Source: Gracilariopsis chorda (Eukaryota; Rhodophyta; Florideophyceae; Gracilariales; Gracilariaceae). Taken from it: 64,000 bases of DNA. How positions within the stretch are numbered: position 1 is the first letter of the stretch; every line of letters begins with the position of its first letter. The notes under the pieces were generated by a model, which was given only the letters and a program-made list of their open reading frames with translations, was not told the DNA's origin and did no database searches. The position numbers and the translations under genes are program-made. This document shows, piece after piece, positions 1 to 64,000 of this stretch. The DNA lies in the NCBI GenBank assembly GCA_003194525.1, contig NBIV01000093.1, forward strand, positions 62,001 through 126,000, given 5' to 3'.

Positions 1-1740
1 CAGACTCTATAATACTCACTGATCACGATCCAATCCGGTTCCTACAATCAAAGAGTAAGTTAACCGAGAGGCACTGTCGTTGGCTTGATGAAATTAAGTA
101 GTACAGCTTCGACGTCAGGCACATCGTGGAACGAAGAACGTTGTAACGGACGCGCTTACTCGTAGACCAAATCACATTCCATCTGAATTCCGCTTGCTTT
201 CGGCATGCATGCCGGGGAGGCACGATTGCATTCGTGGGGCCTACGCCTCCGATTCCTTGGCCACCGAATTACTAGCGCATTTCAGAGACAGTTCGCAGTA
301 AACCCCGGCCCGTCTGCTCCGTTGAACAACCAACTTGAACCTCATCGATGATCTCTTATTCTGGATGGGGACCTCCTCTTTGAGGCTGTATATCACCACA
401 CAGGACCTGCGATCAGAGTTAATGGATTGCTTTCATTGAAAGGGACACTTGGGTGCTGACAAGACCTACTGATCTGTTGTGCGAAGCATCTACTGGCTGC
501 AAATATATGAAGATATAATTCGCCTCGTACGAAATTGTTACCGCTGTCAGTCCGACAAGTCGTCCATGACGTGCCCAAAGGGTTTAATTAAGCTTCTGCC
601 GATTTCAAAACGTTGTTGGGAGATGGTTACCTTCGACTTCCTGACTGAAAGTCCTCGTTCCGACTTCGGACACGACGCCATCATCTTCTTCGTGAATATC
701 ATTCTTAATTATGCTATTTTTGTTCCGACGAAAAGAAAGCAACAGCGAAGAATACCATGGCACTTTTCGACACGAACCTCTTTTCGAAATACGGCGTGCC
801 CTATACTCTCGTTTTCGATCGCGACCTGAATGTTAGGTCTCGATTCCGGCGATTTCTCATGCAAAGTGTCAATATTCGGTGCAATATCTGTTCTGCTGAC
901 CACTCTCATACCATCCGGCAGTCCGAGAACATGATTCGCATGCTTTCATCTATGGTCCGTACCTCCATGCAGTCTTCGCCGTCCGGTTAGCGCCACCTCC
1001 TGCCGACTTTCGAGTTCTAATGCAACGCAGCTCGGCAGAACAAAACCTGCCATGCCTTGTTCAACAATTTAGGATACATACCTAGCACAACAGTCACCAG
1101 GCCCCTTCAGCACTCTACTAAACTCTCCGAACAAGCCCCCGACTACATTGTTCGTCGCAGAGCTTTTATTGCGTTTGGCAGAGAAAACATGGCTACCTCA
1201 ATACCCAAGCAAACGTTTTATGCACGCAGAAGTCATGCTGACGTCATTTACGAAGTTGGGCGCTTTGTTCGTCTCCGTACTGACAATTTGTCTCCTACTC
1301 GCCGCTCAACTGTGCCCAAGAAGTGGAAAACTTGCTTCATGGGTCCATTTTGCATTAGAGAAGTGTTATCGTCAGTTATCTACCGCATCGAACTGCCTGC
1401 TACCATGTGCCGAGCTCATGATGTCTTCCCCGTTTCGAAACTCAAGTTATTTCACTGCAACCAGTAAGGCCCGCTGGATATAGTGATTAGCATTGATCGT
1501 ACGGTTGTACAAGAAGTCTCCACAATACTTGATAAGAAGAAGTTTAATCGCAAAGTTTTCTATGTGGTACAGTTTGTCGGCAAACCTCGTGATCATGCAG
1601 TTTGGCTTCCCAGAACTTCGCTTTCGAACTGAAAAGACCATTTGGCATCTGTTCACCCCAGTTAGACTTTGCTGGGACAGCTTCAGCCAAATACGGAGTG
1701 AGTGTAACAATACAAGCTATTCGAGGACAGTACAATCAGG
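1..1740 (+). mobile_element. Ty3/gypsy fossil, 3' half (RNase H end, integrase, chromodomain-like tail)
   Basis: The reading at 1-110 resembles the end of a Ty3/gypsy RNase H (TDHDP...RWLDEI). At about 480-830 there is the zinc-binding and early catalytic part of an integrase (NCYRCQ, then VTFDFLTESP). At about 1057-1467 lies an integrase C-terminal region (PKKWKTCFMGPF...HDVFPVSKLKLF). A chromodomain-like stretch (VFYVVQFVGKPRD) follows to about 1630. The 5' half lies outside the window or is lost, and no LTR could be paired. The copy is old and broken in many places, probably ten or more. The family assignment is firm at superfamily level only. Confidence 0.75.
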
Positions 1741-2094
1741 CATGTAGCACTTCAAGCCATTCTAGTCACATGTAGTCTGGAATTAAAACTATTTGTCGAT
1801 AGTAAAGTTACGTTCATAGCACTTTAACCTCATGTAGTAACGTTTTAGTGTCTCTTCTAGCCGTTGGGAGCTCTTCATTCTATAGGTGTTGGGATTCAAA
1901 TACAGTCTGCAGTTTGCTATAAAAACGGGAAGATGATGGGGTCCTTAGAGAGAGAAGGGACCCCACCATTTCATTCATCAGCTCTCCACTACATCTATGA
2001 TCAGCGTTATAATTGTCAAATATACACTAGGAGGCGTTATCAAAAATGCCAAAACGTCCCTTACAGATCTTATACCAAGTATGCCTAGGCTTAC
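1741..2094. other. Spacer, no feature recognised
   Basis: This stretch has no coding similarity I can recognise and no repeat found elsewhere in the window. It separates two retrotransposon fossils of opposite orientation and could hold decayed LTR sequence of either one. Confidence 0.4.
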
Positions 2095-4990
2095 CACAGT
2101 ACCCTGTCGGCGTCGGGATGGGCGAGCACGGGCGCGGAGGTGAGAGCCACTTTGATGGAGTCTAGCGCGGACTGCTGCAGAGGCGCATCCACTCAAACTG
2201 ATGAGAGCGGAGCAAGTCAGTGAGTTGCTGCAAAATGGCGGCGTATCTGGCGGTGTACCGGTTCAAGAAGCAGCGGTAGAGATTGGCTAGGAAAATGAAC
2301 TGCTGGATTTGTTTCAAAGTACTCGATTTAGGACAGTCTTGAACCGAAGCGACAAGGCGCTCCTGCGTGAATAATCTTTTTTCTGAGACCTTGAATCACA
2401 GGAAGTCCACTTCCGTCACCCCAAACGCGCACTTGTGCAGTTTGGCGTTGAGGTGATGCTTGCGTAGTGCAGTTTGTACTTGGCAAAGGTGTTACTTATG
2501 CTCTTCAGTGAATCAGATGTACACAAGAATTTCGCCAATTTATAGCACCAGGCACTGAAAATTCGAATCAAGACGAGCTTTAGAGTTGAGGAGAAAGAAG
2601 GCTGCGGGGGCGTTGCAAGGCCTGAAGCACAGCCCGCGCTCCAAAGTGGGTGTAAATCGCCGTCTTGTGACAGTCTTCGTACTTGATTCTCATCTGGTAA
2701 TAGGCTCCAATGAGGTCTTTCTGGGAGAAGATGGTTGCTCCTGCGACTTGTTGCAAAGTCTCATCGACGAGGGACAAAGGGGTGGCGTCCGGGACCATCA
2801 CTCGATTCACCGCGCGATAGTCACAGACCATTCGGAATCGGCCAGATTTCTTCTTCACGAAGAAAACGCGAACGCCAAGCGGTGAGGAGGAGGGGCGGAT
2901 GAGACATTTGCGAAGGATTTCATCCAGTGGATTGCAGAGGATGGTGAGCTTTTGGGGCAGAGAGCCGGATTACCGGTCGAATTGGAGGCGGTTCGCCTGG
3001 TCAGAGGTTGATCTCGAAGTTTTGTTCGCGCTGTGGAGGAAGCTCGTATGGCAGCTCTTCTTTGACGACGTCCTCGAATTTTTCGATGATATGGGCCAGA
3101 TCGGTGTGGAATTCGACGGACGTGGAAGGCCGGAAGCGTAGTGCCTAGATTTCGCAGGCACGCTTCTTCAAGAGGCGGCACCTGCGTTTGAAGGTAATCG
3201 TCAGGACCGCGGGTTTGCCAATTCGCTTCGTCAAGGTTGACTGGCTACATGGCAGCAAGTTCATGCGAGAACTATCTGTGCGCTTGATGTTTAGGCTTTA
3301 GGAAGACCATTTGACGTGTGGTCGAACCTGTTAGAGCCATTGACGACCGGCGCTGACGAGCGGAAGCCTGTTGTAGTTGTCCTTCATGTCGATGACATAT
3401 GTAGTGGCGGAGGCTTTCGCATCCTGTAGGGCTATTGTAGTGTGAGCTTGGGAGTGAATTGGAACAGTAGTGTCGTGTGCAAGTTCTGTGAATGAGCACT
3501 CGGAAGGTTTCAGGCATAGTTTGCACAAGCGTGCGGTGTTAGGCGAGATAAAGGCATCAGAGGTACCTCGATAGAGTTGAAAGACAGCTGGGTGGCCGTT
3601 AACAGAGCCGTTGTACATGATCTCACCGCGGGGTTTTGTGTCCATGCGGAAAGAGTAGGGAGCGATCGAGCGCCGAGAGGAGCCGCACTGGTATGCAATG
3701 TGCTTAGTTTTTTGTGCGACTCTTCAGCCCGGAGGCAGTGCTGACGTTACGTCAGCGGGGGTAGCTTGGGTCGTTTCAATGTCCTTTACCACACTTCTTG
3801 CAGCGGTCGTGAGTGCGATAGATACGATTCTAGGATAGGTTGTGAATGTCAGCTGGTCCCCAACAGTCGGCAGAGAGTTCTTTGCCGGTCAGGGAGGCCG
3901 CATTGTTACTGAGAGAGACAGATCTTGAAGAGCGGTCCTTGTTCCTTGATTGCTTCGATCTCAACGAGAAAGTAGACGATGGCGGTTTTCGCTCATTCCA
4001 CTTCTCAGAAATGTTCAATTTTCGCATGTAGTCGGAGACTTTGGCCATATTGGAATGTCTACCATCAGAGTAGCGGGCGAAGAGCTTCTTCTTGAAGAGG
4101 ACTGGGACGCTGAGCTGGGAAAACGTAAACGCTTCGGTGACAGGAGTGTTACAGATGTCTGCCAGTTCGCAAAACTTCGTGATGTGTCCCTTGAGAGAAC
4201 CTTCATAAAATTGGAACCGAATGAGCTTGTCCTCCACAACCGCCGTTTCGTTCGCGAGGAAGAATTCAGAGAGCATTGCGGACTGCAGTTCGTCGAGGTT
4301 CTTGAAGCTCGTGCCTTCTAGTGTTGAACGAAATTACCAATGATCTGCATTGTCACGCAAACGGCAGGACACGATTTGCACTTCCTGTGAGTCGGTGATG
4401 GACGGACAGAGGCTGGTGACTTTGCGAACGTTTGAAATGAAAGATCGGACCTTCATTTAGGTTCGCTCGCTGTCTCTTCCATGGTATGTAGAAAATTTAG
4501 AAGACTTTAGAACCTGTAGGAGAGAAGTAATTGGGCCAGAATAGTTACGAGCGTGCGGCACTGCGTCCGTGAAAAGCTCTCCTTTGGGAACGAGAGGTAG
4601 TTATAGAGGTCTAGGTGGGTCATCAAGGCGGTTCTGCTACGCCTGCAGCTGAGAGACTACCATAGACATCGTGGTTTGCTGCTCCTTAATCATCGAGAGC
4701 AGCGCTGTTGGAGGAGGTTCGGAACTTGAGCGGATGAAAGTGAGCTACATGGTGGCCGTGTTTCCGAAATTGATAGGTGGATTCTGGTTCGCAGTGCCTA
4801 CAGGGGTCCAAATGAAATATTTGGGCAAGTGATGGCAGTGTTGATGAAACGTGGGCATGTACAGCTAGAGTCTGCGTCTGCGCTACCGTTTGAGAGCCAA
4901 AGCGATGAGAGGAGATGGCTTGAGACGGTGGAGTCAGAGTGGCAACCCGACGACCGAGTATGGACTGACAGGCCAGTGGCATGACGAAAA
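2095..4990 (-). mobile_element. Ty3/gypsy fossil, gag to RNase H start
   Basis: Read on the minus strand, the order is gag-like (about 4280-3830), a retropepsin-like region (about 3645-3330), reverse transcriptase (about 3180-2580, with RMVCDYRAVNR and GAYYQMRI) and the RT connection running into RNase H (about 2400-2100, NLYRCFLNRY). The 3' half is missing. The right edge abuts the start of element A at about 4990. No LTRs are visible. It is old, with well over ten breaks. It is not the same subfamily as A/B or C/D, judging by its gag and RT wording. Confidence 0.7.
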
Positions 4991-7900
4991 AATGACGATG
5001 TTGCGATAATGAGTTCCAGCGGTGAGGAACGAAAGCAGATGCTACCAAATGCTACTTCCTTTGAGCACTACGTCAGAAGGATGGAAGGAAACTCTGAGCT
5101 GTCTTTAACGCAATTGCTGCAGCGGGAGCAGCTAGAAGTGAAGAACTTATCTGCGTCTTTTATGAAAGTGGACGTGGAGTTCTACAAGCTTTCGCGTGTT
5201 GATCTCACTAACTTGGATCGCACCAGAAGTGTGGAATTTGATAAACGCCTGAAAGAAGTAGAAGAACAGCAACCTGGCACTATGGCGCTGGTAGACACGG
5301 CTGAGAAGCCAATCGAGACAAATCAGAAGTTGCTCGCGGCGTCAGAGAGCGTGCTTACCGGTATTGTCGGACTGGGCCGCAGCCGTGGATCGAGCTACCG
5401 CAAACCAGTGCTGCCTTCTTTCAAGGGAAGCGACTCTACAGCTATCAAAGATCCGTTTGAGTTCCTTGGCGAAATCTAAGCGCTGCTGGAGGAGCACGAG
5501 GTGCCTCAGTGCCAATGGTACTCAGCGGTGCTAGCGACTCTAAACGGAATCGATCGTCCATGAGCAGAGAGTAACCTTGTTGGTCTCAGCTGGCAGCTGC
5601 TGCACGCGAAATCTCTTCACCACTTCAAGTCTCTTGCGATCTGAGACAAGCTGATTTGCGACCTCATGACGATTGCCCAGAAGCCATCGGAGACCGTGCA
5701 GGAATATAGCGACAAGTTCACGAGCCTCGTGGCCCGAACTGGTCGTGGCGATGACGGCGAATCGCTGGTCGCAGTTTACATCCATGGCCTAGACGCTGAA
5801 TCGCAAGACCTCGTCAATGTGACCCATGTGGCCAATTTGAAGATGTGGAACCGAACGAGCCAGGGTCTCCTCCAGTGTCAATCTCAAATTTAATCTCCAG
5901 CGCGATCACGTTACACTCATCTCTTTTCACGAGGCGCAAGAAGAAACAGACCAATAAGAAGAAGTCGACGGGTAGCCACAGCAACATGAAGTCGCCGGAC
6001 ATATATGGCACCTCGAAGAACCCCCGCTCCGAGAAGGGTCATTCAAAGACTGATGACGCGGACCAGAGGAAAGGAAAATCACTGGACGCCGCGGCGATGG
6101 AGCAACTCTGGAAGGAGAAGAAATGCTTGGAACACAGAAAGCCGTGGAAGCCGGGACATAAGTGCGAACACGGCGCCAAGGAGGAGCATCAGGCTGCGAT
6201 CCTCCAGATAGAGCATATTTGTGGATCCTGCGACACCCTCAATGACGCGGGGCAGCCAGTGGACGCCGACGCAACCCTTTTGGCGCTGTTCGGATACGAT
6301 GATCACAAAATGGACACCAGGCTTCTCTCGGACGTCACAGAAAGCCAGAGAACGAGAAACCTCACCCTAAAAGCCCTCTGCGTGTCCCCTGAAGACGCCA
6401 CGGAGCTTCTGTACACACCTCTTCAGATCAATGGTGTTGAAGAATGGGCCGTGGTAGAATAAGGGGCCACGTCTACTTTCATATCATCTGATTTCACACT
6501 GGAGCCCGTCATTCCAGTTCAAGATGACCGTGGCAGGGTGATGGCAGATCGGAAGGGTCTAGCTAAGGTCACGGTCAGCAATGGCAATCGCTCGAAGCAG
6601 CTAACGACCTAAATCATGCAGATGTTACCGAGGAGACATATAATCATCGGATTGCCGCACTATCCGGTGTTTGGATACTCTGTTGAAGGATTAACTCAAG
6701 CGGTCAAGATTCCAGGTGATGAAGACCAATTCAACCCAAATCCCGTGCCAGGAAAGACCGGTACCGTATTCGAAGCATCTGAGAGGCCAGAAGAAATCTC
6801 GAATAGTGTGGCGATTGCCCTCGAACACAACGAGGCAATTCCTCTCTCAGCGCGTTGCACGCATCCATTGACAATCCTGCGCGTCCATACTTGATCACGC
6901 GCGCCGATATGGAGTTGGGTGAACTTCGTGTCTCGAAAGGATGAAGCTCGTGTCAGCGCTGCGATCAACAGATTGTTCTCAGCGAAGATTATAGAAGTCG
7001 CACCTCACGACTGCGCCAATGCTTTCCATATCCTTAGCGTTCCGAAGAAGGACGGAAATGGAAACAAGATTGATGTTCGTCCCTGTATAGACTTCAGGCG
7101 ACTCAAATTCTTGCTCCCGAACTCGAACTATCCCCTCTCCCGCGTTAAGGAGATATTGGACGCTGTAGGATCGGTTTCAGGGCCTGAAGCCGTGTTTACG
7201 ACTCTTGACATAAGAGACGGCTACTTCCGTTTTACCGTCCTTGAAGAGGACAGGAACTGGGTGGCGTTTCGCTGGAAGTGCACACAGTATCGCATGCGCG
7301 CTGCACCTTTCGGAATCAAAACCATGTATACTAAGTTCCAACAGCTCATGGACAAGATATTTTACTACGTACCCTATGTCACTGTTTACATTGAAGACAT
7401 AATCGTCTTCTATTCGAACAAAGCAGAGCGCGCGGATCACCTCGAGCGCGTCATAGACATATTGAAAAACTGGAACATTCCTATTAGAGTGGACAAGTGT
7501 CAATTTGGTCGACGGGAGGTGCGACTGCTAGACTTTATCATCACTGGGGACTGTATTCAGAAAGACCCAGCCATTTTTGAAGCTATGTCAAACTGGAAAC
7601 GACCATCGACAGTGAGACAGTTGCTAAGCTTCCTGGGTGCAGCCAACTACTATCGCCAGTTCATCCTAAGTTTCTCGCACATTTGCAAGCCCTTCGACGT
7701 CCGTAGAAAGGGCAAGGGTCCACTGCAGTGGACCACGGAAATGAGCGAAGCTTTCGAAGAAATCAAGAATACAATGGCGGAGGAGCCTACTCTTGCATAC
7801 CCATTAGACGACAAAGAATACTTGGTTGGAACCGATGCTTCAGATTTTGGACTTGGAGAGTGGATCGGGCAGAAGCCAAACGGAAAACATATCTGCTTTA

Positions 7901-8891
7901 TAGCTTTCGCGTCGCCATCTCTGTCACACCCGAAAACCAACTACGGTGCCACAAATAAATAACTGCTCGCTCTAGTATGGGCGTTGGGTAAGTTCCGGTA
8001 CTACCTGCTGGAAAAGATATTCCTCTTGTGCACCCTCCACCACGCGATTACAGTCCTTCACATTCAACTCACAGTGAAATCGATGATTGCACGATGTTTT
8101 GACCGCATAATCGAATTTAACTTCTGCATCGTGCACCTACCAGGTCTTCCCAATTATCTGGCAGACGGTTTGAGCCGTACGATGCCGATCGCTACCCTTG
8201 CAGGCCTCGCTGTCCCGCAGCTTGTACGAAATAAGACTGCGCCGGAGGCTGAGGGCGAGAGAAGATCATTCGTTGAGCTTGCCCATAGATTCGGACACTT
8301 TGGCGAAACAGGAGTCTTTAAAAAGCTTTGGCATGATGGATATTTGTGGGACGGAATCAGAAATGACATTCGGAAGGAAGCCGGTTCTTGCATACCTTGT
8401 CTGTGCTATAATATTTAGAAACGTGGGTTCCACCCACTGAAGTCTGTTGTTGCAGAGCTGCTCTGGGATCACCGCGCAGTGCATTTGATAAAATCACTAC
8501 CCGTCTCGGATAATGGTCACAACACCCTAATGACAATTGTTTGTCTTTTGACGAAACTTGCAATCTTGCGTCCTCTCAAGAGCAAGGAGATGGAACAGGT
8601 GGCGCGAGCATTTTGGAAAGTAATTTCAATCTTTGGCGTACCTAAGGTAATTCAGTCGGAAGATAACTCGGAGTTCATAAAAGAGCATGTGCAGGAACTG
8701 GTGAAGCTGAATGGAATAGATTACCGCACCATCTCCCCGTATATCTCATAGATAATGGGGCGTTTGAAAAATTCAACAGAACGATCAAGAGTATGCTTCT
8801 AAAGGAGCTACACGGAGCTACACACCGATGGAAGGATTTTGTCCCATACGTTCAGCTGGCGTACAACTGCAAAATTGGCGCACTGACAAGC
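4990..8891 (+). mobile_element. Element A, Ty3/gypsy fossil, gag to integrase core
   Basis: Element A starts inside or just before gag (about 5009-5890), continues through the gag tail and protease region (about 5890-6900), the RT (about 6919-7750), RNase H (from about 7800, GTDASDFGLG) and the integrase zinc finger and core (about 8230-8891). Its 5' LTR is absent, cut at the junction with the neighbouring fossil. The integrase reading stops at 8891, where element B entered, and resumes at 18431. A and B are sister copies: gag, RT and integrase phrases match closely. It is broken in roughly six to ten places besides the insertion. Confidence 0.85.
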
Positions 8892-9143
8892 TGTGTTGCT
8901 GAGTTTGGAGGTACACGAGTTCGATCAGACACCTGCCAGTGGTTCTGGTTTATTGGGCTCTAGGAGTCTCTCTTATAGGACTCCTGGGTTGGTACTAACA
9001 TTTAATACCTATCATTCGCATTACAAAGCGCCAAAATTGGTAAGAGTCCAACCAGGATAGTTCCGTCTGAGTCCAGATGAATTCAGAGGGTTGCCCGTTT
9101 TGGTCCCCACTTCAGTCTGCCTGATTGCGTGTCCATCACCACA
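8892..9143 (-). repeat. Element B 3' LTR (left copy)
   Basis: A 252-bp sequence starting TGTGTTGCTGAG and ending CATCACCACA. It recurs in direct orientation at 18178-18430. It interrupts the integrase reading of element A. Confidence 0.9.
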
Positions 9144-12100
9144 TTACTCCCGTCCAGGTCCGTTCTACTCCTTTCGCTTCAAGCTACGTGTGGGGCGGAC
9201 CTTCTTCTAATATTTGCGAATAAAGTTGATGTCATTAAAGTTTTCCATGGGCTCCCAACTGGGTTCTATGTTATGGTCTTTCCAGGTCACGTAATACGCA
9301 TTTTTCCATTGCTTCCCATGCGATGGTCGATGATGTATTTCACTTCGTGGGTGCTTTCGTCAAATGCTGCGTCATTCTGTTCGCGAAAAACTACTTTCAA
9401 CTTCTCAGGTGGGACTGTTCTCTTTAGCTGTCCAAGTTCATCTTTCAAAACATACGCCCCTCCATGATTTTTCCTGACCACCTTGAATGGACCCTTGTAG
9501 CGAGCATCCTATTTCGATTCGTTTGTTACATCTTTCTTCATAACGAAAGATCCAGGTGCGGAAGCATCTTCTTTAACCATACGATTGTTCTTCTTGAAAA
9601 ACCGGGCATTCTTTTTCTTCACTTCTATGACTCGCTGGTGCACTGAAGGGTACACAGTCCTAAACACATCATCCTGATGCTTCTTCTAAAGCTCCAAGTC
9701 CAGCGTAACCTTCGTGTGAGATTTTCCAAAGCTTTCGAATCCATTTATACATCGGCCAAACATCAAAGAGAACGCTGTCGATCCTGTCAAAGCAGCTACC
9801 TTGCAGTTGTACGCGAGCTTAATAAACGGTATAAATTCCTCCCACCTGTGTGTTTGTCCGTCGAGTTCTTCTAGCAGCATTGTCTCCACTGTTTCATTGA
9901 TCCGTTCTGCTGTGCCTTTAGCGCACGGATTGTATGCAGAAATTGTGCGATGGTCTATTCCGTTAAGCATAGTGAGTTCTTGGATAAAATCGTTCACAAA
10001 TTCGGAGCTGTTGTCAGACTGCATGAATTTTGGAACTTTAAAGCTTGATAGCACTTCCCACAACGCGTGTGCGACTTGTCCCATTTCCTTGCTTCGCAGT
10101 GGCAGCAGTATTGCAAACTTATTCATGATGCAAACAACTGTCAACAGTGTGTTGTGGCCACTATTGGATTCTGGTAGTGAAATGATGAGATCGATTGCGA
10201 TGATGTACCATGGTAGACTGGCGACAACACACTTCAATGGGTTTCTTAGTATTATAGCAAAAATACGGCAAATAACCTTTGGTCTCTCTTTTGATGTCCT
10301 TTTGGATATTGACCCACCCGTATCCGTCGTTCCACAGCTTCTTACATACTTCTATCTCTCTGAAATGGCCGAAAGCGGGTGCTCGCTGTACTAAACTGTG
10401 TCGTTCTTTCTCTGTGTCCTGAGAGTTTTTGTCCTGGACAAGCTGCGAGACTGTAGTGCTCGAGAGCGACACGGGAGGAATTTTTTGGCTGAGGGCGTCT
10501 GCAAGAGCGTTATGTGGCCCTAGGAGATGAACGACAACAAAGTTGAACTGAATGATCCGATCGAACCATCTGGCCAACATGGAGTTCACATTTCACTGGC
10601 CTTGCAAAAAGGTAAGCACTCGATGGTTGGAATAGAGCACAAAGTGTCGTCCCAGAAGTTAGCATCTGAATTTCTCAATGCCCCAAACAACGGCAAGAAG
10701 TTCTCTCTTAGTAGCTCCATAGTTCTTTTTGGGTAAGTCAAGGATCTGGATGCAAATGCGATGTACCGGAGATTTTCGTCGTCGCGTTTTTGGCCGACCC
10801 ATGCGCCCACATCGTATCCAGACGCGTCCGTGCCCACAAGATATTGCTTGTTGTCGTCGGGGTACGCAAGTGTTGTTTCATCTGCCATCCGGTCTCTGAT
10901 GTTCGTGAACGCCTTTTCCATTTCAGTAGTCCATTGCAGCTGAATTCGTCCCTTTCGATTGTCATCTAGGAGTTTTGAAAAGTGGGAGAACCGTGGAATG
11001 AACTGGCGGTAGTAGTTTGCAGCGCCAAGAAAGCTCAACAGTTGCTTGAAATTATGTGGGCGCTTCCAGCTCACGATTGCTTCCAATATGGCTGGGTCCT
11101 TCCTGATGCCTTCCCCAGTTACAACATATCCAAGGAGACGTGCTTCTTGCAGGCCAAAACGGCATTTGTCCATCCTGGTAGGGCTGTTCCACTCCATTAG
11201 TATTTCTATTACTCTTTTCAGATGCTCTGCATGCGCAGTCATGTTCGAAGAACAGATAATGATGTCGTGGATATAAATAGCCACGTACGGTATGTCATCA
11301 AATATCTTGTCCATTAGCTGCTGGAACTTTGCTGTCATCGTTTTAATACCAAACGGCGCCGTTTACATGCGGTAGTGCGCACTGTGCCAGCAAAACGGAA
11401 CCCATTTGCGGTCTCCTTCCAGTATAGGAAACTGGAAATATCCGTCACGAATGTCTAGTGTTGTGAAAACGGAATCTTGTCCGGTTATGGATCTAACAGC
11501 GTCCAAGATGTCTTGTACCAGAGAAAGTGGGTAGTCCAGGTCTAGAAGAAAAGCGTTCAGGCGTCGAATTTCGATACAAGGTCGTACCTTGAGGAGATTT
11601 CCATTACCGTCTTTCTTGAGCACGCTGAGGATTGGAAATGAATTTGCACAGTCATCTGGAGCAGGTTCGATGACTTCTGCTGAGATCTATCGCTTGATCT
11701 CTAAGTCAACGCGGTATTAGTCTTTTCGGGAGACAAAAGTTACCCGGTTCCATATCGCTGAAGTCGTCTTTGGCTGTACCCGAAGCATTGCCAGAGGATG
11801 CGAGCATCTCACAGAGAGTGGGATATTCTGCTTCCGTTTCAAAGCGTTTGCTACATCAGTAGAACTACTCTCTGTGGAATGTGCTGGGTCTGGTTGGTGC
11901 AATTCATCTTCGGGGGAAGGTTCTGGCATTACCTGGTTCTCGTCAGTAAGTACTACATACCATTTGAGGGACTCCTTCAATGGAGAAGCCAAACTCTCGA
12001 AAATGGGGTAAGCTAATTATCATGTTCCGGTTACGCTGTATTCACATCAGTTTTGCTGTGATTGACGCAGTTCGGGCCCCGTTCTTTACGAGAACTGTGA

Positions 12101-13097
12101 CTAGGCCTTTGCGTTCTGCCATGATCTTTCCTTGGCCATCTGGGATGTTTACTGACACCCGTTCCGCGGGGATGGAGTGCCTTAGTACAAAGTCCGCTGA
12201 TATGACCGACGACGAAGCCCTGCATCCACCATGGCCCATCCTTCTGAGTCTTTATCAACACACGAGTGTACACCAGCTCCCCAGCATCTTCAGGAGCCGC
12301 TGACAACGCGTTAGGTACCGGTTCCACTGGTGATTCGTTTTCTGCAATATCTTCTCTCAATTGTGCCTCCGGGTCAAACTCGTCGTAGGCAAGCAAAGCG
12401 CAAAGGTCACCATCGCAGGAGATACTTTCCTGAGAACTATCAGTTTCCAAGGATTCTGCCTGTGCGAGTTGCAAGTTAGCCGCTTGCAGATCCCTATTTC
12501 CGTTGTCATTTCAGTTGTGCCCGGGCTTCCAGATTTCTTCGCATTCAAAACAAAGGGCTTCTTTCCTCAAGAGTTTCCTAGTTTCAGCGTCAAGATGCTT
12601 TCCTTTCACGTGCTTGCCTTCTTCAGTTTTGAACCAATGCTTCTTTGTAGAGTGTTTAGTGGATCTGCAATTCCCATATTGCTTCTTCTTGGTATCCGTT
12701 TGCATCTGCTGTTCAGTCTGGGTCTTCATAGATGTCTGTTCGGTATCCCGACTGGACGTAAGTGACGAGTCGAGAGTGATTGCGCTCGATATTTCATCAG
12801 CTATTGATACGGAAGGTGTTCCCTTATTTGTTCGTTTCCACATGTTCAGTATGGCTGCAAGAGCCACGTGCATCAAGTCTTGCAGACTTGGATCCAGTCC
12901 TTGAATAAACACTGCTTTAAGGGTTTCATCATCGTCTCGGAGGCTAGTGCGAGTCACCATGCTTGTAAAACGATCGCTATACTCTTCAGTGGACTCTGAA
13001 GGCGCTTGGCGGATACTCATGAGGTCTCTTATTAGTTTATCTGGGATCGCCGGGGATTAAAAATGATTAAGAACATTTGCATGTACATGTTCCCACG

Positions 13098-13316
13098 TGT
13101 GGGGAAATACGGTAGTTTTTTGTCCAAGAAAGGTGAGGTTCGATGCCTCTGGTTTTACTCAAACGCTGCTCTGTCGTGCTTTAAGACAGAGCAGCAAAAA
13201 AGAACGCTATGCGTAGCTACTGCTACCTACCGGGTCACCTACGCTGCGTTCGGGTGGAAGGAACCCTGTTTCCCATTTAGGTTCCGACTACCCACGCAGA
13301 GCCGGCAATGGCTAAA
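13098..13316 (-). repeat. Element C 3' LTR (left copy)
   Basis: A 219-bp repeat beginning TGTGG, matching 17412-17630 over its whole length. A purine-rich tract lies just inside it at about 13317-13330 when read on the minus strand. Confidence 0.88.
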
Positions 13317-16300
13317 ATCCCCTATTTCAGAGAGAAAGTGTAGTGCGTGCAGCTTCTGCGAGCTCTGGCGGTGTGTTCTTGCGGTTGAGTAAGCGCTTAA
13401 GTATTATCGGCATATCTTCGAAAATGCGGTGCAGAGGTTCCAAAGTGTGTTCTGCAACGTCGAGTACTTTCCAACGTACTTGCACTTTTAGGCCAATGTC
13501 CGTGTGCACGAGTTTTATCAAGCTTGCAACCGGCATTCTAGTTTCGGAAGCAATCACATGTGAAAATATGGCGGCAGTGTCGAGCGAATTCCCGTGGTAG
13601 AACATGAGCCGTGACGCATGAACTTCTTATGTAGCCCCATTTAGTAGATCCTTCACTTGATAAACGTAATCCGAAAGCGTCTTGAGCACCCGTCGTGGGC
13701 TGCACCAGCGGAGTGCCAAGTCCTGACCAGCATGAAACTCTTCCCGTGCCGCCAAAACAAAATCGCCTTAAACAAAGTTGCACAGTGTATCCTTTGAAGC
13801 CTGATTCCTTGACGCCTCCCGGTTCTTCTGTAGGGTCTTTTGTACTAATGAGTGGAGCTCTGCGCAGGCCTTCTGAAGGGATTCAACGTTATTGCAACGT
13901 TCCGCGACAACCCCTGAAACTTCTACAATCTTCTGTGTCGTGGTGCGAAGTAACGACGTTATCGGCGGGGTCGGTGTCATGCTCAAGAAAGCCGTAACCG
14001 GAGTTATATTTCTGCGGTCCGGCGAAGGAGCATTCTTAAGGATGATCTGAATGAGAGGTAGGAGGCCAGTCCATTCTTTGAAGTCCATTTGAAACTCTGA
14101 TGTGAGTGCGCGAAAAGCACGAATGACGTCCCTCTGTAGACGTTCGACTGCGCCTGTGCTCCAAGGAGTGTAGGGCAGCGTATAATGATGTGGAACTCGA
14201 AGAGATTTAGAGAGCAATTGGATTGTCTCGTTGCAGAAATGAGTGGGCCTGTCAGTCATGAGCCCTTGTGGTACTGCACAGGCTGCGCACCAATCGACGA
14301 TAGCTTGCGCTGCGTTCTCAGCGGCGATGTTGGCGAAGGCGAAGAACCATTTATAGTCCGAGTGATCGTCGTGTAGCATCAAGACATACTTCTCCCAACT
14401 TCGGCTTGGCCCAGTTTCAAGATAGTCGAACTGCGGCAGGTCATTTCGAGCTGCGCCATGAACTGTGGGACCGAACGGTCTAGGGACCTTTTCGCCTCCG
14501 GTGGCTGATATCCAATGGATGCCAGATTGCACGAATGTAAATATGTCTTTTTTCTGCGTTTTACAGCCAAAGCGTTTCTACAAGCTCTTTGATGTGGTCA
14601 GTCGGCCTCAGTGTCCGGTTTGTACAGTGTGCTCGATAATGCAGAGTCGCAGCTGCAGAGAGTCGGAAGTTTTCGGGATCCATAAAGCGCCATCCTTGAA
14701 TTTCCACAGTCCTTCCTCTTGTTGGATTCCTTCCAGCCGATGTTGTGCGTTTGGAAATTGCTCAGAACGGATTTATTCGGGCTTGGGCCAGACAGTGTTT
14801 GCTACAGAGCTCGATGGGAGAGAGCTGGGACCTTTAAAAGTCGGCGAAGAGTTTATGAAGCAGCCCAACCAGTGAGCATGTCTGTCCACACGTTGTCCAT
14901 ACCCTTGATATGAAAGCAGATGTAGTTTTGGAAGTTTAGTTTGGCAGCCCAACGTAGAGCCTTCCGAACCAACGGTTGGCTCAGTTCCGGGATGATGGAG
15001 AGCGGGTCAAAGATGAAAATCAGGTTGTTATGGCCTGTGTACAGAGCAAAGCCAGAGGAGGTCGCAAAGGGCCAGTGCATTGTTTCAAGAGTGGCAAGAA
15101 TGGCAAACCCCTCCTTCTCTATGACAGACCACCCCTGCTGCGTCGCGCCGAAGAGGCCAGAGCAAAAAGCTAAAGGAATGTGCCGTTGCTCACTATGTGG
15201 CTTATTGAGGTCGGAAAGGGGCACTTTCGTGATGATGCCCGACCAAATATTGTCAGATGCATGTACACGACGAGTCTCTGGCTCTCGCCCCTGTGGGCAA
15301 GGATGACGCTATGTGCGAGTGCTTCCTTGTATGTCTGAAAAGTCTTCGACTGCACTGCGGACCAACCAAGGCCGTCAAAATCTACCTTCGCGACTGCTGT
15401 TCTCATACGTTTTCCCGCCTTCGAGTACAATTTTTCCAGAAAATGATGTAGAAGTAGGGTGAGGTTGGAGAACTCTGGAATGCTCATCTTGGCCCATTGT
15501 AGTGCGCATAGGAACTGCTGCGAATGTGCCCCGTTCACCTGGGGCTCCATGCACAGTAGTCCTTCCAACTGTCTCGAGTCGTACCTTACTCCGGCTGCGG
15601 AAATGATTCTGCCACACCACCTTATAGACTTCGCAAATAGGATGCATTTCTTTGGGTGAAGGCGAATAGAATATTCGCGGCAGACTTTCAAAAGCTTCCT
15701 TATTCCTTGTATGAGCTACTCGACAGTTTTCCTATGGTGCAGAATGTCGTCGAGCCAGTACAACCCGCATTTTCAAAGGTGCTTTGGGAATATCTCAGCC
15801 AAAACGGACTGGAGGTGGGTTGTCACATTTGTTGTTCCAAGCAGGACTCGCGTTGGGGAAAAGATGCCGTCCGGGGCTTTTAAAGACTGGAGTGCCTGGG
15901 ATGCTTTGTCAAGTCGGAATTGCCAGTAGCCATGCGAGGGGTCGAAAGTGGCACAGAATTCTGATCCAGCGAGCTTGAGAAGCACTTGTTCGATGTTGGG
16001 CCTGGGGTACTGGCCCTTGACAATGAATTTTTTTATTGGGCAGAGGTCGACAGTGAACCGAAAACGGTGTGGTCCTGGCTTTGGGACGATGAGCGAGGCA
16101 CTTCCACATCTGGAAATTGGGTTGGGGTACGCCATTCCTGTGCGGATGAGGTCCTCCAAAAGGTTCTGGAGAAATGTGCACTGGTCTCGAGAGTAGTTTT
16201 TGAGGCGGAAACGGACAGGTTTGGCTTCTGGGACAAGCTCCATCTTCAGCGGTCTGATGTTGGCCGGAGGCCCGGCGGAGAGAGATACCGGGAAAATGTC

Positions 16301-17411
16301 CCTGTCTCCGTTAGTATGGCTTGAAGTTCGGTGAGGTGCGGGGCTGCCATGCTATTTTGGCGTGCGGTCTCGACCATCCCACTTACTGCATTTTCGATTT
16401 CTTCGTGCTGTGCACTATCCACAGGGTCAAGCAGCGAGGGGTCGGGAAATTGGTCTTGTTCCTAGCGTGCGGCATGATCATTCACCATCGGGCGATCAGC
16501 AGTAAGCACGGATGTTGTATTGGTGGATAGCGTTGGACCAGCGTCTTTGTGGAGCCTCGCCATCATCAAAAGACTGACCTACCCTTTCTCAAAATCGACT
16601 GTTGGGTTCCCAAATTCGGAGCAATCTGCTCCGTTCAGCGCAAAACGATTATTGTCGAGCAAAGTCTCAGTGTCTACGCGAAGGTGGCACAGAACTGGGC
16701 GACCGATGAGGAGTTCTTTTGCAACTTCATGTGAGAAAATCCTAGATTGGATTCGAGTTTTGCGCGCAGTGATTTTGGCTGGACTGTCGAGATGATGTTC
16801 TCAATAGCGACCTTGGGTCTCGATTTTGTTCCTAGTTTCAATCCCTGGCGTCTTAGAAGTGACAAATATGATGCAAACAGATTTTCCATGCGCATCGGCG
16901 CAAACGTCTCCATTATATTCATTCTGAGTTCTCTGTCAACGATGGCGTTAAGATTCGGAACAGAAATAGTACTCTTCTTGGTTTTATAGCGCTCCTCTAG
17001 AAAGGTTCGCAACCTTGCGTTCGTTACCATGTCCACGTTAGTCATATTCGGAATCAATTTGAGTTCCACGATGGATTCCAGCCATTCCGGGTACATGCAG
17101 TATGGAAGGTTGACTGGTCGGACGGGCTCGGTGGTCGTCGCGTTCATAACGGCAAGCTAAAGGATACGAGCGGTGACTTCCTTGCAATACTGATCGTACA
17201 GCGCGAGAAACGTTCTGATTGACGCGGAGTCAGTTTCTACCAAGCGCGGGTGACTAACCGATCTAGAAACAAAATTAGGCTCTTGGAAAGCAACGCCAGG
17301 CTTCGTGCCATCTTTTTGGCTGCTGGGTTGTCGCGTCGGCTGTGGATCAGACATTTTGATCGAACGGGGAAGAAAAACGAAAAAAACCGTTGTAATGAAA
17401 CCAATGATCAC

Positions 17412-17630
17412 TGTGGCGAACTACGGTAGTTGTTTGTGCAAGAAAGGTGAGGTTCGCTGCCTCTGGTTTTACCCAGAGGCTGCTCTGTCGTTTCTTAAGA
17501 CAGAGCAACAACAAAAAACTCTGTGCGTAGCTACTGCTACCTACGGGGCCACCTACGCAGCGTTTGGGTGGAAGGAACCATGTTTCCCATTTGAGTTCGG
17601 ACTACCCACGCAGAGATGGCAATGGCTACA
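17412..17630 (-). repeat. Element C 5' LTR (right copy)
   Basis: A 219-bp repeat beginning TGTGG and ending GGCTACA, paired with 13098-13316. A possible primer-binding site (TTGGTTTCATTAC on the minus strand) starts a few bases inside it. The matching tRNA was not identified. Confidence 0.88.
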
Positions 17631-18177
17631 TCACGTCAGATTGGACAAGTTCCGCTCTGCCTATTGTCGGTCATAACCATTCAAAGTAGTCAGAAATGCC
17701 ACAAACCAACGCTCCTGCGGTACCTCATGCGCCGAAAGCAACCCCCGGATTTTGCCAAGAGATTCAAATGGGTCCTTGATAGAGGCGGGGTCATGACCTC
17801 TAAATGATGGCAGGTTAGGTATATGCAGTATGAGTGGAGACTGATCCAACGCTGTGTTCATCTGCAATTGTCGGTGGGAGCAGATATAGTGTAGTCTCTA
17901 CTCGTCGTTTCGTGTTATCAATTGTCCGCATGACATCATTACGTTCCCGTCCAACCCTATTCATACATCTTCGGTATTCATCGGTCTGTGAGGCATCCAA
18001 TTCATCAACGGTCAAAGCCGTAAGCTCATAATACTCTTCTTCCAACTTCAAATAAGAGGCAGATAGCCACATCATCTCTATTTCCTGACGCTTTAGCAAC
18101 GATTCCATCATGGCTGAAGAGTTGTCTGTCATCGTCCTACCACGCTAACCATAGAGTAGTTCTGTCGATCGAAAAAA

Positions 18178-18430
18178 TGTGTTGCTGAGACTGGGGGTAC
18201 TCGAGTTACATCATACACCTGCGGGTGGTTCTAGTTTATTGGGCCCTCGGAGTCTCTCTTATAGGACTCTTGGGTTGCTACCAACATTTACTACCTAGGA
18301 TGCGCAATTTGAAAGCGCCAAAATTTGTAACAGTCCAACCAGGATAGTTCCGTTTGAATCCAGATGAATTCAGAGGGTTGCCCGTTAGCGTAACCACTTC
18401 CGTCTGCCTGATTGCGTGTCCATCACCACA
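18178..18430 (-). repeat. Element B 5' LTR (right copy)
   Basis: A 253-bp repeat paired with 8892-9143. The sequence just beyond it at 18431 continues the integrase reading of element A (SLMFGRTMTGFKSFGE). This proves the order of insertion. Confidence 0.9.
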
Positions 18431-18784
18431 CAAGTTCGACGCCACTCTCGTTGATGTTCGGAAGAACCATGACTGGATTCAAAAGCTTCGGAGAAACGGA
18501 TACAGCATCCCCACTGAGCTCGGGGCTATGGAAGAAACATCAGGAAAACGTGAATGAGAATTGTATTTCAAGCAGTGAGAGAAAGAGTAAAGCAGGTCAA
18601 GAAGAAAGATGCGCGATAATTTGCCGTTGGAAGTCGTATGGTCAGCTCGGACATGTTTCCTCTAGGTTGTCGTGTAATGATGAGCGATGTTACTAGGGAC
18701 CAAAATGGGAAGCACGGTATGAGGGACCATTCACTGTGGTGTGCAAGAATAGAGGAGGCACTGAGGTTCTACGAGACGAATCGC
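18431..18784 (+). mobile_element. Element A, distal integrase piece
   Basis: This resumes the A integrase after the B insertion: SLMFGRTMTGFKSFGE corresponds to SLMFGRCINGFESFGK in B, and RYEGPFTVVCKNRGGTEVLRDE corresponds to the B tail with RKNHGGAYVLKDE. The A similarity stops at about 18784, where sequence of element D begins. The A 3' LTR is missing. Confidence 0.8.
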
Positions 18785-21700
18785 TGCCACCAGTGACTGC
18801 GTCCCGAAAGGTCAACCTGGATCTGACCATCATGCTACCGCAGACAGGAATCCCCGTGCGCATCAGAGACGTACAGTTCCTGATCGCGGACACGGAAATG
18901 CCTGAGGTACTCCTCGGCAGGCCGCTACTGAAGGCGATGGGATTCGATTTCAATGAACACCTACATCGCGTGGCGTCGCTCATAGATTGGAAAAAAGAAG
19001 AGGAACTACAAGGAGGACCTTGTAGAATATCTGCAGCGACATATCAGGGTCTAAGCTATACGGACATGGAAGACGACCCCATAGACCCGCCGGAGTGCCT
19101 GCAAGCCGGATTCGGCGTGGATTCCGCGGAATCGATCACCGAAGTAATCGAGAGGGCTGTCGAGGAGGCCAGCAAGAACGTTCTATCGGATGGAGGCACG
19201 AGGAAACTCCGGGGCATGTTGGAAAAACATCGAAGCTGTTTTTGGATCAAGTTACGACCGGACCCACCAGCTGATTTACGTCCTCTTGCGATCAAGCTCG
19301 CCCCAAATGCCAAACCCTACCGTTCCACGCAGCGCCAATACTCGCCAGCGCAAAGAGTTTTTATCAAGCACACGATTCGCGAGCTCGAGAAGATCGTCGC
19401 AGTATACAAGAACGATCAGGCACGGTGGGCATGCCCGTCCCTGGCAGTTCCAAAACCGGGTTCGGACAAGCTTCGATTCACAGTCGACCTGCGAGGAACC
19501 AATGCCGAGACTCTACCATTCCAGTCCGCGATACCCCACCTGGAATCGATGCTACAGGACTGTGGAGAAAGCAAATGTTTCGCGAATATTGATTTCACGC
19601 ACCGGTATTGGCAAATACCCTTGGACAAACTTTCGCAAGAAGTCATCTCTATTCAAACACCAGCAGGAATATATTCACCGATGAGGACGTTGCAGGGGGG
19701 CACTGATTCTGGCAGCCATTTCCAATCCGTAACCAGAGAAAAGTTCGAGGGCAAGGTACAGCGCATGCTGCAATGGTTAGACGATTTCCTCATCCACGCC
19801 AAGGACGAGAACGAGCTGCTGTCCGATATCGCCGCATTTCTCGAGGTGTGTACAGAATTCGGGTTCAAAGTGAACCCCAAGAAGTCTTGCTTCTTCACCA
19901 CCGAGGTGAAATTTTGCGGAAGGATAATTACATCCGAAGGAGTCCAGTTCGACCCTTGAAATTTCGAGGCTGTACTGGCGATGAAACCCCCGAGGATGGG
20001 AGACGAGTTGCAGCAGTTGCTGTGCGCAACCAACTGGATGAGAACATCCATTCCTCAGTACTCCCGACTCGTAGAACCTCTTCACCAACTGCTGGAAGAA
20101 GCATGCCAGAAGGCCGGGAAGAGGACGAAGAAAGCTCTCCAGAAGGTAAAGCTCGAATGGAACGAAACCCACTCCGCAACGTTCGAGCACCTCAAAGAGC
20201 AGCTAGCAGAAGCAACGAAACTGGCGCTTCCAAAGGAAGGGTACCGCTTTTGTCTGTTCACGGACGCTTCAGATACCCATTGGCCAGCTGTTCTTACGCA
20301 ATCTCCCAAGAATGAGCAGAAGAAGCCGATCGAAGAGCAAACTCACGAACCGCTGTGCTTTCTATCCGGAGCCTCCAAAGGTTCATCGGAGCGCTGGAGT
20401 GTCCCCGAGAAGGAGGGATTCGCGATCGTCGAATCCATGTGCAGGTCGGATTGTCTAACAGTCGGACGACTAGTCTCCATCTACACCGACCACGCAAATC
20501 TCGTCTACATTTACGATCCATACGGTCGCAATCCAGGTATCGCCCGACATACAGCCAATAAATTTACACGCTGGGCTCTAAAGCTGAATGGGTTTCGATT
20601 CGTCATCGAACAAGCACCTGGAGAACGCAAAGTCTGGGCTGACATGTTGACGAGATGGGCGGTGCAACTCAGGAAGACTGTGCAGTCCGCCAATATCGTA
20701 CGCGTGAGTGCACTCATGTCCGCGCCGATCAATCCTGGAATAGACGATGCGTACGGTTGGCCTTTGCTGCAGGATATCATCCAATCGCAAGATGCAAACC
20801 GCACCAGCGCCCCAAAGCGAGCCCACGAGAAGGAAGGAGCCATCTGCATGCCCACAGGGCAAATGTGGATACCCGACGGTGACCAAAAGTTGCAACTAAG
20901 AATCTTGATCGCGGCACATACCGGTAAAGGCGGACACCGAGCAGCTGACTCAACTTTCCAGACAGTAGCAGCCCATTTCTGGCGGAAAGACCTCAGGCGA
21001 AGGACCACGGAATTTACCGCCTCCTGCTTCCATTGCATCGCTACTGAGCCAGGGAAAGTCATTCCCAGACCACTCGGACACACCCTGCATGCCGACAAGC
21101 CAGCCAAGCTTCTTCATTTCGATTACTGCTACATGCACAAAGGCGATAAGAGCAAGCTCTACACTCTGGTGGTCAAAGACGACCTCTCAGGCTATATTTG
21201 GCTCGAGAGAACGGAGGAAGCCGACTCCTACACCACAGCGGACGCACTGGTAGATTGGTTCGCATGCTTTGGAGTAGCCCAGTCGTGGATATCAGATCAG
21301 GGAAGCCACTTTAAGAACAAGCTCGTCAAATCCCTGGCACAGAAGCTGAAGGCCGACCACCATTTCACATTGCCGTACTGTGCTCGGAGCAACGGATCCG
21401 TCGAAGTCGTCTGCCGCGAACTACCCAGAGCCTGTCGGGCATTGCTGTCAGAATTTCAGCTGCCACAGTCGGCGTGGCCGAACGTTTTTCCGCTAGTACA
21501 GTCCGCGCTGAACAGTGCACCGACGAGAAGGCTTAACGGAAAGTGCCCGTTGACCGTATTTACCGGACTCCCGCAAGACTCACCTCTCGCCGCCATACTG
21601 AGAAGTCAGGAGGAAGTATCCACGGTCAGAAGCATTGACAGCATGCGTGCTAGAGCCTTAGTGGAAGTTGATAGGGTGCACGAGGCATTGCAAAAGATGC

Positions 21701-22400
21701 ACAGAAACTGCACATACCAAGCAAGAAGACAGCGAAAGTCTTCGGTCGATGCCCACAACCGGAGAACCGGGGTAAGAGTTGTTGCCTTCACAGAAGGCGA
21801 CTATGTGCTTAAGGCTATGCTACAGAGTAACATACGCGCAAAGACCATTTTGAAGTGGGACGGACCCTTCCGAGTCATAACGTGTCGAGAATAATTCATT
21901 TGTGAAGTAAAAAACCTACTTGACGGAAAGAAGGAGCGCGTGCGCGGTAGGAGATTGAAATTGTTCCGCAACAAGGACTTTAAAATATCAGAAGACATCA
22001 AGGATCACCTCGCGTATCAGCAAAATGAACTCTCGGTAATCGAGGACTTTGAGGATATTCGTCGCCGGAGTAATCAAGTAGAACTGCTGGTGAAATGGAC
22101 TGGTTTTTCTCTCGAAGAATCGGACTGGGTCAACATCGATTCACTACGTACGGACGTTCCCGAACTTTTACAGGAGTACTTGGAGGAAACCAAGAAGTCG
22201 GGGACATGAAGGCAACGCAACCTCATTTCAGCCATCGGCACACACTAACCAAACGAAGCGTTTGGCTGTGGGGGACTATTGATTGCGCATCATGCGTGAG
22301 ACGCATATGCGGCTGAATTGTAAGTAGCAGGTTGCGTAGGTAGCAGGTTATCGTAGATAGACCTGCACCGCGGGTTTGAGAGCCGTTACCCATAGACCGT
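18785..22400 (+). mobile_element. Element D, 5'-truncated Ty3/gypsy chromovirus
   Basis: It begins within the protease region (EVLLGRPLLKAMGF near 18900). Then follow RT (about 19330-19960, with LRFTVDL, HRYWQIPLDK and the catalytic WLDDFLI), RNase H (about 20220-20670, FTDASD), integrase zinc finger and core (about 20900-21580, PYCARSNGSVEVV) and a chromodomain (about 22030-22170, LLVKWTGFSLEESDWVNI). A purine run at 22268-22275 is a likely polypurine tract, so part of a 3' LTR probably follows to about 22400. Gag and the 5' LTR are missing. The pol frame is well preserved, with about two or three breaks, so it is younger than A-C. Confidence 0.85.
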
Positions 22401-22408
22401 GGGTGACG

Positions 22409-23479
22409 TCAATTCAAACGAGGTAGTTTCCTGTTTGAGAGCTGCCCGAAGGAGGCAGAATAAATACCCGGTTTCGGTATGAAGAAACCGAAACCGGAGG
22501 CATCCTCAGACGAACTTCTGAGGTCTTGTGCCTGTTCCATCGCCTCGCGTTCACTCGTACGCCTCCGTCGTGCGACTGCCCGCTCCAGCTTTCCTATCCT
22601 GACCAACAATTCCTTCTCTTGAACTCGCTTGCCCTCGGTTTCTTTGTTCCGCGTCTGCTCTCCTCGCCTCGATTTCTTCCGGTCGTACCCTTCAGACTTT
22701 CCACTTTGCTCTGCGATGTCTCGTTTCTGCGAAAACTTGCGCTTGAGCTTCTGACTGGCGCACGGTACTACATGTACTTGTGCCGCGAGTGTAGAGATCC
22801 TGTTGTTGAAAAACTTGAGGTCTCTTTTCTGGTCTTTCTTCCAAAGACGCATCTGGTCAGTCACGATTTGTCTGAGTTCTGGCGGCTCCAGCTTGCGAAC
22901 GAGCTTAGCGATGAGCTCCTTACACTGGTCTTTGTCGGTGATAATGCTTGAGGCGTTGTACTCGTCCAATGCGGCGATAGTCTCCAGTACGAGGTTCTCA
23001 GCGGCTCCGGACGGGTCCTGCGGCATCTGCTGATAATTCACCGTAGACAACGCTTCCTCCACACGATCACTTAGACCACCGACAGTAGATGACAGGCGCG
23101 AGTCAAACCAAGCCTTTACCGCTTCGTCAGTAGCCTCTTCTGCGGATGTACATCCATCGATACGTCCCAGTATACACAAACTGTGCAGCAATCTCGGTTT
23201 CATACACTGGCGAACGGATACTGGCTTGATGCGCTGGTTCGGGGGACGCCCGCTATTGACATCCTCCACACGTTCGGTGTAGGCTGAAAACTCAACTTCA
23301 AATTTGATTAGTTCCGGCTGTGATGCTCCTTCCACAGTCGGGGCATGAACTGTATTGACTATGCCGTATGACGGCATTGTGCTCAAATTACGTCCTGGTA
23401 CTCTTCGACGTCTATCATAGCGCTTTGCTTCATAATAAGGTTCATTTCGTAACAATTTGCGTGTCGTGCTCACAAGCAT
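22409..23479 (-). CDS. Gag-like open frame, 356 aa
   Basis: One uninterrupted minus-strand frame of 356 residues. Residues of about 70-230 have the helical, charged pattern of Ty3/gypsy capsid (RQCMKPRLLHSLCIL, then AVKAWFDSRLSS, then CKELIAKLVRKLEPPELR). A basic Lys/Arg-rich tail follows (about 245-300), and no zinc knuckle is seen. The layout resembles the gag of element C, so I read it as gag of a C/D-type chromovirus. It points away from D, with which it cannot form one element as it lies. Neither LTRs nor a pol region follow it. It looks whole as a frame. It may be a fossil fragment or a retained gag-derived gene, and the sequence alone does not decide. Confidence 0.5.
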   Translation of the reverse strand: MLVSTTRKLLRNEPYYEAKRYDRRRRVPGRNLSTMPSYGIVNTVHAPTVEGASQPELIKFEVEFSAYTERVEDVNSGRPPNQRIKPVSVRQCMKPRLLHSLCILGRIDGCTSAEEATDEAVKAWFDSRLSSTVGGLSDRVEEALSTVNYQQMPQDPSGAAENLVLETIAALDEYNASSIITDKDQCKELIAKLVRKLEPPELRQIVTDQMRLWKKDQKRDLKFFNNRISTLAAQVHVVPCASQKLKRKFSQKRDIAEQSGKSEGYDRKKSRRGEQTRNKETEGKRVQEKELLVRIGKLERAVARRRRTSEREAMEQAQDLRSSSEDASGFGFFIPKPGIYSASFGQLSNRKLPRLN

Positions 23480-23635
23480 TACTCTTTGAACACTTCGTCA
23501 TTCAATTTGACCAACGGGTTCGCAGTTGAAAGTGACGTTTACTGCAATGACAAACAGACGTGGCAGGCACAATAGCTTATGGTCAACAACGTCCGCACTG
23601 ACGGTGAGCATTAACGACGAAAGTGACAGAGTATC

Positions 23636-24565
23636 TTACACGACATTTCCACCATCACCGCCGTCACCACCATTTCCGCCCACCGCGATGGCACCATTCA
23701 CCATTCCGGCTCCGCCTGCACCACCTTGTCCACCACCAAGAAGCCCATGTCCGCCATCACCACCATCTCCACCATTTCCGCCCTCAGCTATATCAGCCAT
23801 CAAAGAAGCATCTCCACCTGCACCACCATCTCCTCCAACACCGACCGTAGCATCTCCTCCATCTCCACCAGCACCCCCATTTGCACCCATCACCATAACT
23901 CCCGTCCCGACAGCACTGCCACCCGCCCCACCGGCGCCACCATCCCCTTCAACAGTCGAGTCACCCCCACGACCTCCGTCACCCCCGTTTCCACCTACCC
24001 CATCCTCAGCCTCAATATCTCCACTCCCACCATCGCCGCCAGCGCCGCCGTTTCCGACGTTGGCGACTCCACCATCTCCACCTTGTCCACCATTTCCTCC
24101 ATCAACATCACCACCCGTAATACTTCCGCTGCCGGCAGTTCCACCAACACCACCACTACCCATTGAACCGGCAGCACCTCCCTGGCCACCGGCACCTCCA
24201 TTGCCCCCACTCCCAGACACGGGAGCGATGAGCACCCCATCTCCACCGTCGCCGGCGTCGCCACCGTCGCCAATATCCAGAGAATCACCTCCGTCTCCAC
24301 CGTACCCACCATTGCCGCCAATGGCAATAAGAGCTTCAGCAAATCCATTTCCACCGCTTCCACCATCACCGCCTCCCAGAAGTCCATCACCTCCGCTACC
24401 ACCTGACCCGCCGTTACCGCCAATGGCCAAAATATCACCACTGGCGAACCCATTAGCTCCGTCTGCACCATTGCCGCCGACCAACAAGCGCACGTTTCGT
24501 GGGACGATGACGGCTGCGTTGGACGCAACAGCAAGATAGAGAACAACAGCAACAGTGAACTTCAT
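23636..24565 (-). CDS. Glycine-rich secreted protein, 309 aa
   Basis: The start was placed at the methionine of a clear signal peptide ([17 protein letters not shown], residues 1-17) rather than at an upstream in-frame ATG, because the export signal begins there. After a short [10 protein letters not shown] segment almost the whole protein is built of GGNGG, GGDGG and GGAGG units, broken every 20-40 residues by short segments with larger side chains ([30 protein letters not shown]). There is no cysteine and no anchor. Known families with such composition are structural wall, cuticle or mucilage proteins, and a secreted matrix role is inferred. Poly-Gly packing (PGII helices or stacked turns) is possible. 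A TATA box lies about 145 bp upstream. There is no neighbouring gene in the same unit and no intron is needed. Confidence 0.75.
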
Positions 24566-24707
24566 GTTTGATGATTTGAGTTGAATGTAAGAGAGATTGC
24601 AACGATCGAGTTCTTCAATGCTTTGGGCACAAAATAGGTGAGAACGTGAGTTAAGTAAATGTGGTGAGGAGACGGAGAATGGCGCTGGATCGTTCACCGA
24701 GCGCCAC

Positions 24708-24716
24708 CTTTATAGC
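24708..24716 (-). promoter_or_regulatory. TATA box of the glycine-rich gene
   Basis: The minus strand reads GCTATAAAG about 145 bp upstream of the start codon at 24565. That places transcription start near 24680 with a 5' leader of roughly 115 nt. Confidence 0.55.
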
Positions 24717-26029
24717 GTATCTCTGCTCGGCATCGAGCAGAAAGAGCGGGGCGCAATCAACAGGGACGAGGCCGAGCGCACAGCGATAAAGCGATATAAG
24801 GCACGTCGCACCGCGCAAATTATTGAGCGGTACAGGTAGTGGTGAACGCGCTCAAGCGTACAGCGCAATTCCATGCGCCCAATATGATAAAGCGGACTTT
24901 TGGACAATGAACTCGATCGTCGTGTTGGGAGCAGAGACGCCGTTCCTTCGCTGCGCGCAGTGGTTCTCGCGGCGCAACGCGGCATAAGCATGCGCGCACG
25001 CACATTTGCGCCACTGGCACTCTATAATAGGTGGCGGCTCTGCAAGCGCCCTTCTCGTGCATAAAACGACTTAATAAAATACAGGTACACGGCGCTGTTC
25101 TATATACAAAGGCACTGTCGTCCTTCTGTACCAATGGTACCGAAGGTACGAATGGTACCGTACTGCGAGAAATTAGCTCCACCCAATCGGCTCGTCGTTC
25201 AACCTGAGCACGCGCAAAAGAAGAAACACCTCACCCGCACTTCACTATCCGCGCTACAGCAGCAAACAACTACCAATTATCTACAATCTCACACTACCTC
25301 GCAACAGAGTGGCTTAAACGAAAGCAGCACCCATTGCGGGTCAATGCAACCAAACTTGCTTCTTGCGTGTCTGCAGAGGAACAGTAACGTTTAGAGACAA
25401 CCGAGCGACTGTAGCCGTCCACTCCCTTCCATCTGTTTTAACCATGAATTTCCATAGCGCTTGGCGGTTGGCAAATGGTTCTTGTGTTTTGCATCTTTTG
25501 TTACGCATATATAATTGAGCAATGACACCAACGATGGCTGACGAGGTGTAGTATACTCTAGTAGCAGCTGCGCGTGTTGATAACTTTGGATGGACTGCAG
25601 CACTAGAGAAACCCGTTGGAGCCGACAAGTCTTTGAATTTGGAAGAAATCGGCCATACTGTACATATTTGAAACCGCTGGACGGGATCGCTATTATCGCA
25701 GACGGATGCAAAAGTGACAAAATGGGAGAAAACGGCAAATGCTTTGAGTGGTGGCAAATAACGCACGCAGAGACAACGTTAACCGCACAGAGCGGCGGCG
25801 CGTGGAAAGCACCAACTGAACTCAGCCCTCCACCGCTCTGTCAATTGGCCGTATACGAGAGCCCGTACATTCGCAAACCAGCGTTTGGCTGCAGATATTA
25901 TTTATGCTCGCGTTGAAGGCGATGCTCTGATTTGTCAACGTTTGCCTATAGCCCTGGAACTCGTTGAAGGCTTAAATTTGCCACCTCGCATTCGCCCATT
26001 TCCACAACCCCCTTAATACCTTTGATCAC
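24717..26029. other. Intergenic, no gene recognised
   Basis: Only short frames without recognisable domains. A cluster of GGTAC repeats at about 25126-25162 (AATGGTACCG occurs twice, with GGTACG between) lies upstream of the glycine-rich gene. Similar GTAC-rich motifs stand upstream of the two genes at the right end of the window. Confidence 0.4.
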
Positions 26030-26450
26030 TGATGGATATGGCCAAGGTGGTTGCCAATTACGAAGCCCTTACTTCTGAGGAGAGGCATCTTGTCCTGACA
26101 TCGTTCTATCTCCGGGCTAAAACGGATTTCTCGCATTAGCTGCAACAAATCGCGCTGGTGCCACAATCTTCCGTAACCCGTATTTTGGAACACTGCACAA
26201 ACGTCCAAATAACCCTAGTGTATGCAAACATTCCCGGCCGCCAGAAAAAAGCTCTCGTACTCAAGGAGCATGAGCCACCGCTTCAAGCGGAGTCTTTTTA
26301 GGGAGGCTAACTGTTTGAGTCTTCCCTTCGGGTGTAGTGTTCTCAGACTTGAGATTGTTCGCGCCTAAAACGTCGTTTCATCGCGTCCGAGTGAAGTAAA
26401 CTAAAGATACAAGACGGAAAATGCACTCTATGTGTTTACGTTTTGGCGCC
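26030..26450 (+). mobile_element. Remnant of an F-family retrotransposon (gag end to pol start)
   Basis: The plus strand reads DMAKVVANYEALTSEER and YLRAKTDFSH, matching the end of the gag of element F (DMAKVVAKYEALTPEEKR, YLRAKTDFSH). Near 26350-26420 it reads RLFAPKTS, matching the start of the F pol frame (RLLAPEASS). It is cut on the right by the CTAG end of the first piggyBac-like element. It is broken in several places. Unlike F, it shows few of the small hairpins. Confidence 0.75.
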
Positions 26451-26454
26451 CTAG

Positions 26455-29279
26455 TTTTTTTCTGACCAGCAACCTCGTATTTGGTTAATTTTAACTACTG
26501 TAGAATTTTATCAACACCTTAAAACTTTTCCAAAAATTTTTCGCTTTGATCTTCTCATTATGTCTTCTACGCCGGCAGCGCTGAACCATGTCCACAACAC
26601 ATCACCAACAAGTCGTAGCTATCACATTAAGCACTATCGTCAACAACATTCGTACACAATGGCCCTGTCCACAGATCTTTGCAGAACTGTTGAAACAACT
26701 GTCAACAGCCATGCTCGTCTGGTTACAAATGAATCTGAATGCAAATATTACTATGGATCTCTGTGGAAGTCAACAACGGCATAAGGTCCTGTCCTCAATG
26801 TTGACATTCGAAAGGTCAACAATCAGAATCTCACTTTTCTGTCTGTGAAGTTTAGTCTACCGAACCGAGAAAAAGAAGTAACTCTACCTCTGTCTAGTGT
26901 TAAACTAGGTACTGGTCTTGACCAAGCCATGAATGCTGCAGAAGAGCCTATTACCGAGGTTGAAACCATTAATACGCACAATCTCGAGGAAGATGCTCTT
27001 GTGACACCATCTGAGATGCAATGTTTGCAGCCGCAAACAAGTTTGTTAAGCAAAAATGCACTTTTGCAATCCACTGTGATTCATGGTCGGGTGTGGGAAA
27101 CCTGTACGAAGTTGAGTGCTCTGAATGGTTGTATGCAAATGCATCAGTGGAAAGCGGTTGGCCCAGCCAGAGATTTGATCTCCCCCCGTCACGTTCCTCC
27201 AAACATAAGTGCATTAGATTTCTTCCTTTGGATATTCCCTATGCAGCATTTGCAGTTCATAGTGAACAGAACAAATGTTCGGATAGAAAGCAAATATGTT
27301 CGGAGGACTTCAGTCGGAGAATTGCTCAAATTCGTTGGAATTCTTATCCTCATGATTCACATTGAATTCTCTAACAGACGGGATCTTTGGAGCCTCAGAT
27401 CTTTTTCTAAGCTTATTCCTCAGCTAAATATTGGTCTTACGATGTCACAAAACAGATTTGAAATGCTTAGAAGTTCAATATGCCTCAACGGAAATGGTGT
27501 GACTGAAGAGCAGGGAATCGCGCGTTGGTCCTTCGTAACAGATTTTGTGAAGGCAATCAATGACCATCGTCGGTCTTTTGTCACGCCATCACATGCCTTA
27601 TGTGTTGACGAAGGAATGTCACGATGGTACGGATTAGGCGGTAATTGGATTGATGTCGGGCTTCCGCACTATACGGCATTAGACAGAAAGCCGGAAAATG
27701 GTCTTGAAATGAAGGCCGTATGTTGTGCACGAAGTGGCATAATGCTGAAAATTGAGCTCAATATGGGTGCAAATATTCCGGAATAAGTCTTTGATTCTGA
27801 TGACGCCCATGGAACGGCAGTCTTACTTCGCTTAGAGCAACCATGGTTTGGATAAGAAAGGTTGGTATGCGCAGATTCCTTTTTGCGTCTGTCAGTACCG
27901 CGAAAGCATTACTGGAGAAAGGTTTAAGGTTTACTGGAGTTGTCAAAAATGCTACTCGTGAATACCCTATGAAAAATCTCTCTGAAACTACTCTATCGGA
28001 CAGGAGAGATTTTGTATCTATGCTATCGAATGGAAACACTATCAATAATGATATAATGGCTATAATGTGGATGGAAAGAGAAAGAAGGTATTTGGTATCA
28101 ACCTCTGGCACGGGTATTCCTGGTTCTCCTATTATTCGAGAAAGGTGGAGACGGGAGGGAAGTATTTCTAAGAAAGTGGAATTCGAGGTGGCAATTCCCG
28201 AAGTGTGTGAAGAGTATTACAAAAACTGTTCAATGGTCGATCGCCATAACAGATGCAAACAAAATGGTCTGAATATGGAGAAGAAAATTGAAGTGAAAGA
28301 GTGGTCATTTCGAGTGATCTGCTCCCTTTTATCGATTTGTATTGTGGACACCTAGAAGTTGTACAAAGCCGCAAATGGAACCAGAAACGAGAAAAGTCTT
28401 CACCATTTCTATTGCCAATTGGCTGATAAATCCATTGAGAATACATGAGATACCACAGGTCTAATGAGTGGAGCTGAGCAAGAATATGAAAATGTTCATG
28501 AGAAGCAAATGTTTGCAGGCGCTCGCTTGTATTTAATGCAGACGATTAGAGGGAGAAAAAACAAAGATGGCAAGATTATAAAAGCTTTATATCAAGGAAG
28601 ATGCAATTTCTGCAAAGGTATTACAAAGTCCAAGTTTTTGTGTTCTAGGTGCTATTTCAGAAAGGACAAAGAAATGTTTCTATGTCACAATGGTACTAAT
28701 AGAGATTGTTTTATGAAACACATTGAAAAGTGTGACGGTATAATGAAGTTCAGAAGCTGATAAAGATTTACACAACCTTGTAAACCTTTCTCTTTTATAT
28801 TAATAATTTTTGTTTGAATGTAAAAGTTTACAATGAGTTCATTTTACCTTTAGCCCCCTACTAATTCAATCCGCATTATTCAGACTTGATGGATGATTTA
28901 AACTCTATGAAAAAAATGCCCCTTTAACAGATGTCATCGTATTGTTTCTGCTGTTAAAGTGGGTGTTATAAACGTTCTTAGAGTTTAGATATATTTAGAA
29001 TCAGACGAGCTCCCGAAGGAGTTTTGAAGTTACACTAAACTCAGCGAGGTTTGAAGTCATGTTTTGTTGCTCGCATGTGACCTGAGGACCACTGAGCTGC
29101 TGATATGGCTCAGTGGTCGTCTTCTACAAGTACTTGTAGTTCAAAGACCACCCAGTTGGCCATGGTTCAAGTTTGAAATTTGAAATGTGCAGCCATGCGG
29201 ATCAGATTTCAATTTTTTTTTAATTTTGCGTGTCGTTGCATTTACCACATTTGAAGTCAGTGCACCGGTCTGATAGACA
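26455..29279 (+). mobile_element. piggyBac-like transposon, copy 1
   Basis: A full-length copy lies between CTAG tetranucleotides. Its right end carries the terminal motif (TGTCTATCAGACCGG when read inward). Its left end is decayed (CTAG followed by a T run, then CTGACCAGC as in copy 2), and the paired 18-bp palindromes of copy 2 are lost there. The transposase reads 5' to 3' toward the shared centre. Confidence 0.85.
26560..28760 (+). pseudogene. piggyBac-like transposase, broken
   Basis: A DDE_Tnp_1_7-type transposase of roughly 700 residues, parallel to copy 2. The first catalytic Asp (CVDEGMSRWYG) and the conserved HYTALDRKPENG block are present, as is the second (CADS, disrupted in phase) and the third (SMVDRHNRC). 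A C-terminal zinc-binding Cys/His domain follows (CNFCKG...CSRCYF...CFMKHIEKC). Compared with copy 2 there are in-frame stops near 26782, 27784, 27856, 28353 and 28444, and a one-base loss near 27880 in a T run. It is therefore not functional. Confidence 0.85.
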
Positions 29280-29303
29280 CTAGTGTCTATCGGACCGGTG
29301 CGC

Positions 29304-29342
29304 TGACCTCATATGAGGTCATTTTGACCTCATATGAGGTCA
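29304..29342. repeat. Paired 18-bp palindromes at the piggyBac-like terminus
   Basis: TGACCTCATATGAGGTCA occurs twice, separated by TTT. The same pair is found at the opposite end (32099-32136), and a single variant copy lies at 55416-55433 in the short relative. The placement at termini suggests transposase binding sites. Confidence 0.7.
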
Positions 29343-29824
29343 GCGCAACGGCACGCAAAATTAAAAAAAAAATTGAAATCTGATCCGCATGGCCCCACAT
29401 TTCAAATTTTGAACTTGAAACATGGCCTACCGGGTGGTCTTTCAACTATAAGTACTTGTAGAAGACGACCACTGAGCCATAACAGCAGCTCAGTGGTCGT
29501 CAGGTCACATGCGAGCAGCAAAACATGAGTTCGAACCTCGCTGAGTTTCATAAAACTCCAAAACTCCTTCGGGAGCTCGACTAATTCTAAATATCTTTAA
29601 ACTCTCAGAACGTTTATAACACCCACTTGAACAGCAGAAAGAATACGGTGACATCTGTTAAAGGGGCAGTTTCGTAATAGAGTTTAAATAATCTAGCAAG
29701 TCTAAATAACGCGGATTGAATTAGTAGGGGGCTAAAGGTAAAATGAACTTATTGTAAACTTTTGCATTTAAACATAGATTTTTAATATAAAAAACGAGGG
29801 TTGACAAGGTTGTGGACATCTTCG

Positions 29825-31927
29825 TCAGCTTCTGAACTTCATTATACCGTGACACTCTTCAATGTGTTTCATAAAACAATCTCTATTAGTACCAGTGTGA
29901 CATAAAAACACTTCTTTTTCCTTTCTGATATAGCACCCAGAACATAAAAACTTGGACTTTGTATTACCTTTGCAGAAACTGCATCGTCCTTGATATAAAG
30001 CTTTTGTAATCTTGCCATCCTTGTTTTTTCTCCTTCTATTCGTCTGCATTAAATGCAAGCCAGTGCCTGCAAACATTGGCTTCTCATGATCATTTTCACA
30101 TTCTTGCTCATCTCTGCTCATTAGACCTGTGGTATCCCATGTATTCTCAATTAGTTCATCAGCCAACTGGCAATAGAAGTGGTGCGGACTCTTCACGTTT
30201 CGGGTTCCATTTGCGGCTTTGTACAACTTCCAGGCGTCCACAATACAAATCGATAAAAGAGAGCAGTTCACTCGAAATGACCACTCTTTCACTTCAATTT
30301 TCTTCTCCAGATTCAGATCATCTTGTCTGCATCTGTTATGGCGATCGACCATTGAACAGTTTTTGTAATACTCTTCACACACTTCGGGAATTGCGACCTC
30401 CATTTCCACTTTCTTAGAAATATTTCCCTCCCGTCTCCACCTTTCTCGAATAATAGGACAGCCAGGACTAACCGTGCCAGAGGTTGATACGAAATACCTT
30501 CTTTATCTGTCCATCCACATTACAGCCATTATATCATTATTGATAATGCTTCCTTTCGATAGCATAGATACAAAATCTCCCCTGTCTGATAAAGTAGTTT
30601 CGGAGAGATGTGTCATCGGATATTCACGAGTAGCATTTTTGACAACTCCAGTAAACCTTAAACCTTTTTCCAGTAATGCTTTCGCTGTACTGACAGACGC
30701 AAAAAAGGAATCCGCACATACCAACCGTCCTGATCCAAACCATGGTTGCACTAAGCGAAGTAAGACTGCCGTTCCATGGGCGTTATCAGAATCAAAAACT
30801 TGTTCCGGAATATTTGCACCCATATTGAGCTCAATGTTCAGCATTATGCCACTTCGTGCACAACATACGGCCTTCATTTCAAGACCATTTTCCGGCTTTC
30901 TGTCTAATGCCGTATAGTGCGGAAGCCCGACATCAATCCAATTACCGCCTAATCCGTACCATCGTGACATTCCTTCGTCAACACATAAGGCATGTGATGG
31001 CGTGACAAAAGACCGACGATGGTCATTGATTGCCTTCACAAAATCTGTTACGAAGGACCAACGCGCGATTCCCTGCTCTTCAGTCACACCATTTCCGCTG
31101 AAGCATATTGAACTTCTAAGCATTTCAAATCTGTTCCGTGACATCGCAAGACCAATATTTGGCTGAGGAATAAACTTAGAAAAAGGCTCGAGGCTCCAAA
31201 GATCCCGTCTGTTAGAGAACTCAATGCGAGTCATGAGGATAAGAATTCCAAAGAATTTGAGCAATTCTCCCCCTGAAGTCCTCCGAACGTCTTTGCTTTC
31301 TAACCGAACATTTGTTCTGTTCACTATGAACTGCAAATGCTGCATAGGGAACATCCAAAGAAAGAAATCTAATGCACTCATGTTTGGAGGAACGTGACGC
31401 GGTGAGATAAAATCTCCAGCTGGGCCAACCACTTTCCACTGATGCATTTGCATACAACCATTCAGAGGACTCAACGTCGTACAGGTTTCCCACACACGAC
31501 CGTGAATCACAGTTGATTGGACAGGTGCATTTTCGCTTAATGAACTTGTTTGCGGCTGCAAAACTTGCATCTGAGATGGTGTGACAAGAGCATCTTCCTC
31601 GATATTTTGCGTATTAATGGGTTCAACCTCGGTAATAGGCTCTTCTGCAGCATTCACGGCTTCGTCAACACCGGTACCTAGCTTGACACTAGATAGAGGT
31701 AGAGTTACTTCTTTTTCTCGGTTCGGTAGACGAAACTTCACAGTCAGAAAAGTGAGATTTCGATTGTTGATCTTACGTATGTCAACATTGAGGACAGAAC
31801 CGTGTACCGTTGTTGACTTCCATAGAGATCCGTAGTAACGTTTGCATTCAGCGTCATTTGTAACCAGACGAGCACGACTGTTGACAGTTGTTCCAACAGT
31901 TCTGCGAAGATCTGTGGACGGGGCCAT
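29825..31927 (-). pseudogene. piggyBac-like transposase, one internal stop
   Basis: The frame runs from ATG at 31927 to a stop at 29825, 700 residues long, with a single in-frame TAA at 30503-30505 in the wording MWMDR-stop-RRYFV, where copy 1 has a sense codon. The catalytic triad of the piggyBac DDE domain is visible: D317 in CVDEGMSRWYG, D406 in LVCADSFFAS and D528 in SMVDRHNRC. The conserved VGLPHYTALDRKPENG block lies between the first two. A Cys/His-rich zinc-binding tail (CX2C, CX2C, then HX7CX3HX4C) ends the protein. An alternative upstream ATG at 32025 is out of phase here. Function in the family: cut-and-paste transposition with precise excision. Confidence 0.88.
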
Positions 31928-32155
31928 TGTGTACGAATGTTGTTGACGATAGTGCTTGATGTGACAGCTACGACTGTTGGTGATGTGTTGTGGACATGGT
32001 TAAGCGCTGCCGGCGTAGAAGACATGATGAGAAGATCAAAGCGAAAAAGGTTTTGGAAAAGTTTTAAGGTTTTGATAAAGTTCTAGAGTAATTAAGATTG
32101 ACATCATATGAGGTCATTTGACCTCATATGAGGTCGCTGGTCAGATAGACACTAG

Positions 32156-32509
32156 CATTGAGCTAGAAGAAAGAAGGACAATAATCAAACAGAACACGCC
32201 AAAAGTTTCATGAACAAGAATAGGCAGGTTCGCATTAATTGCCTAAAGGCATATACAATCCTGATTGTACGATCCGCAAGATCCGTTGCTACATGAAGGT
32301 CGAGAGTGAATAAGGCCTTCGCATCGCAGCCTTCACGTAGAAATCTAAATTATATGGTCATTTAAGTGGTAATTTCAGTTTCTATAGCATCTAATATACG
32401 AATACACTACATCTCTTTCCATTTTCAAAATTTTGCCCATTCACAGGACTCCTGTTTTTCAAGACATCCGTATTCTCTCCGGAAAAGCGTGAACACCTCC
32501 ATTTCTCAT
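32156..32509. other. Spacer downstream of the membrane-protein gene
   Basis: No gene recognised. The 3' untranslated region of the minus-strand gene ending at 32510 must lie here. The transposon end at 32155 is about 355 bp from that stop codon. Confidence 0.4.
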
Positions 32510-33997
32510 TCATTGGCAATGATACCAGTTTTCTGTATCACCATCATAGGACTCTCGCTCAATGTTAATGTGCGCGGCTCCTCTTGTCGTACTCACAGGA
32601 GGATTACTTATTCTCAGAGAATGAGATTGTACGCGAGATGATGCAGTGGTAGAACTAGACAAGGAAATCCGGCTGTAAAATCTCTTCTTCCGTCTAGTCG
32701 CAAAGCGCCTCGCAATGACCTCCGCGGCTAGACCAATGACTAGAAAAACCAATGAGATTGTCAAAAATGTGATGCCAATCGTTACCACGTTCTTCTTTTC
32801 ATGGCATTTTGCAACGTATATCTCTGCCGCAGCCGCTGGCGAGGGCTTCTTATCGGCACTGGAAGATATGCGAACAACAGCACCGAGAAACTGACTCCGT
32901 CCGATAGATATTAGCTCAATACCCTTAATACTGAGCGGAATAACTGTGAGAACGTCACTCAACAAGGCATATATAAAGGTTGAGCGAGTACTAACGTCTG
33001 CTATTAATGCAATGGGTACAAGGTTGAGAAAGAGCGGAAGAACGAGTAGAGCAATGCTTGATGGACTGATCGCATCCGACACCTGTTGCGAATAGAAATC
33101 AGCTTTATCCAAAGCTGTTCTAACGGCAAGATTCTCTGATAGTGGAGTGAACTTGAAAACACCGGGGTCTGCAGTATCTCGATGAGAAATAATGATGGTA
33201 GTTGCATTGTGAATAAGTTTATGGGTTTGATCGGCGTCTTTAGGCTTTGGTCTTCTGTACAAGTTCATGAGCGCTGTTTTTCCATTTCGACCAAGCCCCT
33301 CCGCAAGATACTTACGACCAAAGTCTTCCAGATGCTTTTCCTGCCGGTCGTTCGTTATACCAACATTCAAGTACCAGTTGGTTTGAATTCGATACGCGCC
33401 CAGAACGTTGAGATGACAGTGCTGTGTGGCTGTGTTATAGGGCCAGTTGAATATTGCATCTGGATTCGTGAAGTTGGAACGGGCATTTCTCGCAATTGTC
33501 TTTGCATACGATTTGGTAAGATTGTTGATGGAATACACGAGGTCAAATATGTGTTGCTGCTGGTGATCTTCGAAAACCTGGTCCGTGACGCAGGAGACAT
33601 CAACTTTCTCTGAATAGCCGCGAAGCAAAATTTGGTCTTGTGCTGAATTGGCCCAATGCTGATCCTGGAGGTTGCAAATTGGAGGCTGAAAATGAAGCTC
33701 GGAGCGATTTGTGGCATTGTTCAAGAGACGTGTTTTCTGGGAATGGATTTGAGAATCAACATCCTGCAAAGTGCGAATAGCGATATCGACGTTGTTCCAA
33801 AACGGTTGAACTTTGAGAAGCGTGCTGGAGATTGGAGCGTCGCTGCTGTAATAGAAGTACCGGCCGGTGTACCATTTCGTCGTTGAAACCGTGGGAGTGG
33901 GAGAGGGAGAACGTTGTACGCAGGATGACGTCGTGACGTTTATGGGAGCGATAATGAAGATAAGAAGCAGGAGACCTGCTTGGCGGGGGGGAGACAT
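32510..33997 (-). CDS. Multi-pass membrane protein of unknown function, 495 aa
   Basis: The frame is open for 655 codons, but the methionine at 33997 is the most likely start because it opens a signal peptide (MSPPRQAGLLLLIFIIAPI). Residues of about 25-305 form an extracytoplasmic domain with several N-X-S/T sites and cysteines. Three hydrophobic segments follow: about 312-333 (SIALLVLPLFLNLVPIALI), about 340-362 (FIYALLSDVLTVIPLSIKGI) and about 402-424 (VVTIGITFLTISLVFLVIGL). A basic, serine-rich cytoplasmic tail ends the protein. I do not recognise the family. No intron is needed, and codon use looks like the other host genes here. A receptor, transporter or wall-associated role cannot be decided from the sequence. 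Confidence 0.7.
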   Translation of the reverse strand: MSPPRQAGLLLLIFIIAPINVTTSSCVQRSPSPTPTVSTTKWYTGRYFYYSSDAPISSTLLKVQPFWNNVDIAIRTLQDVDSQIHSQKTRLLNNATNRSELHFQPPICNLQDQHWANSAQDQILLRGYSEKVDVSCVTDQVFEDHQQQHIFDLVYSINNLTKSYAKTIARNARSNFTNPDAIFNWPYNTATQHCHLNVLGAYRIQTNWYLNVGITNDRQEKHLEDFGRKYLAEGLGRNGKTALMNLYRRPKPKDADQTHKLIHNATTIIISHRDTADPGVFKFTPLSENLAVRTALDKADFYSQQVSDAISPSSIALLVLPLFLNLVPIALIADVSTRSTFIYALLSDVLTVIPLSIKGIELISIGRSQFLGAVVRISSSADKKPSPAAAAEIYVAKCHEKKNVVTIGITFLTISLVFLVIGLAAEVIARRFATRRKKRFYSRISLSSSTTASSRVQSHSLRISNPPVSTTRGAAHINIERESYDGDTENWYHCQ

Positions 33998-36715
33998 GGA
34001 TTGAAGATCATTGCGGTGCGGGAGGAGAAGCGGTGGCGAAGGAGCGGGGGGACGAGAACGGAAGAAGAATTTTGGCGAAGGTGCACAAGTGCTGCAGCGG
34101 AGGCATTCGGACGTGTCACTCACGCGCACCATTGCAGCACACAAACGCTTCGGATGCGCATTGCTGTCAGCACAGCGCGGCTGACAGCAGCCAATCATCG
34201 TTGCCCAAACCGAACTGCGTCCATTCACAGATGAGACGTCTGCTGCGGTGATCAGTAGCGACGTGCCAAGTGGAGAAAGGTGGACACGTGGAACACGCAG
34301 ATGCGCGTTTCTTTTTTTAGCTACTCTGTCAAAATTCCGCTCCATGCTCGTCTGTGCGTCATCGACTGACATTCCGCCCGCGCTTGTGACGAGAATACTC
34401 CTACGGCTGCGAGTTGCGTTTTGCGGGCCGCCAAGTGAATGGAAAGTGCGTCGGGTTTTGTCCCTGTTGGGTGACATGGTGTGGGCTCAGCATGGGTACA
34501 CATGATGCGAGCAAGACAACGTATTGACAATCCTTGTAGTGCCAGCGAGCTGCAGCTGGAAGACACCATCAGTGCTTCAACACCTCCACCCATGTGCCCT
34601 GGACAAGCACATGAGCGGCCACAGCTCAGCTCGTAGCCACCGTGAGTACTTTTGTTTTCAGAATACCGTGATACCGCTTTAGAGTCCTAGAACGGCCACT
34701 TCCCCCTGTTTACTACAATTCTGCATAGAGTCGTCTTTTGAATCCGCCTCTGCACACGTGCAGATCAGGATTTCCGTGCGCACTCGAGGTGTTGGGACGC
34801 TGATGCTGTCACGTCACGAATTTCTGTAGTGATCTCTTGGATATTCCTTGACAGTCCAACGCACGCTGTACATCAGGAAAAATTGATCTTTCGGCAGTGC
34901 GTCATCGCTTCACTGTAGATAGTACAACTGTACGGCATGGCCTAACTTTGGGCACCGTGCAGCATATGGTTTTGGCAAACACCACAACGACAGCATTTGA
35001 CCATGCGTTTGTCACAGCGATTCGTCATGCTACCCTTGGTTGCCCAGTTGAGACTATCAGAACTGCTGCAGTGAACAACCAAAGTGATGTCCGATGAAAC
35101 CACGCTTGCTAAGCCTTTACATGTTATTGAGATAACCGTTTTCAAGATAGTTGACTGTGATTTGTTTGTTTTTGTCACCCAATACGGAAAAAGGAAAACT
35201 TACTTTGGCCGAGATGAATCCAAGGCCCAATAACTCATTAAGAGTAGATCCTCACCCAAACGTTGTTTTGAAATATCCTGACGTTTTAAACGGGGTGATC
35301 TCCAATATATTCCGCTCGTTCGTGATATTTAGTGCCGACTTTACCATCGCTTCGTTAGTTCCCCGCATAAGAGACTGAGTTCCAAGATTTGGCAAATCCA
35401 TCTTTGAAGTATGCTCACACGTATCATAAGTTTCATCGCGGGATATTGCATTAAAGCACGCATGTTTTGGAAATTGGATCAAAAGAACAGGAAACGATTG
35501 TTCCGCTGCAAAATGATGAGAACTACAAACAATGTTAGAACTTCAACCAATTTCTTCCCTTGAACACACATCACCATTTTTCTGATACGGGCGTAGTGGC
35601 AGTGCTGATAATAGTATTATAATGCTCATGAAGGGGTACGTCTTGGCTTTGTCTGGAGGGTTGTAATACGCCGCGCAAGTGCGATGCAAGGCCTTGCTTC
35701 TGTATGGGATTGTGCTATTAGGCATTCAGGAGTCCGTTGCGACTCCTTCTTGCTCGATATAATTCCAACCCCGGTCAATTAGGTTAACCTATTGTGTTTA
35801 CCCGCTTCAACAACTAGTTCGGAGAAATTGAACTAGAAAGAGCAGCAACAAACTTACTTTGCTGTTCTAGTTTAGAAAATTTCAAGGGATGCACTGCTAA
35901 GGTCGGTTATAAGCCAGATTTGGGTCACATAATTATCGACGTCCGACGTTCTGAAAGCATTAAGTTCTTGTTTCATATTCCCTTCCTTCGGTCGTGCAAG
36001 CAAGCAAATCAACATGTGTACCCAATCCTCATTTCCAGTATTCAAGTTGTAGATATTCAAAACTAATCTTGATTGGTGTGTTTTGTGGGGTGCACCCGCT
36101 GTCGTCGCTACGCCAGGTACTCGGCTGTTTGATCGCGTCTACTCAAACTGCTGCTTTGAGTTGTTGTGGTCTCTATCAAAAAATATTCCGGGCCTTCTTT
36201 TTCAGTGACAAATGATCGTTGTCTTCTGACTCTCAATGTTGAAATGTTGTGAAAAATTGTCGTTCTGTTACCAGCAATATCTCGTGGTTCGTTCTGGATT
36301 GGACCATGTCATATCAATTATGCAACACTGCCTCTCTGAAAGCAGTTCTACCACTTTAGCGGTGAAGCGTGTCATGCGATAGGTACGTTGCGGTTGAATT
36401 TGGCGCGTTTTTACTATTTCCATGCAGGATTTCTTTTCTGTAAATTGCAGCTCTTTAGAGTAAGTTTGGTTTAGGTCCGAAAGCGCACTTATACTGATAG
36501 GATTTCACATAGAAAAGTGTTTAAAAAGCGAGTAGTTTTGAGAGTAACAGTTACGGACTCCTGCCCATTCGATCACGAATGACTCCGTATATGTAACCTA
36601 CCTACTATCACTTCTGCCCGGTTTCCTTCGTGGTAGTTCAGTTCCCTTCAGTTTCAAGGAAGCCTTTCTTTTGCACCTTTCGCCCATCGAATGTACTGAG
36701 GCAGAAGACTGGAAA
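33998..36715. other. Intergenic, no gene recognised
   Basis: About 2.7 kb between the minus-strand membrane-protein gene and the plus-strand dynamin-like pseudogene, so both promoters should lie here (divergent arrangement). No tRNA, known transposon end or coding similarity was found. All frames are short and without domains. Confidence 0.4.
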
Positions 36716-36759
36716 ATGGAACCCCTTTCGCCGAATGATGAGTACATCGATGACGTTTT
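36716..36759 (+). pseudogene. Dynamin-like GTPase gene, 5' end before element E
   Basis: ATG at 36716 opens MEPLSPNDEYIDDV and runs into the GTTTT target site at 36755-36759. The codons cross the insertion point in phase with the sequence that resumes after the second GTTTT at 51092-51096. This indicates that the gene was contiguous before element E arrived. The intergenic stretch upstream would hold the promoter. Confidence 0.55.
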
Positions 36760-36960
36760 TTCAACAGTGGATGTGAGTTAATGGCAACTGGGTCGATGGC
36801 CTCTTTACTAGGTATCTTCTGCCCAAACAAGAGCGCTTAAATGAGCATTCAATCTACAGTTTCGCGCCCTTTGGATATCTTACTGACACAATCCGAATTA
36901 CTTGACAGATTTGAGTTCCATTCCGACGACCATTTGCAACACTAGAATATTTCTGTTGCA
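36760..36960 (-). repeat. Element E 3' LTR (left copy)
   Basis: 201 bp, ending in 8-bp inverted repeats (TTCAACAG ... CTGTTGCA with one mismatch). Paired with 50891-51091. Target duplication GTTTT at 36755-36759. Confidence 0.93.
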
Positions 36961-36991
36961 CCATTGTCCTCCACAACGATTAGCGCCACCC

Positions 36992-38399
36992 TCAATGTAG
37001 ATGAGGCAAAAGATTATTGCGTACAATGTATTCGTGAAGAGGTTTCGTAACAGTACCATCAGAATCCACGAAATCCCTCGTCGGTTGCCATTCGGCGTCG
37101 TGTGTCCTAGAGTTCTGCATAAGCGTCAACCATTGATAACCACGTCCACGTTTCCGATGAGCGAGGATACGAGAGACATTGAACAGAGGTCTGGAAGAGG
37201 TAGAGTCCACAGGTACTGGAGCAGTCGGCATTGCCTGCGCAATGGAATCAGGCTGCCTTTGATGAGGTTTGGTATGCGAGAAATGGACAACCGGGTGCGT
37301 TCGAATGTAGGACGGAAAGTCAAGTCGAACCGCATTCTTTCCGATCAGTTCCAAGACACGAAATGGACCAAACCGACGAGCGGATAGTTTAGAAGACGCC
37401 TGCGCTTTGCTGTAGGAATCCTTAAACAGCTTCCGGGATACCCAAACTTCATCCCCAGCTACATACTCTGGGTGTTGGCAGTGAACGCTTGCTTCGGCAG
37501 TCTGGCGCGCCTTGGCTAGTTGGTGCGCATATTGTGCATCGGACATGACGGTAGTGAGGCGGTCTCGAAAGTCACTCAAACTCTCCACTGTCGTAGAAGC
37601 TTGAAACAAAACATCCACAGGAGCTTTGGGTTTCCATCCAAGGTCAATTTCAAAAGGAAAGACGCCAAGATCTTCAGAAACTGCAGAATTGTAGGCAAAC
37701 TCAGCACTAGGAAGCAGTAAGTCCCAATCATCTTGCTCAAAGGAGCAAAAACAGCGAATATAGTTCTCTACCATACGATTCATAACCTCCGAAGCACCAT
37801 CAGTTTGCGGGTGACGCGATGAAGACATGCGAAGTGTAACGCCACAAAGAGACATGAGACTTTGCCAAAAGGTAGAGATAAAACCGTGGGTCTCGATCCG
37901 ATATGATAGAATCAGGCAGGCCATGATGCGGAAAGATGTTGTTGAAGAAAAGCCGAGCAAAATCGTGGGCTTGGTCGGTCTCCTTGCAGGCCACAAAACG
38001 AACTCGTCGGGAGAGACGATCTACCCATGTAGAAATGCTATCAAAACCTCGCTCAGTTCGGGGTAACTTCACGATAAAATCGGTAGCCACCAGACCCCAG
38101 CGGCGAGTAGCTACTGGTAAGACCGTCGGATCATTTAGTTTTTGGCCATGAAAATCCTTCTGTTGCTGGCAGGTGCCACAACCAGCGCAATAACGAGCTA
38201 CATCACGGGTCTTGTGTTTCCAATGGAAGTCTTCCAAGCGAGCCAATGTCTTCGCGAATGCAAAATGCTCGAGAACCGAACGGCGAGCCTTCGAAGGAAT
38301 ACACAGGCGGCTGCCATACAATAAACGCCAGTCATCAAGTCGGAAGGAAGGTATCAGCGTCTCTATACGCTTCTTCTGCTTAGCATCCTGTGGCCACAC
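36992..38399 (-). pseudogene. Element E integrase with chromodomain-like tail
   Basis: Zinc-finger part near 38300-38220 (YCAGCGTCQQQKDFHG), catalytic core about 38150-37700 (VATDFIVKLPRTERGFDSI, then SSRHPQTDGASEVMNRMV), then a GPF/Y-like module (RRFGPFRVLELIGKNAVRLDFP) and a chromodomain-like segment near the end (FNVSRILAHRKRG...DAEWQPTRDF). This is the 3'-most coding part of the element. It catalyses insertion in the family, and the tail is thought to guide chromatin targeting in chromoviruses. Confidence 0.8.
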
Positions 38400-38507
38400 T
38401 CCTTTCAGCGCAGAATATATTGGTCCAAAGTGCTGGTCCGAAGCATACTCCGCAATATCCTTCTGCAGTAACGAAAAGGTCTGTGACGTAGAAAGCAGAT
38501 TTGACAG

Positions 38508-39737
38508 CTAAATGCGCTGCGGAATGCGAGACAATGAGTCACCTAGGACGTGGATCCTACCTTCTTGGAGGTTCACCTCCCGGATGTTAAAAGACGCTAG
38601 GGTGTCCAACCAACGAGCTTCCCGTCGATTGAGGTGCTTCTTAGTGAAGAAGTGCTTAACTACCTGATTATCCGTAATGACGTCAAAAGAAGACCCCTCC
38701 AGATAACAACGGAAACGCTGGACGGCGAAGATGAGACCCAAAAGTTCCCGTTCATTCGCGGTATAATTCTGTTCTGGTTTGGTCAAACGGCGCGACATAT
38801 ACGCAATTGCACGCTCGCCACCAGAATCATCATATTGAGTGAGAGTAGCACCTACTGCGGTCTGAGAGGCGTCTGTGTGAACACGAAAAGGGCGACTCCA
38901 ATCAGGGGGCATAAGCACGGGAGCAGTGCTGAGCGCATCTTTCAGGTCGCAAAAAGCTGCAGCCGCTGCATCATCCCAGCCTCGAATGCCAATGCCTTTC
39001 TGCGTGAGACGAGTCAAGGGGGCCGCACGTTCCGAAAAGTGGGGAATAAACCGACGGAAAAACTGCACAAGTCCAACGAAGCTACGAACTTCCGTAAGGT
39101 TCTGAGGAGTGGGCCAATTTTCTATGACCTCCATCTTCTCAGGATGGACACGAATGCAATTGCGATTGACAACAAGCCCCAGAAATTCCGTCTCGGGCTT
39201 CACGAATTCACATTTCTTGGGGGAAGCATACAGCTTATGGTCCTGAAGCCGCTGCAAGACCGCGCAAATATGTACGAGATGCTCTGTACGCATTCGGCTG
39301 TAAATGAGTATATCGTCCATGTACACGACCAGAAAGCGATCATTGTAGTCGTGAAAGACCCGGTTCATAAGTCCCTGAAACGTGGCTGGGGAATTGCAAA
39401 GGCCCATAGGCATTAATAGGTACTCAAACGGGCCATACTTTGTGTTGAACGCAGTCTTTTCGATATCACTAGGACGGAGCCGGATTTGATGGAACCCAGT
39501 CTTGAGATCCAACTTAGAAAAGTAGGAAGCCTGGCCTAGTCGATCAATCATCTCGTCGCAACGGGGGAGGGGAGCACGGTTACGCTTGGTTATGCGATTG
39601 AGAGCACGGTAATCAACAACACCGCGAAGCTCCCGTCCATTCTTCACAAAAAATAAAGGAGCGCCATACGGGGAGTTGCTAGGGCGGATCTTGCCAGAGT
39701 GAAGGAGTTTATCAACATAGGCCAGGGCAGCAACCAA
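38508..39737 (-). CDS. Element E reverse transcriptase and RNase H
   Basis: One long frame of 409 residues. The RT palm and fingers are intact in wording (LRGVVDYRALNR, LDLKTGFHQIRL, and the catalytic VVYMDDILIYS), followed by the connection (FVGLVQFFRRFIPHFSERAAPL) and RNase H with DASQTAVGATL, NERELLGLIFAV and the TDNQ block. It shows none of the small-hairpin enrichment of element F. It fits Ty3/gypsy chromovirus pol. Confidence 0.9.
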   Translation of the reverse strand: MVAALAYVDKLLHSGKIRPSNSPYGAPLFFVKNGRELRGVVDYRALNRITKRNRAPLPRCDEMIDRLGQASYFSKLDLKTGFHQIRLRPSDIEKTAFNTKYGPFEYLLMPMGLCNSPATFQGLMNRVFHDYNDRFLVVYMDDILIYSRMRTEHLVHICAVLQRLQDHKLYASPKKCEFVKPETEFLGLVVNRNCIRVHPEKMEVIENWPTPQNLTEVRSFVGLVQFFRRFIPHFSERAAPLTRLTQKGIGIRGWDDAAAAAFCDLKDALSTAPVLMPPDWSRPFRVHTDASQTAVGATLTQYDDSGGERAIAYMSRRLTKPEQNYTANERELLGLIFAVQRFRCYLEGSSFDVITDNQVVKHFFTKKHLNRREARWLDTLASFNIREVNLQEGRIHVLGDSLSRIPQRI

Positions 39738-39752
39738 CTCAGCCGGAGAGAG

Positions 39753-41055
39753 CTAGTAGAGCGTTCGATACGGAGGCTTCGATCCTGGGACAGTGTCAAT
39801 CGTATGCTGCACATCGCGCTCTGGAGGAAGTCCGTGAGGCAATTCCGCTTGAAAAACATCTTCAAATTCCTGTAGCATATCACGGAGCGCGGGGTCGTCA
39901 TGAGAAAGAAGGTTTTCTTTCTGGCTGGCATGGGCAGCATGCGAAAGGCTGTTGCAGGACAAAACCGGTCGAGAGAGCAGACGATAAATTGAGGTGTCGT
40001 CAGGGCATCTGCGAAGCAGTCTGCGAAAGCGCTTCACACTAAGGTTTGTTACACGCACCGGTTCTGTACGGGGAGTGGTGCGTGCCTTCAGCTCGTGTCC
40101 CGCGACTGAAATGATGCGCTTCTCGTAGTCTGTGTCGGGATGCTCTGCAATGTGCCACGGTATGCCTAAAAGAACGTCATACCAGCAATCAGCCACAAGC
40201 CATGTGCCCTCAAAGGAGTAATTACCGATACGTAGTGTACCAATTGCAAGTTCAGTAGCGATCTCACATGACCCTAGCTTCGAGTGATTCACATCCATCA
40301 ACGTCGGCTCAAATTGAAGGGAATCTCTGTTTCGTTCTGCGAAACGGTTTGATATCACATTTGTGGTACATCCATCATCCTTCAAAATTGAAGCCCGAAT
40401 TGAATCAAAACTTCCGTCTAAATCTAAGAGCGGAACACAAGGAGCACTGGTAGAACGACCAGACATTTGCTCCAAAAACGACACGTTTGAGACACAAAGT
40501 CCTTCCGACGTGCACTTCTTTGTTTGGGAAGGACATTTTAGTTTTCCGAGCTATCAGAGTTTGTGGATTCTGCTTCCGCTAGCGCAATCACTGCATTAGT
40601 AATGTCTACTGAACAATTGGTATTGCGATGACGGTGCTTCCATGGGCGACATCCTGCCTTATGGCATGTAAAACATGCGTTGTTCTTAATATCTTCAAGA
40701 CGCTGTCTGGAACGAACAGTAGGCCGAGCGTTCGTGTTGCCAATGTACATGGCTTCCAGGGCTGCATTCGTTGAAGCGCTGACAGAAGAGGCAAAACCAA
40801 GGGAGAGACCGTTGAAAGCAGCTTCAACACGCATAGCAATTTTCGTGGCTTCCTCGAAGTCGAAGCAGTTTGCTTTACGGACTTCAAACTGAATCTTCGA
40901 TTTCAAGCCGCCCACAAACTTGTCCCATTTCTCACTTTGGTTCATGTCAGGAACGGTCAGAACAATATTCCGAAAACGTGAAAGATATTCTGCAACAGTT
41001 CCTGTTTGTTGACAAGAGCGGAGCGAATCGCGTGCTCGTCGTTCATGGTCTTCCG
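39753..41055 (-). pseudogene. Element E protease and distal gag
   Basis: The protease part (about 40480-39760) has an active-site region reading DDGCTTNVIS and the flap-distal DVLLGIPWHI. Gag (about 41055-40540) has the capsid C-terminal wording EYLSRFRNIVLTVPDM and a CX2C-type knuckle near its end (CFTCHKAGC). The gag reading is interrupted at 41055, where F inserted, and resumes at 50562. Confidence 0.8.
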
Positions 41056-41750
41056 TGTGGCGCAATGCCCCAAAGGGGAAAAACACCGAAAGACGTTCGG
41101 GATCTTCCTCTCACGAGGTGAACCCAGTTGGGTAGAGCCCTCCCAGAGGTGCTACGGCGAAGCCGGTTTGTAAGACCAGGGACACCTGTCGCGACTCGCG
41201 CAGGGAGGTGAAGGCGAAGAATCGGTATCCGCGTGAGCGGGGTGTGATCCTCAGTAGAGGTATGTTTCCACGTAAGTGGGGGTGTGTGAGCGGATGCGCA
41301 CACGAGGGCCGCGGATAGCGGGAGGTGCTACCCTAAGAAGGAGAAAAAGAAGGGCGAAGTGAGTCGCGAGAGCGACGGGGACGAACGGCGATGCCGGTAA
41401 CAATATCCCTATACAGGGCGAAACACCAATGCAATTGGCAACAACTAGAGCCAATTCGCCAGGTTGGGTCCCTTGTTGGGGAAGGTTTACTGGTGCGACG
41501 GCAGTGCGCCGTGGCACTAAGTACTAGCTTCCCAGAAATGGGTGTGAAAATAATAAATAATATTAACTAAAATACTCCACATTTCGTGGCAACATCCACT
41601 ACTGTGGCCAACCGCCAATTGACCCAAAACCGTGTCCCACGTGTCCATATCCACCATAGTGGGGCGCAGTTCATATACACACTACACAACCGATAATATC
41701 GGGAAAGCGTTCAAGTACCAAGAATCCCTCCCTGAGGGCGTTGCACTACA
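41056..41750 (-). repeat. Element F 3' LTR (left copy)
   Basis: Starts TGTGG and ends CTACA. Paired with 49867-50561. At least 14 stems of the form CCNN...NNGG with loops of 3-5 nt lie within it, for example at 41068-41078, 41107-41118, 41229-41240, 41249-41260 and 41268-41279. Confidence 0.95.
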
Positions 41751-41762
41751 TATCCTCCCCCT
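41751..41762 (-). promoter_or_regulatory. Element F polypurine tract
   Basis: The minus strand reads AGGGGGAGGATA directly before the 3' LTR, the expected place and composition for the plus-strand primer of a Ty3/gypsy element. Confidence 0.8.
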
Positions 41763-42006
41763 AAGACGGGAAAACGACCACGGACGCTGAGGGTTCCCAG
41801 ACGAAAATGGGTGATAAAAGCGCGTAGGCCGTCTCCGGTTCTTCTTTCCTGGCATAGCCGGCTATTGTAGTATAGTGTTGTGGGGAGCTAGCTGCTCCCT
41901 TGAATTAACTTTCCGGTTTTGAACGGTGCTTCTCGGTTGAGTTCCCCGTCTTCGACGGACCTTGCCTTGTTATCCTTTCCTATCGCCCTCCGTTCGCGCG
42001 GCAACG

Positions 42007-44250
42007 TTACCCAACTTGGGCATTTACCAGACTGGCTGGAGCTGCAGTTCCCGTTTGACGGTGGTATCGCACGACCTGCGACCGTGGGAGGTGTTCGATT
42101 GGCTCCCACGTATCCCCACTGGGGTCATATTCGTGCCAGCGGACGCGGTATTGTAGAATACCATCCTGGTCCCAGGTGTGTCTGACAAGTCGGTCTACTA
42201 CAAACTCTCGTTCGTAGACCTGCCGGCCGTGCCGGGTGGTGGTTGTACTTCCTTGCGGGGGCTGCCCGCTGTGCGGTATAATGTCCCTTAGCAGGGTGTT
42301 CGGCGATAACTCCGGCGTTGCCGTGCGCTGTGATAGCGGCCGCTGCTCATGCGGGAAGATATCCCTCAGGAGGGTGTGTGCTGCCACGGTTTTCACCGGC
42401 AAGTCATTCCCCATTGGGGTAGGTTCATTTCCGCTTTCGCGGTATTGCGGGCGAACCGCCAGTCGGCGGGGGACTTGGGCTTTGCCTTCGCGGTTGAGCT
42501 CACGAACCGCGAGTTTGCGGGAAGATGACCGCTCCTGCGGGATCGGCATTTCCACAATCCCCTGGGGGGTCCCCTGCGACACGGTGATTGGGTGGCAAAC
42601 CGCCTCCCTGCCAGGCGCACGAGCGCTCTGCACCATACGTTCCGGCGATGCCGTGGTGTCCCCGGCTACTGACGGGTTGCCTGGGGCTAACTCCGGTACA
42701 CCGGTATTTTGGTCAAAATTCCCCTTCGGGGGGTGCCGGGCAGGTGCCGATGATACCCTTTTCAGGGGAATTGCCGCTAAGCGCGGTGCACCATCTCCAT
42801 GAGGAGGAGCAGCGTCCGGTACGACCGGTTTCGAGCGTGCGATGGCGCGCGTTTTTCCCGAGTTCCTCGGTTCTTCGCCGCAGCGATGCGGGGGTTGGCG
42901 CAAATTATTCCCCGTAGCGGGGGCTTCGATTCCGTCAACGACGGGAGGCGTTTCCGGTGCTTGCGAGCCAGGGCTTAAAGCTTCAACTGCGGCTTGGCTG
43001 CCTTTTTCCCCAAGAGGGGTATGGGTATTTCCCTGTGAGGCCGGCGTATCTGGGCGCCCCTTCTCCGCAAGGCGCCGGTCTGATCGACCTGATTGAACCG
43101 CTTCCGCGGGGACTTCCGCCAACGGCGGCTTCGAGGCATCGGGCGATTGCCTTTCCGCTGCTGCGGTATTGGAGTGAGGCTTCTCCTTTTTCCCGTGACA
43201 AACGGTGTATTTGCCGCCTTTGCGGGGCCTGCGCGTCTGGTTCCTGTTGCACAGCACTGCCCGGGAACGGGGGATTAGTGTCGCGTGACATAATCCGTGC
43301 TCCACGGTCAGTGTTCCGTATGTTACGGTGTGTTTCCCGTTGCGACGGCGATATTGTTCCTCGAAGACTAGTGTTCTCCTCCCCCTCCTTAGACGGAGCG
43401 GCGGGATAGGGGATAACATTCCCCGCCTGGCGTGTATAAATGCGCACCAGTGGGGCAGACGTGGTAGGGGCGGGCGCTGAGAGACCCGAATTACCCGGCT
43501 GAGCCGGTGAGTCCGACAGGGTCGGTAGGTCTGAGAGTCCCCGGCTGGGGTGTGGTAGTACCGTAGGTCTAGTACTCCCGGATGGTTCCGGTGTTGCAGA
43601 GTCCGTAGAAACGGGGTTGCCTGGATCCAGGACTACCTTTGACGAGGGAGGAGGGGCAAGGACAACACGATCACGGGAAATCCGTTCGTGCGTGTCGCCC
43701 ATCTCTACCACGACAGTGTCGGTGTTAACAGAGATGACCTTGAAGGGTCCATCCGCCACAGGCGAGAGTTTGTGACGCTTCTCCCGGTCCGGTTGTAGTA
43801 CTCCTTCCTGATGAAGACGTAGTTATTTGCCCGAATCGGGGGGGTCTTTCCTCGCAAGCGAGCGTCAAAATTCCGCTTGTAAGCGGCTTGGGCCCGTGCC
43901 ATAGATTTCCGCGCAGCGGGGGCCAGCTTGGAAAGCCATTGCTTCCATTGCTGCCGGTAGATACCCACAGATGGGAAATTGTCCAAGGTAGCTTGGGGTT
44001 CCAGCGCCACAGGCGGGGGTGTTCTAGATAGAACCAACTCGAATGGCGAAACTCCGGTAGTCCGGTGTACGTGCGTATTGTACGCGTAGGTTATCGCATC
44101 AGCGTAGAGCTCCCAATTCGTTGGGTGGTCAGCGACGTAGGAACGTAACGCCGCGAGTAACGTCCGGTTAAACCGTTCAACTTGCCCATTACACTGGAGG
44201 GTGGTAGGTAGTCGTGAACAAGTTCTTGACATCCAGGATGCGACAAACAT
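42007..44250 (-). pseudogene. Element F integrase end, long linker and chromodomain
   Basis: Begins in the integrase core (GQVERFNRTLLAAL near 44180) and runs through the integrase C-terminal region (about 43900-43660). A Pro/Ser/Gly/Arg-rich linker of more than 300 residues follows without recognised domain. Within it TLLRDI-F/I-PH occurs twice, about 30 residues apart (near 42290 and 42350). The C-terminus is a chromodomain (about 42215-42065: VVDRLVRHTWDQDG, LQYRVRWHEYDPSGDTWEP). The linker is much longer than the few tens of residues usual between integrase and chromodomain. Confidence 0.8.
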
Positions 44251-45418
44251 CCTGGAAGAACTTGCTCACGAACTGCTTCCCGTTGTCAGAGAGCGCCTCC
44301 ACAGGGGGACCGTAGACAAAAATCCAGTGCGTCACCAGAGCCTGGGCCACCATGAGAGCGGTTATCCTCCGAAGAGGGACAGTCCGTACCAGCTTAGAAA
44401 AGCGGTCGGTGATGACAAGTAGAAACTTGTTTCCACGTTTTGTGGTGAGTAGTGGTCCGAGAAGATCAATTGCGATAAACTCGAGTGGCGCCCTTGCGGG
44501 GAATAGTTTCATCTTCTTCGCAGTTTTGCGGAGTTCGACGCGATTCTTCGCGCATTCGCTACAAAACCGCACAGTTGCGTAGCAATCCACCGCCATTGCG
44601 GGCCAATAGAAATCCCTTCGCAGGGTTAGGTAGAGTTTCCTCCCACCTGGGTGACCTCCAATGGGGGTGTAGTGTGATAGATGTAACACCCGCGATTGCA
44701 GGGAATGTGGTACCACAATCTGTGGGCGGGCTTCGACCTTTCTTACGAGGTAGCCTTTGTCGTTTACCCCGAAAGGGAGATCTTCACCACCGTTGATACG
44801 GGCACGAATTCTCGTACAGAATGGGTCGCCGAATTGTTCTCGGATCATTTCTTCCGGTGATACCGGTACAAAGTTTCCCGGTAACGGGTTCTCAGATTTA
44901 TCTCGCGATGCGAGTAGTTCGTCAAAATCAGCATCCTCGTCCCAGGTTTCTGGCCTAGCCTCCACGGCATATTCCGGATCATCCGGGTCTATAGCCATGA
45001 AGCATGGGACTTCATCATCCTCCGTTGGGAGTGCTTCCCCATTTGTGGGTAACCGCAACAAGGGGTCGGCCTGGGTGTTCTGCGCACCCTTTTTATAAAT
45101 GACTTGAAAGTCATATTCCGCGAGGCAGAGTCTCCAGCGCATGAGGCGTCCCGACGGGTCGGAGATATTCATCAACCACCTCAATGAGGAATGATCCGTG
45201 TACACGGTGAAGTGAATTCCCATAAGGTAGGGGCGCAGAGTGGTCATCGCCCATACGACGGCGAGGCACTCTTTCTCCGATACGGAGTAGTTCCGCTCAT
45301 GAACATTGAGCGAACGTGACCAATAACCAATTGGATGTCGTTCCCCCTCGGGGGTGGTTTGAAAAAGAGCACACCCGACTTGGTAGTCGCTCGAGTCCGT
45401 ATCTACGGAGTATGGCAA
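44189..45418 (-). CDS. Element F RNase H and integrase
   Basis: A 409-residue frame. RNase H motifs: DTDSSDYQVGCAL, SEKECLAVVWA, YTDHSSLRWL. Integrase zinc finger: HLSHYTPIGGH then CSECAKNR, the HHCC pattern. Catalytic core: IDLLGPLLTTKRGNKF and LSDNGKQF, holding the first two acidic residues of D,D-35-E. Conserved motifs coexist with many CCNN...NNGG hairpins in the DNA. Confidence 0.9.
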   Translation of the reverse strand: MPYSVDTDSSDYQVGCALFQTTPEGERHPIGYWSRSLNVHERNYSVSEKECLAVVWAMTTLRPYLMGIHFTVYTDHSSLRWLMNISDPSGRLMRWRLCLAEYDFQVIYKKGAQNTQADPLLRLPTNGEALPTEDDEVPCFMAIDPDDPEYAVEARPETWDEDADFDELLASRDKSENPLPGNFVPVSPEEMIREQFGDPFCTRIRARINGGEDLPFGVNDKGYLVRKVEARPQIVVPHSLQSRVLHLSHYTPIGGHPGGRKLYLTLRRDFYWPAMAVDCYATVRFCSECAKNRVELRKTAKKMKLFPARAPLEFIAIDLLGPLLTTKRGNKFLLVITDRFSKLVRTVPLRRITALMVAQALVTHWIFVYGPPVEALSDNGKQFVSKFFQDVCRILDVKNLFTTTYHPPV

Positions 45419-45473
45419 CCCAAGTGTTGGGAGATGTAGGATTGGTGCTGATGTGACAGCCTCCTTTAAGGAG

Positions 45474-47570
45474 TTAAAAGCTTCCGATTGCTCGGGCGTA
45501 AATGTTCCCAGTTTTTGGGGGGTTCCACTTTCGCAACAACGCGTTCAGGGGCGCTGCAGTATCCGAAAAGTTCGAGATAAACCGTCGATAGACGTTGACT
45601 AGCCCCAGAAAGGAGCGCAGTTCCGTTTGAGTACGGGGTTCTTTCGCCTCAACGAGGGATTTGACTCGAGCGTTCTCGATCGCTAACCGTCCAGGACGGA
45701 TAATGTGACCCAGATACTTCACAGTATCTGTGGAAAACTCGCATTTCCTCAACTTGAGGGTAATTCCCGCATCGCGGAGTACGGTCAGCACGTCTCGGAC
45801 GTGAGTGAGATGGTCGTCCAACGAGTTGGAGAAGATGATAATATCATCAAGGTAGAACAGACAGCTCCGCCACTTAAAGCGGTTGAGTAGAATATCTACT
45901 GCACGCTGAAAGGTGGCGGGGGCGTTGGTTAACCCAAATGGCATCCGCTTGAAGCGGTACGTTCCTGCATGGCAGGTGAATGCGGTTTTGTCGCGATCCT
46001 GCTGTCTGACAGGTACTTGCCAATATCCCCAATTGGCATCAAGGGCCGTGAACACGGTGGCGTCTCCAAGGGAGTCAATGCACTCGTCCATACGAGGGAT
46101 GGGGTACGTGTCCCTAACAGTCACGGCATTGAGCCGGCGGTAGTCGACACAGAACCTCCAGGTTCCGTCGGCCTTTAAAGCCAGTACAACTGGGGATGCC
46201 CAGGGTGATTGAGCGGGCTCAATCACACCTGCGCGGAGCATCTTGTCCACTTGGGACTGCTCCTCTTCCCGAGCTTTCGGACCTGCCCTGTAAGGGGGTT
46301 GTGCAACCGGTCGCGCACCGGGGATTAAATCGATCCGGTGTTCCGTTGCATTAATCTCGCCAAGCGAGCCATCCCACATTGTCGTGAATTCCCGTAACAT
46401 AGTACGGAGTTTGTCGCGGTGCGACTCTGGCACGTGGCTGAAGTCCAGCGCTTCAAGTGCTTTTTCCGGATCAATCCGGTCGTTGCTCGATAGAGCATTG
46501 TCCTGTGGAACAGGTGTGGTTCGCAATTCCGAGTTACTCGGTATGTTCGACGCTGAAGTAGCGGTTTCCTCCCCCTCCTTAGACTTGACGTCTTCGGACG
46601 GCGGGGCGAACTCCTCAGAAGAGGTGGTAACTCCGAGTACATCGGCGGCTGTCATCTTTGTTGGCAGCATTCCCATAGGATGGGGGGTTATACTCCCAAT
46701 TACTTGGTGTTTGACCAGATACTGGGGGTGTTTGCCAAGGTTGGCAACCAATATCTGGAAAGGGACATCCGGGGAAATGGAGACAGTTCCATTAGCCAGC
46801 GCCAGCTGGGATTTCTCGTACAACGAGGCGAGGGGTTGTATAACCCGAAGACCGTGTTGACGGGAATTTACCTGCACCCAGACTTGGGACTCAGCCGGTA
46901 TGGAAACCGAGGCAGCGACGCGGAGCTTGGTGGACTCGCGGGACGCGGGCGGTGGTTCCTGCGCAGCAGGGAGCGGAACTTGTTTCCGAGAGGACCGCTT
47001 TAGCGGGCGGCGAACAATCGGAACTGACGAACTGTCGTCAAGTTCTACACGCCTGAGGCGGGGCCTGATTGCGTCGACAAATCTGTCGCAGTAATCACAT
47101 CCCAGTATGACTGGTGCTGCCCATGAACGGCAAACGATGAAGTCCAACTTCACTACAGAGGTACCAAGTCTCACGACGAGGTCCACTGTGCCCACCGTTT
47201 GTAACGGATTGTTGTTCGCATCCGAAATGTCGGGGACCGCGTCAGAGCGGATACGAGACTGCAAAAGCGGGGGTAACAATGATTCCACAATGAAGTTGGG
47301 GACTGCACCTGTATCCAGGACGGTGAGAAACCTCACCATAAACTGGGGATCAAGGCCAAGGTCGGCATAGACCTTATAATTGCGCTTGGCCAAGACCAAG
47401 ACTCTACCGGGAATCCGGGGATTTTTACTCCATATCCACGGGCGACGCAACACACCGAGGTGCGCAGAGTCCGCGTCAGCGGTGTCTTTCCTCGAGAGGA
47501 CTTTCACCGGGGAGCGAGGCGAGGACGCCTCGGGCGCCAACAGCCTCGTTTTTGAGGACGCCTCTCCCAA
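45474..47570 (-). CDS. Element F protease and reverse transcriptase
   Basis: A 698-residue frame. The retropepsin active site reads VLDTGAVPNFIV (near residue 86) and the distal PVILGCDYCDRF. A spacer of about 250 residues leads to RT: WRFCVDYRRLNAV, TALDANWGYWQVPV, RMPFGLTNAPATFQR and the catalytic FYLDDIIIFS, then LGHIIRP and SFLGLVNVYRRFI. All diagnostic Ty3/gypsy blocks are present. The DNA of the RT core also carries hairpins, for example around 45869-45884, 45948-45960 and 45965-45977. Confidence 0.92.
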   Translation of the reverse strand: MGEASSKTRLLAPEASSPRSPVKVLSRKDTADADSAHLGVLRRPWIWSKNPRIPGRVLVLAKRNYKVYADLGLDPQFMVRFLTVLDTGAVPNFIVESLLPPLLQSRIRSDAVPDISDANNNPLQTVGTVDLVVRLGTSVVKLDFIVCRSWAAPVILGCDYCDRFVDAIRPRLRRVELDDSSSVPIVRRPLKRSSRKQVPLPAAQEPPPASRESTKLRVAASVSIPAESQVWVQVNSRQHGLRVIQPLASLYEKSQLALANGTVSISPDVPFQILVANLGKHPQYLVKHQVIGSITPHPMGMLPTKMTAADVLGVTTSSEEFAPPSEDVKSKEGEETATSASNIPSNSELRTTPVPQDNALSSNDRIDPEKALEALDFSHVPESHRDKLRTMLREFTTMWDGSLGEINATEHRIDLIPGARPVAQPPYRAGPKAREEEQSQVDKMLRAGVIEPAQSPWASPVVLALKADGTWRFCVDYRRLNAVTVRDTYPIPRMDECIDSLGDATVFTALDANWGYWQVPVRQQDRDKTAFTCHAGTYRFKRMPFGLTNAPATFQRAVDILLNRFKWRSCLFYLDDIIIFSNSLDDHLTHVRDVLTVLRDAGITLKLRKCEFSTDTVKYLGHIIRPGRLAIENARVKSLVEAKEPRTQTELRSFLGLVNVYRRFISNFSDTAAPLNALLRKWNPPKTGNIYARAIGSF

Positions 47571-47587
47571 AAGGGAGACTCCCTCAG

Positions 47588-48913
47588 TTAGTCTTCCGCC
47601 TTCGGTGGTGGGTTGGTTTCCTCGACAACGAGTGCTTCATCCCGTTGACGGGGGTTTCTATCCGCATAAGCGGGAATTGCAACGGATGGTTGCGTGATCT
47701 CCCTAATCGGGGTGTATGAAGCTTGCCGCGCACGCGGGGTCTGTGGTAGGGCATGGGAAAAGTCCGTTTTAGCACGGAGGTAGGAAGCCGTCGGGACGGA
47801 ACGTTTCTCCTCTGGAGTGAGAGCCTCATATTTTGCCACCACCTTGGCCATATCCTTCAGTGAACAAATACACTGAGGGGAGGTATGGCCATGGGCATAG
47901 CACAGGTGGCAAATGAGAGCCAATACCGCGACACGCGGATTATTATTCCGAGTATCGGAGAAGCGAACCGCAGGGCGGGTGTCAGTCCATCCAGGCCGTT
48001 GATAACGGGATTGACCGTTTGAAAACGGGAGTCGTTGGGGTTGAACCCGACTGTTACCACTGTACAAAACGGGGTCTTCCGTTCCCGTATCACGGGTCAT
48101 CTCCGTCGTTGACGGCAAATCACTGGTGGGTATCGACACACCATCCCCCTGCACTAAATGCACGGTATCAAATCCCTGTCTAGGGTCCCCTTCCGCGGTG
48201 AGCGGGAGAGAGGAAGCTTCGCTTTCCAGCAACAACGCCTTGGCGGATTTAGACCGATTGTTCGGAGTTCTTGCACGAAGTGCATCCCCTTCCGCTCGAG
48301 CGTGTTGGACCAGCTCGAGGTAGGTGATCCTCCGCTTGTCCTCCCGATAACGGGTAACTAAACTCCGGATTGCCGGGTCAAGACCATCGATGAACATGGT
48401 ACTCCGCTCCCCAGCGGGGTATACGTTACCACATCTGTGGAAAGCCTTGTTAAGGCGCACCGAGTAATCGGTCTCGGTCTCTCCAGTACGCTGGCGTGTA
48501 TCTCGCAAAGCGAGGATAGCCTGCTGAATAGCGGTGTTGGTGGCGTAGGAGCGCAGAAGATACTGCACAGCCTCCGGCCAGCAAGTAACTCCTCCCTCGG
48601 AGGCGCGAGAAGATCCTCTGACAGAGGTGTATTGGTCCTCCGCCACTTCCCGTAAGAAATACGGTAAAGCCAAATAGGCTTGTCCCTCATTCATACCGAG
48701 GATATCGGCCTCCGCTACAAAGCGGGATAGGAAATCCAGTACTAGGACTGGGTCCTCTCCAGTAAAATACTGGTTGCGGAGCGAGAGCTGCATTCGCTTA
48801 ATGCATTCTCGCACCTTTCCCGTACCACGGGGCGTACGTCCAAGTGACGAATCTTCGAGCCGGTAGTACCGGTATGATAAATGCTTCCGGTAATCCGGGT
48901 TTGTCGGTTTCAA
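47588..48913 (-). CDS. Element F gag
   Basis: A 441-residue frame. The capsid-like helical region covers about residues 30-210 (LRNQYFTGEDPVLVLDFLSRFVAEADILG, TDYSVRLNKAFHRCG). A perfect CX2CX4HX4C zinc knuckle stands at about residue 340 (CHLCYAHGHTSPQC). Additional gag-like basic and Ser/Asp-rich wording lies upstream (about 49840-48950) in other phases and is probably the N-terminal part. Codon use is skewed by the hairpin-forming CCG/CGG content. Confidence 0.88.
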   Translation of the reverse strand: MKPTNPDYRKHLSYRYYRLEDSSLGRTPRGTGKVRECIKRMQLSLRNQYFTGEDPVLVLDFLSRFVAEADILGMNEGQAYLALPYFLREVAEDQYTSVRGSSRASEGGVTCWPEAVQYLLRSYATNTAIQQAILALRDTRQRTGETETDYSVRLNKAFHRCGNVYPAGERSTMFIDGLDPAIRSLVTRYREDKRRITYLELVQHARAEGDALRARTPNNRSKSAKALLLESEASSLPLTAEGDPRQGFDTVHLVQGDGVSIPTSDLPSTTEMTRDTGTEDPVLYSGNSRVQPQRLPFSNGQSRYQRPGWTDTRPAVRFSDTRNNNPRVAVLALICHLCYAHGHTSPQCICSLKDMAKVVAKYEALTPEEKRSVPTASYLRAKTDFSHALPQTPRARQASYTPIREITQPSVAIPAYADRNPRQRDEALVVEETNPPPKAED

Positions 48914-49841
48914 TTCCCGGAGACCGGGGTGTCTTCTCTCGTTCTAGCGGGTTCGGACCACACCTTCAGTGGCCGATGACCGCTTCGAGCGGGAGGGGTA
49001 GCCTCGCTTCTCGTCCTCCGAGTCGGAGTCCGAGGAGCTCGAGCTAACCGAATGGTTTCGGGATGAGTCCGACGATGTCGAAGAATCGGAGTCCGAATAT
49101 TTTCGGTGGTGTTTCCGTCGATGACGGCGTTTCTTCTTCCCAGCAAGCTGGTCGTTGTGCGATGCCTCGTTTACCGGATCACCCGGGGATGGTTTGTCCA
49201 TGAGGACGAACTGCTCCAGCGTCTCCAGGCGGGCACCAATCCGATCAAATCGGGCCTCGACTCCTTCGATGAAGGTGGCGGGTTGTCCCAAACTCTCCAA
49301 CACGTAGTTGACGTCAGACCGTAAAATACGGAGTTCCTCGGCGACCTCCTTTACGGGGGTTGTCGAGACCTTCTCTTGGAGGGATTTTAGTTCCCCTACA
49401 AGGGTGTCATGGGCGGTCCACAGAGCGCGGACCTGGGATTCCAGGGAAGTCCCCTGGGGGTGTTATCGCCCGTTCCACGGGGACTTGAAGCCGCAACAGC
49501 GGGAGCAGGCCGGGGTGCCTGGGGCACTGCGGCAACAGCCGGAGTCGATGCAGCATTCCCCTGCGGGGGTGATAATGAGGGCAAAAGGAGGTTCCGGGGT
49601 TCTCGGTCGGGGGTATCATTCCGCGATGAAGCGGCGCCAGCACGGCTGGAACTTGTCCGTGTAGGGATACGGGGTACGAACCGAACTTCGGAAGTGTCCG
49701 CGTTGTCGCGGGAGCGACTACGCGTAACCACTGGCTCCGCGTCGGATGGATTTCTCGACATGAGAAAATACAGTTACGACGGGAAACGATCACGGAACTT
49801 CCGGTAAATAAAAACAAACCTCGTAAGAGGGAAAACAAAAA

Positions 49842-49863
49842 CCGATTCTAGGTCGAGAGACCA
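49842..49863 (-). promoter_or_regulatory. Element F candidate primer-binding site
   Basis: On the minus strand this segment begins TGG three bases after the 5' LTR and is complementary to what looks like a tRNA 3' end: CCA, an unpaired A, seven acceptor bases, five T-stem bases and a GATT T-loop. The 22-nt complement would span the acceptor arm and T-arm. The exact tRNA is not identified. Confidence 0.65.
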
Positions 49864-49866
49864 CTT

Positions 49867-50561
49867 TGTGGTGCAACGCCCCAAAGGGGAAAAACACCGA
49901 AAGACGTTCGGGATCTTCCTCTCACGAGGTGAACCCAGTTGGGTAGAGCCCTCCCAGAGGTGTCACGGCGAAGCCGGTTTGTAAGACCAAAGACACCTGT
50001 CCCGACTCGCACAGGGAGGTGAAGGCGAAGAATCGGTATCCGCGTGAGCGGGGTGTGATCCTCAGTAGAGGTATGTTTACACGTAAGTGGGGGTGTGTGA
50101 GCGGATGCGCACACGAGGGCCGCGGATAGCGGGAGGTGCTACCCTAAGAAGGAGAAAAAGAAGGGCGAAGTGAGTCGCGAAAGCGACGGGGACGAACGGC
50201 GATGCCGGTAACAATATCCCTATACAGGGCGAAACACCAATGCAATTGGCAACAACTAGAGCCAATTCGCCAGGTTGGGTCCCTTGTTGGGGAAGGTTTA
50301 CTGGTGCGACGGCAGTGCGCCGTGGCACTAAGTACTAGCTTCCCAGAAATGGGTGTGAAAATAATAAATAATATTAACTAAAATACTCCACATTTCGTGG
50401 CAACATCCACTACTGTGGCCAACCGCCAATTGACCCAAAACCGTGTCCCACGTGTCCATATCCACCATAGTGGGGCGCAGTTCATATACACACTACACAA
50501 CCGATAATATCGGGAAAGCGTTCAAGTACCAAGAATCTTTCCCTGAGGGCGTTGCACTACA
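49867..50561 (-). repeat. Element F 5' LTR (right copy)
   Basis: A 695-bp partner of 41056-41750. Some of the few differences between the two LTRs fall inside hairpin stems and are not compensated, so stems are not maintained after insertion. Confidence 0.95.
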
Positions 50562-50861
50562 TTCCGGCACAAATTCCTGTCGGATAGCGGCAGTAAACTC
50601 TTCCCACGTCTGAGGTGCATTGCTTGCTTTTAGCACCTTGTACCACCAAATGGCTGCCGTGCCTGTAAACAAGGTAGTTGCAAAAGATATACTGTTGTCA
50701 TCACTGAGGAGGACGTTACCGTTTGCGAGTTGAACGAGATTGAAGTACTGATCTACCTTGTACAGCCAAGTGTTGACTACTAGAAAGTCGCGAGTGCCAC
50801 TGAACACTTCCGGCTTATTTGGTTTCAAGTTGATCGGCCCAGCGTTATTAGCAGCTTCCAT
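50562..50861 (-). pseudogene. Element E gag, N-terminal part
   Basis: Starts MEAANNAGPINLKPNKPEVFSG and continues with the capsid N-terminal wording WLYKVDQYF and FTGTAAIWWYKV up to the TTCCG target site of element F. A candidate E primer-binding site (TGGTAAGCATCGC, minus strand) is at 50877-50889, next to the E 5' LTR. Confidence 0.8.
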
Positions 50862-50890
50862 AATGATGAAAACACAGCGATGCTTACCAG

Positions 50891-51091
50891 TTCAACAGTG
50901 GATGTGAGTTAATGGCAACTGGGTCGATGGCCTCTTTACTAGGTATCTTCTGCCCAAACAAGAGCGCTTAAATAAGCATTCAATCTACAGTTTCGCACCC
51001 TTTGGATATCTTACTGACACAATCCGAATTACTTGACAGATTTGAGTTCCATTCCGACGACCATTTGCAACACTAGAATATTTCTGTTGCA
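50891..51091 (-). repeat. Element E 5' LTR (right copy)
   Basis: 201 bp, with two differences from 36760-36960. GTTTT follows at 51092-51096 as target duplication. Confidence 0.93.
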
Positions 51092-53090
51092 GTTTTGAAA
51101 GAACGCTTGCGCAGAAACCGGCTCCCATCAGAGAGCTGGTATTCAATGTCCTGGCGTGCTTGTCATCAGTGCCCAGCCAGCGGCAAATCATTGGTGCTCG
51201 AATGCCTCACTGGCGTATCGTTCCCGAGATCCGAGAATACATGTACAAGGGTTCCCACTATTGTGCGGTTGCAAACAAGTCATGAAACAAAGAAGCCAAT
51301 TTCTACTGTGTCCAAAGACGTCGGATCTGAAGATGGTCGAAAACGCCGAAGCAACCAATAGATTCCGGACGCCATATTGGAATTCCCCAGCGACATCACC
51401 AGTACCTCTGTGCCTTTGGAGAATGAAGTTTTTCACATCCCCATCATTCAAAACAAAGGGCCCACCATGACTTTGATTCTGCCCGGTATCACGCATGTTG
51501 ATGTCAGTACTGGAGGGACTTTCGAACTCACAGAGTGACGTCGCTAATGGTAGACACATATGTCAGCAACGAAAGTATGGTTGTTCTTGTCTTCATTTCA
51601 GCCAAGGGTTGCTTCGGTAACGCCGAACCTTTACGAATTGTCCAGAAGTACGACAAAGATGGAAAGCGCACCATCAGTGTCATAAGGAGGTCCGATCCGG
51701 TTCCAGAGAAGTCCGAAATCCCACATGAGATCAGGATGGATCGTCCCTTGGGTGTGAGGCTATCTTTAGGATTCACTGCTGCTTGCAACAAACAACCAGC
51801 TAAAGATGAGAAGAGTATTTGTCTCGTTGATGGAGAGTTGTTTCCACGCATCCGCTGCTGAAGCTGTTGAACTCAGAATAGAAGGAATAACTGACCGCTC
51901 CATAAAGTATTGCTGGTTTGCAACGCTAGCGTGTGAACGAATTCATTTAGGATGCCCGCAAACTTGTACACGAAAGAATTGAAGCGCTTGAAGCAGAATT
52001 GTCTTCTGTTGGGAAGACATCAGACACCCGCTGCACGGAGGGCACTTCTCATGAACTTGCTGTGCAACTGTAATATAATGGGTCCTCAAACCTCAAATGG
52101 ACCAAAATAGATTACAACCGTGTAGTTTGAAGCAAGTATACAAACTACAACCGTTCAATCTCTCTAAAAGAATCTCTCGTATATTGTAGTAAGAGGTTAG
52201 CCAGTCTCCTTGTATTATATCGTGAACTCGGATTGTTGCTGAAGAAAAAGAGTGCCAAGCAAATCTATTACAGCAACATTCATGACCAAGTCACCACATT
52301 TATCAGATTGCAACATATTGCGGAGTCAGGTCTATAGATTTCGGTAAGGGCCTATGAAACCTTCAAGAACTACGCCAAAATCATCCAAGATCTTCCTGAT
52401 TCTTGGAGTTGTGAGTATTGTGCCCAACAGGAAACTCGTTTGAAAGATGTGAAAGGATACTCGCTCTCGAACTTTCTGAGCGATCCCATATTCCGAACAG
52501 AAATTAGGGGGATCCCTCTGGAAAATTTGTTCTCTGAAAGTACAGAAACTTTGGTTGTCACGGTAGAGGAATACATGTGTGGCATGTTTGAAGAAGTTGA
52601 CCCGAAACCGCCTTCAATTCTCTCAGTTCCCAAACATTGTCAGGCCGTGCTAGATGAAATCTGTGAAATGCTCTCTACAGCAAGTTCTAACGCAAGGGAA
52701 GTGGCGGACCCAAACCTTATGGAGCCTGGTGCTCACGATGAATCCGGCCTATATGAATACTATAAACATAGTGAAGAAGGCTGTTTTGAATAAGATAGAG
52801 GTTCCCTCTATGTGAAAAATGAGTTCCAGTGGTCCACAGCAGATCAAAACGGGATGAGGATCGAGAGCGGAAAGAGGTTTAAATTGGGCATATCCTTCAA
52901 GCACACAATACTCGCCCGGCATTTGTGGAAAAGTGGACCACCCCTATGAAGGAGAGTTCGACCAAAGCGAATTACAGTACGTGCGTGTATGATCTACGGA
53001 TATCAATTCATTGCTTCGTTTGCAGTGTTACGCAAGCGCTTGTTTGACATCCATCCAATGCTTTTTGGTGACAAACTGAGCTACAGGGTT
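51092..53090 (+). pseudogene. Dynamin-like GTPase gene, main part, decayed
   Basis: After the second GTTTT the reading resumes with LKERLRRNRL. Dynamin-superfamily blocks follow in order. There is a P-loop-like SGKSLVLECLTGVSFPR (51186-51235) and a switch-I-like TCTRVPTIV. A G3-like LILPGITHV near 51480 has lost the Asp. A helix block (VLVFISAKGCFGNAEPLRIVQKYDKDGKRTISV) precedes RRSDP at the TKxD site. Stalk-like wording lies at 51960-52790 (GYSLSNFLSDPIFRTEI, EEYMCGMFEEV), and a GED-like IASFAVLRKRLFDI lies near 53005. An in-frame TAG at 51359-51361, a phase change near 51537 and several more stops show it is dead even without element E. The protein family acts in membrane fission or antiviral GTPase scaffolds. 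No introns are evident. Confidence 0.6.
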
Positions 53091-53999
53091 AATGATCGGG
53101 TTTTCCAACACATGTAGAATGTATGTCATTCTGATGAAAGGCTGCGAACCGAGGAAACAAATCTGTCACTAAAAAGCGATCGGATCTACAGTTAAGGTTG
53201 CATATATTGAAAGCATCCGCGAAGATTGAGTTAGATTTAGGTCTTTCCATAGGTAGTTGGACGGTGAGCGTGTACAAGGATGGCAATACTGTTACATCTA
53301 AGTTCTAGCTCCATTGCTGAGATAAATGAAGCGAGCTTCTTGACCATAAAACTCGATCTGGGCATGAAAGGCTCTTCAGACATCTCATGAAAATGCCCTC
53401 GAAGCTGGGATAATACCAGTTCGGTACGCGTGTAGAATCTTGGCATGACCCTGAGTATCCCTTTGCATGACTACCAGCGTGGACTTAGTGGGTGGAAAAA
53501 AAGTGTGAAAGTGTATGCGGTGTGCACATGTCGCTTGGAATAAAGCATCGTGCTGAAAGTACACGAGACGCCGAGTTTTCGTCCACCCCACCCTGTCAAG
53601 ATGTTTTGTCGGCATAGAGCCCCTGTAACGAAAAAACTTCTTTCCTCATTTCTTCCTCGTCATCGCTTTCTCGCCATCCAGCCCACTCTCCTACCAGCTG
53701 CCACGGTCCCCACAGCACCAAAACCTCCCTTCTGTAGATCCTACTGTCCTAATCGCCCCACCCTGTACGACACTTCTTCAGTGAACTCACGACCGCCAAC
53801 CCCCTGACCATCGTCTCCAGTCCTCTCAACCAACTTTTGCTCCAACGCCCTCGTGGGAGATGGTGAGAAATTTATATGGAACGAGGCCACTGATCACGGG
53901 GAAGACGATTTTCAAGCCATTCCAAATTCTACCTTCGAGGTCTGTCCATGTGTCTTACCTTTACTCCGCCAAAGTGCCATTTGTCTTCTACAGTGTACG
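53091..53999. other. Intergenic, no gene recognised
   Basis: Short frames only, with no domain wording and no repeat shared with other parts of the window. Confidence 0.4.
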
Positions 54000-54182
54000 C
54001 AGGGGCGTATTTGTGACTGACTATTTTGCCATAATGGGAAATGTGACTGACTACCTCGGCAAAAGAAGTAGTCATCATCCTTTTTCTGATTATTATTGAC
54101 GGTTTTTGACTACCAATTTTGGAAAAGTATTGACTATTGACTACTTCATGTGGCAAAATAGTTAGTCACAAATACGCCCCTG
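54000..54182. mobile_element. hAT-type MITE, copy 1
   Basis: 183 bp with terminal inverted repeats: CAGGGGCGTATTTGTGACT at the left and its inverse (AGTCACAAATACGCCCCTG) at the right. The inverted similarity continues inward (ACTATTTTGCC). Flanks AGTGTACG and CGTGTACC match at six of eight positions, as expected for an 8-bp hAT target duplication. No coding capacity. Confidence 0.75.
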
Positions 54183-55289
54183 CGTGTACCTGTAGAAGCT
54201 CATTACAACCTCGCTTTCGGCTCTGCAGAAACGATAGGCTTTGCGATTGTTTTTTCATCAGCGGTTCCCCAGAGATTTTCCCTTCCAATGACCACGCGTT
54301 CTACTATACCAAGGGTACCCGAGAGTATCTCCTCTCTGTTTTCGAAAAGTACGAAGAAGACCTCGCCAGCGGTGCCCTCCCGTCTTCAACGACGTTGAAA
54401 GATCGCGCTCGAAAGTTTTATTAAATGTACAACATAACCCTGGAAGAGCTATGAACAATGCCGTAGCAGAGGCAGCATCCGGTTGGCCCAAAGTCGGTTT
54501 TCGGGCTATGCTTGGCGTGAGTATGGTGACATCGTGACGTTTCCGATTGTCAGGGTCTGCTTGCGATGCAAAAGCTTTGTTGCGTTGAAGCCTGTATCTA
54601 CCTGGTTGTCAAACTGTCAATAGTGAGATGGTAGGTTCTTCGTATTTGCCAAGTCTTGCCCATCTGGAAGCATTGGCGAAAACGACTGTACTCGTTCAAC
54701 ACGGCTTGTTCGTTGCCGCACTGCACATGCTTGTGATTGTCGTGGCGTTGGTTTTTGTTTGCCGGTGCAGTTACGGCGGCGTCCTCTTATCTGGACAGCC
54801 GAAGTTGGGTCGAACGTTTTTATTAAAGTGCTGTATTCGTTTCGCATTCATTTTATTCAGCCTGATGTCTGATGTCCCGTGAAGCACATCTCATCAAGTC
54901 ATTCCTGTGGTGGAAGAAGACGTTCTGCAGACAATCAACCACAAATCAGTCGTCATTTCAGATTGACAGCGAGGAATTATGCGACGTTGTGTACCCGCAC
55001 AATGGATCAACGCTTGTCCGCAGGGTGGTGGGGGTGTTTCCTGACCGGCGAGGAACGCGGTACATACAGAGGCGATGTACCTGTGAAATGTGAAGATCTT
55101 GCACGGTTTGGCGTTATTCGTGGACGAAGTGTTCATTATCGAGCATGCTGGCGGTGGGGGAGAGTTTCGTATCGATGCCCGGATGTGACGTCACATCTGA
55201 CGAATGAGGAATAGCAGGTTGATTATTGGCTCGCAGATGTGCCTGAATTTGTGTCGGCTTCGGTAGCGACGGGTTTGTGGGAACGCTTA
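54183..55289. other. Intergenic, no gene recognised
   Basis: Holds a plus-strand frame ending at 54424 (FEKYEEDLASGALPSSTTLKDRARKFY) and one at 54879-55214, neither with a recognised domain. A CCAAGGGTACCC dyad lies at about 54308-54319. Confidence 0.35.
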
Positions 55290-55400
55290 GAGCATCTCTA
55301 TCAAAGACGCAAATACCTAAATATTTGGTTCCGATCCCAGAACGCATCTCTATCAAGTCCCAAAAACCTAATTATTTTAGGTTGCGACCTAAACTTCTAG

Positions 55401-55768
55401 TGTCTATCGGACCGCTGACCTCACATGAGGTCAAAACAATCAACTTTACGTTTAATTTTAGTTATTTTGATCGGAATTTTTTGCCTTTTGTAGTCCGTAT
55501 AAGTTATGCAACATGTTTTTGTATAGCAAAAATTCTAAGCTTCTGTTGTTTATGCTAGGTGAGAAGCAGAAACTTAAGACAACCAAATGGGTTGATAGAG
55601 ATGTGCTTGTGAAATATGGCTAATTTACTACAGAGCTTCAGAAAACCGGCTTTTTTGATATCAAAAACGTACTTTTGATTCAAAAACACCGTTTTTGACG
55701 CGTGTATGAAAGGTTCAAAACCTTCAAAAAATAATCATTTGGCAACATTACATCCGGGCGGATAGACA
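55401..55768. mobile_element. Non-autonomous relative of the piggyBac-like elements (368 bp)
   Basis: Termini TGTCTATCGGACCGC and inverted TGTCTATCCGCCC, flanked by CTAG at 55397-55400 and 55769-55772. Next to the left end is TGACCTCACATGAGGTCA (55416-55433), one base off the 18-bp palindrome of the full-length elements at 26455-32151. No coding capacity. Confidence 0.8.
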
Positions 55769-55985
55769 CTAGCTATTCTGAAGACAAATTAGCCTGAAGT
55801 TCCGGTTGCAAGCTAAACTGAAAGACCAACCGCGCTGCTCCAAGTTTTTGCCAAGTGTGCCGCTGTGCACTACTTGTACTTGGCGCCGTTTTGAGACCAG
55901 AATAATGACTTCCACATACCTTTTGCAACTGAATGCGTCAACAGTTGTCTCGCGAAGTCCGGGCCGTTGACTGTCGCAGTTCGAA

Positions 55986-56158
55986 AGATGGACAGCTCAC
56001 GAGGTCCCAACTTCACTCCTGATGAAGATCTAGCTCTTTACAGAGCATGGATCTCTGCAGAGAGTTTTAGCTTAAAACTGCAAGTCAAAAGGGTCGCTCG
56101 CATAATCTCCGTTCATGAAACTGTTTCTGGCGACATTTTTGGCTTTGGCAATCGCTGA
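55986..56158 (+). pseudogene. Myb/SANT-like domain fragment
   Basis: The frame reads MDSSRGPNFTPDEDLALYRAW, then ISAESFSLKLQVKR, resembling the start of the Myb/SANT-like DNA-binding protein that PIF/Harbinger elements encode beside their transposase. Only the first helix region is clear and the frame ends soon after, so this is a degenerate remainder. Position inside the Harbinger-type element supports the reading. Without that context the match would be weak. Confidence 0.4.
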
Positions 56159-56246
56159 TAGAGATGTTAGATGTGGAGTCAAACCAAATTTAGAAATTTG
56201 GCAAGTTTGGGATGCACTTTTAGGTCTCTTGATAGAGATGCTCTTA

Positions 56247-57276
56247 GGAAATAGCCAATGGCTCGAAGTTGTTTACGAAGAGGCTTCGGGTTCTGGGATA
56301 AGTGGGCTTGGCGGCGGCGGCTGTGCGGTGTGTTAGCTACGTGTGACAACAGGGTTTGCTGTCGCGGTCTTGGAAAGTTAGAAGCGCCTCCATCGCATGA
56401 GGCTATTGACGCCGAACGATAAAGGGTGCAAATCAGCTGCTAGTCGAATTGTCACATGTGGTAAAAGGATACGCTGATCGGGATGCCAGTTACGGACCGT
56501 TTTCACTCCTTGTCCGCGATCACGCATGCCTTCTCTGTTCAGATTGCTTCGAAGTATCTCCGGTTGGTGTGTGATGCCATTCACGCGACGGCAACAAGTA
56601 CAGCTCACGAGTGCGTCCGGTGCGCATGTTCCCGCGCACGTGACGTGACTGTCTGGCTGCCGGAAACCGGAGATTCAATAGGTTCTCCGCTCCCACAAGG
56701 TAGAAGTGCACGGCACACCGCCTAAGCTGTTGAAGTATAGCACGGATGATGTTCTTTGCAGAATAATGGTGTGTGGATGGCCGCAACGGGGCCGTCGGAA
56801 ATCTCCCTTTCCACCTCAACATCGAGCTCTCGATATTGGACTAGACGGCTTGTCACTAGTCAGACGCGCAATTGGAGCGGCATACAGCCAGGACGTGGGT
56901 GCTCCACGTGTAACATTCAACCTCAACTGGAGTGGTGAATGCACGCCGAGTAGAAAATGTATGCAGTTGAAGCCGCCATCTCGTTGGGGCCGCAGAAGGC
57001 ATGGGGATGACAGCCCAAAACAAAAACTTACAGAACATAGAACATTTGAGGGTTTATTAACACTCCTTCAACGCGGTGGTGGATCAACGTGTACTTGCGC
57101 GAACAGGAACTTGCTAGAAATGCGAGAAAGAAGGCTGTACCCTTGTACTCCGAATTTGTTTTAATACGAACCGCAACGATATATGTACAGTTGTGCACTC
57201 TGTAATAAGTGAGCTGTAGCATAAACAACGAGAAACAAGGTGTAAATGACACAGCATACATTCCGCGCCAGCTAAG
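56247..57276. other. Intergenic, no gene recognised
   Basis: The longest frame (56706-57164, plus, 152 aa) has no recognisable domain and an arginine- and proline-rich composition typical of chance frames. Confidence 0.35.
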
Positions 57277-57457
57277 CAGGGGCGTATTTGTGACCAACTA
57301 TTTTGCCACATGAAGTAGTCATTAGTCAATACTTTTCCAAAATTAGTAGTCAAAGACCGTCAATAATAATCAAAAAAAAGGATGATGACTACTTTTGCCG
57401 AGGTAGTCGGTCACATTCCCCATTATGGCAAAATAGTTGATCACAAATACGCCCCTG
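57277..57457. mobile_element. hAT-type MITE, copy 2, inverted relative to copy 1
   Basis: 181 bp, CAGGGGCGTATTTGTGACC ... TGATCACAAATACGCCCCTG. The interior matches copy 1 (54000-54182) in reverse orientation. Flanks CAGCTAAG and CAAGTAAG agree at six of eight positions. Confidence 0.75.
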
Positions 57458-59491
57458 CAAGTAAGACACAAAATTACCCGCAAAATACCTACGGGGTGGT
57501 GGTTAAGGTCAGATTGCGTTGCGTATTGTTAGCACAACCACTAGAGCGGTACATACACTTGTGTGAGCTCAGCAGAGAATTGAGATCCGTTTTGCAGTGC
57601 AGAAAAGGGGGGCGAATGTTTTCAACCTCAAAAAAAAGTAGGTGCACGTTCATGTGGGCCTTCCTAAATGTGTTTTAGCGCTTCTTCACGGCCACTTTGT
57701 GACAATGATGAAAGGCACAAATCGAACAACTTCATTCTCAACAAGCATCGCCCATGGTGATGTACGCGAGCGAGCGAGCGCTTTTTGGGATTGGAAGGCG
57801 CTATTCAGCTGCGGCAGTGAATGTGTGCTGTGAATATCAGCAATAAGCAGCTGTAACACTGAAACTGGAGAGGCGGCACGATGGAAGGTCTGGCTGGTTC
57901 TGAGGAGAGAACGCCAGACTTCATCTCCTTTAATAGAGTCTAATGGCTACAATCGATACATCTAGAAGATCCTGACACTACATTACGGGACACTAACGTC
58001 GGAGACAGAGCTTGTAGTCTGTCTTCGACTGAGCTCCGTGGCCCTACAGGTACGTCTGTGTTACAGCAGCGGCGAAAATGAGCCGAACGAGCAGCCAAAC
58101 AGTTGTGCAAGAAAGCGGGGGTAGTAAGGTTAAGAAGAGGGCGACAAGTGCATTGACGGAACGCATGAATGCGCGATGCAGGCGACAAGAAGCGATCGAA
58201 GGGGCGATCAGAAACGTGGAGGATCGGAACGATCGGGTGGCGGTGAGAATCACAAAGGAGGCGCGGGTGCGGACAAATGTGCTGCAGAAAGTAATAGGAA
58301 AAGCGGATGAAAGCAAGCGGGAAAGAAGAAGCGCCAATGAAGTATGGCCACATTTAAGAACAAGCGAACGATGTACAGTGAGCAGTAATGGCAGACGGCC
58401 ACGACCAACTTTTTGGAGGAGAAAACGGGCGCATGAATGAGCGCACAGAGATACTGCTCAGCGGAAGTGGTGGCACGCACTGTGCGCGTCAAGTGCTGTT
58501 GATTGTTGGCAGTGGCGGCGGAAATAGCTTGGTGGGAAAGCAGCGCGTGCGCCGCCTGCCTTGGACTCACGGGCAGCACCTGAGCACACGAGCACAGGGA
58601 CACACAGCGTTGCTCTAAGCGAGAAAAAGCAATGCATTCATGCACCGCACTTGCACACTTGCATGCGCTGTTGACCATTCACGGCGCCGGAAACGACGTG
58701 GCGGCAGTCTCGCTTGCAACACAAGAGAGCGCGAGTGCCACACTGACCGCGCACGTGTTCAAGTGTGCAGTGCGCCGTTCAGCTCACACAGTCAAAATGG
58801 GCGTGCAACTGCCGCGTGACGGAGCTGCAACGCGCGCGTGTTGAATCGTTTAACGCGAATGGGCGCCAACTGTTGCCGATACATGCACCCTTGTACCGTT
58901 GGTAACCGTTCGTACCTTTGTACCCACGGCGCCTGCAAGTATACGCGCCAGCAGCCCGCCCCAAAAAGGCGCAAGCTCACGCCTTTGTGCTTGGCCGCGT
59001 CCGCATCAGCCCTCGAAAAGTTCAGCAAGCGCTTCTTCGGCGACCGCCACCAAGGCGCACCACGCCCGTATTTCCGGGCAGATACACAGCTGGCGTCGCT
59101 CTGTATCGACTACTGCCAAGCAAAAACGTTCCAACGCGATAAAGCACAATGCAAACGTATCTGTTGTTGCCCGCTGCTTATTCGCGGCTCGCGGCGCTGC
59201 TTGTGACGCTTCGGCGACAGCGCGTAAACAACCACACCTGCGCTCACAGAGCATTGAGCCACATATGCAGAGTGCTGCCGCTGCTTGGCAGCCTCGGTAC
59301 AATACACCTCCCCATTGCCCTTGGATACAACCAACAACCTGTCCTGCACACCCTCATCGCCAATCAGTGCAACATCTCACATGTTATACGCCCTCCGTAT
59401 ACACCTTGTTGTCAAAACTTCATCACAGGCAGCGTTCAATGCCAATCCTCCTCCTCTCTCTTAATGCACCTTCACTCCACACCGTTCTGCC
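57458..59491. other. Intergenic and upstream region of the FG-GAP gene
   Basis: No gene recognised. A GTAC-rich cluster (TTGTACCGTTGG, TCGTACCTTTGTACCC) lies at about 58890-58924, roughly 570 bp upstream of the start codon at 59492. Frames at 58078-58440 and 58899-59960 are highly biased and carry no domain. Confidence 0.4.
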
Positions 59492-61297
59492 ATGTCACCG
59501 CACTCCCCCGCCAAACCACCCCCCACCATGCAGCACGCAGCTAACCAAACTGCCGCAGCTTCAGAATCGCTTCCAAGTGCACACCCTCCAAAGTCGTCGG
59601 CTTGCCTGCTCAATCTGCCACTGCGACGTAAACTACTCATATCAGCTGCCACAGTACTCATCCTTGCAACCGCAATCATTCTGGCTATTGTGTTCGCAAC
59701 GCGCAATTCTTCGCACGACGACCAACCTCAGGGCGCTGGCACGTCGCAGCAAACCTTATTGGCCCCGGACTCCGCCGCGCAGAAAGAGAAGCAAAACCAC
59801 ACCGAGGCAACATCTCCACCCAATGCGCAGCTCATCCCAGCGAGGCTGCAATTCCAAGATGTCACACTCGCTGCAAATTTGCGTGCCGATAACTCCACGC
59901 TCAAGTTGTACGGCGGTCCAACCGTGGTGGACATTGACCGAGATGGTTTCGTCGACTTGATTCTTTGTTACCACGACACTTATTTCGTGCGCCTGTACTT
60001 CAACAACGGAAACGGAACCTTTTCAAGCTCCAAATGGGCGCCATGGTATGACACGCATGGAATTTCTGCAACGCCAATATCACCGTACACCACAAACATG
60101 CGCTTCTCATTATCAGTGGGTGGCAACTGGGGGCTCAACCCAAGATCTCCGTACCTGTTCGAAGTTGACAGTACCACACGGCAGGTGCGAAACGTGACGA
60201 ATGAAGCGGGTGTGTACCATATGGTCGGGAGCGGGCGAACAGCATTGTACACGGACTTGAGTATGGGTGCCAACGTTGCGTATCCGGACGTACTATTTCT
60301 GAACGCGCCTCGACGAGACCCATCCGTACCGCATCACTTCGCGTATGAGAACGTGAACGGAACGCACTATACACTGCGTCAACTTGACGATGAATTCGCC
60401 CTGCATAAGAGCTCACATGGAACGGTGACGGATGTTGACAACGACGGCGTGATGGAAATCGTCACGTACTGGACGTTGCATGTGTGGAAACTTGTGGCTC
60501 CGTTCAAGTTTGAAGACATATCTGACGTGGTTTTACCGGCGGGATTGGATCGACGGGCATGCGTTGCAGTTGCTGAAATCGACTTTGACAACGACGGCGA
60601 TTTCGATCTGTACGTGGCGCGTCGGACGATGCCATGGCATAAGGAAGCGGCTTTCGACGACTACTTGCTTGAAAACCGGAACGGGACGTACGTTGAGGTT
60701 GGAGCGCAAGCTGGAGTGCCGAGGAACACGGCGTCTCGGGGAGTGACGGTTGGCGACTTCAACAACGACGGCTTGATGGATGTGTTCGTGGTGCAGCACA
60801 AATCGGGCGACATATTCCTGATGAACAACGGAAACGGAACGTTCTCAGTGGTGCGCGACGTGATCAAGCGCGAGGAGGGGGATGTAGGCGACCATGCGGT
60901 GGCGGTTGACTACGACATGGACGGGAGGGTGGACTTGATGTACGGCGCGGGCGACCACGATAAGGCGGTGGGCAGGTACAGGATATTGAAGAACGGCATG
61001 GCGATGAACGAGAGCACGCCGAACAGGTACTTGCACGTGCGGGTGAAGAACGCGCGGGAAGGGGGGTGCACGCCGCTGGACGCGGTGGTGGAGGTGCACT
61101 TGCGGGACGGAAGCGTGATGCGACGACGCGTCGGATCGCCGGGAGACGCGGTGGCGCACTCGTATCTGGAGACGCTGCACTTCGGGCTGCGCGCGTTCCA
61201 CTCGGCGCGCAAGGTGGTCGTCACGTACGCGAGCGGCTTCGTGGACGAGCTGCGCGACGTGCGCGCTGGACACGTGGCCAGCGTGGGTCGAATGTAA
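59492..61297 (+). CDS. FG-GAP/VCBS repeat single-pass membrane protein, 601 aa
   Basis: Short cytoplasmic N-terminus, one membrane segment at about residues 48-69 (LLISAATVLILATAIILAIVFA), then a large extracytoplasmic domain, so a type II membrane protein or uncleaved signal anchor. The outer part is built of FG-GAP/VCBS repeats whose calcium-binding loops are plain: DIDRDGFVD (from residue 147), DVDNDGVME (314), DFDNDGDFD (364), DFNNDGLMD (422) and DYDMDGRVD (473). NGNGTF motifs accompany them. The last 100 residues resemble the ASPIC/UnbV domain (LHVRVKNAREGG, SYLETLHFGL). Such beta-propeller proteins bind ligands or matrix polymers at the cell surface, and the exact partner is unknown. 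It is a single exon and the frame is intact. The start is the first ATG, and N-X-S/T sites are common outside. Confidence 0.85.
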   Translation: MSPHSPAKPPPTMQHAANQTAAASESLPSAHPPKSSACLLNLPLRRKLLISAATVLILATAIILAIVFATRNSSHDDQPQGAGTSQQTLLAPDSAAQKEKQNHTEATSPPNAQLIPARLQFQDVTLAANLRADNSTLKLYGGPTVVDIDRDGFVDLILCYHDTYFVRLYFNNGNGTFSSSKWAPWYDTHGISATPISPYTTNMRFSLSVGGNWGLNPRSPYLFEVDSTTRQVRNVTNEAGVYHMVGSGRTALYTDLSMGANVAYPDVLFLNAPRRDPSVPHHFAYENVNGTHYTLRQLDDEFALHKSSHGTVTDVDNDGVMEIVTYWTLHVWKLVAPFKFEDISDVVLPAGLDRRACVAVAEIDFDNDGDFDLYVARRTMPWHKEAAFDDYLLENRNGTYVEVGAQAGVPRNTASRGVTVGDFNNDGLMDVFVVQHKSGDIFLMNNGNGTFSVVRDVIKREEGDVGDHAVAVDYDMDGRVDLMYGAGDHDKAVGRYRILKNGMAMNESTPNRYLHVRVKNAREGGCTPLDAVVEVHLRDGSVMRRRVGSPGDAVAHSYLETLHFGLRAFHSARKVVVTYASGFVDELRDVRAGHVASVGRM

Positions 61298-62357
61298 ATT
61301 ACTCTGACGCCAAAACAATTACCTTGCTGCTGAGTTCATTCATGCGGCGAAGAAGGTAGCGGACCGCCAGCCGTTATCCAGTAAAGTGATGCAGCAATGC
61401 GCGCTGCGCAACGGTGCAGCATGGGACCCTCTGATGCTAACTTTCCCCGCCTCCGCACATGGTATAATTCTGGTTGCTTTACAACAAGAGGCTAGCGACA
61501 TAGTCTTCTCATCTTCTCAGACGCTGCCACTTTTCGCAATTTCTGACACACGCTTGGTGCGCTCTGTACGGTGGCTGGCTAGCCCACGCTGAGAGCACGT
61601 ACGGCGCAGGTGCCAAGTCAAGGTACAAAGGTACCGAGACCGACGGTGATGTTCACAGCAAGTTTGCAAGAAAAAACGGCAATAGTTCTGCATCACAATT
61701 ACTGAGATCTCAACTCGCCTGAAATACCCACGACTGACGCCATGGCTAAACATTTATGTTCTTCCGTTGCCTCCACCCTCCGCTCTTTATCTTGAGGTCA
61801 CCATGTCTAACACCGCCATTTAATTCATGTGTAACTGAGCGCCGGCTGCTGCACCGTCCTACCAAGGGTAAGCTGGTTACCCTTGGTGCGCACAGTGCGC
61901 ATCGCTGCTGTGCAAAACAACGCGTCAACCCTTCCACTTACTCGCACTAAATCATCCCACTGCTTGTGTACCTTCTTTTTGGCTGCCCTGTGCCCCAAAA
62001 CAGCCGTACCTCATCCCAACCCGACTGTGAATGCAACTACAACGATGTGCATGGTATGTAACTTATTGCACAAAACTACGCCCGTTCACAGGCACGTAAA
62101 GCCATTTGCAGCTTGTGTGCACCCTTGGTACGTACTTTCCCGAATTGTGTCTCACTTTGCTAATCTTGAGCATAACATCACTCTTCAAATGTGCGCGCGC
62201 CCACATAGCTGTTAATGCGTGTACCCTACTTATTCATCGCAGTTCTGTACCTCTCCAGCGATTATACCGCTAGGCTGACCACTCATCATTGTTTTGTTCA
62301 TCTTCGCCTTCTACTCACGATATGCGTTGTACATTTCTTCTTCACGCACTTGTTCAC
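61298..62357. other. Intergenic between FG-GAP and haloperoxidase genes
   Basis: No gene. Contains GTAC-type motifs (AAGGTACAAAGGTACCGAG near 61621, CCCTTGGTACGTAC near 62124) and a strong double inverted repeat at 61861-61900. Confidence 0.45.
61861..61900. repeat. Two adjacent perfect inverted repeats
   Basis: ACCAAGGGTAA (61861-61871) pairs perfectly with TTACCCTTGGT (61877-61887) across a 5-nt loop. Immediately after, GCGCAC and GTGCGC (61888-61900) pair across one base. This lies about 575-610 bp upstream of the haloperoxidase start codon. Confidence 0.65.
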
Positions 62358-62364
62358 TATAAAT
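62358..62364 (+). promoter_or_regulatory. TATA box of the haloperoxidase gene
   Basis: TATAAAT, 110 bp upstream of the ATG at 62474. It predicts transcription start near 62390 and a leader of about 85 nt. Confidence 0.6.
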
Positions 62365-62473
62365 TACCCCTGCTACGTCCCAACCGCAGACGACATGTTC
62401 TCTCATCATCTCTCACTCCCATTCCACCTCATCACAACTCTAACCGTCTAACCGCCTCCCTAACATATCCGCT

Positions 62474-64000
62474 ATGAAGATCTTACAACTCGTCCTTGTC
62501 GCCGCACTTCTGCTTTGGACTTGCAGTGCAACATACACGCCCAAAGTATTCCGTCCCCAGTCATGCTCTTCAACAGCAGATTGTCCATTCTCACCCTTTG
62601 TCAGGTGCATCCGAGGCTCATGCAAGGATCTTCGTCAACGAATTTTCGCCCTCCGTCCGGTCGGTAACAACCCTGCACCAGTCGCGCCTGCAGGGCCACC
62701 TCGAAATGTAGGAAACGCCTGTCAATCCATCAGGGACTGCGATTCCGGTCTAGTCTGCGTCGATCAAAACCCTGGAGGGCGATGTGAGCAATTGGACGGA
62801 ATGATCGGTCTTGCCAGTTTTGTTGTCAACCTCATCCAGGAAGACTATTCTCCCCCTTCTGGTCGCGACCCCGATCCGGATCAGGGAGGGCCGACACGCA
62901 CTTCAAGAGCAATGGCAATTATCTTCCTCGCGGCTCATGATGCCTTTGCCACCGTGACTGGAGAATTCAAGGCACGAACCAGGCTCAGGTCACTTCGCAT
63001 TGCGTCGAAATTTATCAGGTCTGCGGTGCGATCTCTGGATGATGACGAGGTTGAAAAGGAAGCCGTGTTCGCCATGCAAGCCGCTGCACTTACTGCCGCA
63101 AAGCTGCTTTACCCCTCTCGTCGCAGCACTATTGATCCCGTGCTTGACGCCGTTACAGAGGGCGCTCGTTCAGAATTTGTCGAATTTGGTGAAACCTTTG
63201 GTGAACAATTGTTCAAATCTAGACTTAATGACGGATCTCAACGCCCTCAGCTTGACGACGAGTTCGAGATTGGAGAGCTTTTGAGACATCAACCCGACCC
63301 CAACTTCCCCATCGTTGAAAACGATCCAAACGCCGTGCAGAGGAACTTTGGTCGGTTCTGGGGTGAGGTCACGCCGTTTGCCATTCGCGATGTCGAGCGT
63401 GATGCATTCTTGGGTCCATTTCCGGAACTTCCCTCTCGCGAGTACCGTGAGAATCTTGAAGAAGTTACTATTATGGGAGAATGCAATGAGTTTACCAATG
63501 ATGATGGTATCCTTCTTCAGGACATTGGAATCTTCTGGGGATACGATGGCGCACCTCGGCTCGGAACGCCTCCCCGTCTGTTCTTGCAAACTGTGCTTGC
63601 AATTGACGAAGTTCAGGAACTGTCCCTGCCTGATAGTGTTCGGGCTATTACTGCTGTCGGCGTATCCATGGCTGACGCTGGAATTGCCGCATGGTACTGG
63701 AAGTTCTTCTACGACCTGTGGCGTCCTACTAGCGGTGTGCGAAATGATACTATCACCCCCGATCCGGACTGGGATCCCCGCGGTCTTCCTCTGAGCAACC
63801 TCGACCGTACTCCGCGTCCACCGGAGTGTGTTGGTCTCAACCCTGACTTCCCCGCCTATCCTTCTGGCCATGCCACTTTCGGTGCAGCTGCGTTCTTCAC
63901 CATTGCGAAGGTCCTTGGAAAGGAACCTAAGGATGTTGTTGCCACCATTACCTCCGATGAGTTCAACGGACGTACTACTGAAGGAACCACAGGTGAAGTT
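62474..64000 (+). CDS. Vanadium-dependent haloperoxidase (PAP2 superfamily), 3' end beyond the window
   Basis: Open from ATG at 62474 to the window edge (509 codons). A signal peptide (MKILQLVLVAALLLWTCSA, cleavage near residue 19) sends it outside the cell. Two small four-cysteine modules follow (C31, C37, C45, C50 and C83, C89, C95, C104). The catalytic domain then shows PAP2/haloperoxidase motif 1, K410 followed after six residues by R417-P418 (KFFYDLWRP), and motif 2, P463-S-G-H466 (YPSGHATFGAAAFFT). Motif 3, with the vanadate-linking histidine, would lie beyond the end. The family oxidises halides with peroxide (HOX formation) and, in seaweeds, serves defence and halocarbon production. 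It resembles the bacterial-type subgroup rather than classical algal bromoperoxidase, by its WYWKF...RP wording. Halide choice cannot be read. No intron so far. Confidence 0.85.
   Translation, partial: MKILQLVLVAALLLWTCSATYTPKVFRPQSCSSTADCPFSPFVRCIRGSCKDLRQRIFALRPVGNNPAPVAPAGPPRNVGNACQSIRDCDSGLVCVDQNPGGRCEQLDGMIGLASFVVNLIQEDYSPPSGRDPDPDQGGPTRTSRAMAIIFLAAHDAFATVTGEFKARTRLRSLRIASKFIRSAVRSLDDDEVEKEAVFAMQAAALTAAKLLYPSRRSTIDPVLDAVTEGARSEFVEFGETFGEQLFKSRLNDGSQRPQLDDEFEIGELLRHQPDPNFPIVENDPNAVQRNFGRFWGEVTPFAIRDVERDAFLGPFPELPSREYRENLEEVTIMGECNEFTNDDGILLQDIGIFWGYDGAPRLGTPPRLFLQTVLAIDEVQELSLPDSVRAITAVGVSMADAGIAAWYWKFFYDLWRPTSGVRNDTITPDPDWDPRGLPLSNLDRTPRPPECVGLNPDFPAYPSGHATFGAAAFFTIAKVLGKEPKDVVATITSDEFNGRTTEGTTGEV

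Follow-up and report, generated by a model that had tools for sequence, protein, structure and literature searches.

A dense array of micro-hairpins in a Ty3/gypsy chromodomain retrotransposon of Gracilariopsis chorda and in related families

A retrotransposon in a 64,000-nucleotide stretch of Gracilariopsis chorda DNA (the window) carries short potential hairpins along nearly its whole length, and in the 4 kb around its reverse transcriptase (RT) the stems are under purifying selection. The hairpin signal is overwhelming, visible in the raw sequence and found in several families of the clade. For RNA viruses, too, structural codes overlapping genes have been proposed, usually with a small number of degenerate sites. 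We tentatively read the hairpins as a second, structural code kept by selection and read by the element's own Gag or nucleocapsid as weak assembly sites, a reading that we consider possible but short of probable.

The element, here called F, is an ordinary Ty3/gypsy chromodomain LTR retrotransposon, or chromovirus. Its 695-bp LTRs have TG..CA ends and are 98% alike (12 differences), the 5-bp target duplication TTCCG lies on both sides, and the Pfam order on the minus strand (RVT_1, RT_RNaseH, H2C2, rve, Chromo) puts the chromodomain downstream of integrase. Protease gave no Pfam match and was placed by position alone, while the gag frame has relatives in Agarophyton chilense. A site at 49851..49863 on the minus strand, beginning with TGG three bases inside the 5' LTR, is a candidate primer binding site, and a candidate polypurine tract lies at 41753-41762. 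F resembles chromoviruses in its gag with a CCHC knuckle, RT, RNase H, integrase and C-terminal chromodomain, as well as in its LTR ends and target duplication, and differs in a long linker before the chromodomain that is also saturated with hairpins. We know of no chromovirus with a genome-wide micro-hairpin array. An Rfam search of 40-52 kb of the window gave no matches, and viral contigs gave none either, with no relative among 30 stretches.

Table 1. Features of element F, in window coordinates
Feature	Position	Strand	Basis or remark
Element F, frames disrupted, micro-hairpin-saturated	41056..50561	-	LTR pair, TTCCG duplication, Pfam domains, hairpin counts
Micro-hairpin array (4-5 bp stem, 3-5 nt loop)	41068..50513	.	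coordinate list also takes in loops of 6
Left LTR (3' LTR in sense)	41056..41750	-	15 strict hairpins
Strict hairpins in left LTR listed in a sequence-only reading	41068, 41107, 41139, 41229, 41249, 41268, 41309, 41407, 41426, 41531, 41577, 41596, 41651, 41690		
3' non-coding stretch	41751..42006	-	not hairpin-enriched
Linker and chromodomain frame	42007..43632	-	38 strict hairpins
Chromo domain	~42079-42204	-	Pfam
RNase H and integrase frame	44189..45544	-	Pfam
rve	~44198-44488	-	Pfam
H2C2	~44540-44713	-	Pfam
RNase H	~45113-45502	-	Pfam
Protease/RT open frame, 720 aa	45474..47636	-	
RVT_1	about 45699-46175	-	Pfam
gag open frame, 451 aa	47588..48943	-	
CCHC zinc knuckle of Gag, CX2CX4HX4C	47870..47911	-	pattern match
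Leader plus N-terminal part of the gag frame	48944..49866	-	43 hairpins, 46.6 per kb
Right LTR (5' LTR in sense)	49867..50561	-	13 strict hairpins

Hairpin excess in element F

Strict hairpins were defined as CCNN-loop(3-5)-NNGG and counted as distinct centres, and a broader class admitted every stem of 4 bp whose loop measures 3-5 nt. The whole element holds 166 strict hairpins compared to 13.1 in dinucleotide shuffles (maximum 27 in 100 shuffles), and the remaining 54,494 bases of the window hold 28, giving about 17.5 per kb in F and 0.5 per kb elsewhere. A sequence-only reading of this DNA had listed 14 strict hairpins in the left LTR and put the chance number at 0.5. All 14 are present, along with the CGGC..GCCG stems it named at 41155 and 41386 and its stem at 41363, and an additional strict centre lies at 41726/41727; the chance figure was too low, being nearer 0.8 in 1000 dinucleotide shuffles (maximum 7).

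In the broader class, eight of nine subregions of F carry 33-47 hairpins per kb (z 5.5 to 13.3). The exception is the 256-bp 3' non-coding stretch next to the candidate polypurine tract, which has 3 and is at chance (z 0.1), and the 1-kb flanks of F show no excess (z 1.7 and -1.5). No enrichment was seen in the window's five other stretches with RT (z -1.4 to 0.2), which are presumably the elements A-E that the same reading described as free of the trait. Protein coding does not account for the signal, as 200 synonymous-codon permutations of each of five coding stretches left the observed counts above the largest permuted value in gag (49 versus a mean of 17.7), its N part (26 versus 10.1), RT/protease (83 versus 29.2), integrase/RNase H (45 versus 16.3) and linker/chromodomain (60 versus 24.6), and the RT core alone has 36 versus 11.7. 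Both kinds of control thus upheld the earlier claim of an excess in LTRs and coding regions alike.

Hairpins in excess measure about 10-14 nt across their outer span. Most stems have 4-5 bp, stems of at least 6 bp with loops of 3-5 nt number 19 compared to about 8 in shuffles, loops of 1-2 nt closed by 5-6 bp stems are likewise in excess, and loops of 7-12 nt are close to chance. On average there is one hairpin per ~27 nt, about a third of them expected by chance. One codon phase is favoured among the RT-core hairpins of F (20 of 36), and the phases are mixed in five other families.

Related families and turnover of sites

The trait had been described as a property of one element; the excess in F is real, but it is common to groups of related families. 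Two related groups with 63-82% RT identity are also saturated (z at least 3.5, the cut for this label in the tree, which L010 and L019 received for being near-copies of F), while a third group with 54-63% identity is mostly unsaturated. The unsaturated sister families, of which many open-frame copies exist, lie at z -1.4 to 2.2, which speaks against an origin of the hairpins in composition, codon bias or chance. F is somewhat richer in G+C than its surroundings, as that origin would have it, but the dinucleotide and synonymous-codon controls rule it out, and we give it practically no credence. A scan of genome contigs yielded 14 loci, among which L055, on a contig of another assembly, is saturated (105 versus 46.5, z 10.0); the 13 others have z -2.3 to 3.0, including four at z 2.1 to 3.0 that fall under the saturation cut (L058, L068, L060, L063). 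The 29 near-copies of F (L010-L038), omitted from the family z table, each have 14-16 strict hairpins in RT, and the window copy has 13.

Saturated families differ in their stem letters, and their hairpin positions mostly differ as well. The CC-N-N stem described for F holds strongly for F and L051; closing CC..GG pairs are weaker in L047, and in L039, L048, L049 and L050 they lead by a small margin or not at all. Some RT-core hairpins of F recur in L047 (12 of 36, expected 1.5, at 75% nucleotide identity) and in L039 (5 of 36, expected 1.3, at 63%). Individual sites therefore turn over while hairpin density persists. Were the repeats instead palindromic sites in double-stranded DNA for a dimeric protein, inverted repeats identical on both strands and a spacing near two helical turns would be natural, but the span is variable, at about 10-14 nt, and L039, L049 and L050 use mixed stem letters, making such sites a very unlikely explanation.

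Selection on transmitted copies

Private and shared variants offered a means of separating selection from mutation. Over 4 kb around RT, variants were compared with a local expectation in the same codon phase from 400 simulations. Variants shared between copies broke hairpins in 16 of 118 cases compared to 31.9+-4.9 expected, and none of the 400 simulations was as low, whereas variants private to one copy broke them at the chance rate (108 of 340, expected 105.4). Shared variants spare stems and singletons do not, showing that the hairpins persist through selection acting on transmitted copies, in line with the selection for local structure that the sequence-only reading had offered as one possible cause. 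A first form of the test (43 breaks versus 79) was discarded, since most of its signal came from differences fixed between two F subfamilies in a diverged 3' block, which has fewer hairpins. Synonymous sub-counts from that form were set aside as well, their frames being of unequal length. Fixed differences between these subfamilies show no avoidance of stem breakage, and in the linker region avoidance was not significant (6 of 32, expected 8.5). Among nine closer family pairs, likeness at fourfold sites was 0.45 in stems and 0.32 outside hairpins, and stem pairs changed at both positions were still complementary in 89 of 143 cases compared to 738 of 2010 control pairs.

The same reading had offered a second cause, in which reverse transcriptase perfects near-palindromes by hairpin-templated copying. 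Watson-Crick stems with no wobble preference are what templated copying should produce, but singletons created hairpins no more often than chance (27 of 340, expected 30.3+-5.1), stems stay mostly at 4-5 bp, and shared variants avoid breaking them. Such a mutational drive is contradicted by the singleton test, save for rare clustered creation events that would escape singleton counts, and we hold it to be highly improbable. The earlier interpretation as a whole is partly supported.

What might read the hairpins

Centre distances between hairpins peak at 18-26 nt (pair distances at 21-23 nt), and close packing at 12-14 nt is avoided. The 21-23 nt peak does not exceed a 17-nt hard-rod control (172 versus 179), supporting a minimum spacing of ~17 nt and not a period. 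In sampled 150-nt windows of F, folding energy was below that of shuffles on the sense strand (-47.8 versus -42.0) and the antisense strand (-52.1 versus -46.4); a control stretch gave z 1.1 at 25 nt, -2.9 at 50 nt and 0.5 at 150 nt. Among near-hairpins, sense G-U was not favoured over A-C (888 versus 1079, partly an effect of base composition), nor was G-U preferred in stems broken once (21 GU, 30 AC, 66 other), and so these counts do not point to sense RNA as the molecule that is read.

The main rival to Gag recognition, unlikely in our view but to be taken seriously, is evasion of silencing, in which local hairpins on both strands would leave few siRNA-sized stretches unfolded and hinder guide loading, target pairing and sense-antisense duplexing, with stems far below the length of a Dicer substrate. 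The low folding energy of both strands, mismatches with no strand preference, the small number of stems of at least 6 bp and the coverage of the LTRs all agree with it, as does the abundance of F, with 4576 first-look RT candidates in the genome, perhaps including related families. miRNAs of the red alga Chondrus crispus are reported to be 18-23 nt long, most often 19 (PMC4872230). Against evasion, sister families that lack the trait are also numerous as open-frame copies, weak 4-bp stems may fail to block Argonaute, and the closing CC..GG dialect of F and L051 is unexplained by evasion alone. If true, evasion by hairpins would be a new route for transposons to escape small RNAs.

A role in reverse transcription or in the cDNA, through strand transfer, pausing, shielding of the single-stranded minus DNA, or prevention of long-range misfolding and of recombination among copackaged genomes, would fit coverage of nearly the whole element, the lack of strand preference and the unenriched 256 bp by the candidate polypurine tract, where plus-strand priming may need an open template. 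The trait is missing in sister families, however, and we know of no reason why this role should require units of 4 bp or a dialect particular to each family; we judge it distinctly improbable.

Parallels exist among structured RNA genomes. Genome-scale ordered RNA structure is recognised by folding energies below those of sequence-shuffled controls, as in the sampled windows of F, but F differs in its uniform 4-5 bp unit, limited span, lack of G-U preference and setting in an LTR retrotransposon. Dispersed packaging signals, described for RNA viruses including MS2 and HBV (PMC6281560), are likewise numerous scattered stem-loops compatible with coding, those of F being potential hairpins in the sequence; MS2 signals, as presented there, share a loop recognition motif, whereas the loops of F yielded no motif and its stems are minimal and very dense. 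In yeast Ty3, of the same superfamily, structured regions are likewise scattered over the genomic RNA, which is described as a mosaic of regions, some stable and others dynamic, and not as a micro-hairpin array (PMC11381356).

Under the Gag reading, the hairpins would form a structural code that covers almost all of the genome in related families of Ty3/gypsy chromodomain elements, maintained by selection on transmitted copies and recognised by the element's own Gag/nucleocapsid with its CCHC knuckle. Each short hairpin, of about 12 nt plus linker, would present one contact to one Gag subunit, making the RNA genome a set of many weak equivalent assembly sites instead of a single strong signal, and stem dialects would mirror the specificity of Gag, so that families could each package RNA of their own. 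A stronger form, which we find doubtful, is a continuous, clade-wide assembly ruler with at most one 4-bp hairpin for each Gag subunit and a footprint of ~20 nt, in which density and dialect are selected and positions drift; the genome, protein genes included, would then be message, template and scaffold at once. In favour of the Gag reading count the hairpin excess inside and outside genes, its presence in RT relatives, the turnover of sites at lasting density, the sparing of stems by shared variants, the spacing of the hairpins and, in yeast Ty3, a cover of ~20 bases by each Gag (PMC6525542). The Ty3 figure comes from another host, and the mean hairpin density of F falls below one per 20, both of which count against Gag recognition. 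The absence of a loop consensus like that of MS2 weakens it as well. If Gag is the reader, how its lattice reads the genome becomes a directly testable question.

F, L047, L051, L039, L049, L050 and L055 all carry the CCHC knuckle. The unsaturated L069 also has one, of different sequence, and a tandem unit combining F-type LTRs with a non-F interior is weakly enriched in that interior (z 2.3); both observations weigh against Gag as the reader. By a looser pattern, 36 of 61 Gag relatives carry the knuckle.

Short hairpins across element F

Counting distinct centres, we found 166 strict hairpins (CCNN, a 3-5 nt loop, NNGG) in 41056-50561 vs 13.1 in dinucleotide shuffles (maximum 27 across 100 shuffles). 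The window's other 54,494 bases contained 28. The hairpin positions listed for F in the sequence-only reading were correct when checked against the sequence. Similar counts in shuffled controls were what that reading had held would speak against it, and F stood far above both dinucleotide and synonymous-codon controls, all five of its coding stretches exceeding all 200 synonymous-codon permutations. Binned at 1 kb, strict density was 13-23 per kb in all nine bins spanning 41001-50000; every window bin not touching F had 0-2 per kb. Most of the excess came from 3-5 nt loops with 4- or 5-bp stems (loop 4, stem 4: 102 vs 31 expected; loop 3, stem 5: 66 vs 7.5) and was tied to an overall hairpin length of ~10-14 nt, 7-12 nt loops in F being near chance. 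All hairpins with 3-5 nt loops reached 36.8 per kb over the whole of F, or one per ~27 nt, about a third of this being chance expectation. Of nine regions, eight showed enrichment, at 33-47 per kb and z 5.5-13.3; 256 bp of 3' non-coding sequence and the flanks of F did not. This sole tested part of F without excess, 41751-42006, lies before the 3' LTR and ends in a candidate polypurine tract. No description of a comparable element was found in the literature searched, most subscription journals and all bioRxiv preprints being outside its reach.

Location and content of element F
Feature	Position	Strand	Content
Element F	41056-50561	minus	LTRs and gag/RT/RNase H/integrase/chromodomain
LTRs of F	41056-41750 and 49867-50561	minus	TTCCG flanking both sides
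Coding content of F		minus	gag with CCHC knuckle, RT, RNase H, integrase, chromodomain

Fragments of another gypsy-like element, E, seem to flank F (39644-41110 and 50493-50891); they have no hairpin excess, providing a natural control at the same site. Open frames on either side place F, we infer, inside E. E had been described as free of the trait, which holds for the RT at about 39006-39905 that we take as belonging to it (z -1.0; synonymous control, 4 vs 10.5). The best source-named RT and Gag relatives of F came from the Gracilariaceae red alga Agarophyton chilense, and Gag had a weak Gracilariopsis chorda match covering 10% of the query.

Both window LTRs match over all 695 bases, and nearly all other scored places match LTR positions 1-392 and/or 376-695 only. 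In loci L003 and L005 these parts are separated by 92 bases, making the LTRs there about 109 bases longer, and the 17-bp overlap occurs twice; deletion between short direct repeats seems to have given rise to the window LTRs. The additional LTR stretch is hairpin-rich too. Loci L005-L008 (contig C99 of genome G000, about 30.3-36.8 kb) form tandem units with F-type LTRs and a period of about 1.87 kb, whose interior of about 1.06 kb has no match to F, a longest frame of 235 aa and weak hairpin enrichment (z 2.3). Match spacing indicates a similar arrangement on contig C997.

Variants among copies of F

Thirty F copies (L009-L038) were aligned over about 4 kb around RT. They split into two subfamilies of 14 and 16 rows, near-identical through RT, with 212 fixed differences in a diverged 3' block, at about columns 2630-3980 of the alignment, in the part of pol that follows RT. 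The block suggests recombination between F-like lineages, and is hairpin-rich in both versions (36 and 28 per ~1 kb).

Variants were tested within subfamilies in the open frame, with controls matched for base, neighbourhood and codon phase. Single-copy variants broke hairpins at the chance rate (108/340, expected 105.4+-8.0), whereas variants in two or more copies broke only 16/118 (expected 31.9+-4.9; 0/400 simulations as low) and those in three or more copies 10/72 (expected 18.2; 2/400 simulations). Third positions alone gave 11/87 breaks for shared and 44/151 for single variants. Without the codon-phase control, shared breaks were 6/77 in one subfamily (expected 19.9; 0/300 as low) and 10/49 in the other (expected 14.7; 22/300). 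Thus new mutations are blind to hairpins and transmitted variants are filtered, which is selection and not mutation. Selection for local structure, one cause offered by the sequence-only reading, is therefore supported around RT; its other proposal, that copying perfects near-palindromes, is not supported by single-copy variants, which created 27 hairpins among 340 (expected 30.3+-5.1). Variants in two or more copies created 11 (expected 10.8). The 0.9-kb linker alone (6/32 breaks, expected 8.5+-2.3) and the 212 fixed inter-subfamily differences (40 breaks for 44 expected, and 50 for 54) add no support for avoidance.

Related families and turnover of sites

The trait had been ascribed to F alone among its neighbours. 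It is absent from the RT that we take as E's, and three stretches of the window were at chance against dinucleotide shuffles, but related families share it. In 4-9 kb stretches under the same test, z was 20.4 for F and 16.4, 17.8, 6.5, 13.3, 14.8 and 11.1 for families L039, L047, L048, L049, L050 and L051. The CC lead in outer stem letters was strong in F and L051, moderate in L047 and mixed in L039, L048, L049 and L050; 4-nt loops were favoured in L039, L049 and L050.

In the RT tree, 9/9 rows of the group around F and 5/5 of a second group (L039, L041, L049, L050, L055) were labelled saturated (z 3.5 or more in RT, with L010 and L019 labelled as near-copies of F), the branches of both groups falling below the tool's star. 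A third group had 2/17 rows passing the cut (L075, z 4.4; L076, z 3.5), the other 15 having z of -1.4 to 2.2. One of these 15, L078, has 63% RT identity to F, equal to L049 and L050. L111, a gag piece from the family of L077 (labelled unsaturated), reached z 3.5, which counts against a clean split. The tree needs three label changes, two forced by starred branches, and would fit either one gain with losses or several gains. The whole of L055 had 105 hairpins vs 46.5 (z 10.0). This saturated relative lies on contig JALZUP010000409.1 of a bacterial (Robiginitomaculum) MAG and is probably eukaryotic contamination.

Of 36 RT-core hairpin centres in F, 12 were common to L047 (75% nt identity; expected 1.5), 5 to L039 (63%; expected 1.3) and 2 to L050 (expected 1.2), so density persists even as sites move. 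Among nine pairs of closer families, each scored both ways and not independent, fourfold-site identity was 0.45 in stems, 0.34 in loops and 0.32 outside hairpins. Stem pairs changed on both sides were still complementary in 89/143 cases vs 738/2010 control pairs; distant pairs were little above control (116/288 vs 1141/3196).

Hairpin spacing and the form read

Centre-to-centre distances pooled over eight families peaked at 21-23 nt (172 vs 119 expected with free placement, z 5.1), with 152 at 18-20 nt (z 2.8), 136 at 24-26 nt (z 1.6), depletion at 12-14 nt (64 vs 119) and a weak second rise at 45-47 nt (145, z 2.4). The peak held against 12-nt rods (z 6.1) and showed no excess against 17-nt rods (172 vs 179). 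Since 17-nt rods reproduce it, what the distances show is a minimum spacing, roughly 17 nt or larger, with a period unproven.

Folding energies in sampled windows of F lay below those of shuffled sequence on both strands. Because sense G-U pairs were not preferred and no loop consensus was found, sense-orientation RNA is a plausible rather than demonstrated form read, and single-stranded DNA or the antisense strand may be read instead. Evasion of small-RNA silencing, the most serious rival to Gag contact, would account for the missing strand preference.

If each hairpin is instead one Gag contact with a footprint near 20 nt, most Gag knuckles would meet an equivalent site. A CCHC-like match occurred in 36/61 Gag relatives. 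The knuckle had no match in L075, L077, L080, L081 and L111, pieces that may exclude its region, and in one unsaturated family, L069, the CCHC knuckle lacks a Tyr next to the second Cys. A knuckle with that Tyr was present in 7/7 saturated families where the region was seen.
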